64,000 bases of DNA, from contig JAIWZP010000002.1 of NCBI GenBank assembly GCA_025201375.1, forward strand, positions 1,331,485-1,395,484, read 5' to 3'. The stretch comes from Gongronella butleri (lineage: Eukaryota > Mucoromycota > Mucoromycetes > Mucorales > Cunninghamellaceae). How positions within the stretch are numbered: the first letter of the stretch is position 1; every line of letters starts with the position of its first letter. This document shows, in pieces, positions 1-64,000 of this stretch. The notes beneath the pieces were generated by a model that saw only the letters and a list, made by a program, of their open reading frames with translations, made no database searches and was not told where the DNA came from. A program made the translations under genes and the position numbers.

Positions 1-369
1 ACGCCAAATTCAGTGTCGTCGTCACCATCCATTGCAACAGCGCCTGCCACCACGTCAACCCCAGTCACCAGCAAAGCACCCGAAGCTCCCACGGCAGAGT
101 CTGCTGCATCTGTGCCGATCCCAAGACCTGTCAATGGCGATGGCAAGCGTGGTCCCAAGCGCCCTTTGTCTGCCTACATGTTCTATAGCATGATGGTCCG
201 CGAGAAAGTGAAAAATGACAACCCTGATGCAACATTTGGCCAAATCGGCAATCTCATTGGAGAACAATGGAAAGCGCTCTCGGATGCAGAAAAGCAGTAT
301 TACGTTGACCGCAGTGTCGGCGATCTTGAGCGCTACCAAAGGGAAAGCAAGTTTTACGACTTGACCTAG
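1..369 (+). CDS. HMG-box protein, 3' part (5' truncated by window)
   Basis: The frame is open from base 1 to a TAG at 367-369 and has no ATG before the HMG box, so the start lies upstream of the window. A Ser/Thr/Pro/Ala-rich segment leads into one HMG box beginning at GPKRPLSAYMFY and including IGEQWKALSD, with the aromatic and basic residues of the non-sequence-specific Nhp6/HMGB type. Such proteins bend DNA and assist chromatin remodelling and transcription in the nucleus. The protein ends shortly after the box without an acidic tail, as in fungal Nhp6-like proteins. An AATAAA-like signal lies near 415. Family assignment is solid; orthology to Nhp6 is inferred. Confidence 0.88.
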   Translation, partial: TPNSVSSSPSIATAPATTSTPVTSKAPEAPTAESAASVPIPRPVNGDGKRGPKRPLSAYMFYSMMVREKVKNDNPDATFGQIGNLIGEQWKALSDAEKQYYVDRSVGDLERYQRESKFYDLT

Positions 370-419
370 CACACAGCCAATTCGATTTTTTTTATCTGAT
401 GCTCATTCGAATGAAATAA

Positions 420-1863
420 AAGCACTCCTTTTTCAATCAAAAATGGAAACAATAGAAAACAAAAGACGCAAAGCACGGCCATTTCTGTGGATGCTCTTGT
501 TTTCTACCTGGCCCCATTTCTTCGTGTATCTCTTTGGCATTCAATGCGTGGCATAGAAATTTATTTACCTAGCATATCGGTCGTCACTCAGATTAAATCG
601 CAAAAAAAAAAAAAAAAAAAAAAAAAAAGCGCGACGAGACGAGTCCTACGACTGCTGCGCCACCACCGCGACGCGTCTCTTCCGTCTGTTTCTCCTATTG
701 CTCGATTATGATTGTCTGTTTATTGCTGTCAAGCATATGTGCTATTCAATTCTTTTTCTTTGGCTGTTCTGGGCTCGCTTTTGCCGATCGCAGTGGCAGC
801 AGCAACAAAATTTAGTCATTTTCACAGCCTCTGGTATCATAAAATGCGGCCTCCCTTTTTGTTTGCTTTGTTTTCACTCTTTCATTGCTGTCCATTCTTC
901 TCCCACTATGGCTCCTTCCATAGCGCTCCAATTGGCTTTTAACACCTTTGAAGACCTGCTGCACATGATCGACGATCTCGTGGGCATCTTAAAAACTTGT
1001 GGAGGAGGATGAAGGGTGCTCCAGCACGCTGTCCGTCGAGAAAATGCTGCGCGTCTTGCGCAATTGGAGGGCGAATACGGAGAAATAAAAAATGCGTCTC
1101 TTGGAAAATTGCATTGATGAAAAAGTGCAAGGCAGTGGTGGATAAGCGCATGAAGGTCGCAAACTTGGAGCACCGGCACGTGATTGCCCGACAAGGAAGC
1201 ATTTGACGCGCCCAAACCAGTCTGACGCCTGCCCAGGTTGCAAGTCCATTACCATCTGAAGTTTCTGTCGCAGTCTCTCCCTTGCACTCACCATCCTTAG
1301 ACGTCAACAAGTGGACCCCCCTTGACATCTCGCTGGTCCACTTTTTGATTGCAACGCCCCTTTTTTTTACTTTCCTCTCATCAGTCTGAGTAAAAAAAAA
1401 AAAAATATGAATAGCCCATCTCATGCCACGGCTCTCCCGCTTTTCCTTTTTCCCGTCGACAAAAAGCCGTCAAAAATCGATGAATATGATAAAGAAAAGG
1501 CTGATTTACTGTTCCATCCCTATTTTCTTTACGATGTTTCATTAAAACACGCTGCGTGTCTTGTGTGCGAGACACGCCATTCAACATTGCCGAGACAAAC
1601 AGCGCCTTGTGATGATTCACAATTGCAACCTCTTCCATCCCAATAAGCGAAAAAAGGGTTAAAAGGTGTCTCTGGCTGCACAATTGACCTTTTATCAGCT
1701 GCATCTTTTAAAATGTTGTCAATGGGTCGATGAAAAACAAAAAAATTCACAGCCCTCCCCCGCCAATGGCGCTTTTTATGTCGCCTTGGACGGCTGTCGC
1801 CCTTTTTTTCTTTTTCTTTTTCTTCTTTTTTTCACATTTGTTTTTTTTTCTGTTTCTCTCGAT
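420..1863. other. Intergenic stretch with possible degenerate ORF near 909-1206
   Basis: AT-rich, with a 26-base A run at 602-627 and a T-rich tract before the next gene. Around 909-1073 two adjacent frames look weakly protein-like: a short frame from ATG 909 (starting MAPSIALQLAF) and, after a frame change near 995, a second with VEKMLRVLRNW. No splice pair joins them. This could be a decayed small gene or chance. Nothing else is recognisable. Confidence 0.3.
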
Positions 1864-2319
1864 ATGGTGATCCATCAGCCCGCTTCCGACGCCAATCCCG
1901 AGCTGCGTCGCGTTTTGGATGAGCTTGTCGACGAACACAATGACGTTGCAGGCCTCTGTGACGGTCTTGAGGATCTCTACAACTCGGTCGAAAAGGGCTT
2001 GGCGGATTTGGAGTGCTACAAGTCGATTGACAAGCGATTGGAGGCACTGGACGCGCGTATTTCCAATATCCACGCCGACGTCGTTCAGATGAAAGCAAAG
2101 CTTGACAAATTGGATGACGGCATGCAAAAAGTCCTGATGTGCGTCAAGAAACAGTTGAAGAAACGCAAGGTGGCCACACCCATCGCCAATGGTGAAGCAT
2201 CCGTCGCCATCTCGACCCCGCTGTGCCCAACACAAGAAGCCACTTCATCCACTACCACCATCCAGGTGTCGGCGCGTCGCCACGCCGAGCAGCCCAACCC
2301 GATGAAATCGCAAAACTAA
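1864..2319 (+). CDS. Small coiled-coil protein, BLOC-1/BORC-like in style
   Basis: A single-exon frame of 151 residues. I chose the ATG at 1864 because the codons upstream encode only a poly-Phe, poly-T tract typical of a promoter or leader. Residues about 10-100 form a heptad-rich helix with many Leu/Asp/Lys and the segment DKRLEALDARISNIHADVV, then a basic KKQLKKRK patch and a Ser/Thr-rich tail. Size and heptad pattern resemble subunits of BLOC-1/BORC-type trafficking complexes, but I cannot assign a family. Pyrimidine-rich sequence directly precedes the start, as for other genes here. Confidence 0.6.
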   Translation: MVIHQPASDANPELRRVLDELVDEHNDVAGLCDGLEDLYNSVEKGLADLECYKSIDKRLEALDARISNIHADVVQMKAKLDKLDDGMQKVLMCVKKQLKKRKVATPIANGEASVAISTPLCPTQEATSSTTTIQVSARRHAEQPNPMKSQN

Positions 2320-4353
2320 CGCGCATCTACCCTTTCCCCGGCACAAGTCTCTCATTTTCATGATCACCCTTCTTGTCTTCCGTGTGGTCCAACAAAAAAA
2401 AAAAAAAATAGCAATTGGACTTGATTGGCCTCTCTAGCAGCCTGAATTCAATAAAAAAACCCCCCCCAACACGCTCGCTCGAGCCCTTTCCTCTTTTTTT
2501 TTTTTTTTGACTTGGCCTGGCGATGTCTCACTCAGCTGGAACACCTGCGCTCCTGCCTCTATAAATTGGCATCAGTCCGACCTTAAAACTCTTATTGACG
2601 TACTTTTTTTTTCTTTTTCTCCTCTTTTCCCCCTCTTTCTTCTCTCTCTTTTTCGTAACTCTCTTTGTGGAATACGTGTTTCACTCGCTTCTAGCTTTCC
2701 AGATTACAAAAAAGTCGACTCCGTGACGTCAGAAAATGGCTTTTCCCCGCGATTGTGCTTGTTTACTTTGGATCTGACGCAAAAATCGCGAATAAAAATA
2801 ATATTTGCCCTTTTTTTTGTAGCGCGTCGCGTGACAGTGGCGGGCACAGGTCTTTTTTGTGCAATGAGTCGGGCTTGCGGACGCGCGTGTCGCGTCAATT
2901 TATGCAGATGAGCTCTGGGTGCAATGTTTTAAAGCGCCGGTGAGCGAATCTTTGGCTGATTTCAGCTCATTGCAAAGTTGGCGCCATTTTACAAGCTGCA
3001 TTGGGTCGTATTGTCACCTTTCTGAAACTCCGCATCGGCCAATTGACGCGTCAACGAGTTTGATTAACTCCCATGACGCCTTGCGATACAGCTCTTTCCT
3101 GGTTATTCCTCTTTTTGAGTGCGTTTTGGTGCATCATCACCAAGCACGACGCGCATCACTCATACTAAATTAAGCTGTCCACCACGGCTTGCAGCGTTGT
3201 TTGGCCGTTTTATCTCTTTGCAACAAAGTGTGGAGACGCTGGAAGCCTCCAAATACACAACAAGAGTCAATATGGCCGCGACAATACGCATAGAAAGCAG
3301 CGACGTCAAAGCCTAGATCTTTGCCGTGGCCAATGACCGTGTCCCTTTTGTCTGGCACCAAGATCGCGTTGCAACAACAGATATCTCACATCTGGTTTAT
3401 CTTCTCTTTTTAACGACATCTGGCCTCATTTTGATTAAAAAAACGGGGTTCCCATAATGCTGAGACGTTTTTAAGCCATTCGTTGTCCGTGCTCGCGTTT
3501 AAACAAGGAGAAATAAGCAATTGGCAAAAAAAAAAAAAAAAAAAGGAGACAGATGAAATCATTTAGGGGGTCCAAGGAGGCGGGTTCGCTAATTATCTAT
3601 TTGACGCGCCGCCCATTGCGCGCGCGCGCGCACCCAATCGCTGCCTAGCGTTTCACATCGATGGTGCGAATGAAGAAAAATAAGGCGAGCCGTTACTTCC
3701 CTTTTTCATGCCGTGCATCTGCGCATGGTGCTGCAGGGACTGATTGTTTTTTTAAAGTTTCACGCATACATCTTCAGCTGAACCACGCCAATCCAGGGAA
3801 AACATGATGAATTGACACGCTCCAGCCTTCTTCATCCATCACAATAACTTGATTGGAACCTTTCCTCTCCTTCTTTTAATCATAGCGAAGAGATGCTCAA
3901 AGGCTAATCGGTTTTTGGCGACGTGCCACTCGCGCTTCATCTCCATTTGGGATGGAGCACCAAAAAAATTGTCTAAATTTGGGCAAGCATGAATTGGCGT
4001 TTTGCAAACCTTGTTCTTGATTTGTCTAGCCAGCACATGAATAGGGCCATAGCACTTTTTTATGATTGTGTGGTGACCAGCGAGAAAAAAGGAGGGAGTC
4101 TGGGGCGGATGGCTGTCCTAGTCGATTTAGGGAGCCATGGAAATTCTTTCATTTCGCTGCTTGCAATATGATCTTGTTTTCAAAATCGATTTGAGTTGTC
4201 TTTTTGATCCTCAATTCATTTCATTTCGACTTTTTCTGCATCTTTTCCCCCTTTCCCTCTCTTTTTTGCATCCTTTTGGAGCGCTCTTTCCTTTTTCCCT
4301 TCCACTCCTTTGAAGCCGGACCCTCATTTTTCCTCCTTTTTTTTGCAAATAAG
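2320..4353. other. Intergenic stretch, no gene recognised
   Basis: Contains poly-A/poly-T runs, a short alternating GC tract near 3618-3631 ((CG)n, potential Z-DNA) and several short frames on both strands with no family resemblance. The last 150 bases are strongly pyrimidine-rich and look like the promoter and leader of the secreted-protein gene. Confidence 0.5.
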
Positions 4354-5230
4354 ATGCGTCTTTCCTCTATCATTGTTGCCCTCACCTGCTTTACGGCTGC
4401 TTCGTACGCTCAGGGCGGCACCAGCGCCACTGGTAAGCAAGACGGCACGGCCCTTTACACGGCCGGTGTCAAGTTGACGCCCGGCAATTACGAATTCATC
4501 GGTGGCAAGAGCGGCGCATTGTCCATGATCAATCCCAAGAACTTGTTGCAGCTCTCCAGCGATGCGAACAGCACCGTGTGGGAACTGCGTCAGCACAAGA
4601 AAACCAAGTTCTTCTCGCTCCACATGTCCAATCAGGCGAATTTGGAGAAATGCGTCTCGACTCGCTGGGTAAATTAAAAAAAAAAAAAAAAAAAAGACAG
4701 AAAATAACCCATCCTGGATCTTGTAACATTGCAATCGATTGCTTCATTTCGCCGGCTTCCAGCTTCCAGCTTCGTGGACCGCCATTCTTACGCGTATTTG
4801 GCTTTTGTTTTATGTTTTACTAGGAATTTGGTGGCAAGTCGACCGCGGGTGGCTACCCTGATGCTGCTGTGGTAAGGTTGCTGGTCCATCATCGATTGAC
4901 GATTCGGCCCATTTTTTTCTTTTTTTTTTTTTTTGTCTCACATCAATGAATTTAATTCATTTTTAGATGTGGCAATGTGAAATTGACGGCTCGGTGCCCA
5001 CAGACATGGGTGGCTACCAAAAGATTTACCCTCCCAAGCAATTGTGGCTCGCCGTGCCCGACAAGAAGGTGCGTGGCCAATACAAGGTCGTGTCTGCGTC
5101 CCATTTGTACGACATGGTCCCCCGCTGCATTTCGCAAGACCCCATCAGCGGTGGCACCACTCTCGCCGTGTGCAAGATCGACACCCAAGACGATTCCTTG
5201 CTCTGGACCATCAAGCGCGCCGACAAATAA
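4354..5230 (+). CDS. Secreted beta-trefoil-like protein (3 exons)
   Basis: Model join(4354..4668,4824..4871,4967..5230), 208 residues, all introns in phase 0 with GT-AG ends. Residues 1-20 are a typical signal peptide (MRLSSIIVALTCFTAASYAQ). The mature part has three W-containing repeats (around STVWEL, AVMWQCEIDG and SLLWTI) and two Cys late in the chain, which suits a three-lobed beta-trefoil fold such as carbohydrate-binding lectin domains. Ligand and family are not established. The 48-base middle exon adds 16 residues (EFGGKSTAGG...). AT-rich DNA with AATAAT follows the stop. Confidence is high for the gene structure and moderate for the fold. Confidence 0.78.
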
Positions 5231-5736
5231 ATGCAAAACGGGACGCGCCACGGTTGGCAACACGCGTTGTCACCCCTTGTATTTCCTCCTTTTTTCCCCT
5301 GACCCTCCTTTTGTTCAATAATTAAACCCCTTCTTTCACCTATTTTCTTGATGCGCACGCCGCGCCGTATCCAGATCATTAATGTGATCATCCATGTGGC
5401 GCGTCAAATTGACACATTTGGCTCCTGAACGAATTGAGCACGTCGTTTTTCGCAGCTTCCGCTTAGCATTGCTCTTTCATGGCCATTGAAGAGGATTCGC
5501 AAATGATCGGCCTTCCTGCTTCTTCAAATCTCTTGCAGCACATGGAGGCTGAGGTGTTCAAAAAGGCGTTTGGGTGCAAAAAAAAGGGAGAACACAGCCT
5601 TTGTGAGCCGCATTGATCGGTTTGGTACCTTTTTTGAAAGCCCGGCCCAGCCGCACGTCAAAAATTAAGCGGCCATTGTGCACACTCTTTGCTTTTCTTT
5701 CGTTCTCGGCTTGTTTGCTCTCGATCTTCTGTGTTT
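5231..5736. other. Intergenic region upstream of OGG1
   Basis: About 500 bases with no coding signal. The final 60 bases before the OGG1 start are pyrimidine-rich (cttttctttcgttctc). No other element was recognised. Confidence 0.5.
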
Positions 5737-6434
5737 ATGGTCAAAGTCCCTAGCCTGCTATTGTCTCAACTGGTCTGGCATGATTTGAAGGTTACCCCAC
5801 GGGAACTGAGACTCGACACCTTGCGCTGTGGCCAGAGCTTCCGCTGGAAACAGGTCCAGGAACACCACTGGTAAGGCAAAAGTGGCAAACCCCCCCCCTT
5901 TTTTTTTTGTGTGTTTTCCTCGCCCTCTGCCTATTTCGATTGGCCCTACCTCACGCTCTCTCCTTTTTTTGTAGGGCCTGCGCACTCCAAGGACAGCTCT
6001 ATGTGCTCAAAGAGGATCGTAAGAGGCATTGATTCTTATTTTGAGTGTGCTCACGCCGATTTTTACAAAAAAAAAAAAAAAAAGCCTTGACGGTGTACTA
6101 TGGCATGGCACCCAATGAAGCTGAGGACCCCCAGGCTGTGTCTCGCACAGCTGGTGCGCTTCGTGATTACTTCCAGCTTGATCTTCTTTCGCTCGATGAT
6201 GCGTACCAACGATGGAACAAGGCCGATCCTCATTTTAATGCGCGTGCGCGCTTCTTTCCCGGCATCCGTATGCTGCGACAGGACCCTTGGGAGAATTTGA
6301 TCTGCTTCATCTGCTCGTCAAACAACAATATTGCGCGCATCTCGCAAATGGTAAAAAAAAAAGGGGGGGACTGGTCAATTGGGCATCCACTGGGCTCCAT
6401 TTGGCTCCATTTGCTCACACAAAGACACAATGGC

Positions 6435-6482
<48 letters not shown>

Positions 6483-7285
6483 GCAGGTTGACAAGCTGTG
6501 CAGCCACTTTGGCCCCAAGATTGCGACGCTGGATGGCACGGATTACTATGGATTCCCTGCGCTGGAAAAGCTGGCGACCACGCAAACTGAGAGCAAATTG
6601 CGCGCACTGGGCTTTGGCTATCGCGCCAAATACATCCACCAAACAGCACATATGCTCAAGGATGTCCATCCTGATGATTGGCTCATGTCCTTGCGCAAAA
6701 TGGATTACGAGGACACCAAGGCCGCACTCATTACATTGCCTGGCGTCGGTAAAATGACGAACAAAAGAGACAAAGGCGCCGACATCATGATGTCATGCAG
6801 CTTGGCTAATCCTTTTTTTCCCCCTCCCCATGCAGGTCCCAAGGTTGCAGACTGCATTGTAGGTGCACGAGGACCAAAAGGAGGCTAGAAAAGAAAAAAA
6901 TCGCTCAAATTTATTTTAGTGCCTCATGTCCATGGACCACGCTGAAGCGATTCCCGTCGATACACACGTTTGGCAGATTGCAACGCGCGATTATGGCTTT
7001 TCCAAGAAATCGACCACCAAAACAATGTCGCCAGCGCTTTACAAGGACATTGGTGATCATTTCCGGAAGCTCTTTGGCTCTTTCAGCGGATGGGCACACT
7101 CGGTAAGCAAGGGGGCATGAGGATGAAACAAAAACAATGAAAATGAAAATTCAGGGGTTGATCATGCCCCAACACTTAATTTCATTGTGCAGGTGCTCTT
7201 TTCGGCAGAATTGAAGGTCTTTGAGAGCAAACTCGTGGATGCTGATGCAGATACCAAGCCCAAGAAGCGAAAACGAACACGATGA
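5737..7285 (+). CDS. OGG1: 8-oxoguanine DNA glycosylase/AP lyase OGG1 (7 exons)
   Basis: Model join(5737..5870,5975..6018,6085..6350,6487..6748,6836..6858,6920..7102,7193..7285), 334 residues. It removes 8-oxoguanine from DNA in base-excision repair. Family marks run in order: LRCGQSFRWKQ near residue 30-40, QDPWENLICFICSSNNNI, GFPALEKLA, the helix-hairpin-helix LPGVGPKVADC with catalytic Lys238, then IPVDTHVWQIATRDY with catalytic Asp257, and SGWAHSVLFSAEL. The C-terminus PKKRKRTR is a likely nuclear signal. Exon 5 is only 23 bases and carries the catalytic Lys. Intron 2 ends after an A run rather than a pyrimidine tract; intron 3 holds a run of more than 40 T. A normal full-length family member. 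Confidence 0.97.
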
Positions 7286-7619
7286 ATGGAATTGCGAAGA
7301 GCGAAATAAAAAAAATTCCACGGTCAAATCACGATTAGGGAGGATTAGAGCTCGGCATGGTGGGAGCAAAAGTTTATTTTTGGTGGGTAAAATGGATTAT
7401 ACTTTGAGATTAGGGCGTAAAAGTTGTAAAAGGTACATGGATTAGGTGATGGCATGGCCCATCGTTGATTACATGAGTGGCATTAGAGAGTGAAAAGGGA
7501 ATACAGACACACAATTACAAGTTAAATGGGATGAGAACGGAGGGTGAGCCAATTTACATGACCAATTGGATTCATTGGCTGGGAAACATGTTGGATCGGG
7601 CGCGGCACACCACTTGTTT

Positions 7620-7877
7620 TTAGCTGGAGAAGGACAATTTGCTGGCGTAGCGTCGCAATCTTGACTTTGGCTTGGCAGATTCCCTGATGTTCATGCTGCA
7701 GGACGAGGGCTCGTTGTCACGGACGTAGTAAACCTCGGGCTCGCAGGCAAATGACACGTTTCGTTGGTGGCTGCATCGCTTAACGGGGGCTTGCTCGCAA
7801 GCGACAATCGTTTCGTTGCTGCCGGATGGGTGGCGATACCAAGAGGCAAGTACAGGCAGGTCGTCGTAGAGAGACAT
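7620..7877 (-). CDS. Small hypothetical protein, 85 residues
   Basis: A single-exon frame opening with MSLYDDLPVLASWYRHPSG and ending KSRLRRYASKLSFSS. The composition is balanced and free of homopolymer artefacts, and it sits convergent to OGG1 with a plausible start. The centre contains RNVSFACEPEVYYVRDNEPS; KR..RNVSFA resembles an RVxF-type phosphatase-docking motif in a disordered protein. No family is recognised. It could be a small regulatory protein or a chance ORF. Confidence 0.5.
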   Translation of the reverse strand: MSLYDDLPVLASWYRHPSGSNETIVACEQAPVKRCSHQRNVSFACEPEVYYVRDNEPSSCSMNIRESAKPKSRLRRYASKLSFSS

Positions 7878-9240
7878 GAGGCGGCTTATTATATAAAAAA
7901 AAAAGTGGGGGATGAAGCAAGAGGGTATCGCGAGAAAAAAAATTGTGAAGAAAAAAAAAAAAAAGGAAAAAAGGGGTGTTTCCGTGTGAGACCATCCTTT
8001 TTATCATGATTTTTTTGATCTGGGTTGGACAAACGTGCTCCAATGGAGAAAAAAAAAGCATGCAAGCAGCGAGGGTTTTGCAGCTCCGGCAACGAGTACG
8101 GGCAGCGAGTTGCCAAATTGAGTTTTCTTGCCCCTGTGGCACACCAATCAACTCAGGCAAGTTTGGCAAAAGCAAGCCGGGAAGGGTGACCGATTTTGTG
8201 ATCTGTCATTTTTCTGCCGTGCGCATGACCTCACTCGCCAAAGCAGGCAACCAATGCTCCTCACTGCCCTGCCCTTTCGCCGCCTGGCTTGGCACGCGGC
8301 GTATTTCGTGTCTTTTTGGTTTGGTACAAAAAAAAAAAAAACAGGCATTACGTGAGGGTCACCTGGCGCAAACACAACATCTCTGGCCATCTTTCATGCA
8401 GGTCTCGGCCCACACATGCACGACGCCGGCCGATCATGGAGAATGATTGGAAACCAAATTAGGCTGCAGCCGGAAGGTGAGCGAATTGGACGGCGTCAAG
8501 CTGCAGTCTGGCCGCTCATCTTGATCTGCATTGCATCCGTGCAGCAAGGAAAAAAAAAAAAAATCTCTTTGTTTCAGTGCAAGTCGGACAGTGGACCCAA
8601 AAAATAAAAAATCGATTTGGGAGACGGCAGCGTGGGACCTCAGGGCGCTGACACGCCCAATTCTGCATCGGAGTGCTAAAAACAGGTCATGAGCAACGTG
8701 TTGCCAAGGCCTTCCCGCCGCCACTCGTCTCCATTCCACCGATCAAAACATAAAAAAGCAATATTAGCGATCCAATCAATTGGATTTTAACAAATGATGC
8801 TTTTTAGGATATCGCTGCCGCACTGTAATAGAGAAATGTGGTCAGAACCCGCTGGCTTGCACCAAGAATTTCCTAATTGAGACAGGAATGAGACCGGCCT
8901 TATCCAATGGGCGCGTTTTCTTTCAAGGACCTTTTTTGATGGGTTTAGCCCGAAGTTCGCCGAAGAATCTTGGAACGAATATCATTGCAGTGAATGAGGA
9001 CTCAGAAGCACGTACACACGCATGGCCAAGGAAAGAATCTGGCCATGCAAGCAGCTTTTCGCTTAAAAAAATTGAAAATAACATGTTGGGGCATATCTCT
9101 TGAAATCTCAGCTATTTTTGCGCACTGTGCGTCCATATGATAATCGTGGTACGTGCTGTGACAGACATCTGTCATGCGCTTTTTGTGCACACACCCTCAG
9201 GCGAACCACAGGGTACGAGCATTGCTGTAGCAAACATTAA
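7878..9240. other. Intergenic stretch, no gene recognised
   Basis: Poly-A and poly-T runs, scattered short frames, no conserved motif. It leads into the tandem-repeat block. Confidence 0.5.
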
Positions 9241-11400
9241 TTTCAAGATTTTTCAAGGTCGAGTGATTCAATTTGCGAAAAAAAAAAGTTCATATCATTG
9301 GAGGCTTGCGTCGACTTTCCACTGATCTAAATTTGGCGCCATGCAATCAAGTTCATCGGGAAAAAACGCGTACAATATTATTTTGGCCCTGAATTTTCAT
9401 TACCAAACACAAATCTCGAGATTTCTCGAGATTGAGTAATCCGATTCGCGAAAAAAACTTGGAATCGTCGAAGTTTTGAGTCGATTAATCATTGGTCTAA
9501 ATTTGGAGCCATGCGGTCAGGCTTGTCTGGAGAAACGCGTAAAATATTGTTCGGCACTGGGTTTTCACTAGCAAATACGGTTCTCGAGATTTCTCGCAAC
9601 TGAGTGATCCGATTCGCGAACAAAATTAATATCGCTGGAGAATTGGGTCTACCATCAACAGGTCCAAATTTGGCACCAGATGAGTAAGTTTCTGAAGAAG
9701 CGCCAGTTTCATAGGCGTAAATGGGGTAAATTCACCAACATTTGGTCTCGTACAGCGGCAACGGCTGAGCGCCCCGATACGTGAGTCACCTCAAATGAAT
9801 CAGTATTCAAGCGCGGTAAAAGCGCTTGCAGTTTGGGGACATCGCGTCGAGTTCTCGGCGAGTCAGCCTTCAGGAGTCGTTTTGATTCTGATTTGGCCCT
9901 GACTTTAAGCAAAATGCATTTTCTCAGGACTGAGTAATCCGATTTGCGAAATAACTTGACATCATCGGTTTTTTGCGTCGAGTACCCAATGGTTTAAATT
10001 TGGCGCCATATGGCCAGGCTCATCGAAAGAAACGCGTAAAATATTGTTTAACGCTGGGTTCTCGCTAGCAAACACAAACCTCGATATTTCTCGGAACTGA
10101 GCTATCCGATTCCCGAACAAAATCTACACCGCGGGAGAATTGGATCTACCCTTAACTGGTCCAAGTTTGGGGTCACATGAGCAAGTTTCTCAGAAAGTGC
10201 CAGTTTCATAGGCGTAAAAGGGTAAGATCAGCTCCATTTGGTCTTGTACAGCGGCAACGGCTGAGCTCCCCGACGCGTGAGACACCTCAAATGAATCAGC
10301 GGGCAAACGCGGTAAAAGCGCTTGTAGTTTGAAGACATCTTGTCGAGATTTCGGCAAGTTTGACTTGAGGGATCCTTTTGATTCTGTTTTGGCCATGAAT
10401 TTATGAAAATTACATTTTCTCGGAACTGAGTGATCCGATCTCTGAAAAAACCTGGAGTCATTGACATTTTGGGTCGAATATCTACTTATCTAAAGTTGGA
10501 GCTTTATGGTCAGGCTTGTCGAGAGAAACGCGTAAAATACTGTTTTGTGCTGGATTTTCACTAGCAAACACGAATATCGAGCTTTCTCGCGACTGAGAGA
10601 TCCGATTCGCGAAAAAACTTAACAACACTGAAGAATTGGATCTACCATCAACTGGTGCAAATTTGAGACTAGGTGAGCAAGTTTCTGAGAAAGCGCCAGT
10701 TTCATAGGCGTAAATCGGGTACGATCAGCAGCATTTCATCTCGTACTGCGGCAACAGCTGAGCGCCCCGACACGTGAGTCATCTCAAGTGAATCGGTGGT
10801 CAAACGCGGTAAAAGCACTTGTGGCTTGGGGATATCGCTTCACGTTTTGAGCGAGTTAGCCTTGAGGGGTCTTTTGGATCCTGGGTTGGCCCTAATTTTA
10901 CGAAAAATGCATTTTCTCAGGACTGAGTGATCCGATTTGCGAAAAACTTGACTTTGTCGGATTTTTGCGTCGAGTAACCTAAATTTGGAGCCAGATAATC
11001 AGCCTCATCGAGAGAAACGCGTAAAATAGTATTTTGCGCTGGGTTTCACTACCAAACATGAATCACGAAGTTGCTCGCTACTGAGTGATCCGATTCGCGA
11101 ACTAAGTTAAAATCGCTGGAGAATTGGGTCTACCATCAACTGATCCAAATTTGGCACCAGATGACTACGTTTCTGAAGAAGCGCCAGTATCATAGGCTTA
11201 AACGGGGTAAGATCGCCAACATTTGATCTCGAACCGCGGCAACGGCTAAGCGCCCCGATACATGAGTCACCTCAAATGAATCGATGGTCAAACGGAGTAA
11301 AAGCGCTCGTGGTTTGGGGATATCGCTTCGAGATATCGGCGAGTTAGCCTTCAGGGGTCGTTTAGATTCTGATTTGGCCCTGATTTTATGCAAAAAAATT
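9240..11400. repeat. Tandem satellite: four ~496-bp units with ~165-bp internal spacing
   Basis: A marker phrase beginning CAGTTTCATAGGCG (CAGTATCATAGGC in the last copy) recurs at 9704, 10201, 10697 and 11185, spacings of 497, 496 and 488. A second marker, TGAGTRATCCGATTYGCGAA with variants, recurs at 9433, 9601, 9931, 10098, 10427, 10594, 10924 and 11082, spacings alternating about 167 and 330. The unit therefore behaves as three monomers of about 165 bp, one of them diverged: a higher-order repeat. Other shared phrases are CAAATTTGGCGCCA and GAGAAACGCGTAAAAT. Copies differ by point changes and small indels, so the array is old. It lies in a gene-poor region. Confidence 0.9.
9709..11393 (-). 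other. Repeat-borne minus-strand frame (copies at 9709-9912, 10190-10396, 11190-11393)
   Basis: Three of the four satellite units carry an open minus-strand frame of 67-68 codons with recognisably related products (KLQALLPRL, DSFEVTHVSG, AVAAVRDQM). The frame of the unit near 10690-10900 is closed by a TGA where its siblings have CGA. No known domain is seen. It is probably a relic or by-product of the repeat; coding is not claimed. Confidence 0.45.
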
Positions 11401-13314
11401 TATTGATTTGGTCAAGGATTAACTGGCGCAAAGAACGACACCAAAAGCATTTATGCCACCACATCGAGGGGTAATGCGCGATTTTACTGCAACGCGCGTA
11501 TTGCGACGCGTCACGTGACCCCTGAAATGGATTTCAAATCCCGCAGCGCCTTGTAACAGGATCTCAACTTTAGCCAGCCGAATAAACCTGAGTCGCTTTC
11601 TCGAAATTGCGCCGGCCTGCCAAAAATTGAGCCAGTATGCCAAAAATTGAGCCAAGCAATCACTGAAATTTGAGCCGGAGCTGCAAATTGCATACAAAAG
11701 CATTTGCTCGCGAACGAAATGAAAAGAAAAAAGACGACGTGCCAAGAAACGTGAGAGAGTGCCAGCCAGTGAGCAGAACGATAAGTATATCAACTTCGGG
11801 AAAAGAAAGAGGCAAAAGTAAATGAGTCATTACTGGATTGCTTTGGGAAAAATGAGCGGCTGCGGCCTCCGTCGCCGGACGATCCGCAGCACAGACGCGT
11901 CTCTGCAGCATGTCCAAAATTCCTTGCAGACAAAAATTTGAAGCAATGATGGACCCATCCACGTCTTGATGAAAAAAATTGACGAAGCCCTCACTTTGAC
12001 GACATTCGATCCCACTCGTCAACCTGAGCATGCTCACCGTTTCACAGAAGATCGGCCACCTGGACGTCATTCGCTGGTTATGCAGTGCGATGCCTGCCAA
12101 GCGTGAACACTGAGTAGCCTCGTGGATTGCTCTTTACGACAGATCCTCGTTTCTTCTCGCCCACACATGCGAGCGTATCATCACCCCTCATCTCTCCGCA
12201 ACCGTACCAAAAAAAACAAGACCTACTTTTTTTCATTTATGACGCAATGACCATGTCGGCATTGTGATATATCGTCGTTCTCCTTGCCTTGTCACAGGTT
12301 AAAATAGGAAGGCAATTGAGGCACTTTGATTTTCCAATTTTTGCCGTCCAGTGTGTATCCCTCTCAAAAATCGCAATTTTGAAAATCGTGATTATCGTGC
12401 GAATCGGACATCCTAGACATCCGAGCACGAGATCATTCGATAGGCCTCCTTTTTCTACATCAGATTATCATGCCATCGGTGCCACTCAAGCAAAACTAAC
12501 TGATTTCTTTCTCCACACAATCTTGAAAATAGATACCTTTTTCTTTGCGCGGTTACACTCGCTGACAAGGAGTACCGCAGGCTGCAGACACTCGATGCGA
12601 GTGTGAGTACGATGCCTTTCTCATTTTATTTGCTGCGTAAAACTATGTACTTACAAAGATACGCGGTTAGGCATCCCTGGCCGCTCGATTCGCCGCCGTG
12701 ACGACGCGTCTGGCCATCTTAGAAGAGGCACGGCTGCGGCATCGGGCATGTCAAACGCATCATGAAAAAAATCACATACATGTCGCGCATACATAATCCA
12801 CTTTATACGGCCACAGCCGCCATCTTCTGCCTTTTCTGAGCTTTTTTTTTCTTTACATGAGTTATGGACCTAGCGTCGGCGACATGAAAGGCGCGGGGGC
12901 CACGCCAGCTACCATATCTGCCCTCGGACCATAATAGGTACATACTGCACAGCTGCAATTGCTGTTTTCAACGTTTTTTTTTTTTTCAATATTTCCTTTC
13001 CTTTTTATAAATTATAAACCTCACGCCACGACTGGGTTGCGCGGGAGTCGGCGCGAAAGCGGCACCGGCTACAACGAGGTCTCATAGACTCACGGAAAGC
13101 ACTATTACTCAGAGCGAATTTAATTTATTCAAAAAGAAACAGAAGTTTCAACACTGCATGTTTGCACGCTTGCTTCATAAGCATAAAATTAGACGCACAC
13201 GCGAACAAATTGATTAGAACTGATTTCAACAGATGTTCCATCATCCTCTAGAAAAAAAAAAAGGAAGCCGGCGACACGAGATGGCTGTCCATTTTCACAG
13301 CTCTTCTTTCTCCA
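11401..13314. other. Intergenic stretch after satellite, no gene recognised
   Basis: Short frames on both strands with no conserved family. One plus-strand snippet near 12030-12075 reads like half an ankyrin repeat (GHLDVIRWL) but is isolated and not framed as a gene. Otherwise AT-rich with T runs. Confidence 0.4.
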
Positions 13315-13673
13315 ATGGCTGAAAACCCCAACTTGCCTCCATTGCCCGCAGCTAGCAATGCAATTCGATATTTGATGGTTAATCTACAGCATCTTGAGCG
13401 CCTTGATGTCCATACACAGCGGTATGCCTTGTCTGCTTACCTTGAACGACATCCGCAGGAGCCACGTCTGTGGGCGCTCCGCGCACTTTTGGAGCGCCAC
13501 AACAATCATCCGGCAGTGGCGATAGCCATTGTCGATCAAGGACTACGACACGTGCCTGACGAGCCGTACTTGACGGCATTGCTAGGTGCGTAAAACAACA
13601 CAAAAAAAAACAAGTATTCATCGATTGACTGTTTTTAGGTCAATTGCAGCAAGACCAAGCGCATCAACAATAA
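13315..13673 (+). CDS. Small helical, TPR-like protein (2 exons)
   Basis: Model join(13315..13585,13639..13673), 101 residues. The intron is 53 bases with GT-AG ends, and the join gives TALLGQLQQDQAHQQ. The product is helical with TPR-like spacing (RLWALRALLERHNNHPAVAIAIVDQGL and PDEPYLTALLG). No catalytic motif. It is probably a small adaptor or a divergent TPR protein; family unknown. It lies head-to-tail upstream of the FEN1-like gene by 450 bases. Confidence 0.65.
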
Positions 13674-14124
13674 ACTTGAAGCAAGCAAGACGACGAACGC
13701 TTTTTAGTCAACTATATTGTCAATGAAAGGAGGGGCAGGGACCTCAGCAGCCAATCTCATGTTCAAGGCTGTTTTTTCGATTCTCAATGTTCAATGGGTC
13801 TCCAGACGAGTGTTGTCAAAGTGCACCTTGGCTGGACAACAAGTAGTGGTTGTTAAACGAGTGTGGCTTTCAGCGGGTCCTTACGAAGCAGCAATGACCG
13901 TTTCTTGATACTATTATCATGTTTCTAATGTAAAATGCAAATTGAGGAGGTCTTTGGTACAGATGGATAGGCAGCGGCTGTGTGTAAAATTTCAAACGCG
14001 TGCGCGTTTTTTTGTAACCGGAGCGGCGGACTATGAAAGATGTGTCTTTTTTTTTCGCTCTTCTTTTTTCTCCTCTCTTTCTTTTCGCTGTTCTCTTTTT
14101 CGCTTCCTTTTTCATGCTTCAACC

Positions 14125-15466
14125 ATGGTTATTCACGGTCTCACTAGACTGATTTCGGATAACGTGCCTGGCGCCATCAAAACGAGCGAGATCAAGGACC
14201 TCTTTGGCCGCAAGGTGGCTATTGACGCGTCCATGTGTTTATACCGGCTCTTGAACGTCATGCACCAGCAGGACGGCAAAAGGCTTGTGTCCAGGGCAGG
14301 TAAAACGTCAACGTATGTGGGCGAGGGCATCATGAATGAGCTAAAAATAGGGGGAGGCCGTTTAAATTGATTTTTTATTATAGCCATTTGATGGACGTCT
14401 TCTACAACGCTGTGCGCATGCTGGAAAATGGCATCGAGCCTGTGTATGTGTTTGACAGCAAGCCGCCTATGATGAAATCGCATGAGTGGACGAAACGCGA
14501 GGTGCGTAAAGAGGAGGACACGACCCAGGACACCAAGTATACTGTATGTGTAACGGCGGAACACAGTGAGGAGTGCAAGCGCTTGCTCAAGGCTATGGGC
14601 ATTCCGTACGTCAATGCCCTCTGCAAAGCCAGTGCACAATGCGCTGAGCTTGCCCGCGCAGGCAAGGTCCATGCTGCTGTCTCGGAGGAAATGGATGCTC
14701 TTACTTTTGGTGCCCCCTTGCTCATGTGCCACCTCATTGTTGCAGACCAGCGCGAAATCCCCGTCCAGGAAATCGAACTGCAAAAAGTCCTCGAGTGCCT
14801 CGATTTCACGAAGAAACAGGTAAAACACCAGAGAGAAAGAGCCAAAACACGTTGCCTCGCACCTTGATTTTGGCTTTGGGCACGTCTGACCGGCCTTATT
14901 CCTCTTTTTTTTTTTTTATCAGTTTGTCGATCTGTGCATTCTCATGGGCTGCGATTACGCTGAGAGCATCAAGGGTTTGGGTCCGCATAGAGCTCTGCAG
15001 TTGATCAAAAAGTACGAGACGATTGACAAAGCCATCAAGCATATGCCCGAGAAACCCACGACCGTCATTCCCGAGAATTGGGCGTATGCCGAGGCGCGCG
15101 AGCTATTCCTTGTCCCTGAGGTCACTGACGGCGCGACTTATGATCTCAAATGGAAGGAATCCAACGTTGACGAGGTTGTCCAGTTCATGGTCCGCGAAAA
15201 GGGTTGCGAGTAAGTCAGAAAACAAAGGAAAGCACGCGCGTCCTCACTTTTTTTTTTCTCTTCATTGAAAGCGAGGAGCGCATCCGCGAAGGCTGCAAGA
15301 AACTGTCAAAAAAGGCCACAACCAAGACGCAGAAAAATGCCTCGCCAGCGCAGGGAAAAAAGCGAGTAAGACACCATGGACATTGCACATTCGCATCTCA
15401 CATCTTTTCTTGTTTTAGCGTGCGGCTGGCGCAGACAGCGCGTTGAAAAAGCACCGCAGTGCCTGA
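14125..15466 (+). CDS. FEN1/XPG-family protein with altered active site (5 exons)
   Basis: Model join(14125..14312,14384..14819,14923..15209,15272..15365,15419..15466), 350 residues. It aligns along its whole length with flap endonuclease 1 (structure-specific 5' nuclease of replication and repair): FGRKVAIDASMCLYRLL, THLMDVFYNAVRMLENGI, YVFDSKPP, LMGCDYAESIKGLGP, LSKKATTKTQK. Several invariant positions differ. The N-terminal MG is MV; the two metal-binding Glu of the SEAEAS motif are Lys144 and Ser146 (LCKASAQ); the EDMD motif is EEMD; and the C-terminal QxxLxxFF PCNA box is absent. Asp residues of IDAS, VFD, EMD and GCD remain. It is likely a paralogue with weak or no nuclease activity. 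The reading frame is intact, so it is not a simple pseudogene. Confidence 0.88.
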
Positions 15467-15574
15467 CTGCGAAAAAATCGACTCGTTTTTTATCCTTGTC
15501 ATCTGCATCCCCTTTGTTTTTACCCTTCATTCATGAACTTTACCTTCCCCTCTTGATTGCAGACGGGTCTTTTT

Positions 15575-15608
<34 letters not shown>

Positions 15609-16196
15609 TACTCTGCGCATTTTACCTGGTATTTTGGTCCAAAAGCCTTTTTCCCTTAAAATTACGAGTGTCTTTGCAGCATACATCTTGGAATTGACGA
15701 ACCAGGAAGTGGAAAATGGTGATCGAGTCTCTCCGACGCGTCTTGTTCGTGACAAACATGCTTTCTGCCTTTCCCCCCCCCAGATATGCAGCTTAATTAG
15801 TGAAAATGGTGTGCAAAAGCTCGACCAGTGAAATGGGCCCAGCAAAAAAAGTGCAAAATTGTGTTTGAATCGTGCCGACGTGTTTTGATCGCGCGAGATT
15901 TACAGTCGATCCGCGAAAATGACGCGTCGCAACAACCCGCACCCTGGAGTTGGTGCAGCTAAAGCACTGGAAAATCGCTGCCGAGTCTAGCAGACGCGCC
16001 TTGACCGCAACAGAGACACGGGATGACAAGCATTTTGCTTAGATGATCGATTAAAACCTTTTTTTTTATTGTTTGTCAGGGAGGGAAGGCCCTTTCAAAG
16101 CACATGCCTGGGACTAGAGAGGAAATATAGGAAGAATTCGCTTGAACAGAGCATTGATAGACATTAAAACTGCAGTTCATGAAGATTTTGCTATTG
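15467..16196. other. Intergenic, no gene recognised
   Basis: Contains a run of 29 A (15577-15605) and ACGCGT-containing words. Short frames only, no family match. Confidence 0.45.
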
Positions 16197-18995
16197 TCAA
16201 CGCTTGCGCGAGTGTGACGTATCTTCACTATGGTCATCTTGGTCCTTCAGGTTGAGGACGCGCTCGATTTCACCAGATTCAATGCTCATGATGCCCAATT
16301 TCTCGGAATTTGCTGAGGGGAACCAGAGACGAGTGAAGCACGGCGAAAACATCTTGAAACAAGGGGCTTGACACCAGAACACCGCCCCAATAGCTGCATT
16401 ACCACGCCAGCTTGGCCGAGAAGACGTCGGCACGATTCCAGATGCGCTCATGGAGCAGTGGTGCAATCAATGGCTCCATTAGCACCGAGCCAGGTTCAGT
16501 GTTGGCCGAAATATTCCGCAGTCAGAACGAGGAAGATTCCAAATCTTTATGCGCTTGATGTCATTTGGAACTTCCTCGTACTGGCTGCGCGAGGAGGAAT
16601 CTGTTTCAATCAGGCTGTCGAATGCCACCAATCGAGGGCCATGGCAAAGCAGATCGGCGGCAGAGATTTGCTCGTTTTGAGGCGGCAGCTGCATCGCAAA
16701 GGTCAACTTGATCGCACGCACACAATCATGGGTAAGCCTCGGATTTTGCCAAGGCAGCTCGCAGATCACAGCACCTGACAACCAGTCGAAAATGATGTAT
16801 TTGTAGACACAGCGGACGATGCACAGCAAGCGGGCCAAATAAAGCGGCGCGCCAAAGTGATCCATGCTTTGCATGTGTTGCGGGAATCTCAACGAGTGGC
16901 AGATCTTTGGCCAACGCGGATCATACAGCGGCCACCAGGGGAAGAGGGATCTTTGTAAAACAGCAGTCCTTGGGGTCGATGAACACCTGGTCGTCCAATG
17001 CATACAGCCGATGCTCTGTTGTCGGCAGATTGTAGCTTGCAACCCTCATGGAGCACCAATTAAATGGCTGCCGACGACAGAGAAAGGCACATTGGTGCTC
17101 CATTTTAGGAATTTTGCTTTGTACACAAGGCACCAAGACTTTTGGCGTTGGCTAATCATCCTAATCAAAAAAAAAAAATAAAATAAAATAAAAGAGGAAA
17201 AAAAATGAGCGCCTGAGTGATGTTGGCCCTGTTGTCTTTGCCAATGACACCGTAATTGCAGTCCATGCGCACCGGCGCATCCACAAACATGTCAAAGGCG
17301 TCCATGCCCTTTACCTTCTTGAGCGCAGCGCACTGATGCTTATTGTGGGGGTCGCCCAGGAATAATCGCCAATGAGCGGACGGAGCTGTAATCATCGCGG
17401 TCCATGTAATTGGCCACTTGGTGGGCGTAAAGTGCACAATGGAAAATGTCGCGGCCTTGCTCGAGCGACGTCAGCCAATCCACAAAAGCATCCCAACGAC
17501 AAGGGCTGTCTTTCGCAAGAAGACATTGGTTGACGTATTGCAGCGTGCGATGGAATAAATTGGCCTCCGCATCGCGCCACAAAGTCTCGGCCTGTTGGAG
17601 ACGATCACCCGATGCCTTGCCGCCCACGGTATGGTCAAGCGCGTTGCTAGCTTGCCCGAGTTGACAAATGGACCAGGTCGTCGGCAGTGATCACTTATTT
17701 TTTGGGCGCGCGAGCTAAAAAAAAAAAAAAAAAAAAAAAAAAAAGACGCGATCAATGGTGCGTTTTTTTTTTTCGTTTTTCCATTTTTTTTCCATTTTTT
17801 TTTTTTTTTGGTCGTACCCTTGCGCTGCGTGAAACTAAACTTGTCAAAGGCAGGCGGGTGTGGTCAGCAAGATCGGACTCGGCCTCCTTTTGCAGTCAAA
17901 GATTGAGAAAGCGCTTGCACAACGGCTTGCTCATCTTGGCGGGACAGTCGAGCAGCAGCAGCACAACCGCGGCGCACTTGTTCAGCGCTCCAGTACAACA
18001 GCTCAAAGCGCCTCGTGTTAGGCGTGCCAGGACCATAGGTGAGGAAACCGTGATCCAAACTGGGGACAGCAATGCACCACATATTGCGTCCCTCTTGATC
18101 AATTGGCGCTGCGCCATCGAAATCTGAGTCGATATTCGTCAACATGGATTTGCCCAGGCTCTTGCCATAACCATTCGTCTGCCATGCCTAAAAAAATAAA
18201 ATAAAAAAATGAGATTCTTATATGTGTGTCGTTTTTTTTTTTCGTTTACACGCCATGAAAGTGCGAGAGGGCAACAGCCATAAGGAGCACGCCAAGACAG
18301 CGCGAGATTGTCGGTTCCAATTGCTGCATCAGTGCGCAAGAGCCACAGTATCTTGCTCCAGGTGATGATGGTCGCGCGTGGCGGGGGGACACGTCCGCAG
18401 AGCCAAATAGGCTGCGCATTTGTCGTTGTCCGATTCTTGCATTGACTCCAGCCGGTCCTTGCATATGGGAATGGCTCGAAAAAAAGCCAAAAATATTCAT
18501 GAAAAAATAAGGGAGGGAAAAAGAAAGCAAGAAAAAGAAAGAGCGAGAGAAAACAAAAAGGGGGGAAACGTGTTGCCGACCCTTTTATCGCAGCAGACGC
18601 TGTGGCGGATGATCATCTGATGATCGTACATGCAGCACCCCATCGATTTCTCACTAAAAAAGCATTTTATCATCAATGACATCGTTTACAGGAGAGCCAA
18701 ATCTTTTTCTGACGGAATGCCCCATTGGACCCGCTTGCGGTTTTGATCGATACGTAATCATCGTCCACTGGCGGGCGAATTTGCAATCGCCATCGTCTGT
18801 GACCACAAAAACGAGGTCCTTTTCATTAATGGCACCCGTCCGATCATCCCAGTCGCTTTTTTTTTTTTTTTCGTCACAGTGTGCCAATGGCGCTTGGTGG
18901 ATTGTGTGGACGTACCTCCTGATTAGTGCTCTGCCTATGACCAATGCTTCTTCCCCCTTGCCCCCTATTTTTTTTTTTTTTTTTTTTGCCCGCAA
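16197..18995 (-). pseudogene. Decayed multi-exon gene, possibly beta-propeller/F-box-like
   Basis: Protein-like minus-strand blocks follow in order: around 18660-18880 (EKDLVFVVTDDGDCKFARQW), 18250-18480 (RATIITWSKILWLL), 17870-18188 (NMWCIAVPSLDHGFLTYGPG), 17350-17660 (RWDAFVDWLTSLEQG), 17215-17355 (MDAFDMFVDAPVRMDCNYGV), 16920-17050 (HRLYALDDQVFIDPKDC), 16480-16925 (YIIFDWLSGAVICELP) and 16197-16330 ending SHSRKR. Some joins use good GT-AG introns (for example about 18189-18249). Others need frameshifts: one base too many in GGG near 17354, breaks near 17050 and 16922, and stops between blocks. The repeated W/D strands suggest a propeller-type protein. Assembly indels could mimic decay, but several lesions favour a pseudogene. 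Confidence 0.6.
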
Positions 18996-18999
18996 GACG

Positions 19000-21900
19000 C
19001 CTTACTTTTCAAGCCCCTGAACAGGGCACACCTCGCGTGACGCATTTTGAACCTTTGACAATGCTATTTGTCGGCAAATACGGATGATAGTCGGCCACTG
19101 TTGTGGAGAAGTGACGCGAAAATTTCAAGGAAGTCCATGCTCCACGGCGGGCATCTCAAGCCAAGCCTCGTTCCCGCCGCGCCGCAAGCGCTCAAGTCTC
19201 AAGCCAAGTGTGCCTCTCGACACGTTGCACGCACAAACCCGACATGGCCTCATTTGTTCAAATCATCATCAAGTTCCGCTCGCTCTCTTTTCTTTTTCCG
19301 TCGATCGCATGACTGACGCGACATGTGGTCTCAGCAGACTCCGACCACGCGCCATCCTTCATCATGCACATCGGTTTCACTATATTTTACTAACCTCAAA
19401 TTAAGGATTTGCGTCCACAGAGAGCTGAATTTTCAAGGAATACGTTAGATATTTGAGGGAACATGTAAGCAAGCGTTTGGCACGTTCTCTGAAAATATGA
19501 CATCGATAGCAAGTCTAGATGGTGAGAAAAGGTGAATGTTGCGAGGAAATATGAGGTTTAGGTTGGGAAAAATAAAATAAAGTGAGAAAATTTTACACTT
19601 TGACGCGCTATGCTCTTGAATTTGCATCTATCCATTTGAAAATCACAGGAAAGGTGCGGCTATACGTGATTTATGTTGTGCTAAAATTTGAAAGTGATTG
19701 AACTTCTTCATGCTTTGCAATCAGGAAATGAGTACATGTCAAAATCGAACAAAAAAAAGCAAAAGACGGAATCATGGCCATTTGATTAGGCCAAACGGAT
19801 TTGTTTCCTTTAAAGGGTTCTCAATTCTATTTAAAAATCGCTCCGTGTATAATGGCATCAAGGTCAAATTGAAAACAGGCGAGTCCAGGGCTCAATTTTG
19901 AAGCAATTTAATCAAAATTAGACACATGGTGCAAGGACCAATGTCACATGGGGTGCTAAAATCTGGCGCTGCCAGCTCATCTGCATCAAGAGCAAATCGA
20001 CATTTTGTCACTTTTTTTCAAAATTAAAATAGGGCAAGATTTCCTTTTAGAGCGATTTCAAATTGAAGGCCTGCACTTGCCCTGCGCCTGGCGGCGCACC
20101 GGGTTCTGGGGTGTGCCTTTTTTTTTCAAAACCAGCGTCGTGGCGTGTCTGACAGCAGGACTTCTGTTGTTTTCTTTCTTTCTTTTCTTTTGCTTCGCAC
20201 GTTGTATCATACACACTCGAACAGGGGGGTGAGCGTCTAATGGGATGACTTGTAGGGCACTGACTTGAGCAATCGCCATGTCTGAAAGTCTCGGACCATG
20301 CTGTGAGGGCTGCTGTGCTGGGTTTTCATCTTTCTCCGCTTTAAACGAACAAACAAAAAGAAAGGGAAAGGGGAAAAGGCTATCAAAACATCTCTGGAAG
20401 GAAGCAAAGGAAAAGAAAGCCGGAGGGTGTGTGGGCCAAGAGACCCAGCAGCCCTCTTGCATAGTCAGTCAGTCCAGCGCTTCGCTTGGACATGACGGTC
20501 AGATTTTCCAAGGGGTGCAGTCGAGGATTTGGAAAGAGCAAAATTTAAGTTATCAGATCGCGACGCCATTCAACCACAGGGTTATGTCACCGCAATGACC
20601 GATGCAGATGCAATAAAGAAAGGAGATGCATCTGCTGGTTTCCGCGTAAATTGCAATTTGCCTCTATTTTTCGTCTCAAGTCAAAGTCGACGAAAATTGG
20701 CCAAAGAGCTGCGAAACAGAGACCACCAGAAAGATCTCAGTCTGTTGTGTACATGGATGTTACAGTAATGATCACTGCAAAAAACGAGATCTGGACAGAA
20801 TTGATGCGAACAGGCTGTTTGCAGGACAACTTTGACGCGTGAAAAACCCCGTCCGACATCGTGTTGCACGCGTCTGTTCGTCATCAATTTCATGCACCTG
20901 GCGTCCTTCTTACTAGTGGGCGCCTCGGCGCGGTTCTATGGACGTGTGTTCCCCATGCAATTCGCGCTTGAAGTTTAATCTAAAATCATGAATTGCTCGT
21001 CAATCACCAGGTTGACCCCACTGTTTTTTTTTGGCGTTTTCCGTGGTTTCTCTCTGCATTGTCTCTTGTGTCGAAGTTTGGTGGAAATCTGAAGACTCAT
21101 TTTTTCAATTTTTAGTTTGGGCGCTCGGCACGACTAAAATTTGATTTGCGTGTGGCGTGCCCCGATGCCTTTTGGCACCTTGCAAGTTAGGTGCCATTCG
21201 AGGTTTCTAGCCCGCCATTTCACACTACACTGTATTTTGGGTCGTCATTGGGACTAGCTGATAGACTTTAATTGCCCTTCTGTTAAAGTGGGCCTTCTGG
21301 GGCGCTTCTCCTGGCACTCTCATGCAAATGGTCACAAATTTGAAACAGATTACAGTGGAGGCATAAACTCGATAAATGCCAAGTTCGTGGGCACCCAGCC
21401 CTCTCCCCGCAAGAATGCCAATTTCAAAAAGTCAATTTATTTTTGCGAAGCGCGATTTGGCGCGTTTCTAAGATCCAAACGGCCGTCAATTTCCACCACA
21501 GGAAGTGGTTCCAATCTGTTTGCACCAAACACGCTCCAAATCAGCAATGTTTCATTGACATTACGAGCGTCTTGATTATAATGCGAAGCATTTAGACAAT
21601 TCCTTCATGCGCTTGTAGAATGTGACTGGCCAATTCGTCTCAATTTTGGTGCGTGTTCGTTGAGCGCGCAAGTCAATGTATACAAAATTTCAGAGCGACC
21701 CGTTCGGCGGATGCTGATAGTTCACCTTCCCTGCAAACATGTGTAGCAATTTATCTTTATTTCCCTTCTGGGGCGCAGAAATATCTTACCAAGCATGACA
21801 CGAGAGTCGCGATCCAAGCGGACGATTTACTGGGAGAATAAGACAACAACAAAAAGGCCGAGAAAAGAGCAAAGGGAGAAAGTGAAAGAGAACTGAACAG

Positions 21901-22776
21901 GATAAAGAAGCAAAAACAGGGAGATTTGGCTATTTATTCCTTTGAAAAGTGCATTTTGAGGGCGAAACACCTCGGTCATCGCCGTCCACATCGCCAAAAA
22001 ATGGGTGCAGACATGCAAATAAGCTCAATCTCCTTTTCCCTTGTCAATGTATCAAAGAGTGCTAAAAAAAACGCAAACAATATTTTTTTTTTTTTTTTTT
22101 TTTTGTCGCTGCTGCACGAATTCTCTCTTCAGGTCGCTGCTAGACACATGACGCTGCAACGCGACCAACAAAAAATACCCCACAGCGTGATATATTCCCT
22201 CTTTTGCCATCATACACAATAAAACCCCTTCTCTTCTCCTTGTTTTTGGGCAATATCATGCCATGCGGCGGGGTGTCTGTGCCACAATTAAAACCCAGAA
22301 GCGATCTTAGCTATCATACCACGACTTGTTACGTCGAAATGGGGTGCCCAAGTGATTTTGTTACAATTTCGCGTTTTTTTTTTTTTTTTTGATTGACGGT
22401 GCGTCCTGGGCTATGGCTCTCCTGAAAGTCGCGCGTGTTCGTTCCAATAATCCTGGTTGGCTGCCGTGTCTTCTCATGGCGTGATTCAGGCTTTTTAGTT
22501 TTGCATTGTCGATTTGTCGTGCTTGTTTTGGGTAAAAAAAAAAAAAAAAAAAGGGGAGGGGGCTGAACGATGCAAGTCGCCAAAACGCACGCTCATGGGC
22601 AAGAATAGCTCGTCTTAAGATTAGGACAAAGTGCGCCGTGTGAGAAAATCACTGGTGGAGTGGGAAGATCATTGGTAAAAAAAAAAAATCGAGCCTTATT
22701 CAATTGCTCTTTTCCTCGGTGTGGAAGAAGATTTTTTTAAAATGATTGATATCCACGGGGGGAAGGAGCCTTTGGT
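19000..22776. other. Gene-poor stretch, nothing recognised
   Basis: About 3.8 kb of mixed-composition DNA with short unconvincing frames, T runs near 22082-22104 and 22374-22390, and one TACAGTA. I found no tRNA, tandem repeat, transposase or conserved domain. Confidence 0.45.
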
Positions 22777-23329
22777 TCATGGGGAAAAGCGTGGGTACAT
22801 TCGCGCGATGGCCACTACAGCGCACTCCAGGTTCGTGGCGTGCGTGTCATTATCTCGAGAGACCACCAGAGACATAATGTGATTGCTTTTGTCATAGCTG
22901 TGGTTGTCGACAATGACGCGGCAATCGTTGTCGTTGGCAATGATGCTGAGCACGTGCTTGTCATTGGCGTAGGGAAGGTTGTGGATGGCCTCGAGCAGGT
23001 CGATGGGGACGAGGAAATCCAGCGCGAATCGCTTTCGTGTCTAATGAGAAAAAAAAAGAATGAGCTTCTGGGGAGTTTTTCATGGCAACCTGTCGTACCT
23101 TTTGCTCCTTTTGCAGGATTTCGTCGCGTGTGGCCTCAAAGATGACACGACAGGCGCGACTGACACTCCACTGGTCGCCAATGACAGTGACGACCGAGTC
23201 ATTTGGCGCGCCTGCTTCTCGGCGGGAAGGCCGCTCAATGGACACCAAAATGGCTGTTTGGGAATTTAAAACGCGCGAAACAACGTCGGCAAAGCGCGTT
23301 TTGATCAGAATGCGCATCACAATATACAT
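22777..23329 (-). CDS. KH-like domain protein (2 exons)
   Basis: Model complement(join(22777..23040,23099..23329)), 164 residues; 58-base intron, phase 0. The first exon encodes beta-alpha-beta then beta-alpha segments (MRILIKTRFADVVSRVL, TAILVSIERP, DSVVTVIGDQWSVSRACRVI) typical of a type I KH RNA-binding domain of the PCBP/Nova kind, but without the GxxG loop. The second exon repeats the pattern more weakly (FLVPIDLLEAIHNLP, IMSLVVSRDND). Loss of GxxG suggests reduced RNA binding. The start could be Met at 23329 or at the next in-frame ATG; additional 5' exons cannot be excluded. It is divergent from the Fanzor gene. Confidence 0.68.
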
Positions 23330-23887
23330 GATGAAAAAGAAGTAAAGAAAAAAAAGAAAATCATGCAGCAAAAAAAAAAGTGGTCTTCAAATGGGAAATG
23401 ATTCTCCCTCCAGGCTTGCGGCATTTTTCGTGAGACTTGCGTGCGCGTGATCATCGCTAAATTGATATCTGCTCTGTTTTTTTTTTTTTTTATGATGGGC
23501 GTCGTCGACTTTTTTTCAGCCAGGCGGTGACCCTTTTTGTTCACCCCAAGACATTGCTGCGGTGCCGCGGCACCTTTTCCACCTCCGCTTGTTGAGCATG
23601 AAAGCAATTTTCAATAATAAAGAGTCGATGCATCCCTCTCAGCCATTTTGCATGAGTGACAATGAATTGATTATTCTTGAAAATGGTCTGCAAGCTCAAG
23701 CTTTATACATTCTCAAGTTTGCCGTTGTGCTGAAAGGAACAAAAAAAAAAAAAAAACGAGCTGTGGGCTGGCAAGCGGAGACTAAAAACATGTCACAGCT
23801 CCCGTTGACATAAAGGAGACACGTCATTTTTTTTCTTTTTCTTTTTTTTCCCACTCTTTTTTTCTTTCTTTTTCTTTTCCGCGTCTT
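23330..23887. other. Divergent intergenic region (KH-like gene / Fanzor gene)
   Basis: About 560 bases with A and T runs. The last 60 bases before the Fanzor ATG are nearly pure pyrimidine (tttttcttttt repeated), matching promoters of other genes here. No terminal inverted repeat was recognised by eye. Confidence 0.45.
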
Positions 23888-25731
23888 ATGGAACGACCTC
23901 CCGGTTCAAGATACAAAGCACACCATCTGGTGACATACGCCATCCTTATCAACATGACACCCGCTGAGTATGCGCTGCACGGGTCGCCAGAGGCGATTGA
24001 GCGCGAGGCCGGTGTCACCGCTGCAGAAGCATTGATGATCTCTTTGGAAGCAAGAAAAGAGCGACAAGGTAAACAAAGCACCGGGCTCCTTTGGATTTTC
24101 TCATCTTTTTTTTTTTTTTTTTTAACTTGCATAGCCCGAGCCGGTCCGCCGTGCCCATCCTGCGGCTCGCAGTATCACCGCTCCCAGCGCGACCGGCGCT
24201 GCCCCAACAACCCACAAACAAGACAGCGTAAGTCTTCCCTTCCCTTTCTTTTTTTTTTTCCCCCTTTTTACGCACTTTTTCTTTTTTTTTCTTTTCTTTT
24301 TTTTTTTTTTTTTTTTTTTTTAGAGGCCGACCGGCGACGGGGCGACGCCCGATTCAACGCACTTAATGCTAATCCACTAGCGCTGGAGCGAGCGACAAAC
24401 ATGCGTGCCTCGGTCTTTTTTGCAACAGTGATGCCCAAGAATGAAACGTACACACGTGTGTTTTCGTTTGCGCGTGCGATCCGGCTCGACGTGGTGGACA
24501 TTTTGCAGCAGCGCATCCGAGAATGCCGCGCGGAGCTGAATAAGGTGTTGCCGATCACTGTGCAATTTCTTGCCGATTTCCTGCTTCATCACCCCCAAGA
24601 GGATGCCGACTTTGTGTTTTCGGGCAATGGATTGTACCAGGCATCCATGGTGGTGCGACAGACGATGCGCCAGGACGGTCAACCTGGCGAACGTGCCAAC
24701 CCACATCCGCGCCTACCCGCCGCGCTCCCCGACCACTGGGATCAGTTTGTGGAAGGCACAGGCATCCGCCGCGTCCAGATTCAGGCAGGCTTTACCACGC
24801 TGCTCTCAGAGGAGATGCGGCCATTCGCAGCAACAATGAAGCGGCACGTCTGTGATCTTCTTGAATTGCGGGTCAAATCGTTTGTCAAATTCAAGATGAC
24901 GCAAATCGAAGTAAGTGGATTCTTATCATTTCTTTGGTCCCTTTTTTTTTTTCAAGCAATTGGCTCACATCGATGCTATTTTTATTTTTTTGTTGTTGTT
25001 TTTCAGGCACCACCGGCCGCCATTGCCGCTGCCAAGGAGCTGATCTGGGAGCAATTCAAAAGTGACCAACCATTGATGATACGTCCCGGCGCTGGCGCGC
25101 CTCAACAAGACGAAAACGGCGAGGAAGATCTGCAACTATTGATGGGCGACCGTGATCACGAGGAGGAGGAGGACGACGACCAAGACCAAGCCGCCCCTGC
25201 ACGTCGTACGCGCGCACGACCGGCCGCCGCAGTCGACAACATGGAGCGCATAGCCGCGCAACACCTGCCCGCCGTGCTTGGCGATGTCGCAGCCGAGGTG
25301 CTGGCCATCCTCGAGGGGCTTGCTGCCGTCAAGCCGCAGGACATGGGCGAAATCACCATTGAATCGCTGCGCTCGCATCCATCCCTGTGCGTCCCCGTCC
25401 ACATGCACATCATGCAACAATATGACACATACCGTGCAGAAGACCCCGAGGACCCTGTCGAGGTCCCCTCGTATACCCTGCTGCCGATGCCAGCGCAGAC
25501 GCCTCGCTTCCTGACGTTAAATGCCAACACGCTAAAACAAGTCATACCACGCAGATTCTTGCCCGCTGCGCATCCATTGCGCGACGATCGTGGCCGTCAC
25601 CGTGGCCTCGCACCTTTTGTAGACCTTGCGCACCAGTTCTGGGCCTTGATCAACTGGCCAAACCTGGGGCTTGGCGTGGACGAGTAAGAAAAATAGGGAA
25701 AAAGAGACGAGAAAAGAAGACAAACGGCGAC

Positions 25732-25775
<44 letters not shown>

Positions 25776-27531
25776 TTTTTTTTTTTTTTTCTTTTTTTTT
25801 TTTTTCTTCCAGGGAGCACCAGCTTCGAGATGGTTTCATCATGGGCCATCAATTCAACGGCGTCATCCGAACAGACGGCGTCCAAGTTCACATTTGTTTT
25901 CGGCGCCTGCGTCGCCCGCAGCCCCCCGCGCTCTTGGACCGTGACTTGACTCATCAGGCCATCGACCTCTTTTCCGCGTCCGGCGTGGACCCCGGCCGCA
26001 AAGTCATTGCCACCTCCGCCTTTGACCCACTGGACGATGACTTTGACGATGAGCGTGCCAATCGTGCCGTGCGACGAGTGACACTGGCGGAATACCGCAC
26101 CATGGCTGGCGAGCAGCAGCGTGCTTTGGCGCTGCAGCACCGCAAGAATGAGCTGCTGCCAGGTCGCGATATCACCATGGCAGATCTGGAGGCACAAATG
26201 CCTTGGGTGCGCACCGCCGATCCGGACACGTACCGTGCGCATGTCGCGTTCCAAATGGAGCACGCCACGACATTGGCTGCCTTTTATGGAGACCACTCTT
26301 CTCGCTCCCGATTTGAAAGCTACAAGGGCAAGCAGAGAGCGCTGGCAACTGCCGCCAATATCGTCCTAGGCGGTGGTAAAAAGTACAACAAGCCGCGGCA
26401 GCTGTCACAACAGCAAGTGCAGCCGCAAAACATGACAAAGTTGCGCCGAAACCGCCGCCATCGAAAGGCCAAGGCGAACCGCCGCCGCCAGGGCCGTCAA
26501 GAGCGCGCCATCGCCGCCGCCGCCGCCGCCGCCGCCACCGCCACCGCAGCACCACCACCAGCCATGGAACAAGCAGCGAGCTCGATGCCACCGCTATCGC
26601 AGCAAGACGACGCGTCCTTCGGCTCTCTCCACGACGACGCTGTCATTGCAGCATTGAACGCCACAGACGTCACGACACCGCCACCACCACCACCTGCTAC
26701 CATGGAACAAGCAGCGAGCGCGATCCCACCACCATCGCAGCAAGACGACGCGTCCTTCGGCTCTCTCGACGACGACATTGTCATCGCAGCTTTGGACGCC
26801 ACAGACGTCACGGCACCACCACCACCCGTCGACCCACCAATCCATGATGCCCATCGTGCGCCACACCCGCGAACGTAAATCAAATGCCACGCCGTCTCCT
26901 ATGGCCGCAAATTACTCATTTTTTTTTTTTTTGTACAGTGCCCAGACGACCATGCGGCCGCGAAAACGCCAATTCCATGGCCGGAATCGAATCAGCCAAA
27001 GTATCCCCGTCGTGGCGTTCGGCGGTGCGCTGATCGCAAAGGACGCCGTGCGCATCCGCGGCCTGCCTGTGGGACGCTCGTCAATGGTCCTGCGCCATTT
27101 GTTCGAACGACAGTTGCGCGGTCTCGTCATGACGGTCGTCACCAATGAATTCCGCACCTCCCGGGTAGGTATCTGGGTGCTAATGAGCTAAAGAAAAAGT
27201 CCACCACTCATTTTTTCTTTTTTTCTTTCTCTTTTTTCTTTGATAGACGTGCGCTCATTGTCACACGCCTGTGATATTGGCACGACGAGATGGCCGCTCA
27301 GTCTTTGGCTCCGTCTTCTGCCCCTCGTGTGGACGAACCGTCGACCGCGACGCCAATGCCGCCAGCAATATGCTCTCCATCTTGCACTCGCAGTCGTTGG
27401 TCGGCCGTCGCCCGCCATCAATGACGCGCCCGCAGCGCGCGCAGCAACCTCCACCACCCCAGCGCCGCCGCCGCCGCGGCCCTGCCGACGACCCTGGCGA
27501 TGCTCGACCAGCGCGACGACGTCGCATTTGA
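23888..27531 (+). CDS. Fanzor (eukaryotic TnpB-like RNA-guided nuclease), 7 exons
   Basis: Model join(23888..24068,24135..24227,24324..24910,25007..25683,25813..26874,26939..27164,27247..27531), 1036 residues. An N-terminal zinc knuckle (CPSCGSQYHRSQRDRRCPNN) precedes a long helical region (FSFARAIRLDVVDILQQRI, SYTLLPMPAQTPRFLTLNANTL). RuvC-I is ASGVDPGRKVIATSA with Asp572. A low-complexity insert (Arg-rich, poly-Ala, Pro-rich, with a 46-residue tandem duplication) follows. Then come VVAFGGALIAKD and VVTNEFRTSRTC with Glu937, the relocated Glu position known for Fanzors. The zinc ribbon is CAHC...CPSC and RuvC-III is DRDANAASNM (Asp977). The tail is Pro/Arg-rich. The frame is intact and all three acidic catalytic positions are present, so it may be active. 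Family members are guided by an omega RNA from the 3' flank. Confidence 0.93.
26564..26830 (+). repeat. In-frame 138-bp tandem duplication inside the Fanzor gene
   Basis: A segment starting ATGGAACAAGCAGCGAGC at 26564 recurs at 26702. The 138-base period equals 46 codons, so the frame is kept. Both copies encode MEQAAS, QQDDASFGSL and DATDVT-type motifs followed by a proline run. The copies have diverged at scattered positions, mostly without disrupting the acidic/proline-rich character. Confidence 0.92.
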
Positions 27532-27989
27532 TGTAAGCATTGGCCCAAAAATGGGTGGAGAACGAGAGAGGTGGCTTCTCTTGGTGGACACAGCCGAAAA
27601 AAAAGGACGACAAACAAATGTCGACGGATTGGGCTCACATCTTTGTAATGCTGTTTTTTTTTTTCAAAGGACCTCGATGACTCCCCCCCCCGCCCAATGT
27701 GCGTAGCCCCCCCCTCTCTCTCCTTCACCCTTTTGTATACCCTTCTATTTCTTTCTCCTTTTCTTTTTCTTTTTTTTTTTTTTACGCCCACGGCTGACAC
27801 CGTGTACAAGTCGCCTTAGGGCGGCTTGTTTAAGGTTTTTTACAATGGTAAGTGAGAAAGAAAAAAAAAAAAAGCGCGGGCATGATCTTTGGCACTCACC
27901 GATTGCTTCCCCATTTGCTCTTTCTACTACAGTAACAGGTGCGACATCATGTTTTATAAAAAAAAAACACTAAGAAGTAAAGAAAGAAA
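27532..27989. other. 3' flank of Fanzor gene
   Basis: Contains a C run near 27684-27711, pyrimidine-rich DNA, the two hairpins at 27789-27829 and then an A run near 27862-27874. In this gene family the guide-bearing omega RNA comes from the 3' flank of the ORF and transposon end, so this is the region to look in. No transposon end was identified. Confidence 0.5.
27789..27829 (+). ncRNA. Two adjacent hairpins, candidate omega-RNA scaffold
   Basis: Hairpin A at 27789-27804 pairs CACGG with CCGTG around a 6-base loop. Hairpin B at 27806-27829 pairs ACAAGTCGCC with GGCGGCTTGT (10 base pairs including one G-U) around TTAG. They start about 260 bases past the Fanzor stop codon and are the strongest inverted repeats seen in this flank. 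Assignment as omega RNA is inferred from position and structure only; a terminator or transposon end is an alternative. Confidence 0.4.
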
Positions 27990-29471
27990 CTACAATGTAC
28001 AGATGATTTTTTCGTTTTTTTCTGCATCCAACAGCCTTTTGTCATTGAAGGTCTCGATGTAGTCCGCGTGTCCAACAGTGCGAATGTGCCCTGAATTGAG
28101 CATTTGCTGCTCAAAGCTCTTGTAGCGCACAAAAGCGTGACGTCCGCCGCCCAATTCTTTGTCTACAGAAGAACCCAGCATGTGGTATAGCGTCGACACA
28201 GCTGTAAGGTTTGGAATCTTGCCGACAATGTCGTGCTCCTTGTTAAAAAGGGAATAAACCAACATTAACAAGACGGGCAAGCTGATGACTCCAATGAATA
28301 AGATGTATTTTCACCATGCTGCCTTGTATGTAACAAAACACTTTCTGCTGAACGTGTCAGCCCATCCGTATTGTGATTTACACTCATGCTCCATCCATAA
28401 ATCACACACCCCGCCGCCGGGAAAGCTTTCTGTCTCTGTATTTCGATCCTCGTGCACCACGATCTTGAAATACGTTGAATTGACGGGTATTTCCATCTCC
28501 AATTTGTATGGCGTGAAGCAGTCGTAAAAGCTGCGCACGCAGAGCGCGTCATATTGCAAATTGGTGAAGTTGTTGATATCATCAGGTGGAAGAAATCGCT
28601 GATACACGGGACTTGCGCGCGTGGTGATCCATCGCTTCATGTACACTCTGTTGTTCCACATTGGCACCGTGTTATTTCGTGCGTTCAAGTTGTAAATCAT
28701 GTAGGTTTCGGCGCCTTGGTCGCCAAACCAGCCTTCTTCGCATCTTGGGCGGATGTAATCATACTCGCTGCCGAGAATTGCCGTGTTGATCAGCGCGGAG
28801 ATCAGATGGTTCACTGTGTAGCCCACCATCGCAATCAGCAGCAGCTGCCACTTTGACCGGAAGCTTGCTCGCTGCGTGTGTCTATAGCCTTTCGTGCCAA
28901 ACATCATAAGTTCGTCGATTGTGAGCAGAAAGCTGTTATACATTGCTGTGAGATAGTCGCATCTGTCGAATCGACGCACCACAAACGCTGCGCCATTAGT
29001 TTCATCGTCTTCGTCCTTCTTATCGTTGTCGAGCAACCTTTCTTGTCCGTTTTTTTGGCCTGTTTTTCATATATAATCGCATGCACAACTTGCAGTAGAG
29101 CATTACGAATGGAATTGAGCAAGTAAGAATGGTAAGATCAAGCGCCTTGATGAATACAATTGTCAAAAAGGTGCTTGCATATTGAATTAGGTCGTTGACG
29201 TACATTGAACGAGGAAAAAAAATGAAAAAGTCAGGCAAGACAAACTCTGATGCTTTAAACAGGCTCAACGGTCAGCGCGCCACTCCGTCACGCCAGAGGA
29301 ATCCATTGTGCAATTTAGAAGGCAAGTGTGGCACCAAGAACTCCAACCCGCAGCCATAAAAAGCTTAAAAAACAAGTGACGCCGCCCTAAACGCCATAAA
29401 AATGTGTTCTGTTTCATGTCGACAAGCTTTTCGCTCCATTGGCTCCCTAAGAGCATTTTGCACAATCTCAA
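27990..29471 (-). pseudogene. Broken multi-pass membrane protein gene
   Basis: Minus-strand blocks form a membrane protein: an N-terminal part (MLLGSQWSEKLVDMKQ...), hydrophobic segment YASTFLTIVFIKALDLTIL, a second segment LLLIAMVGYTVNHLISALI, a Cys- and N-glycosylation-rich loop (NNTVPMW, NFTNLQY, NSTYF), a third segment ILFIGVISLPVLLMLVYSLF and a cytosolic tail ending EKIICTL. Three breaks are seen: a frame change near 29290, a frame change in an A run near 29051, and an in-frame TGA at 28311-28313 between TYKAAW and KYILFIG. The ~250 codons around the TGA are otherwise in one frame. No family recognised. The pattern suggests recent inactivation, although indel errors in A runs are possible. 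Confidence 0.65.
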
Positions 29472-30558
29472 CTTAATCTCGTGCGACGATGAAACGAAAA
29501 AGCATTGAAATAGGTCACATGAACTGCAGATGCGTTATGTTTCTTTTTTTTTAAAAAAAAAAAAGAGAGAGAGAGAGATGCGTTGCACGCTAGATTTACA
29601 CTTGTGCATGGTGTGACAAGTCTGTGCGGAGAGGAATTGAAATTAAAAACATTTTTGCACGTCGAAAAAACTCAAAGAGTTATTTGGGAAGAAAAGGATT
29701 TTGGCAGAAATAGAGAGGAAGCGGATGAGCAAGAGATTTGTGGAGTGCAAGTTGCGTCGTGTCGCGTGCCATTGTTCTTTCTATGCCCCTAATGACGCGT
29801 TTCCGGCTTTGCGTTGGTCGACAAGAGGCCATTGGGCGCACTTTGCGCCCCCTTTATATCTTGTCTTGCCTGTTCAGGCGATTTTGGGGACCCTGTCCTG
29901 CTCCAAGATCTACTTTGGACGCAAAACGTGGAGTGATAAGGAGGAAGGGAGGAGAAAGAGTGGAAAGATCACGACAATGGATGATCGCTTTGAAAAAAAA
30001 AAATGTAAAGAGCATGATCGCTCACCATTAATGGCAAGCGTGCCATGCCGAATGATGATTTTTTCACCCACAGGCTTCTGTGGGGAGCTGGAGAAGGTGT
30101 CATCTGGTTGGCCCAAATCTATCTTCATTTTTTATATAACATTGTCGCGTTCGGGGGTTTTCCGTGGATAACAGGCATTGCAAAACGAGCCAAGGCTTTT
30201 AGATGGCAAGTAGCACACGAGGCACAGGCGTGCCTGCATACCTAACCACATTGTGTGTAGGTGCACACACTCTCGGGTCTATGTCGCCCACAAAATGACT
30301 TTTTGTTGAAGAAAAAGCAAATTGGGAAGCAAGATGCTTGGTCGGATGTTTAATCCCTAAACGTGAAAAGAAAGGGGCAAGAGGGGGGTGCAGGGAGGAG
30401 AGGAAGGGGGAACACAAGGGACAGGCGAATGAGGACATGAGCTGTCAAAGGGCGCGGTCTCCTTTTTTTTTTTTTGTGCAAAAACAGTTGATTCGTCTCT
30501 ACTTCTTTTTTTCTTTTACATCTTTTCTACTCTTTTTTTTTTTCTTTGAGATTTTCTT
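29472..30558. other. Intergenic region upstream of the septin gene
   Basis: Contains (GA)n near 29564-29578, A and T runs and short frames only. Pyrimidine-rich sequence before 30559 is the probable septin promoter/leader. Confidence 0.45.
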
Positions 30559-32809
30559 ATGCTTTCCAACGATATCAATGGTAAAAAATCAAAGAATATG
30601 GTGCGATGCACGTCATTTGCATCATTTTTGATTGTCACGGCCATTGCTCACGCGTTTTCTCCTTTAGACCAAACTGCCAGCTCAATGGCTTCTGCCGTAA
30701 GGCTGCCTTTTTGACGACGCTTGAAGATCAATTGAACTTGTTGACGTCAATTTTAATCTTTCCGCGTTTGATTAGATTGACGTGGTGCGCAAGAAGCTAC
30801 TTGGCTACGTGGGCTTTGCGAATTTACCCAACCAGGTGCACCGCAAGTCGGTCAAAAAGGGCTTTGAGTTCACCTGCATGGTTGTAGGTAAGTCGTGATT
30901 CTTTTTGTAATTGTTCCGTGAAAAAAAAAAAAACATGAAAAGGCTGCGCGTGTGCGTGTGAATTGGGTGATGCGCGCCCACAGGGAGGAAAATGAGGTGC
31001 AAGGAGGTTTTTAGGTCGCATTGGGCTGGTGCGGTGCTTGAAGGAGCTGCATAAACCCGCACCTCGCACAAAAAAAGGGAGAGAGGGTTATTGATGACAA
31101 TGAACGCCAGATAACGACAATTGAATTGCCTCCTCCATTGATACGCCCCACACAAAAGGCGCGCTTCCGACACGCGCTTATCCGCGGCACACACGATTCT
31201 CGCATCCTGTATACACTTTGAATGTAAAAAATGCTTGTGTCACCCAGCGCCCACGTAGCAATTACACGACGCACGGCATCCAAAAGGAGAGAGAGAAAGG
31301 GGCAAGAGAGCGAGCGAGGGGCGGGAGGCAGCACAAAAGCAAGGAGGATGGGAAAGATGGGACTGCACAAGGAGAAAAAAACAAAAAAAAGAAAGATTCC
31401 TGACCCGTCATGCATTAGGTGAATCTGGTTTGGGCAAATCGACGCTTGTGAACACGCTGTTTAACACCGCATTGTACCCGCCCAAGCAAAACATGGAGCC
31501 GTCGCACGAGACACCACAGACAGTCGAGATTAAATCCATCACGTCGGACATTGAGGAGAATGGCGTGAAGCTGCGCTTGACTGTTGTGGACACGCCTGGC
31601 TTTGGCGACTTTGTCAACAATGAGGAGAGGTAAAGGAAAAAAAAAAAAAAAAAAAAGATGGCATGTGGGCTGATTAGTTGCCTAAATTGCTCATTTTTGC
31701 TCATTTGTAGCTGGAAGCCCATTCTTGATGACATTGAGTCGCGCTTTGACGCGTATCTGGAGCAAGAAAACCGCGTCAACCGTCGCAAGATGGTGGACAA
31801 TCGCATCCACGCGTGTATTTATTTCATTGCACCTACTGGTCACGCGTAAAATCATGAAAAATAAGAAAAAAGGGGCACTGCTGACGCGCTTTTTTTTTTT
31901 AGGTTGAAGCCCTTGGACATTGAGTTCATGCGTCGCTTGCACACGCGTGTGAACTTGATTCCGGTGATTGCCAAGGCTGACACACTCACCGAGGAGGAAG
32001 TGGTTGCTTTTAAGCAGCGCATCCTTGCGGACATCCAATATCACAAGATTCAAATCTACCAGGCGCCGACGTACGAGTACGACGACGAGGAGACGATTGC
32101 CGAGAACCGCGAAATCATGTCCAAGATCCCTTTTGCCGTCGTGGGCTCAGACAAGGAAGTCGAGGTGCAAGGTCGGCGTGCACGTGGCCGCAGCTACCCC
32201 TGGGGTCTCATTGAGGTCGACAATGAGGACCACTGTGACTTTGTCAAGCTCCGCCAAATGCTCATTCGGTAATTCATTGCAGAGCACGCATGAAAATGCG
32301 ATTTTTTATTCCTTTTTTTCTTTTAGCACACACATGGAAGAATTGAAGGAATTCACGAACAACATCTTGTACGAGAATTATCGCACGGAGAAGCTACAGG
32401 CGATGGGCATCCAGCAAGATCCCAGCGTGTTCAAGGAGGTGAATCCTGTGCAAAAGATGGAGGAAGAGCGCATGGCGCATGAGCAGAAGCTTGCCAAGAT
32501 GGAAGCCGAGATGAAGGCCGTCTTCCAGGCCAAGGTCCAAGAAAAGGAGACCAAGTTGAAGCAATCCGAGGAAGAGGTAACAAAAAAAAAAAAAAAATAG
32601 AAAAAAATAGAACAATATGATGAAATCAGATGCGCCGCGTGCTCACTCTTCCTTTTCTTCTGCATCAGTTGTATGCGCGACACAGAGACATGAAGGAGGC
32701 ATTGGATAAACAGCGCCTGGAACTGGAGGAGAAGCGTCGACGCCTCGAATCGGGTCGGCCCATGACACCTGAGAAGACCAAGAAGAAGGGTTTTTCTTTC
32801 AACAAGTAA
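30559..32809 (+). CDS. CDC3: Septin, CDC3/AspB class (8 exons)
   Basis: Model join(30559..30580,30668..30696,30776..30887,31419..31629,31711..31845,31903..32268,32327..32576,32669..32809), 421 residues. Septins are GTP-binding proteins that polymerise at the cell cortex and septum. It has [28 protein letters not shown]-loop GESGLGKS, G3 DTPGFGD, G4 AKAD, the septin-unique element ([20 protein letters not shown]) and a C-terminal coiled coil ([22 protein letters not shown]). The N-terminal phrase and the long match through the tail fit the fungal CDC3/AspB group. The first two exons are tiny (22 and 29 bases, 17 residues). The intron before the P-loop is the longest in the gene (531 bases). 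Confidence 0.96.
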
Positions 32810-33085
32810 TCTTGACCCCCATTGGCCATTTCCATCTTCCACATCCACCCTTGCGGCTCCTTTTCAGCCTCCCCTTTTCCCAACTGTTCTCGCCGTTCCC
32901 CCCAAATTCTCTATTTTCTAATTGGCAACACATAAAAAGGAATTTGTTTTGTTTTCTTTTGATTGGAATAGATGCAATGCAAGCGTAAAAAAAGGGGATT
33001 CAGGGAGAGAGGAACGGATAGGTGATAATAATGAAGAATATGCTGAGAAATACAAATCGAAACAAAACACATTTTTCTTTCTTTT

Positions 33086-34642
33086 TTAGAGCGCTTTTTT
33101 GCGCTCGTGAATGTCGACGCGTGGCATTGGCAGGAAACAGTCGGCAAAGTAGATGATGGGGATCAGCAGATGGCCAATAAAGTAAACGCTCTTGTAGGCA
33201 GCCCAGGCGCGCTCGAACGACAGCAATTCAAAGCCAATGATGGCGTAAAAGATGGTGATTTGACACGTGATCCAGCACAGGATGCGGTAGACGAAGCTCA
33301 ATGCAGGATAGGCCTTGATGAGGGCGCGTGCTACAGGTTGGACTTGGCGACGGACGATTTTTTCAGACTCGATGCAAGCGAATTCCAAAAAAAAGGTAAT
33401 ATAATACATGCTGGCAAAACCGTGCCACGTGGCGAGGAAAAGCAGCGTCGTCAGCTGCGAAATCTTGATGTCGCCAGCAAAGCGCATGCGTTTAAACACG
33501 TATTTCTTGCACCAGAGGTTTGTGTTGATGTTGAAGCTCGAAATCACGTCGTCGATGCACGTGGCTCCAAAAAACTTGATATCGAGCACATTGGACAGTC
33601 CGCCAAAGGATGGGACCTCGTCTTTATCTTGTCCATCATATGTGATTCCAAATGCCACGCAAGCGCCTTGGAAAAAAAAAAAACGAAAAAATAATAAAAA
33701 TGAGATGTGACACGACGCGACACGGATCAATTAGTTTTTTTTTTCCTATTTTTCTTTACCTTCAGTCAAGAGCCAGACACCAATGTACTTGAGGTAAACA
33801 AAGAAACCGGTGATGAAGAGGATGGAGAGGCGGTGCAAAAAGCCATGGGCGAGGAATTGGTCTGTGAGGAGGTATTCAGAGGGGTAGCGCGCGCCAATGG
33901 TATACTGCAGGGCCAAATAAAGGACGGCGCGGCTTATGCAATCGCCGACGCGTGCAGCTTGCGCTTTGCGCGTGTCGTCCCAATTGGCGACGGGTTTTCC
34001 GAGGAAATAGGGCTCGAGGAGCCAGCGGCGATAGAGGGCATAGGAGAATTGGGGGCCGATGAGGAAGGCGGGCGGGAAAAAGCAATAGGCAACAACGGAT
34101 TGGAGGCTGGGCATTGTGGGCAGGGGGGCATCAATGTCAAAGGCCATAGGATATGTGCAATTCGTGCGATAAACGGCCACCTTGTCCCCATCGTACACAT
34201 CCATGGCAAGTCCCATTAACCTGAGGCAAAGCACGCATTGACTCATTGTCCATGAGATGTCATACGCGTCGACGGGCGCGTAATAGTAACCTCCAAGCAA
34301 ATATGCACCATTCAAGACCCAAACAGCAATGCATGCCAATTGTCGGTGGTGTGCCCATACGCCAAGGGAAAGCAACACGTACGAAACCAGCACCGTGACA
34401 AGGGAATGCACGATATGTATCCCGTTGAAGAAGAGCGACAGCGCCAGCCCGCTCAAAAGCACAAAAGTGTTGCGATCGCCACTGTTGATATATCGACCTT
34501 GCGGATCTTGCGGGTGAAACACGTAATAGCGGTCGTAAAAGTACGCGGCCAAGTATCCGAGCAACAATGTCTCCACAAGGCGCACAGACGGCTCGGGAAG
34601 CCCCGTCAGCAGCACCACTGGCTCCGTCAACAAAAAGCTCAT
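33086..34642 (-). CDS. MBOAT-family lysophospholipid acyltransferase (2 exons)
   Basis: Model complement(join(33086..33666,33760..34642)), 487 residues. Multi-pass ER membrane enzyme of the MBOAT family, here closest in style to lysophospholipid acyltransferases (LPCAT3/Ale1 type) that re-acylate lysophospholipids with acyl-CoA. Visible marks are many hydrophobic helices, FNINTNLWCKKYVFKRMR (conserved Asn/Trp motif) and the catalytic-His motif ATWHGFASMYYITFFLE; the C-terminus ERKKAL is a possible ER-retention lysine motif. The start is the first true ATG in frame (34642); the frame extends upstream only through non-ATG codons. Its start is 151 bases from that of the divergent V-ATPase gene. 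Substrate is inferred. Confidence 0.9.
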
Positions 34643-34793
34643 ATAAAAAAAGCGAACAAAAACGAAAGAGAGAGAAAAAAAAAAAAAAATGAAAAAGATC
34701 AAACACTTGCGGGGTCCATAAAAAAGACTCCGCCATTTCGTTGCCAAGTGCGTCAAAACAACGGCTTTCTTCTTCTTTTCTGTATCTTCCACT
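34643..34793. promoter_or_regulatory. Short bidirectional promoter, MBOAT gene / V-ATPase subunit c
   Basis: Only 151 bases separate the two divergent start codons. The strip is pyrimidine-rich toward each start on that gene's coding strand (TTTCTTCTTCTTTTC before the V-ATPase ATG; T-rich on the minus strand). No TATA box is obvious. Confidence 0.55.
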
Positions 34794-35743
34794 ATGGACG
34801 TCGACTATTGCCCTGCCTATGCACCCTTCTTTGGCTTTGCTGGCGTGTTTTCTGCCGTAAGCAATGCAAAAAGACGTGTTTTTATTCATTTGTTTGCTTA
34901 TTTGCCCTTCTTTTATCGCTTTTTCTCTCTTTTTTTTTGTTTACAATGACCTAGATGGCCTTCAGCAGTAAGTCGCGCGAGATGAAACGGTTGTATCCCC
35001 CTTCTGCACGAAGAACGATGCTCATTTTATTATTATTGTAGCTCTCGGCGCCGCCTATGGCACGTACAAAGCCGGTGTCGGTATTGCGGGCATTGGCCCC
35101 TTCCGACCTGAGCTTGTTATGAAGGTAAACGCACCCCCCCTCAATGGCACGAATTGATGGATACTCATGCAAATCGCCATCTTTAGTCATTGATTCCCGT
35201 CGTCATGAGTGGTATCATTGCTGTTTACGGCCTCATTGTGTCTGTTTTGCTCTGTGGTCAATGTAAGCAGGACTTTGCTCTTATTCAATGGCTCCTCATG
35301 TCCTCTTTTTTTTTCACTCTAGTGACGCCTACCGATGGCTACTCGCTTTTCACGTAAGCAAATGCGTCGCGTTTTGCGTGTTGCAACGTGTTTTCGGTCG
35401 CAATTGGCTCAATTTCTTTCTTTTTATGTCTCTCTCTTTTAGGGGCTTCATTGCTCTTGCTGCTGGTCTGTCGGTCGGCATGTCGGGTCTCGCTGCTGGC
35501 TATGCTATTGGCATTGTGGGCGACTATGTAAGGGGATTACTTTTTTTTTCCTTTTTTTTTTTTAGCGCGTCAGGTTGCATTGACCCTTTTTTTTAAATCT
35601 AGTGTGTGCGCGGCTACGCGCGCGAGACGCGCCTCTTTGTGACGATGGTGCTGATCCTCATTTTCGCCGAAGTGCTTGGTCTGTACGGTCTGATCGTGTC
35701 GTTGATTTTGAACTCAAAGGCGGACAACTCCGTTTGCGGCTAG
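34794..35743 (+). CDS. VMA3: V-type H+-ATPase proteolipid subunit c (7 exons)
   Basis: Model join(34794..34856,34955..34967,35042..35124,35187..35262,35323..35353,35443..35527,35603..35743), 163 residues. It forms the proton-carrying ring of the V0 sector that acidifies vacuoles and endosomes. Four hydrophobic helices are visible; the proton-binding Glu is in [16 protein letters not shown], and [16 protein letters not shown] and [22 protein letters not shown] are family marks. Length is normal for subunit c. Exon 2 is only 13 bases (MAFS plus one base), exon 5 is 31. AATAAA lies at about 35789. It is convergent with ARMC8 by 150 bases. Confidence 0.96.
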
Positions 35744-35893
35744 AAAATCCACTCTCCACAGCATACCCCCTCCTCTCTTTTGTGCAAAATAAAGCAATGT
35801 AGCTCGATTCTGGCGATTTGATTCTTTTTTTTTATTCATGGATGGATATAAAGGGGGGGATGAGGGATGCGGAAACACGCGACTTTTTGGTCA

Positions 35894-36233
35894 TCACACG
35901 TCGACAACCGACTTGAATTGATCCAGGGCTGTGCCCACACGGTGGCGCACATCCAAGCTGGCGTCTTTTTCCATCGTTCGTAGCTTTTGTTCCACGCCAA
36001 GCTCGCGCAGCCGCTGAACACGCGACGCGGCAGCTAAAAAGGAAAGAAAAAATCAATTTCAGCGCACATAGCGCGTCTCAATGCCCTTTGCTTACTCGCG
36101 TCAGAACCATCCGCGTCGGCCCACGTCCAATTAATGACGCACCACGCCGCAGCCAGCCGGATCGAGTCACTTTCATGCGACTGGACACAAAAAAAAAAAG
36201 GGCTCAGCGCACAAATTCTTGTTCATTGCTTTT

Positions 36234-36268
<35 letters not shown>

Positions 36269-36842
36269 AAGAGATGCACGACGCTGTTCACAATATTGGT
36301 ACGAGACATGACCATCTCCTTGGGCTCGACAGCAGCCACACTACACATGTTGACCACTGTGTAAAGGGCCGCTTCTACAAGCTAATCAATGAAATAAAAA
36401 AGGGTGTCAGTCGGACACAACCAGGAAAACAAAAAGACTTACAGTAGGCTTTGGGTCTTCCTCGTCATTTACGCCCATACCCGAGGTGATTTGCAGCCTG
36501 GTCTCCAAGACGTTTAGCAGATTTTCCCAGCCAAAGCCGTCAATGACAAAAACGACGTCTTCTGTCTGGCCACAGACCAAATTGCGCGTCGTCTCGAGGG
36601 ATTGTTCCTGGATCTCGGGCTTGCTGTCCTCCAGCAGCAACAGCAGGCCGTCAAACGTCATTGCGTCCATGACCGCCTTTTTCAACCCCAAATCTGCCTT
36701 GAAGACCAGACTCTTGAGCGCCCATAACCCGTTCAGCTGCAGCCGCGCGTCCGGTGATCGTGCAAATTCCACAAATCGGCTAATGGCGCCAGCGTCGATA
36801 ATATTCTACCCCAACGGATAATTAAAAATGTCAATTTTCCAC

Positions 36843-36927
<85 letters not shown>

Positions 36928-38876
36928 TTTTTCATCGGGGAGAAATCGAGAGTCAGGTTGCAAAGAGCAGCGCAGGCGACGGATTGGACCAGGATGGACT
37001 CGTCGTACAGAAGTTTGATCAAAGGTGTCGCGACTCCGGCATCTACGAGGCTCGTGCGCAAGTTGGCCACGCTTCGTGAGAGCGATTTGATGCATTGGCA
37101 TGCTGCAAGGCGCACCTTGGCAGACTCGCTCTGTAGTGCAGATACCACTTGTGGCAGGATTTTGTGATCAATGGCCTTGAAAAGGGAGAAATTGCGTGAA
37201 TACACAAGCCAAAAGCACGCATTGCCTTTTCTTTTCTTTTTTTTCTCTTTTTCTTTTTTATACTTGAGATCGGCAATCTTCCTTGAGCAAGGTGGCTGCC
37301 GCCAAAGCAATGAGGCAATTCTCTCTAATGACTTCCTTGCGCTTGGCGAGGCTGCCTGCGCCGGGAATGCCCATGGGTTCCTCTTTCTCTGTAGGCTTGG
37401 ATGACACCTTGATCAAGAGTTCCGCCAGCTGTGGGATCGTGTCGGCGTCGTAGGCAGCTTTTTGCATCTCATCGCTGTCCTTGATCAGATCCGCCAGCAC
37501 CAATGGCGCTTGTTCTTGCACCTCGCCCGTGTCCTCCTTCATCAGCTTCACAAGAGCAGGAAGCACCACAAGCACAATCTCGTTAAATGGCTCAGAGAAC
37601 ACGCCCGAGCGGTACAAATTCGTCAAACTGACGTAAAATCAAAAAGCGCGTGAGAAATCCTTGTGGTAACGCGTTTTTCTCGTCACTTTTTACCATGTTG
37701 CAGCCACCAAGCGCATAGACGCTGATTTGCTCTTGACAAAGTCGATCATGGTGGCAGTCGTCAGCTGATTGGAGTCGATGGCTGCGAAAAAAAAAAAATA
37801 CAAGGATGAGATTCAAAACGCGTCGGAAAACAATAAAAAAAAATGAACATACATTTGGAATGGATGATGGTTTCAGCAAGCGTGCTATTTTCCCTGCCAA
37901 GCGACGATAATGCCTCCAATGCCGCTTGTTGTGCCTAGACAAAAAAAAAAAAAAAAAAGAAAGGGCCATGAGGTGATGGAAATGAATGCAATGGGATTTT
38001 TACCTTGATATAGCCCGAGTGCAGCAGGTTAATCAGTGGCTGGATGATACCAGCAGAGGCGAGCTGAATTTGTTGCTCTTCTGTGTCGCAGCACCTGGCA
38101 ATCATCGTGGCCAGGAACTCGGCAATCATCCCGAGCGACAAGCTATCCGCTGACACTGTTTCTTGCGACTCGCGCGTCAAATACGCCGCAGACGCATCCA
38201 ACAATACCACAATGTTCTTCATGTGCTTCTCCTTTAGTCGTAAAAACAAAAAGAAGTAAGATTCATTGCTTTTTTCTCTCTTTTTTCTCTTTTTCTCTTT
38301 TTTTTTTTTTTTTGGTTCCATACCAAAAAGACGTCTTCCTTATAAGCGCCGGCGCTTGAGAAAATGGCCTTTAGCGCACGGGCCGCAGCCTCGAGAAGTT
38401 TCCGCTTGGCACGGATGGCATCAAGTAGGTCTGGCTGCTGGGGCAATGCAAACACGTCCAAAAGCGGCTCCACCGCCCCAGCCTGCACCACACACGCCAC
38501 ATTGTCGTCCTTGCCTATGAAAAAAAAAATGGTAAATTCGTGTCGCGTGTGTGTTTGGCAGCGTGAAGCCCTTACCATAGGCGATGCTGCCCAAGATGGT
38601 GGCGCACTGCACTTTTAGCGCGTAATTGGTGGGCGTGTCTGGTGAGTGAAGATAGTCGACGAGCCTGTCATACGATAAAAGGGTGCGTGAGACGACCACG
38701 CACACGCGTCAGCTTCTTTGGATATACCATTGAACAATCCCCAGCTGTATAAACAGCTCCTTCTTGGTCTTGTTGCCAATGACCGAGTTTTTGATGAGAC
38801 GCAGAGCCTTTAGTCGCTTGCCATCGTCACTCGAGCTCAGATCCTTGATACACTCCTCGTACTTGGACGTCGTCAT
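35894..38876 (-). CDS. ARMC8: Armadillo-repeat protein ARMC8/Gid5 (12 exons)
   Basis: Model complement(join(35894..36033,36096..36180,36268..36381,36443..36805,36927..37175,37264..37627,37694..37781,37853..37934,38004..38231,38324..38514,38576..38664,38728..38876)), 713 residues. It opens with MTTSKYEECIKDL, then KRLKALRLIKNSVIGNKTKK, the start typical of ARMC8 (yeast Gid5/Vid28), a scaffold of the GID/CTLH ubiquitin ligase that recruits substrate receptors. Armadillo-type helices run throughout (ALCNLTLDFSPMKK, AISRFVEFARSPDARLQLNGLWALKSLV), ending KLRTMEKDASLDVRHRVGTALDQFKSVVDV. Intron 36806-36926 contains an 81-base homopolymer. Identification rests on remembered family similarity; the armadillo nature is certain. 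Confidence 0.85.
36844..36924. repeat. 81-base homopolymer inside an ARMC8 intron
   Basis: An unbroken T run on the plus strand, equal to an A run two bases after the GT of the donor site on the gene's coding strand. It is the longest homopolymer in the window; others are at 6437-6481, 60708-60749 and 63851-63884. Confidence 0.97.
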
Positions 38877-39058
38877 GGGCAAAAAAGTGGAAAAGAATTA
38901 AAAAAAAAAAAAAAAAGAGGAAGAAAAGGGTGAGGAAAAAAAAAATCCCCCACTTTCAATCCAAAAATCGGTGCCGCGATTCACTCTTCGCCAATCACCT
39001 CGCGTTCATATTGCCCCGCAACAACCCAGAAAGCCAGAATACGCATGATTTTCTCATT

Positions 39059-40147
39059 TTATTCTTTTGCTGCCTTTTGATCAACAAAGAGTCGCTTCGC
39101 GTTCGCCACCGTGAGTGTTTTCTGCGCGTAGAATTAAAACAAATATGTGAATTGGACGCGTCAATTTCCACTTTTACCCGCCAAATCCCTCTTACGACGT
39201 CGTCCACAGCCATATCCTTGGCGGCCGCCACGCCTTCGGCAGCAATGACCAGGTTTTTGGGCTCATTGACGGCTCCTTTGACAGGCGCCAGTGCCGGCGC
39301 GTCTGACTCGAGCAGCAGGTGGCTCATGGGCACAATCTTGGCCAGGCTTGCCTGCTGCGCGAGTCGCACCATCGATGGTGGGATTGAAAAGTAGAAACCC
39401 GAAGAAATGCCCTGTTTCACGTAAGATGCCCTAGTTTTAAACCATAAAAAAAAAAAAAGAATCCCGTCGTCGGAAAACGCATGTCCATCTTGCTCTAATG
39501 CATTCTTACTTGCCGTCAAACGCGTGCATATTCACTAAAATCGCCCCACAATCGTTTAACACCTTGAGTGCGTGATGCCCTGCCGATCTAAACGCGCATT
39601 AAATGAGCAAAAGGCTCGTAACGCGCTTTCCATTCCCAATCTTTTACCTCGAATGCACATTGACAGGTAGATTCGCGTCCATCGCGAGCTTAATTTGCTC
39701 GACAAACACTTTTCTTTGCTCATCTCGTGCCTTTTCTTGATCTTCTGATGCTTCCAGGACTTGTCGCGAGAAATCCAGCCCCACTAGAAAAAAAATACAA
39801 GACGCGCGTGAATGTGAAATTTGGCCGGGTTTCGCGATTTTACCCTCGCCGACGCACACAATTGCCTTGTTTTTAATGGCTTCCACGAGCATTGGCTTGA
39901 ACGCGAGCCAGTCGTCCATGGTCACCGAGCGCGACGTGCCGTCATCAAGCGTCTGTACCGGGTGCAGGCCTAGAGACGCCCACACCATACCGCTCGATTG
40001 CCTTGCTACCTCCAGCACGCTTGCAGCGTCCGCCACCGACTCGGACACGCTTACGATATGCTCGACACCCGCTTTCTTGGCCGCGTGTAGCAGTATATCA
40101 ATGTCAGGAAAGTTGCCAGGCGTGAGGTGCGCATGCACGTCGATCAT
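39059..40147 (-). CDS. TatD-family metal-dependent DNase (5 exons)
   Basis: Model complement(join(39059..39121,39196..39430,39510..39587,39648..39783,39844..40147)), 271 residues. TatD-type hydrolases are TIM-barrel nucleases linked to DNA repair and fragmentation. Metal ligands are visible in order: MIDVHAHL (HxH), CVGEVGLDF (Glu), LPVNVHSRSAG (His), NMHAFDG (His) and LLLESDAPAL (Asp). The C-terminus NAKRLF is typical. Length is normal for stand-alone TatD. Junction CVGE-VGLD is restored exactly by splicing out 39784-39843. Confidence 0.94.
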
Positions 40148-40400
40148 ATTGCTTCAAAGAAAAAGAAAAAGCGCGAAAAGAAAATAAAAGAGGAACAAGC
40201 TGCGCGACCGCGCATCTGCTTTTATGGTATTTAGCAGTGACGCAGGCTGCATTGCATCTGTTCACAAATCTGTGGCCATATTAAACTTGCAGCGAACGAA
40301 AAAAAAAAAAAAAAAAAAAAAACAGGATTTTTATTGATCCATCAGAAAAAAAAATGACAAAGTCTTTAACAATCCCCAAAAAACAAAAAGAAGATGTAAA

Positions 40401-40472
40401 GGAGGTACTGGGATTCGAACCCAGAACCTGCGGATCTGCAATCCGATGCGATAGCCATTACGCCATACCTCC
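40401..40472 (-). tRNA. tRNA-Cys (GCA), no intron
   Basis: The reverse complement folds as a standard 72-nt tRNA. The 7-bp acceptor GGAGGTA/TACCTCC, the T arm CTGGG-TTCGAAT-CCCAG and the anticodon loop TTGCAGA give anticodon GCA (Cys). The anticodon stem CGGA/TCCG has one end mismatch. Internal A-box-like TGGCGTAATGG and B-box-like GGTTCGAATCC are present for RNA polymerase III. The coding strand ends in CTCC followed by a T-rich stretch serving as terminator. Confidence 0.95.
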
Positions 40473-42680
40473 ATTTACAAAAAATTCAAAAGTATAGTCA
40501 TTTTAAATCTGAGATACGGTTTTTCGGCTAATATTTTAACCGCCGGGTCGCTGCTGCAGCGAAAGTTTTTGATATTCCCCATCATTGGGGAGCGAATGGC
40601 AACTTGAATCAATCTCGATATGCTTTGATTAAAAAAAGAGTGCGTGGTAGCTGCCAAAAAGGTTTGCGGCTGCACACATGCATTCAATTACTGTCTTGAA
40701 TCTTGTCACCATTACAAAAGGTGATTTGAATGAGAATTTACAAGCAAATGCAAGCAGCAAGACAATCAATGCCACTGTAGCAACGGGAGCAAAAACTTAT
40801 TTTGACAATTTTGCATTTTCATGACGCCTTCCATTAACAGTCATTTTGACTGCGCCGCCCTACCAAGAACGCATCGCAGGCTACTTTTTTCGAGGCTAAA
40901 CAACGCCTAGAATGAACGGTGACGTGCAAAAAAGCAGGTTTTCGCGTTTTTCGCGACTTGCATGCGTTTTTCACAGGACGGCGGTATAACAAGCAGACTC
41001 ACTGGATTGCACGTCATACGCTGCAAACTTTGCTGCCTATAGCAGGCTGCTAAAAATCTACAATGTTCTGAAAATGCCACGATAGGTACACTTTTGTACG
41101 CATAAAATCACCCTCTCTATTCGCATTTCGCTTTTTGTACTTGACGCACATTGGATGTCAGAAGCGCCTATTGAGCGCGCCCGATGGGAATCAGTTGTGG
41201 GGCGAATTTCATCAGTATTTGCAGTGTGAGAATCCGTCTTGCAAATTGCGCGTTGCAAAACAAAAAAAAAAAAAAAAGAACGACAGGTTTTGCTGCTTAA
41301 TTCTCTGAGTCAGTGATAATGCTCGTGGAATCACTTGGCTTATCTCAGGGAGAGCGTGTCAACGCTGTGGCAAGTTTAGAACGGTGGGGATTTTCAAAAA
41401 AAAAAAAAAAAAAAAAACTCTATAGCTTTAAAAAGTTTTAAACCATTTAAAAAAGATAAACCATGCACTGTAAATGTGCTTCATGTGTTGCGCTGCTACC
41501 TTACTGTATTTCAAAGAGAACTTATCGATCAGCTCCCGTGAAAATGCGCCAAAATACATTTTTTGCTCCTATCTCGCGTTTTACACATGATGCTGCTGGT
41601 TGATCCGTCCATTTTTCACGACAATGAATAGAGCTTGATGCGCACTGTAATTTTAATGTCTGATGCGAAGCATCATGCTGTACGAAAAACTCGCACATTG
41701 GCTATTTGAAAACGAGAAAGTGTGTTTTCAGACTTTGCTGGCTTGTTGTTGTGCCTCCAGAAATTTTTTACAGCCTGCGTACCTGCCGATGAAATTGGGC
41801 CATTCACGTGTCACGGCCCAGCTCGCGTCGAGTGGTAAACGTGCGCAAAAAGCGCGTGAGCCGACGCGCTCGGAGTTGACGCGTAGTGGCGCGTCGATGG
41901 CGCGTTGAAAAAAAAAAGAAACGAATCGACACACGATAAGATGATACAGTACTCAATAATTGCCAAGCAAGAAGCGTGTGTACATGTACCAGTGTCTGGC
42001 CAAGACGCGCATGGCGTGGCAAGGCAAGCAGCAATCGAATGAATCAAGGAAAAAAGTGAAAGGGAAACAAGCAAGTACTGTAAGCAAGAAATACAAGTCA
42101 AGATACAGTAAGGCATCTGTACAGCCAAAAGTCACGTGCTGCACCCCGACCAGTGTCTAGCCAATGGCGTGTAAGGCGCGGCATTGGTGGCAAATTGAAA
42201 AAAAACGAAAAGAAAAGCAACGAAATGTGCAAGTGAAGCAATTGCAGCGAGCCAGCGACCCTGCGTACGCGTACGCGATCCGCCTGGCACAACCTTCTTG
42301 AAGAAGCTTCGGAGACACCAATTATGGACATCAGCCGATTTTGCAGGCGATCCTCGGATCGATGGAAACGAGGAGCAAAGGCAGTCTTGAATTGGGTTCC
42401 AAAGAAGTGAAATAATCTTTATTTCGATTCAATGAAAGTGGGTCCTTACAGTACGGTACAGTATATACGCGAGGGATGGATGAAGGACAACGGATCGTAC
42501 GAGAAATAAAAAAGGGAAAAAAAGGTGAAAAAACACGAGCAAAGCGAGAGAAGAACCAATGATGGATGGTGTCTTGAAGGGCGAACCAATGGATGGTGCC
42601 TTGGAGAGAACCAATGGAAGGTATATTGATACTGTAGATGATGGTGTTGACAACGGCCGAAAGAACTAAAGAGATGATGT
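40473..42680. other. Gene-poor island, left part
   Basis: Short frames only; A runs near 41263-41277 and 41396-41417. The TACTGTA/TACAGTA cluster starts in this part (from 41512). No conserved domain found. Confidence 0.45.
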
Positions 42681-42689
42681 TGTCAACGA

Positions 42690-43310
42690 CCAAGCGAACA
42701 AAAGAGAGCGGCAAAAATGGCAAAAAAAGAAGGTCTTGGCTGTGGTGCCAGGGACTTGCGGGTGGTGGTACGCCCACTCTTGAAAGTGGGCACCAAATTG
42801 GCTGGGAGATCAGAGTTCATGGCGAGTTCTCCACACGAGCACGCGTCGCGGGTTGAGGGCTTGAGGCCAATCTCAAACGTACCGGTACTTTCATCGGTGA
42901 ACAGGACCTTTTTCCACTGTTGCAGAGTCCACCCGAGGTGTTTGCGTGCAAAAGCGAGGCGTTTTGCACGGTGCACAGGAGCACAGCACTCGTAAATGGG
43001 TTTTTCCTGGCAACTCGCGCGTTCAGACCCATCTCATTCAGTCGACGTCTGATCGTACGACATGACACTTGCAACCCACTCTTGATGCGTAACTGATTCA
43101 GAAGAGTGGCAAGGTTGTTTTTGCGTGTACAGCGTCTAAGAGCAACACGTAGTACCGGTAAGTCGTTAGCCGAGAGCTTTTTTTCTTCCGGAGCCCTTTT
43201 TTCGTTCGTAGAGGCCTCTTTCTCTGAAATGGCGGTTTGTCTTCCTGATCGTGCGAACAGACACGCTGAATTGCGCAGCTACCGGTATCGGTAACTGTGC
43301 ATTGGTGCGG
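42690..43310 (-). mobile_element. Decayed Tc1/mariner-type transposase remnant
   Basis: Reading the minus strand from about 43260 gives the paired helix-turn-helix region of a Tc1-like transposase (GRQTAISEKEA..., NNLATLLNQLRIKSGLQ, VSCRTIRRRLNEMGLNARVARKNPF). After a frame change near 42980 come HRAKRLAFARKHLGWTLQQWKKVLFTDEST, where the DES carries the first catalytic Asp of the DDE triad, and later NLVPTFKSGR. Further frame breaks follow and the C-terminal DDE residues are not found, so the copy is dead and partial. No terminal inverted repeats were located. Confidence 0.82.
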
Positions 43311-45659
43311 CTGACTTTGTGCAAAGCGACTATTTGTGCTTTCTGCGTGGTTGATAATAGGACCGTGTTTTGAGCAAAAGAAAATAGAAAAAGGCCGCGT
43401 GTGGTGGCCCCAGGCTAACTACTGTACATGGCGGGAACGACGGCATACTGTTCTAATACTGTACTGTGAAGAAATGGGAGCGACAGGACTCAAAAAAAGG
43501 ATACTGTAGGTATGTACAGCACAGTAATTACTGTAAATCGTACCCCAAAATTCAAAATTGGCAAAAAAAATCCAGGAGGGGTCACACATCCTAACTTCAG
43601 GTGTTCAGGAAATGCCTAATTTGGGAAATATCGAACTCCGAGTGATCAATGCATCCCAAACAGGTAACTCCGACGATTTGCTATTGGCTGACAAAATGGT
43701 GAGTCGCCGCAAAATAAGAAAAAAGCCCAAAGAGTGACGCATGAACGGTGATCGGCTGAGAAAATTACCTACTGTACTTGGGCTTTTTTTTTGCAAAAAT
43801 TTAAGGTTTGACACTTCCAAATTAAGTTGCGTGGATTGCATGGAATTTTTTATTTTTTTATGTTTTTATTTTACTCATTTTTATCTGCTGAGTGGCTGGG
43901 CTACCGTACACGCGTACAGCAGGCTGGTGAAATGACCGATGATGCAAAAAGTTAAAACCCAAAGTAGCGCGCTGCAAGTCATCCCATTAGATGCTTTGCC
44001 CCCCTATTTGTTACTAAAACTGCAATGAAAATTGGGGGTCGACTAGACCGTTGTTGAGCAAATCGCGATCAAAAATTTGATGAAAAAGTGAATTTTCTCT
44101 GTGAGTTTTATACCTAATTAATTTAGACGTCCATCGATGAAACCGGTCTCATTCGATGGACATTCAACAGGTACTTTTGACACGTTAAAAGCACGGTGTG
44201 TTATCCACTTATCCTTTTCGTTTTCAAGAAAATTGCCACAGTACCGAACAAAAATCAACACAGTATTTTGATCAGATTTTGCAAGAAGCGTGCGCGTGTC
44301 ATCCTCTCGCTCATCTAGGGTTGTACAGTACCGTATTTCAATTTTCAAATATGTGTTTGAAAGCTTGTTTGAAAAAGCTTGGTTTGACTCAAGCTCAAAA
44401 AACATGCAAAATTTTATTTCAATCAAGCTCAAGCTTTTTTGGTGGTTGAAAAAGCTTGAAAGCTTGAAAAAAAATGAAGAAGATACCTACAGTACCTATG
44501 CTCTGAATTTTCATCATTTTGATGGCGTGTTCTTCAATTTTTTCTTGAGACTTTTTTACATTTTCAAGCTTTGTCGGACAAACTTTTTCAATCAAGCTCG
44601 GCTTGAAGCTTGAGCTTGAAGCTTGATTTATCCTTTATGAGGAATTTCACAGGGAGTTCACAGATGTTCAGCATGGGTGATCATGTGCAAAAATATTTTC
44701 AAGCTTTTTCAAGCTTTTCAATCAAGCTCGAAAAATCCGATTTCAAACGAGCTCAAATAGCTTTTTCTTCAAACAAGCTCAAACAGCTTAGAGTGAACTT
44801 GAACTTGTATGAAATACCGGTACATCCCTACGGTCTTCTCATCCATCGAGCGAGCAGGCAATCATGAAGAAATGACAGTTGAGAATTGAGTACGTCTCTT
44901 TCAAATGGTACTAGTTTCACCGCGACCCACCCAATATTTCGAAAACCAGCGCTGCTTTCGTGTAAATTTCGACGTTTTGGATTCATCTGCACAACGGCCC
45001 GAGCGAACCTCTGGTTTTCAGCGCCTGGTTGGAAAAAGCCCGCACCGAGATACTGTGGCCTAATGGCAAGGGTTGATCTTGGAGCAAGACGCCCGGCCAG
45101 GATTTGCAATGAGCAGTGTTTAATACTAGATTTGTGAAATTCCATGGCAAATCACGAAAAAGATGTGCCGTGAACCATGAGTTTATGATACAGTAAACAA
45201 AATACGTTTAAGATTCTGTTGTTGTCGACTCAAGGCAATTTTTTTGGCGAGGACTCGCTGCACATGCAGCGTCCTTTGAGTTGAGACGGAACCGTCAAAT
45301 ACAACAAACGTACAGTGCGATCGGGTTGCTTTTAAGAATGCTGGTTCTGTTATAAACATATCATAATACAGTACCGTATGTGAGGTTTGTCCGAGTAGAC
45401 CCCGACGAGAGTCGTCATATGGCTGCTTCAAATATGACAGAGACCAAATCCAATATCCAAATGCCTGTAAACGCTCGCAAGCAAACTCTGATCTAAACTC
45501 TTTTGCAAATTTTTTTGTGCACAGTGCTCTCCGTATTTTTTGTTTGCTATAGCGATCATTGAAGCGCTCGAGTCCTTTATTCCTGGTCAGATGACGATGT
45601 CAAAAAGGGAAAAAAAAGACGCGGAGCAGGACCAACTAAATGGTGAGGATGGAGGAAAG
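43311..45659. other. Gene-poor island, right part
   Basis: Between the Tc1 remnant and the MAPKK gene. It contains the heptamer cluster and the CAAGCTT-rich patch. Minus-strand frames at 44828-45145 and 45183-45431 have balanced composition but no recognisable motif. Confidence 0.4.
44340..44800. repeat. CAAGCTT/AAGCTTG-rich degenerate repeat patch
   Basis: Overlapping variants of CAAGCTT, AAGCTTG and CAAGCTC recur many times within about 460 bases, for example near 44361, 44390, 44451, 44565, 44603-44625 and 44700-44770. The phrase AATCAAGCTC is repeated. It looks like a degenerate short-period repeat that reads through both strands because the core AAGCTT is palindromic. Confidence 0.75.
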
Positions 45660-47638
45660 TTAATCAAACACACCAGACGCGCGTCGGTACGCCATGGCTG
45701 TGCGAACCCAGCCCTCCATATCGACACCTGTATCCTTGTGTTTTGTGATGAATGGATGCTGCAGCAATTGCGAATACGACGGGCGCTGCGCTGGATCCTT
45801 TTGCAAACTTGGTGCCAAAAGACAATAAAAAAGTAAGCGTTCTGTTCCTGATTTTTTTTTAAAAAGAGCTGTACCATTGCTGGATGAAATCCTGCGCATC
45901 TTCCGAGTACGATGAGGGCAGAGTTGGCGCTGGCTCGTCAAGGATAGCCTTGATTTGTGCAAAAGGCGTGTCGGCTGCGTATGGGAATCGGCCCATGGCC
46001 AGCTCCAGCAGTGTCACGCCCACCGACCACACGTCGCTTGCAACGGTGTACGAGGACGACGTGCTGGTGATTCGTTCGGGCTAAGCAATCAGCAAAAAAA
46101 AAAAGAGAAGAGGAAAAACAGGTGTCAGCGGAACTGCATGATTTGGGCGCCGCCTGCGCATTTGGACCGCGGCTTGTGCTGCGCGCACGAGCCACCATTT
46201 GTGCGACCGTGCGGGGATGTCACGCGCACCATGCTTTTTGCATTTTCTTACCGCCATGTAGCTCTGGGATCCGATGTTGGTCTTTGCAAGCGATTTTTCC
46301 AGCTGGCCGGACACGCCAAAATCGCAGAGCTTGACTTGGCCCTTTTTGTTCATGAGGATGTTTGTCGGTTTGATATCTAAAAAGAAAAGTCGGACGCGTC
46401 AACTCACGGCTCTTGTGTCACAGTGACATTGTTGCACGGGAAAAAAGGCTGCGGATGCAATGGCAACTGACCTCGATGCATGATGGATAATTCCTCCTTG
46501 AGAAAACGAAGCCCCTCGACCATCTAAAAATAAAAAACGAGAAATGAGGTCCATGGGACCGCGGAGCTGGGGACAATTGTTACTTACAGACATGGCGATC
46601 GTGGCGAGAACAGGTTCGGGGACACCGCGATGGTACAGGGTATCCAATGAGCCCGCATCCATGTATTCCATGCAGTAGTAGACGCAGGTCTCGATGAAAA
46701 AGGCGCCATAAAACTCGACAATGTATTCACTGGTACTCTTGTGCAGCACATCCAACTCCATCAGAATCTGCTGCAGTTTCTTTTCGTCAAATTCTAGCCG
46801 GATCCCCTTCATGGCCATCATGACTTTGCTGCGCTTGTGGTAGACCTAATTGATAAAAAAAAAAAAAAGAAAAAAAACAATGAGATACCGGTGACGCGCG
46901 GCGCACATTCCTTTTTTTTTTTTTTTTTTTTTGCCATTACCTTTTGCACCGTGCCGTAATGGCCCTCGCCCAGCTCCTTTTCCAGCACGAGGTCGTCCAT
47001 GCGAATGTTGAAGCTATTGCCATTGCTAAAGTCGACGCCCTCGGCATGAATGATTGCTTTGCCTGCAAAGTTCAATTTGCCGGAAGGATCCCTAATTAGC
47101 CAACAATAACAAAAAAAAAAAAATTGGCGTGTGAGACCCGGTTTTGGTGCAAATTGCTGCGCTATGGTGGTGCATGTGCATTGCTTGGCTGCACAAAAGC
47201 ACTGTGCCACCCACGCACGGGAACCCTCCATTGTGGCACATGAGATACACAAACGCCAGCAATTGGCACTTTTTTTTTTTTTTTTTTTTGCACTTACACG
47301 TATTTTGAAAACTTGTTAAAGGGCGAGACGGACGGTTTGACGCCGAGTTGAGAGAGGTTGAGGACTGGTCGTTTTGGTCTGGAGGTGATGGGCTGGGAGT
47401 TTGAGCGCGAGAGACTGACGCGCGGCGGAAACGAGGGTATGGGCGGGCGTGCCCTGTTCTGCGAGCTTGTAGAAGGCTGGACGGCGGGGCTGCCGTTACC
47501 AGGCGGCGGGAACGGCAGCCGCACAGCCGAGTGCTGCAGCTGCGGCGGAGGTGTGCGCGACGACGGACTCACACCGCTGTCTGGGGAAGTGTCTACCTTG
47601 AGCTGTTGCAGCCGCTGCTCGAGGTCGTCGTGCTGCAT
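45660..47638 (-). CDS. PBS2: MAP kinase kinase, Pbs2/Wis1 type (7 exons)
   Basis: Model complement(join(45660..45807,45875..46080,46252..46376,46472..46523,46588..46845,46941..47091,47298..47638)), 426 residues. Dual-specificity kinase of the stress (HOG) MAPK cascade. A Ser/Pro-rich N-terminus of about 120 residues precedes the kinase: [12 protein letters not shown] (Gly loop), MAMKGIRLE (catalytic Lys), IMHRDIKPTN (catalytic loop), LCDFGVSG, activation segment [26 protein letters not shown]. SxAKT in the activation loop plus SQSYMAPERI is the fungal Pbs2/Wis1 signature rather than Ste7. The N-terminus is much shorter than that of yeast Pbs2, so SH3-docking regions may be absent. The last intron uses a weak CCAAG acceptor, chosen to restore [12 protein letters not shown]. 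Confidence 0.92.
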
Positions 47639-47963
47639 ACTAAAATAAAACGAAGCGTAGGAAGGCGAAAGACGAAGAAAGAAACAAGGAGGTGGTGTCG
47701 AGTCACAAGGAGAAGGAAACGCTGTCAACAGGTATTTGGAGGAGAAAAATGATAGAGCGCGGGAGTGTGAGGAAGAGGGAGGAGTGGTGGTGTGGTGCGA
47801 GAGAGAACAAGAGAGAGAGAGAGCGAAAAAGAAAGAAGGAAAAACCGCGGAATCAGAGAAAGAAGGAAAAATAGAAAGAAATCCAAATTTGGCAAGGTGA
47901 AAGTTTTGGCCTGGCGATGCAAATTGGGCGCGTTTTTGAAGTGGATGTGGCGAGGGGTGTTTA

Positions 47964-49625
47964 TTAGTTTTGCCAATTTGCCTGGACAAAGCTATCATCG
48001 TGGCTGCGATCCACAGAAAGAATGCCCTTGCCGACGCATCCATAGATGGCTTGGACGCCCGCGTCGTCGCCCAGACCAAGATCACTCGCGTACGCGTCAA
48101 CCGTCGTCTTTAATTGATCCAATGGCTGCCGACCTTGTTGGTGTATCACTTGCAGCAGGAAACACATCAGCTTGGTGTCGTTGTCATCACTATCAGCCAG
48201 CTGCACCGCCACCACCTGCTCACGCAGGTCCCTAAAAATGAAAAAAAGAAAAAAAAAAAAGAGCGTCAACGCTGTCAATTTGAGAAAATAAAAGCAAGTG
48301 GGGCGTCGTTACTTTAGCTTGTCCAGCATGTCATCCAATTTTCGTGTGCGCTCATAGCGCTCTAGCATGTCTTGCAGAGCTTGAATGATCAATTCCTAAG
48401 CATTTCATCAATTTTAGTGCGTAAGTCAAGACTATTGAACCCTTTTGACACTCTTTCCATTTTCTTACGAGCGTGGCAATGAGGTCCTTGTTGGCCCCGG
48501 GAGCCATTGGTAACGGCGTGGTGTATATTTTGTCGATTTTCGTGGAAAGCGCGTCAAACACGTCTTGGACCGATGCCGACGAGCCCGTGGGCGTGGAGCT
48601 GGATGGTATAGGCTCGGCAGCAGCGGCCGATGTCGCGTTCAACAGCGCCTTTTTGTTGGCAATGAGGCGATGCAGATTTTGGATTTTCTAAAAAAAAAAC
48701 AAAACAAAAAAAAAAAAAACGCACACACACACGCACACATGCAAATAGGGTATGAGACGCGTCCAATCGTGACCCCAATTATTCTCTCTTTACCTTGGTG
48801 TGCTGATGCTGCTCATCCGTGTGTGTCTGCTCCAATTGGTCCAATTGCTGCTGTTTTTGCACAATCATCCGCTTGAGCTGATCCATCTGCAAGGTATGGA
48901 GCGAGAATGAGCCTCTGCCGCGCCGCCCCCCTTTTTTTTCTTCTTTCCTCTTTTTTCTTACGCGATCCTTTTTGGTTTGGACCTGATTCTCCAGGGTATT
49001 CATCTTGACCTCTTGATGATTGGCCTCGGCCTCGATTTCTTCCAATGATCGTGTCAGATCCGGCGCTATACCGCCATGCTGTTGGAGATTTGCCTGCAAT
49101 GATTCTTCGTTCTGCAACCACAAGGCCATATGAGCTTTGAACGACGTGCTTTCGCCACTTTCCATTTACCATATTGTATTGCGACTTGATGTAGTCCATG
49201 GCGTCTTGATATTCCTTATGTTGCTGCTTTAGCTTTGCAATTCGCTCATCAATGGAGGCAATGTTGCTGGAATAAAAAGAATTGAGCTCAAAAGAAGCGG
49301 AGGAACAGTTTTTTTTTTTTTTTTTTTACCTGATTTTATTGATAGCGTGGGCGAGTGAAAGGAGTCTTTCGGCATCAGGCCGAGATGTTGCGTGGCGGAT
49401 CGCCTGGAGTTCTTGCATAAGGCTGGCATGGAAGCGCGTCTGGTCGTGAGCCGAGCTGACGGCGAACATGTTGCATTCACGGTCGTCGGCCGCGCGAAGC
49501 AACGGCCGCCGCGTTGGTAAATGCGATAAATAATTGGTCACGTCGTCGCTGCGCTTGAGAAACGACGTGTTTGCAATCTGCTGCGTGACATCCACAAGAT
49601 CAGCCAGCACTTGGTCCAAAGTCAT
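47964..49625 (-). CDS. Coiled-coil protein of unknown family, 401 residues (7 exons)
   Basis: Model complement(join(47964..48231,48313..48395,48469..48687,48794..48886,48962..49111,49170..49266,49330..49625)). An N-terminal helical domain (MTLDQVLADLVDVTQQI) is followed by long heptad helices (IDERIAKLKQQHKEYQDAM, MDQLKRMIVQKQQQLDQLEQ), a Ser/Thr-rich break, another helix pair (ELIIQALQDMLERYERTRKLDDML) and a compact C-terminal domain (QAIYGCVGKGILSVDRS) that looks like a small winged-helix. The shape suits a structural subunit of a complex such as kinetochore or tethering assemblies. I do not recognise the family. Introns are well defined and all phases agree. Confidence 0.82.
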
Positions 49626-49900
49626 GGTTTAAAAAAGTGAAAGAAAAAGGACAAGAGTGAAAAAAAAATACAAATCGCGCCCTTGACCGCGCTTTTTTCC
49701 CATTTCAACCCCCGCTCAACGGCCGTGCTCTCCCTCAAAGACACCAATTCCTTTGGATGTATTCAAATAATATATTACAGAAGTCATCAGCAGAGAAAAG
49801 GGGGAAAAAGAGAGGAGAAAGAGCTATAAAAAGCGAAGGAGGAGAGAGATGCGGGGGCGAGTGGTGTCAATGCAGAAAAAAAGAGAAAGAGAAAGGTATT

Positions 49901-51381
49901 CTAGATGAAGTATTGGCCGCCGGAGGCGCCGCCAAGCTTGGACATGCCACCGCCAGCCGCGTATGGCGCAAATCGCTCTTGATCAGGCACAGCGTCGAAA
50001 ATTTTGAAATTGCGGCCCGTCACAGAGTCACCATCCGTCACCTCCATGATGGACGCCACGTTGCCACATCGGTAGCTGCAGATAAAAATTAAAAAAAAAA
50101 AACGCCACTGAGTCTCCAGGTTGCGGCAAAAAAAAAACACGATTGGACGCGTCATGTCGCCTTGACTAGTTTTTTTTTTTTTTTTTTTTTACCAATAATT
50201 TGGCGCAGACCACACGGTGACCAAGGCGTCATCTTCAAACATGTATTTGTAACCTTCCTGAACCAACTGATGTGCTCGTGCAATCAGTGACAACTTGTTG
50301 ATGTGATTGAACTAGAAAAAAAAGAAAAAAAATCAGATAACCGCGTAAATTGATTTTTTTTCTCTATTTTTTTCTCTTTTTACCTCGCTTGTGACCTTGC
50401 CACCAAAAAGCCAGCCAGCGCCTCGTGGGCTGACCGCCCATGAATCAATGTCCTCAGGGTCGGACCACATCAAATCGCAGAATGAGCCGTCATGGGGGAT
50501 CTCCTGTAGCCGGTGGATGGTGCGGATCTGATCGAGTGCCTTGATGTCGGGCGACAGACCACCGTGCACGCACAAAATGGACCCGTCGATGATCTATGGC
50601 GCCCAGAAAAAAAAGCCAATTGAGCCAATTGAGCCCCCTCCCCAAAATAAAAGAAAAAAGCAAGTATTAAAATCTTACGGCGGCGAGGGTGAGGTAGTCA
50701 AAGACGGAACAGCAGTATTTCCAGACATTGGCATTGCCATACTTGGCCTGGCATTCGTCGTAAAATCCGTACACTTGGGTGATCTGCCGGCTCTCGTGAT
50801 TGCCACGCAGCAACGTGATCTTGTCGGGATACCTAATATAAAAAAAACAGGGTGTCAGGCTCCTTGCCACACGCGGTGCGCTCATGCGGCCCCCCGTCCA
50901 GCGCTCCAATAGCTCTCAATGGCTCTCAAAACGTCGCAATTGGCCTTTTACCTTGCTTTCAAGACCATGAGCAGCGTAAATGTCTCCAAGCTGAAATAGC
51001 CACGATCCACAAAATCGCCCATGAAGATGTAATTGGTGTCCTGCACGTCGCCACCGACTCGGAACAGCTCTAGTAGATCGTAGAATTGGCCTAAAAAACA
51101 AGAAAAAAGCGAGATCAGCGCGCTGAACAAGACACTAATGCCATTGAAAAGAAGCTCACCATGGATATCACCACATACGGTGACAGGCGACTGCACAGGC
51201 TGAATATTCGACTCTTCCATCAGCAGCTCCTTGACCTAAAAAGAAAAAAAAAGTACTGGTAAGCAACAAAGCGTGCAAGTTACACAGGTGACAATACCAT
51301 TTCGCACAGCTTTTTGATATCATGCTCTGGCAAATACTCGCATTTGCGCACGGTCTCTAGCCATTCTTCAGGGTTCCCCAT
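49901..51381 (-). CDS. SIT4: PP6/Sit4-type Ser/Thr phosphatase catalytic subunit (7 exons)
   Basis: Model complement(join(49901..50075,50193..50311,50384..50593,50679..50832,50952..51090,51160..51235,51298..51381)), 318 residues. PPP-family metallophosphatase with [40 protein letters not shown], and SAPNYCYRCGN. The segments [41 protein letters not shown] match Sit4/Ppe1/PP6 rather than PP2A or PP4; Sit4 acts in G1/S progression and TOR signalling. The C-terminus reads GGQYFI instead of the near-universal YFL whose terminal Leu is carboxymethylated. A glycine-rich stretch ([16 protein letters not shown]) precedes it. Confidence 0.94.
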
Positions 51382-51644
51382 GACAATGCTACGGAAAAAT
51401 AACAAAAAAAGATGAAAAGAGAGAGAGAAAAAAAGACAAGGCAATTTTCGAAACGGAAACTCCAACGCAAAAAGAGCAAAAACAGGGAGACACACCCTTT
51501 TTTTTGACCCCTTTGAAAGTCCGAGAAAGGCAAGTGCTTTCCACTATCATTGCTTGAGGAAAAATGGACCCCCATGTTCCCCCAATGGCGCCAAAACATA
51601 GCCACAATAGGTCAAACTTGGTATTTTATGACTCTATAATGTTT

Positions 51645-53055
51645 CTAAAGCTTGGGCACGCCGTAATCTTCATCCATATTTGCCAGTTGATAGGCAGCAA
51701 TCATGGGGGTCACTAAAAAAAAACATTGAAAGTGTAAGTGCGCGTCCATTCCTCTTTTTTCTTTTTTGTTTTTTTTTCATACCAGAAATGCATTTACGCT
51801 GGAGACAATACGCGTCTGTGCCGGGCTGGGCATCTGCAGGGTTGCTCATGGCCTTGATGTCGGGCGCAAAGCGGAACGACTGCTGATGCACGTTGCCACC
51901 CTCGGACGCGAGGCGCACCTGGCTCTCGTCATCAGCGCCGGCCATCGACGCGTCACCATTGCTGTTGCGCAGCGGCTTGAACAGGCTGCCGTACCCCGCG
52001 TGGTGGAATCGCGTCAATTCGACAGGCATCGCGCGTTCGCTTGTCAAAGGTACATTCACATTGAAAAGACCATAAGGAGGCCAATTGTTCCGCTTCCACA
52101 GCTGCAAAATCACGTCCGTGGCTGCAAACAAAGACAAAAAAAAAAGTGTGTCAGCACGTTCATTTCAAGCACAATGCTTACGTAGTCATCTTCTCTTTTT
52201 CTTTTTCCCGTTTTTTTTTTCTTTTTTTACCCTGTTGGCACGCGTTTTCAACCTGATCCGCCGAGTAGTTGCGGCTGTAAAAGGGGAATGACAGGGCAAT
52301 GGCCTTTTTTTTACAGATGGTCGCTTCTCTAAAATGACAAATGATGTATTTTTAGCAAAATGTAATCAAAAATTTCTCGGCAAGACTTACAAGGCGGAAC
52401 CAATGGTGCCAGACGCGAGAGTGTAAATCCTGCACAAGAACGAATCGCGTCAGTGGCCGCAGCAATGAGCCGCCTTATTTACGTCGACGAATTGCGTCCA
52501 AAATTAGGTCCGGTGATGACAAGATCGAATTCCATGTCCTTGAACAGGTGGTACATGGCAATATTGACGCAGGTGGCCGGTGTGCCATTGAGCTAAAGGC
52601 AGCGGCATAAGTAAAACAAAATGAAAAGGGCGTTGATGCGTGTTTTTTTTTTCTGCTTTACCAGAACAAAATCCGATTCGTCGCGCTGATGATACGATAC
52701 CTCGTGCGTTTCACGATGGTAGTAGCTGACTTTGATGTGGTCCTTGATCATGAACGACTTTGAAATCCACGATTTTTGGCTGTCTGGCAAGCACACCCTT
52801 GACGCGTGCGATTAAATAAAAAAATGCATGAGCACCGTGTCAATTGGCCATTGCATTGGACTCACTTGACTTGCCAGCCTCGCTTCTCCAGGTGCTCAAT
52901 AAAGGGCAAGATAAAAGGGGACTCTTCCTCGTTGGGAGGGCCTATAGGGCACCTCGGCGTGGTGAGTCTCCCTTTTTCCATTTTTTACTCAAATTCTCGT
53001 TCCCATTTTTACCGTCGTCGTTGCTAAGAAGCACGCGCAGCTTTGGTTCACTCAT
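51645..53055 (-). CDS. SurE-like phosphatase/nucleotidase (8 exons)
   Basis: Model complement(join(51645..51712,51783..52121,52231..52328,52391..52429,52483..52592,52662..52797,52866..52941,53013..53055)), 302 residues. It opens MSEPKLRVLLSNDDGPPNEE, the SurE metal-binding Asp-Asp motif, and contains VITGPNFGRNSSTIYTLASGTIGSA, another family signature, and SFPFYSRNY. SurE proteins are survival-type acid phosphatases/nucleotidases. The length corresponds to a stand-alone SurE domain, without the tubulin-tyrosine-ligase-like domain found in Pby1-type fungal fusions. Substrate in this organism is unknown. Confidence 0.9.
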
Positions 53056-53506
53056 GGCGGCAAAGGGGAAGTTTCAGAAAAGAACAAAAAAAAAAAAATA
53101 GGTGGGTGGAAAAGAAAGAGGATGACAAAAATCAAGGCAAGCCTTATTTGGGCGCGGGGAAATTACCTGCCATCTCATGGGGGGAGCGATGAATTTGGGG
53201 GGTTGGAGAATGGATGGAAACTGACAAAGCGCGGTGCAGGGCTCGTTTTGACACACAAGCGGGGGGGGGGGTGCGCGCACCTTTTGTCAAATCGTCGTCG
53301 CGTGCCATTGGTCCCTCGACGGAGCTGCTTGAGCACCTTGTCGCTGCAAACGACCAAGATGGGCATGTCAGGTGCCAGAGTGGAGGTTCAAATTCTGAGT
53401 TGAGATGAAAAAAAAGTGGCCATCCCGTGCCGGCATCGCCTAGCGTTTCTCTTTTCCTTGCTCCTTTGTCTCTTTTTTTTTTCCGTCCTTCATCCCCACT
53501 GACGCT
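53056..53506. promoter_or_regulatory. Divergent intergenic region, SurE-like gene / Rab6-type gene
   Basis: 451 bases between divergent starts. An A run lies at 53087-53098 and a G run at about 53262-53270. The 60 bases before the Rab6 start are pyrimidine-rich (cttttccttgctcctttgtc). No coding signal. Confidence 0.5.
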
Positions 53507-54479
<973 letters not shown>

Positions 54480-54867
54480 ATGATTGTCAGGAGCCTGGGG
54501 GATCGCAATGCCATTTCATTTGCCACCTCCAATGTCTATGCGCGTCTTTTTTTCTCCCTGTTTTTTCTTCTCTCTAGATTGCTACTCCCTCTCTTTTTTC
54601 TCTTTTTAATCGCTCATATCATCTAGAAATGTAATATCCGCTGTATTTTAGCCAAAGCAACCCCAATTCATCAATAAAACAGCATGATGCCCCTCAATGG
54701 CCACTTTTGCGTGATCCAGCCAGATAAAAAAAGGTTATTTCAATGGCGGAGGATGAATTGTTCCTTTTCCCCTTTTTCATCCCTCTTCTTTTTCTTTACT
54801 TTTTTCACTTTTTTTATTTTACTTTTGCCACATCCCCCTGACCCTCTTTTTATTTTCTTGTCGCACT

Positions 54868-56289
<1,422 letters not shown>

Positions 56290-56573
56290 GCGCGCGTGCG
56301 TGCACGTGTGCTCTTTGTTTTCCCCCTTTTTCATTGACTCATCTCTCTATTGTACTAAAAAAATCATGCTAGTTTTTATTTTTTTTCCGTTCAAATCAGA
56401 ATGCCTCCGTGAGAACTCGTATTTTAGAATCAAGAACAAATCAATTGCGCATGAAAAATCAATGGTAGAGGGGAGGTGGTGATGGAATGCAGCCAATGGA
56501 CAGAGGGAAAAGAAACAATGATGAAAAAAAAAGCCATTTGGCATGGATCGAGATGGAGGAGCAACGAGTGCGG

Positions 56574-58667
56574 TCACGTTTTGCGTTCCACTTTGACCAA
56601 GGTGACCTGAAAAAAAACACGGCAGACAAAAAAAAGGGAGGACATGAGCAGCGCGTAAAAAAAAAAAGAGAGAAAGAGTTGTTTTTACCAAATAGGTGAG
56701 ATGTGAATTGGCTGGAATGTCTGGCAGGGCGCGATCTCCGTAAGCCAGTGCTGGTGGTATTATGATTTCGCGCGTGCCGTTGGGTTTCATGCCAATGACG
56801 CCCATTTCCAGACCGCGGATTCTTTGGCCATTACCGACGGTGAATTTCATTGGCGTGTACAGCCTGTTGTCGAGCTCTTGGCCATTGGTCAGGCTCATTG
56901 TGTAGTGAATGGAAACCTAGTGTAGAAGAGGCGAATTAAATGACGAATTGGACGGTACAAGACGCTACGCGACACGTTTTTTTTTTTTTTTCACTTTTTT
57001 CAATTTTTCACTTTTTTCAATTTTTCACTTTTTTCATTTTTTCAATCTTTTTACCTTGTCGCCATTTTTGGCGGCGAGGCCTGTGCCGCGCGTTCTGTCA
57101 TGAATGGTGAGGCCATTGGGTAGAATCTTTGCTTCCGGGTGTGGGCGGGGTTTGGTGGGGTTGGATTCGCTCGACGAAGCCAAGTTGTCGGATTTTGTGC
57201 TTTTTGACTCTTCTCGCGTGGTCATTGCGGATTCTTTGGGTTCTTTTGTCGCCCTGGGTGATGTAGACATGGATGCGGCACTGATGGCGGAAGAAATGGG
57301 TCGCTGTCGGACGGGCGCCTCGGGCGTGGGCGATTTCGAGGCATCGGACCGGCTGAATCGCAGCGGTGTCATGAGATCGTCCTCCATGAGCTCCGTTTTC
57401 ACGCGCGTGAGCTCGGGCTCATCATCGTCTTCGTCGTCGCTGCTTTGTTTGGCGCTCTTTCGCTTCGTGCCGACTTTTTCAGGGTTTGTGCGACGTGCAT
57501 AGGCGGGGCGCGAGCGCGACGCGTCGGACGCCATGGTTTTGCGCGCGGCGGTTCTCTGTTGCTTGCGCGGGCCATGGTCAGGATTAGGGGACGTGTTTTC
57601 GACAGCCATTGACGCGATTTCGTCAATTTCGCGGGCACTTCCGCGCGAGCGCGTATTGCCGGCGGGCGGGTGCCGACCCATCAGCATATCGGGCGTGGAA
57701 TCGCGTCGTGCAGACACGGATGGCGATAATGGCGACGACGGCCCCTGGAGCGACGGCGTTGTTGATTTGCGGCGTGTGTCATTGGTGATCTTCAGCGCGC
57801 GTGTGGTTCTAATGGGTACATTTTCCGTCATGCGCGCATTCCCAGCGGCCACAGCCGAATGGAGTCGGGGGGCGGGTGGTCGTGCTGCATTGTCACGTGT
57901 TGTGGCCACTGTCGCAGTCGCGTGTGTCGCAAACCGCGCCGCCGAGCTCCGATTTGGCTTGTCACTCGTCTCGACCGCCTTTGTCATGGATCGCGCTAAT
58001 CGAGGGTCCCTAAATAAAAAAAAGAAAAAAATTAGAAAATTAGGAAATCGCGCTATTTTCATTTTTTTCTCGTTTCCATACGCGTTTGTCGCGAGATAAT
58101 TGCCTGTCAAGTGGATGGTGCTGCGTATGGAAGCGAAAAAACGTGAGTGACGCGTCGATTTCGGCGTCCAATGGACTATTTTTTCAATTTTGATCACTTA
58201 CTTATTGCCTGTAACCCAAATATCGACGAGTTCGCCAGCCGACACTGTGGTGGAAACCACGTTCGATTCCACCTAATAAAAAAAAAGAAAGTGTGGTCAG
58301 CGCGCATTGCTATGAAAAAAAAAGGCACGAGTCGAGGCGCAGGCTTTACTTTGCCAGGGATAAGATTGGCAAGCACAAAGGACATGCCCTCAATACTGAT
58401 CCAGACGGAACAACGCTCGCTATCGAGAACCAACGCGTCTAAAGAGACCTAAAGACAAAGAGAAAGAGTCGTGCCGGAGCGTGTCAAAAGCGTGTTTTTT
58501 TTTGTTTTCGTTCTACAAAAGGCTACCATGGTGATTTGAAAGGACACCTCGACGGTCATGCTGTAGCGCAGGCCTGGTTGGGCCTTGAGACCTGACAAAA
58601 ATATTAGTGAGCTTCATGTATTGGGTGTTTTTTCTTTTTCTTTACCCCAGAAACCAGTGATTGTCAT
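56574..58667 (-). CDS. Nuclear FKBP with nucleoplasmin-like domain (8 exons)
   Basis: Model complement(join(56574..56606,56689..56916,57055..58009,58082..58120,58202..58272,58350..58448,58527..58591,58646..58667)), 503 residues. Prolyl isomerase and histone chaperone of the Fpr3/Fpr4/FKBP39/46 kind. The first exons encode a nucleoplasmin-like domain (FWGLKAQPGLRY, CSVWISIEGMSFVLANLIPGK, NTIHLTGNYL). A long disordered Ser/Arg/Pro middle region has an acidic patch (SSDDEDDDEPE) next to basic clusters. The C-terminus is the FKBP fold (HYTMSLTNGQELDN, GMKPNGTREIIIPPALAYG, HLTYLVTLVKVE). The Trp at the base of the FKBP pocket is Leu (RGLEMG). Exon 1 is only 22 bases. Confidence 0.92.
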
Positions 58668-58934
58668 GAAAACAGAAGGAAAGACGTGGAGAACAATCCG
58701 TTGCGTGCACAGAAATGGTGCCTTTTTGTGCGTATCTCGGAGTTTCCTTTTTTGAACAACACACTCAAAAAAAAAAAAAAAAACCTTGGTGGCGACCACT
58801 TCTTTTCACGTTTTTTTTTTTTTTTTTTTGATTGTCGAGCTCTGGTTGTTGGCCACATTGTAACTTGTTTCTTTCTTGCTTTTCTTCCCATTGTACACGA
58901 CAGACACCTCTTGCGTATTCTCTTTGAATCAACT
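58668..58934. promoter_or_regulatory. Bidirectional promoter, FKBP / BRE1
   Basis: 267 bases between divergent starts of two chromatin genes. It contains A and T runs and pyrimidine-rich DNA toward BRE1. Confidence 0.5.
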
Positions 58935-60703
58935 ATGGCTTCGTCCGACCAGAAAAGGCGCTTGCCAGAGCCCACACCCAGCGTTCCGTCTCGTCCTCTA
59001 AAGAAGCGCTTCACTAGCACCAATGTGGCTTCCACTGCAGCCCCTGTACCTACGTCTTTGTCTGCAGCAGCGCCTGCACCACCAACGACTGCATCTCAAG
59101 CTGCCCCAGTCGCCGATTGGCAGTCTGTAAGCAAAATGTTGCTTTTAAAACGACAGATTGCATAGAATTAACCGCCTGGCTTCTCTTTGTTTTGGTTTTG
59201 TTTTGTTTTGTAGATCCTTGTCAAGCCTCTGTCAAAAGGGGCATGGCTCAAGAAAATGAAACAAGCCAAGGTAGGGTCAATTGGGATCGTTTGTAGTGGA
59301 TTTTTGCTGGAATGTGTTGTAAACGGGGGGCAAAAGCGACCATTAAAACTCTTTGGTTTTAGGCGCTCTGCGAGGAGCTCATGGCCAAGGGTGCAAATGC
59401 TGAGACACAATCGGCCGAGCTTGATGCTGCGTGCACAATGATGCAAATTCAATGGAATTTGATCGAACGCGACCTTGTTCTCCTCACAAAGTCCAAATTG
59501 CTCGTTGCCACGCCCTCCCTCGACGACTCGCCCATCAACATTTCCGCTGCAGAGCACGCGCAGATCGAAAAGGCGCTCGTCAATGCAAAAGAGCTGCAAA
59601 ATCTCATCCTCGATCAGATTCGCACATGGTCCCATCATGTTTCCGACACCATCTCAAAGGACACGGGTAACATGGCAGCCAAAAAAAAAGAGATGATGAA
59701 AAAAAGGGGAAAAAACAGCCACTCAAACATTTTTTTGACGATTTAGACGCGTCGACATTGGCGACCTTGCTGAAAAAGGAGATGGACGATCTGCGCGCGT
59801 CTTTTGAGAGGGGCAGCGCGTTGTCCAAGGAGCTGAAGCGGCGACCGGTGGATCTGGTGCAGCAATCAAAGTATCTATTGGCGCAAATTTCGGCCAAAGA
59901 GACAGGGCTGCAGCAATCGCACGAAATGCTGGACGATTGCACGACAACACTCAAAAATATTGAAAAAAGGCACGATCGTACACGAAGCAAGGTCGTTGCC
60001 GTGATTGCGGATGGCGGGGTCGACGATGTGACGGAGGATGATCTTGATGTCATCTACACGGGGCCTGCCGTCGACGAAAAGTCGCCGTCCCCGGCCGGGC
60101 AGCTGCGACCAGACCAGCAGCAGCAGCAGCAGCAGGCCGACGGCGACCAGGGCGGCGACCAGGGCCATGCAGACGTTGTGGAGGAACATCAATGGCTCGT
60201 TGAAGAGCGCAATCGAGAGATTGCCACAATGAGACTCGAATCGCAGAATTTGATTGCACACATCGACCGCCTACAGGACCAATTGGCCTCATTGCCCGAG
60301 TCACGCGTCGTCGCCAACGAATATTACAAAAATCTTCAGTCCTCCTTTGATTTCTGTCGCCACCGAGCCCATCACCTCGATGCCATGCGAACGGTCCTCA
60401 ATGACACCCTCAATGACCTGTCGCGCCAGCGCGACCGATGGTCCACAGACATCCGCGCGGCACAGACCACAGAGACAGCCGCCGTTGACACAGAAACACG
60501 CCGCCTTGAGAATGATGTCGCGCGCATTCGCCAGCAACACGACGACCTCCAATCAAAACACAATGACATCCAAGCGCGAAACGCCAAAATCAAGGATGAA
60601 CACATGCAAATCATCCAGACCGCCGAGAAGAAAAAGGTAGAAAAAGAAGACAGAGAGAGAGAGAGAAAGAAAGAAAGAGAGAAAGAAAGAGGTGCTCATC
60701 AGT

Positions 60704-60750
<47 letters not shown>

Positions 60751-62421
60751 AACAGGATTATATCGCATCACTTCAAAACAGGCTTAAAGAGCTGAACATC
60801 AAGCCATTGTCCGTCGGCGGGCCATTGGAATCTGAATGGAAATCTTTGCAACCTTTGTTGGAAAGCATTGCGTAAGGGGAACAATAACAAAAGGATAAAA
60901 AAAGGTGCAAACGGCTCATATTTCTGTTATTTTTTAGACAATACCAAACGATCATGCAACGAGTCAAGGAGCTAGAGGAGAATTGGGACGCACCCAGCGC
61001 GCGCGAGCACATTGCTCAGATGACAGCCGACACCTCGCGCCTCGAAAAGGCCCTCGATGGGTGGCCCATCAATGACCATCCTTCCTACAAAGTCATGACC
61101 GATCTTCCCGACGCTGCCACCGAAAAGGGCAAGCTGGAGCTCCAGCTCGAGGCGTACACCAAGGTAAAAAAAAAAAAAAAAAAAGAAAGTCGCATAATAA
61201 CAGAAAAACGAAGGTGCTCATTTTTTTTAATACGCGTTAGACGGAAGATCAATTTGTGGAGCAATTGGACCGGGTTGGGGCCATCCTGGGCCGCCTCGCA
61301 GAGCAAGGCTCGCGGCCAGTGTTCAACAAGCACACGAAAGATGATATTAAAAACAAGCTCAAAGTTGAGGTATGCATTCAAATTTTTTTTTTTTGCATAA
61401 ATCTGACATTTTTGATATATTTGCAGATCTCAAAGTTTGCACAGACGTTTCCGTCCATCCGAAAAGAACGCGACGAGCGCCGGAAACAAGTCGATGGCCT
61501 CAAACAGACAAGCGAAAGCCAAAAAAAAATTGTCGACCAGCTTTACGAACGCGAACGCGACCTGGCTGCCAAATTGGTAAGATGACGACTCGACTGTGAC
61601 GGGCTCGACCGTGGATAAAATGTGCTCATTGACCTTTTTTTCGCCTTGTTTTGTAGGCGGACAAGGAATTTGAGGCGCTGCGTATGAATTTGGCCTTGGA
61701 GGAGGACAAGAATGCCATTGAAATGCTTACACAGAAGGTCGACGAGGCTAAACTCACTGTGGATCAGCTCTTGGCACAAAAGTCACAGGTAAAACGTGCC
61801 TGTTTTCTTTGATTTATGGGCTGACATTCTTCGTTTTTCCCCCCTTCTTTTTGTGTTTTTAGGCGCTGGTACGCGTCAATGAACACGAACGGGCCGCGCA
61901 GAATGACAGAGACTTGGCACAAAGATCCGAGGCGGAGCATGAAGCGCTCCGGCGCCGGTGGGAAATGGCGTCTCATGGTGAAAATCCCCAAGAGCAAGAA
62001 TTGGTCGAGGAGTGTGAACATTTGCGCGTAAGTAAACGGCCGCGTGCCCTTTCCCCTCTTTTTTTTTTTTTTTCGTCGCCCCCCCAAACTCCTTTCACAC
62101 GCCTGGGATTTTATTGATTTGCCCAATTCCCGGTACATCCCTTGCAAACTCCCCCTTTTTTTTGCCCTTCCCCCCTAATTTTGATATTTGTCATGTGCCA
62201 TGCCTCGCCTATGCAACCTCGAATTCTGATCCATTGCTATTTTTTAGTCGCTCCTCAAGTGCGGTACGTGTCGAACACGTTTCAGAAGCCATCTCCTATT
62301 GCGCTGCATGCATACTTTTTGCAAAAGATGCATCGATTCATGCATTGAGACACGCCAGCGCCGGTGCCCCACGTGTGCTGAACCCTTTGGTGCCACAGAT
62401 GTCAAGCAATTTTACCTGTGA
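58935..62421 (+). CDS. BRE1: BRE1 E3 ubiquitin ligase for histone H2B (11 exons)
   Basis: Model join(58935..59126,59214..59270,59363..59666,59747..60636,60756..60871,60938..61163,61241..61369,61427..61576,61657..61788,61863..62027,62248..62421), 844 residues. It monoubiquitinates histone H2B with Rad6 in the nucleus. The N-terminus has KKRF and low complexity, most of the chain is coiled coil (with a Gln run QQQQQQQQ around 60115-60135), and the last exon holds a C3HC4 RING: KCGTC, CMHTFCKRC, RCPTCAEPFG, ending QFYL. This RING and the C-terminal phrase ETRQRRCPTC are diagnostic for Bre1/RNF20/RNF40. Length is slightly above yeast Bre1. The intron before 60756 has (GA)n then a T run of more than 40. 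Confidence 0.95.
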
Positions 62422-63160
62422 GTCGTTTCGCAAGCGACTCCATCCCCTTCCGTTTTTTTTTTTTTTCATCACACCAAGGGGTTGTCCCTTTTTTTCTCTC
62501 TCCCCTCTTCTTTTGCCATTCATCCAACGCGTACGATTTCTGCGTTTTTGTAACGAAATTGCTCAAAAGTTCAGTCCCTCCTTTCCTCGCCACGATCTCC
62601 ATCATTTGTATCATAGTTCATAGACGCACATTTCCAATTTTGCGTGCTCACATCTTACCATCGCCTCCATCCCCTCTAATGCTGCTTGTTTTTATACATA
62701 TTCCTGTCATTTTCGCTTTTGTTGCGTTTAATAAATAAGGTCCATAGCAAACATTTATCACGTGCGTCAAAAACGACCCATTAAAATAGGAGACGCATTG
62801 CTGGATCGACGAAGGCGGCCATCCCCACTCATTTTCTGCAACCTCTTTTCATTAAAACCCTTGCAGCTCCTCTTGCTCCGTGCGTTCGCTCGGTATTACC
62901 CCTCAACATAGGAGGTAACAATTGTATCTCACTGTTTAACGACATGAAAGGGGGGAACAAATCGAATGGATCACTCAACTGTCGTGCACAAGCATCGACC
63001 ACGGAGAAAAAGGACACGTCCCTCGTCGCGTCTCCTAAAAAAAAAAAAAAAGATACGCGTATAAAAGGGACCGACCATTGGGTGTTTCAATTTAATTTCT
63101 CTTTGTCTTTTTTCCACTTTGATCACTAGCACTTTTTTTTTCTAAAAAAAATATATAATC
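62422..63160. other. Intergenic, BRE1 3' region and promoter of secreted-protein gene
   Basis: AATAAATAA near 62728 is a likely polyadenylation signal for BRE1. An A run lies at 63038-63051 and a TATA-like TATATAA at about 63152, just upstream of the next start. Confidence 0.5.
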
Positions 63161-63682
63161 ATGCATTATCATCAACTGGTTGCGCTTGCGTCCTTGGTCT
63201 TGGCGTCGTCGTGCATGGCTGCCCCTGTGAACAATGTGCTGGATGGTCTGAGCGCAGGCCCTATCAACCTTGCGGCTGACAAGGATTTGACAAAATTGAT
63301 GGTCGGAGTCGTGCGTCGTGACACGGTCGCGTCGGCCCACAAGGCCGCCCAGGCCAACAATGCCGCTGCCGTCGCGGCTCCCAAGGCGCCAGCCGATTCA
63401 GGGTCGTCTGGTGCCGCCGTCGCGCCCGCGGTCGACCCGATGCCCATCTACGACGAAGCAATGCCCATGGGCCATAGCGGCACGCCCGAGGGCATGAGCT
63501 CTCTTGGCCTCGACAATCTTGTCGACGTCGATCTGGCCAATAACCCTGTTAACCACATTCTGACACCCCATGATCCCAGTGAGAAGCTTGTTGATGCTGA
63601 TCTCAATGCCGCCTCTTTAATTAATACCGAGTATGAGGGCATGGGCTATCGTCAGGGCGTCGAACTACTTGGTGGAATCTAA
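63161..63682 (+). CDS. Small secreted protein, 173 residues
   Basis: Single exon. Residues 1-21 form a signal peptide (MHYHQLVALASLVLASSCMAA). The mature part is Ala/Pro-rich in the middle (NNAAAVAAPKAPAD) and acidic/Asn-rich later (GLDNLVDVDLANNPVNHIL), with no Cys after the signal region and no recognised domain. A possible dibasic processing site VVRRDT lies near residue 50. Codon use is regular and GC-rich, as in highly expressed genes here. AATAAA lies at about 63758. Function unknown. Confidence 0.8.
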   Translation: MHYHQLVALASLVLASSCMAAPVNNVLDGLSAGPINLAADKDLTKLMVGVVRRDTVASAHKAAQANNAAAVAAPKAPADSGSSGAAVAPAVDPMPIYDEAMPMGHSGTPEGMSSLGLDNLVDVDLANNPVNHILTPHDPSEKLVDADLNAASLINTEYEGMGYRQGVELLGGI

Positions 63683-63846
63683 GCGCGTCACAGTCACTTT
63701 GCCACTTTTTTTTTTTCTTTTTCTGATCCCTTGCCCTACTTGCTATATCATATCTTAATAAACAATGGTTGTTTATTTTCTTTCCCCTCAATCCATCCAA
63801 TTCCTTGGAGTGCGCGTCATCAAGCGACATGCGATTAAAAGAAAAA

Positions 63847-63887
<41 letters not shown>

Positions 63888-64000
63888 AGGCAATTGTTGA
63901 TTATTTTTTCCAGGGCGAACTATTATGCGTTGGTCTCCATGCCCCATTATTGATCCTTGCGAGCCAATGGCAAAATACATACAAGGCGTACGCGTGTGCA
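63683..64000. other. Downstream intergenic DNA
   Basis: Contains the polyadenylation signal, then an A run of 34 bases at 63851-63884. No gene recognised up to the window end. Confidence 0.5.

Follow-up and report, generated by a model that had tools for sequence, protein, structure and literature searches.

IStrons combine a group I intron with TnpB. This intron is self-splicing and removes the whole element, and the intron boundary, which is at the same time the element end, interacts with guide-RNA production.

The available sections of PMC10432273 describe SpuFz1, a Fanzor1 of Spizellomyces punctatus, with an omegaRNA whose contiguous scaffold of 75 nt extends over the right inverted repeat and is followed by a guide of 14–15 nt. 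The target-adjacent motif (TAM) is CATA, and gene-less ‘ghost’ elements retain the RNA part. Fanzor1 genes also occur in Mariner elements, which have inverted repeats and duplicate a TA target site; part of these elements lack a transposase, and part carry a second nuclease gene (Bao and Jurka 2013, PMC3627910, available portion). For IS607 TnpB the invariant right-flanking base belongs to the guide-RNA scaffold (available portion of PMC10711439). In the accessible parts of these sources, TnpB and Fanzor guide RNAs are read contiguously over the right end of the element, and the RNA scaffold is therefore tied to the DNA ends needed by the transposase. No description of a spliced Fanzor or TnpB guide RNA was found among the titles and abstract openings surveyed or in the available portions of PMC10432273, PMC11423790, PMC10711439 and PMC3627910.

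The stretch analysed here, called the window, comprises 64,000 nucleotides of the genome of Gongronella butleri and carries a seven-exon gene at 23888–27531 with GT-AG joins (3111 nt coding, 1036 amino acids, by sequence-predicted splicing). Across these predicted joins the 1036 codons hold one terminal stop and none internal. The six coding introns, all GT-AG, are 66, 96, 96, 129, 64 and 82 nt long. The exons are:

23888..24068, forward strand: exon 1; 23888 is the first ATG in the open frame, and stretches of L031 and L032 align to residues 5/6–59
24135..24227, forward strand: exon 2, with a zinc-knuckle-like CX2CX4HX7C motif at about 24152–24202
24324..24910, forward strand: exon 3
25007..25683, forward strand: exon 4
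25813..26874, forward strand: exon 5, with RuvC-I DPG (D572 at 25988–25990) and a low-complexity insert with a 138-nt tandem duplication, 26521–26796
26939..27164, forward strand: exon 6, with the relocated glutamate E937 at 27147–27149
27247..27531, forward strand: exon 7, with the zinc ribbon CX2C..CX2C, RuvC-III D977 at 27349–27351 and the stop at 27529–27531

The Fanzor signature, as given in the published text available, consists of RuvC-I DPG, an alternative glutamate six residues ahead of the zinc-finger motif, and DRDANAA. In the spliced product the DPG lies in GVDPGRK (residues 570–576, D572), E937 lies in NEFRTSRTC with six residues separating it from zinc-ribbon C944, the CxxC pairs are residues 944–947 and 967–970, and DRDANAASN begins at residue 975, its second aspartate being D977. 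By its sequence the window gene is an intact, intron-split Fanzor carrying this signature. A first-pass annotation had proposed the same from Asp572, Glu937, the CxxC/CxxC ribbon and DRDANAASN, all of which were located. The profile search that it suggested as a check gave a match to PF07282 (TnpB/Cas12f-type zinc ribbon and RuvC-III) at residues 933–983 with 36.1 bits, above the cut-off of 26.3, and the N-terminal zinc knuckle that it described recurs as CX2CX4HX7C in all five paralogue N-terminal stretches inspected (L031, L032, L037 and two in L036). Compared with sequences of solved structures, the window protein matched LaTranC at E 0.016 and TnpB-like L79 at E 0.083, while a lineage-B frame of locus L004 matched TnpB-like L79 at 1.6e-4. 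A homology search with the window protein gave no match at E ≤ 0.01 among 7992 candidates scored.

Among exon-level genome matches to the window protein (44 of 88 candidates scored), 55 were recorded, seven being the window gene itself and 48 lying elsewhere. The RuvC-I, RuvC-II and zinc/RuvC-III blocks can be aligned across diverged paralogues, some of which show losses: the catalytic D is N in L033 and L030 has a stop. A decayed copy, C30, which also carries a stop, gave a dN/dS of 0.23 against the window over exons 6–7 as far as 27480 (alignment of 150 codons, one omitted for the C30 stop), which shows purifying selection on these exons. The genome matches and the dN/dS place the gene beyond chance, and alignment and dN/dS join the exon joins, the open frame and the PF07282 match on the side of an intact gene. 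That the gene is instead an old domesticated or decaying remnant devoid of nuclease function is quite improbable in our estimation. Such a remnant would fit the missing left end and shortened right end described below and the low-complexity insert at about residues 746–870, with its 138-nt duplication (26521–26658 and 26659–26796, 80%); all catalytic residues are kept, however, in a frame of 1036 codons with no internal stop, and the dN/dS in exons 6–7 also speaks against it. An intact Fanzor nuclease, which would be predicted to cut DNA, is the preferred reading.

Past the stop codon lies a splice-junction module, on which the first-pass annotation of the gene was silent:

27789..27804, forward strand: hairpin 1, presumed omegaRNA scaffold, CACGG/CCGTG
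27806..27829, forward strand: hairpin 2, presumed scaffold, 10-bp stem ACAAGTCGCC/GGCGGCTTGT with one G-U pair
27830..27847, forward strand: conserved linker whose end, TTACAATG, adjoins the putative 5' splice site
27848..27932, forward strand: putative spliceosomal intron separating scaffold from guide, 85 nt, GTAAGTGAG...CTACTACAG, including a remnant of the element right end
27933..27934, forward strand: right-border TA, putatively the target-site duplication
27935..27954, forward strand: putative guide in flanking genomic DNA, its length assumed

The hairpin module is presumed to be the omegaRNA scaffold. Positions 27787–27847 are identical to C30 at 59/60 positions with one gap column, against 83–86% in the surroundings. 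The 70-nt tail folds at z −3.0, and several hairpin-2 stems of paralogues differ yet remain paired by eye. Hairpins, where visible, lie close upstream of the donor. Hairpin (CCACGG/CCGTGG, resembling hairpin 1), linker, donor and AG are also kept at two ends for which no Fanzor gene is listed; the 45-nt exon tails of this pair are identical, whereas their introns align with 52 gap columns. With the scaffold extent as presumed here, the window hairpins are separated from the flank by 85 nt bearing splice-like signals, and the two become contiguous only if spliced. With up to 3 mismatches allowed, the genome holds a single occurrence of the 25 nt from 27933.

These features suggest a model in which the transcript of the intact gene would run through the hairpin module past the stop and into a short spliceosomal intron, whose 3' splice site would double as the mobile element's border on the right. 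Because the 3' splice site would be the border itself, splicing would excise the DNA-level right end and fuse the scaffold to the flanking genomic sequence as guide, and every insertion would make the DNA next to it its 3' exon and guide. The nuclease would then cut a matching site beside a target-adjacent motif. This model as a whole has in our judgement an even chance of being right. That the spliceosome assembles guide RNAs for a programmable nuclease, with the DNA-recognition end of the transposon spliced out of the RNA, we hold slightly more tentatively, at a touch below even. The sequence itself shows the unbroken gene, a donor conserved among copies, the border AG of related copies, signals like those of an intron and hairpins like those of a scaffold; the splicing of the RNA, the role of the spliced product as omegaRNA and cutting by the nuclease are inferred.

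A GTAA(G/A) donor after the coding end or the hairpin module was found in 25 of 27 copies with 3' flank from the two main Fanzor lineages, the window's own and lineage B; the hairpin/donor module is absent from L034 and L039, and the L042 frame runs into the donor. In a third lineage (L043 and L044) the donor was found in 0 of 2, the right boundary ending AAG with no GTAAG between stop and boundary. Both sites could be placed in 24 copies or ends, where GTAA was present in 24, GTAAG in 22 and AG at the border in 23 by eye, L033 with AT being the sole exception. The distance from donor to border was 66–182 nt in these 24, against 64–129 nt for the coding introns of the window. Homology in 11 related pairs of ends collapsed at the AG plus two bases: identity was 73/110 at −20 to −11 (ungapped comparison, in which indels lower the figure), 102/110 at −10 to −1 and 20/22 at +1 to +2, then 15/33 at +3 to +5 and 15/52 at +6 to +10. 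It counts against the model that the window border is set by 7 nt past the homology to C30.

In 11 of 15 representatives, including the window (56 nt, shuffle mean 16), no more than 4% of shuffles gave an AG-free zone before the border as long as the real one; L042, L040, L004 and L057 failed this test. A CTNAY branch motif was present within the last 60 nt in 10 of the 15, among them 7/7 of lineage B, and in 4/6 of the window coding introns. The same GTAAG and terminal AG could be transposon-end or scaffold sequence that is splice-like by common descent, with no intron at all. Because of the common ancestry of the copies, their donors cannot be counted as independent cases, and the left end of C45 finishes in CTG/TA, against CAG/TA at most right ends, which places the AG one base from a plain inverted repeat. 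Two lineages with very different right ends nevertheless agree in donor, spacing and AG, and their AG-free zones are mostly long; this together with the CTNAY motifs of lineage B and of the coding introns makes such a resemblance without an intron distinctly unlikely.

Junction pairing bears on whether a real intron would also produce the guide. With the flank joined in lineage B, helices of 14, 13 and 15 bp span the junction in L001, L003 and L005. Random flank 5-mers reached the observed extension in 0/5000 draws when at least 3 inner pairs were required and in 2/5000 without that condition. In the window lineage the junction helix is 3–6 bp, and support from it was rejected, as 1540/5000 draws reached the observed value; with 3 inner pairs required, it scored 1 against a null mean of 4.4, below the null. 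The unspliced continuation in lineage B also exceeded the null mean (29 vs 21.8 and 18 vs 10.5; spliced, 33 and 27). For the window copy the best helix was 7 bp unspliced and 4 bp spliced, the fold being nonetheless more stable spliced. Over 24 copies, the mean drop in folding energy was 4.2 kcal/mol with the flank appended, 2.5 with the intron start and 2.1 with control flank pieces; unspliced folds were better for L002 and L007 (2/8 lineage-B representatives) and, in the window lineage, for L030, L032, L033 and L042.

The intron could be real but incidental to guiding. The terminal 3' splice site would then let the mRNA draw on exons and poly(A) signals of the host further downstream, and the omegaRNA at work would be unspliced and contiguous over the right end as in SpuFz1. 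The missing junction signal in the window lineage and the unspliced pairing in lineage B would agree with this, and a recurring internal block of the lineage-B intron (GGGGAGCATAGCA and variants, by eye) could be the scaffold of such an RNA. The hairpins seen, however, sit upstream near the donor, the two gene-less ends retain donor and AG, and the 13–15 bp lineage-B helices are continuous only once spliced. The intron repeats of most copies in the window lineage, moreover, recur inverted at the L033 left end and are therefore likely DNA-level signals. An incidental intron is on these grounds rather unlikely, and a spliced guide is preferred.

Such a guide would resemble that of SpuFz1 in serving a eukaryotic TnpB relative and in coming from beyond the right end, with gene-less ends keeping the RNA part and CATA at the L033 left flank; it would differ from the omegaRNA in the available text of PMC10432273 in that an intron-like segment with the right end parts the scaffold from the flank, so that the two are not contiguous. 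The TA at the right border, and inverted ends where left ends were found, in one family, would match the Mariner Fanzor1 elements, some of which also have a second nuclease gene, as does one Fanzor element family here (XPG-like); the available portion of PMC3627910 places no splice site there and mentions no intron or splicing. As for IS607 TnpB, bases past the border may form part of the scaffold, here the TA or TG(CAA) that follows the AG; that system is, unlike this one, bacterial with a contiguous RNA, and no intron or splicing is mentioned in the available portion of PMC10711439. If true, the RNA scaffold would be freed from its tie to the DNA ends by an intron lying precisely where scaffold and guide meet. 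As in IStrons, the intron boundary lies at the element end, whereas here a spliceosomal-type intron would lie within the 3' end of the element. To our knowledge, a spliceosome-made guide would be without precedent among RNA-guided nucleases. Nuclear splicing would then be predicted to control nuclease activity, and in other intron-rich Fanzor hosts right-end RNA annotation based on contiguity would miss spliced guides.

Mobility of the window element is doubtful, because no left end was found for it and the right one is shortened. A search of 14.0–24.5 kb with the C45/C1-type left end, the one type known here and from a single family, gave a best distance of 10 against 8–11 in shuffled controls. 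Compared with C30, the right end falls short by about 57 nt and lacks the subterminal repeats. The C45 relative has inverted ends at 33033–33058 and 40665–40690. TA follows the right border in 11/12 window-lineage rows, including the two gene-less ends, and TG in L040; the CATA of L033, the single left flank readable beside an inverted-repeat end, is obtained if the border is set after TA. Ten selected frames, taken from the window and from L031, L032 and L043, gave no transposase, with the C45 element available beyond its first 1 kb; the genome has 74 DDE_3 matches, and such proteins could act on the element in trans. The first-pass description of the element as active or recently active is therefore upheld in part: selection on exons 6–7 and the 59/60 identity of the 3' module to C30 favour it, and the C30 stop and the state of both window ends count against it.

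Several other candidates were set aside. Inverted pair I2, a candidate for the left repeat of the window element, is probably a chance pairing of poly-A/T. Lineage-B ends were sought with a gapped pattern, which matched at 0 places. The stretch 20302–20496, considered as a left end for its likeness to sequence beside the L033 left end, looks by eye like a separate inverted-repeat element of about 195 bp. As an empty site, 22962–23387 (97% to C67) was rejected, C67 not extending into the window sequence past the Fanzor gene; this common stretch, whose window frame has no Pfam match, looks like part of another gene.

The window lies at one extremity of a 1.4-Mb contig from a 33-Mb genome whose genes have introns. 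The seven exons proposed in the first-pass annotation were joined through GT-AG introns into a protein of 1036 aa with no internal stops. The residues claimed for it, RuvC-I D572 in GVDPGRK, E937 in NEFRTSRTC, the CX2C...CX2C ribbon and DRDANAASN, were all present in the spliced product, which scored over the cut-off of PF07282 in a profile search. Both parts of the Fanzor signature given by Yoon et al. (PMC10711439), DPG and a glutamate that precedes the zinc finger by six residues, were found in the window protein, and most of these motif blocks are retained by paralogues in the same genome. Over 150 aligned codons of exons 6-7 up to 27480, comparison with the copy on contig C30, which carries a stop in exon 7, gave a dS of 0.30 and a dN of 0.07 (ratio 0.23). 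No relatives were found among 7992 candidates scored from a large protein collection, and sequence matches to solved structures were weak. The protein is a newly found member of the Fanzor family, itself already known.

PF07282 matched at 20 places in the genome. Sixteen of these, with endings like WQRDVNAA, make up lineage B; the remaining four lie in the window and on C12, C2 and C32. For the window protein there were at least 55 exon-level matches, 48 of them outside the window gene (44 of 88 candidates scored), the closer of which define lineage A. The C2/C32 pair (L043 and L044) is separate from both. This division is our own and is based on motifs and similarity rather than a tree.

Downstream of the coding end, lineage A showed, in this order, one or two hairpins, a linker ending in TACRAWG or similar, and a GTAAG donor; the stems vary between subfamilies yet mostly remain paired. 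The donor was present in nine of the 11 copies with a 3' flank to read, a count that leaves out L036 (running off its contig), L029 (donor lost by internal deletion) and the fragments L035, L038, L045, L046 and L048. The two copies without it were L034 and L039 (no exon 7 found). The distance from stop to donor was 316 nt in the window, 332 nt in L030, 162 nt in L041, 114 nt in L032, 87 nt in L031, 75 nt in L037 and 14 nt in L040; in L042 the reading frame runs into the donor. In lineage B a donor followed the stop in all 16 copies (GTAAG in 14, GTAAA in L055 and L057; those of L051, L052 and L054 read by eye), at 17 to 68 nt in 12 of 13 copies measured and at 163 nt in L056, the frame of which has an early stop. 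L053 has a second donor candidate at 166 nt. No GTAAG was found in L043/L044. Donor and AG could both be placed, by eye, in 24 copies or ends: 12 of the 16 lineage-B copies, 10 lineage-A ends (one of them an additional, inverted end in L041) and two ends for which no Fanzor gene is listed. The border was unplaced in L052, L053 and L056, where the sequence covered stops too early, and in L054, where no end was recognised.

Judged from sequence, the element border is the presumed acceptor AG, where the homology of related copies at different places ends. In 11 pairs aligned ungapped from the AG, which draw on 18 copies or ends and are therefore not independent, identity was 73/110 at -20 to -11 and 102/110 over the last ten bases up to AG. 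Past it, identity was 20/22 in the first two bases, 15/33 at +3 to +5, 15/52 at +6 to +10, 25/99 at +11 to +20 and 23/76 past +20. The bases after AG were TA in 11 of 12 lineage-A rows and TG in 10 of 12 lineage-B rows; the TGCAA common to L003, L006 and L051 is element sequence. Searching the whole genome with the lineage-A end motif gave 21 places (backward-read control, one), among them the following.

Right-end motifs off the listed Fanzor matches (contig:position)
C18:51817
C78:710743
C56:42165
C16:608531
C24:324217
C29:37533
C89:65557
C2:290301
C19:86701
C33:264247

The two such ends that were read, on C18 and C78, keep hairpin, donor and AG. In one family the left end is an imperfect inverted copy of the right end. 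Its left end at C45:33033-33058 reads AAAACTG/TA and right ends mostly AACAG/TA, so that the right end differs exactly where an AG is needed. This departure is suggestive only, because the search pattern itself included CAG. Subterminal TTGGCTCAATT-like repeats appear inverted, by eye, at the left end of L033, the C1 element. L033 has also lost its catalytic Asp (INPGRT) and its border AG (AT), a double loss consistent with joint decay.

The segment from donor to border measured 66-182 nt, and the coding introns of the window 64-129 nt. In 11 of 15 representatives the AG-free stretch before the border was so long that no more than 4% of dinucleotide shuffles equalled it, a level that L042, L040, L004 and L057 did not reach; in the window the stretch spans 56 nt (shuffle mean 16). 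A CTNAY motif lay within the last 60 nt in 10 of the 15 (CTCAC at -38 in the window), the five without it being lineage-A ends, and in four of the six window coding introns.

In the account considered most likely, the scaffold would extend to 27847 on the Fanzor transcript or on a shorter RNA, the spliceosome would remove 27848-27932 with the element right end inside it, and the scaffold would thereby be linked to TA and the flanking DNA, which would serve as guide. In SpuFz1 (PMC10432273), the scaffold covers the right inverted repeat and runs directly on into the guide, whereas contiguity here would arise only after splicing. As with IS607 TnpB, where an invariant right-flanking base is described as part of the scaffold (PMC10711439), TA or TG(CAA) may belong to the scaffold. 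The left flank of L033 beside the inverted-repeat end is CATA, the same as the SpuFz1 TAM, a single case dependent on border placement. No account of splicing in a Fanzor or TnpB guide RNA was found in the literature accessible, preprint servers and most subscription papers lying outside the search; an intron-split right-end RNA would, if confirmed, be new.

Pairing across the presumed junction was predicted in lineage B. In L001, L003 and L005 the exon tail joined to the flank after AG would form helices of 14, 13 and 15 bp, with five pairs past the junction, TGCAA or TGCAG pairing with upstream TTGCA or TTGCG. Over eight representatives the extension summed to 33 pairs, reached by random flank 5-mers in 2 of 5000 draws, or to 27 with three inner pairs required (0 of 5000). 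Continuation into the unspliced intron, at 29 and 18 pairs, also exceeded the null means (21.8 and 10.5) and was lower than the spliced sums. Lineage A showed no excess (1540 of 5000 draws, and 4821 with three inner pairs); pooled, the lineages gave 8 and 7 of 5000. Folding energy was lower unspliced in L002 and L007 of the eight lineage-B representatives and in L030, L032, L033 and L042 of lineage A. Over the 24 copies the mean change was -4.2 kcal/mol with the flank appended, -2.5 with the intron start and -2.1 with control flank pieces; gains of at least 4 kcal/mol occurred in 11/24, 6/24 and 20%, respectively. The window helix TTAC/G|TAA has 4 bp spliced versus 7 bp unspliced, and energies of -5.4 versus -2.5 kcal/mol. 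Between L007 and L008 the 5' arm and the first post-AG bases differ with cross-junction pairing maintained, a single pair that may be due to chance.

Window and C30 copy were identical at 59/60 positions of hairpins and linker (27787-27847) and at 69/71 of the intron part, against 83% for the UTR upstream of the hairpins and 86% for exon 7. The presumed intron is thus as constrained as the tail, which would fit an RNA role and equally a right end recognised as DNA. At the C18 and C78 ends the 45 nt of tail before the donor are identical, whereas the alignment of their introns contains 52 gap columns.

A search of 14.0-24.5 kb with the C45/C1-type left end did not find the left end of the window element. 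At its right end the element lacks about 57 nt relative to C30, so the border at 27932/27933 is placed by seven bases past the homology and by the final CAG/TA. With up to three mismatches allowed, the 25 nt spanning this border were found at a single genomic location; hence neither a second target nor an empty site came to light. The window copy may combine a putative working nuclease and RNA, yet be unable to move. Elements of this kind could be mobilised in trans by Tc1-like transposases; DDE_3, the Tc1-type transposase domain, had 74 genome matches, many with equal scores, suggesting recently spread families.

Two related elements carry an XPG/FEN1-like gene transcribed divergently to the Fanzor gene (L031:1606-2412 and L032:2-943, minus strand), with XPG_I at 26.8 bits in L031 (cut-off 24.9) and weaker in L032. 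Upstream of the window gene, repeated sequence at 20220-22261, with no open frames of at least 150 aa, also occurs ahead of the Fanzor gene in L043 and L029, at about 69-82% identity. Within it, a stretch of about 195 bp at 20302-20496 with inverted ends AGGGCTGCTG...CAGCAGCCCT (by eye) is missing from the matching L043 sequence and is 86.5% identical to a stretch adjoining the left end of L033. Window 22962-23387 (minus strand), 500 bp upstream of the Fanzor start, is probably a gene fragment; it is 97% identical to C67:302100-302488 and its neighbourhood, which could be read as a recent partial duplication or capture. A tRNA gene was also located in the window.

40400-40472, minus strand, tRNA-Cys gene
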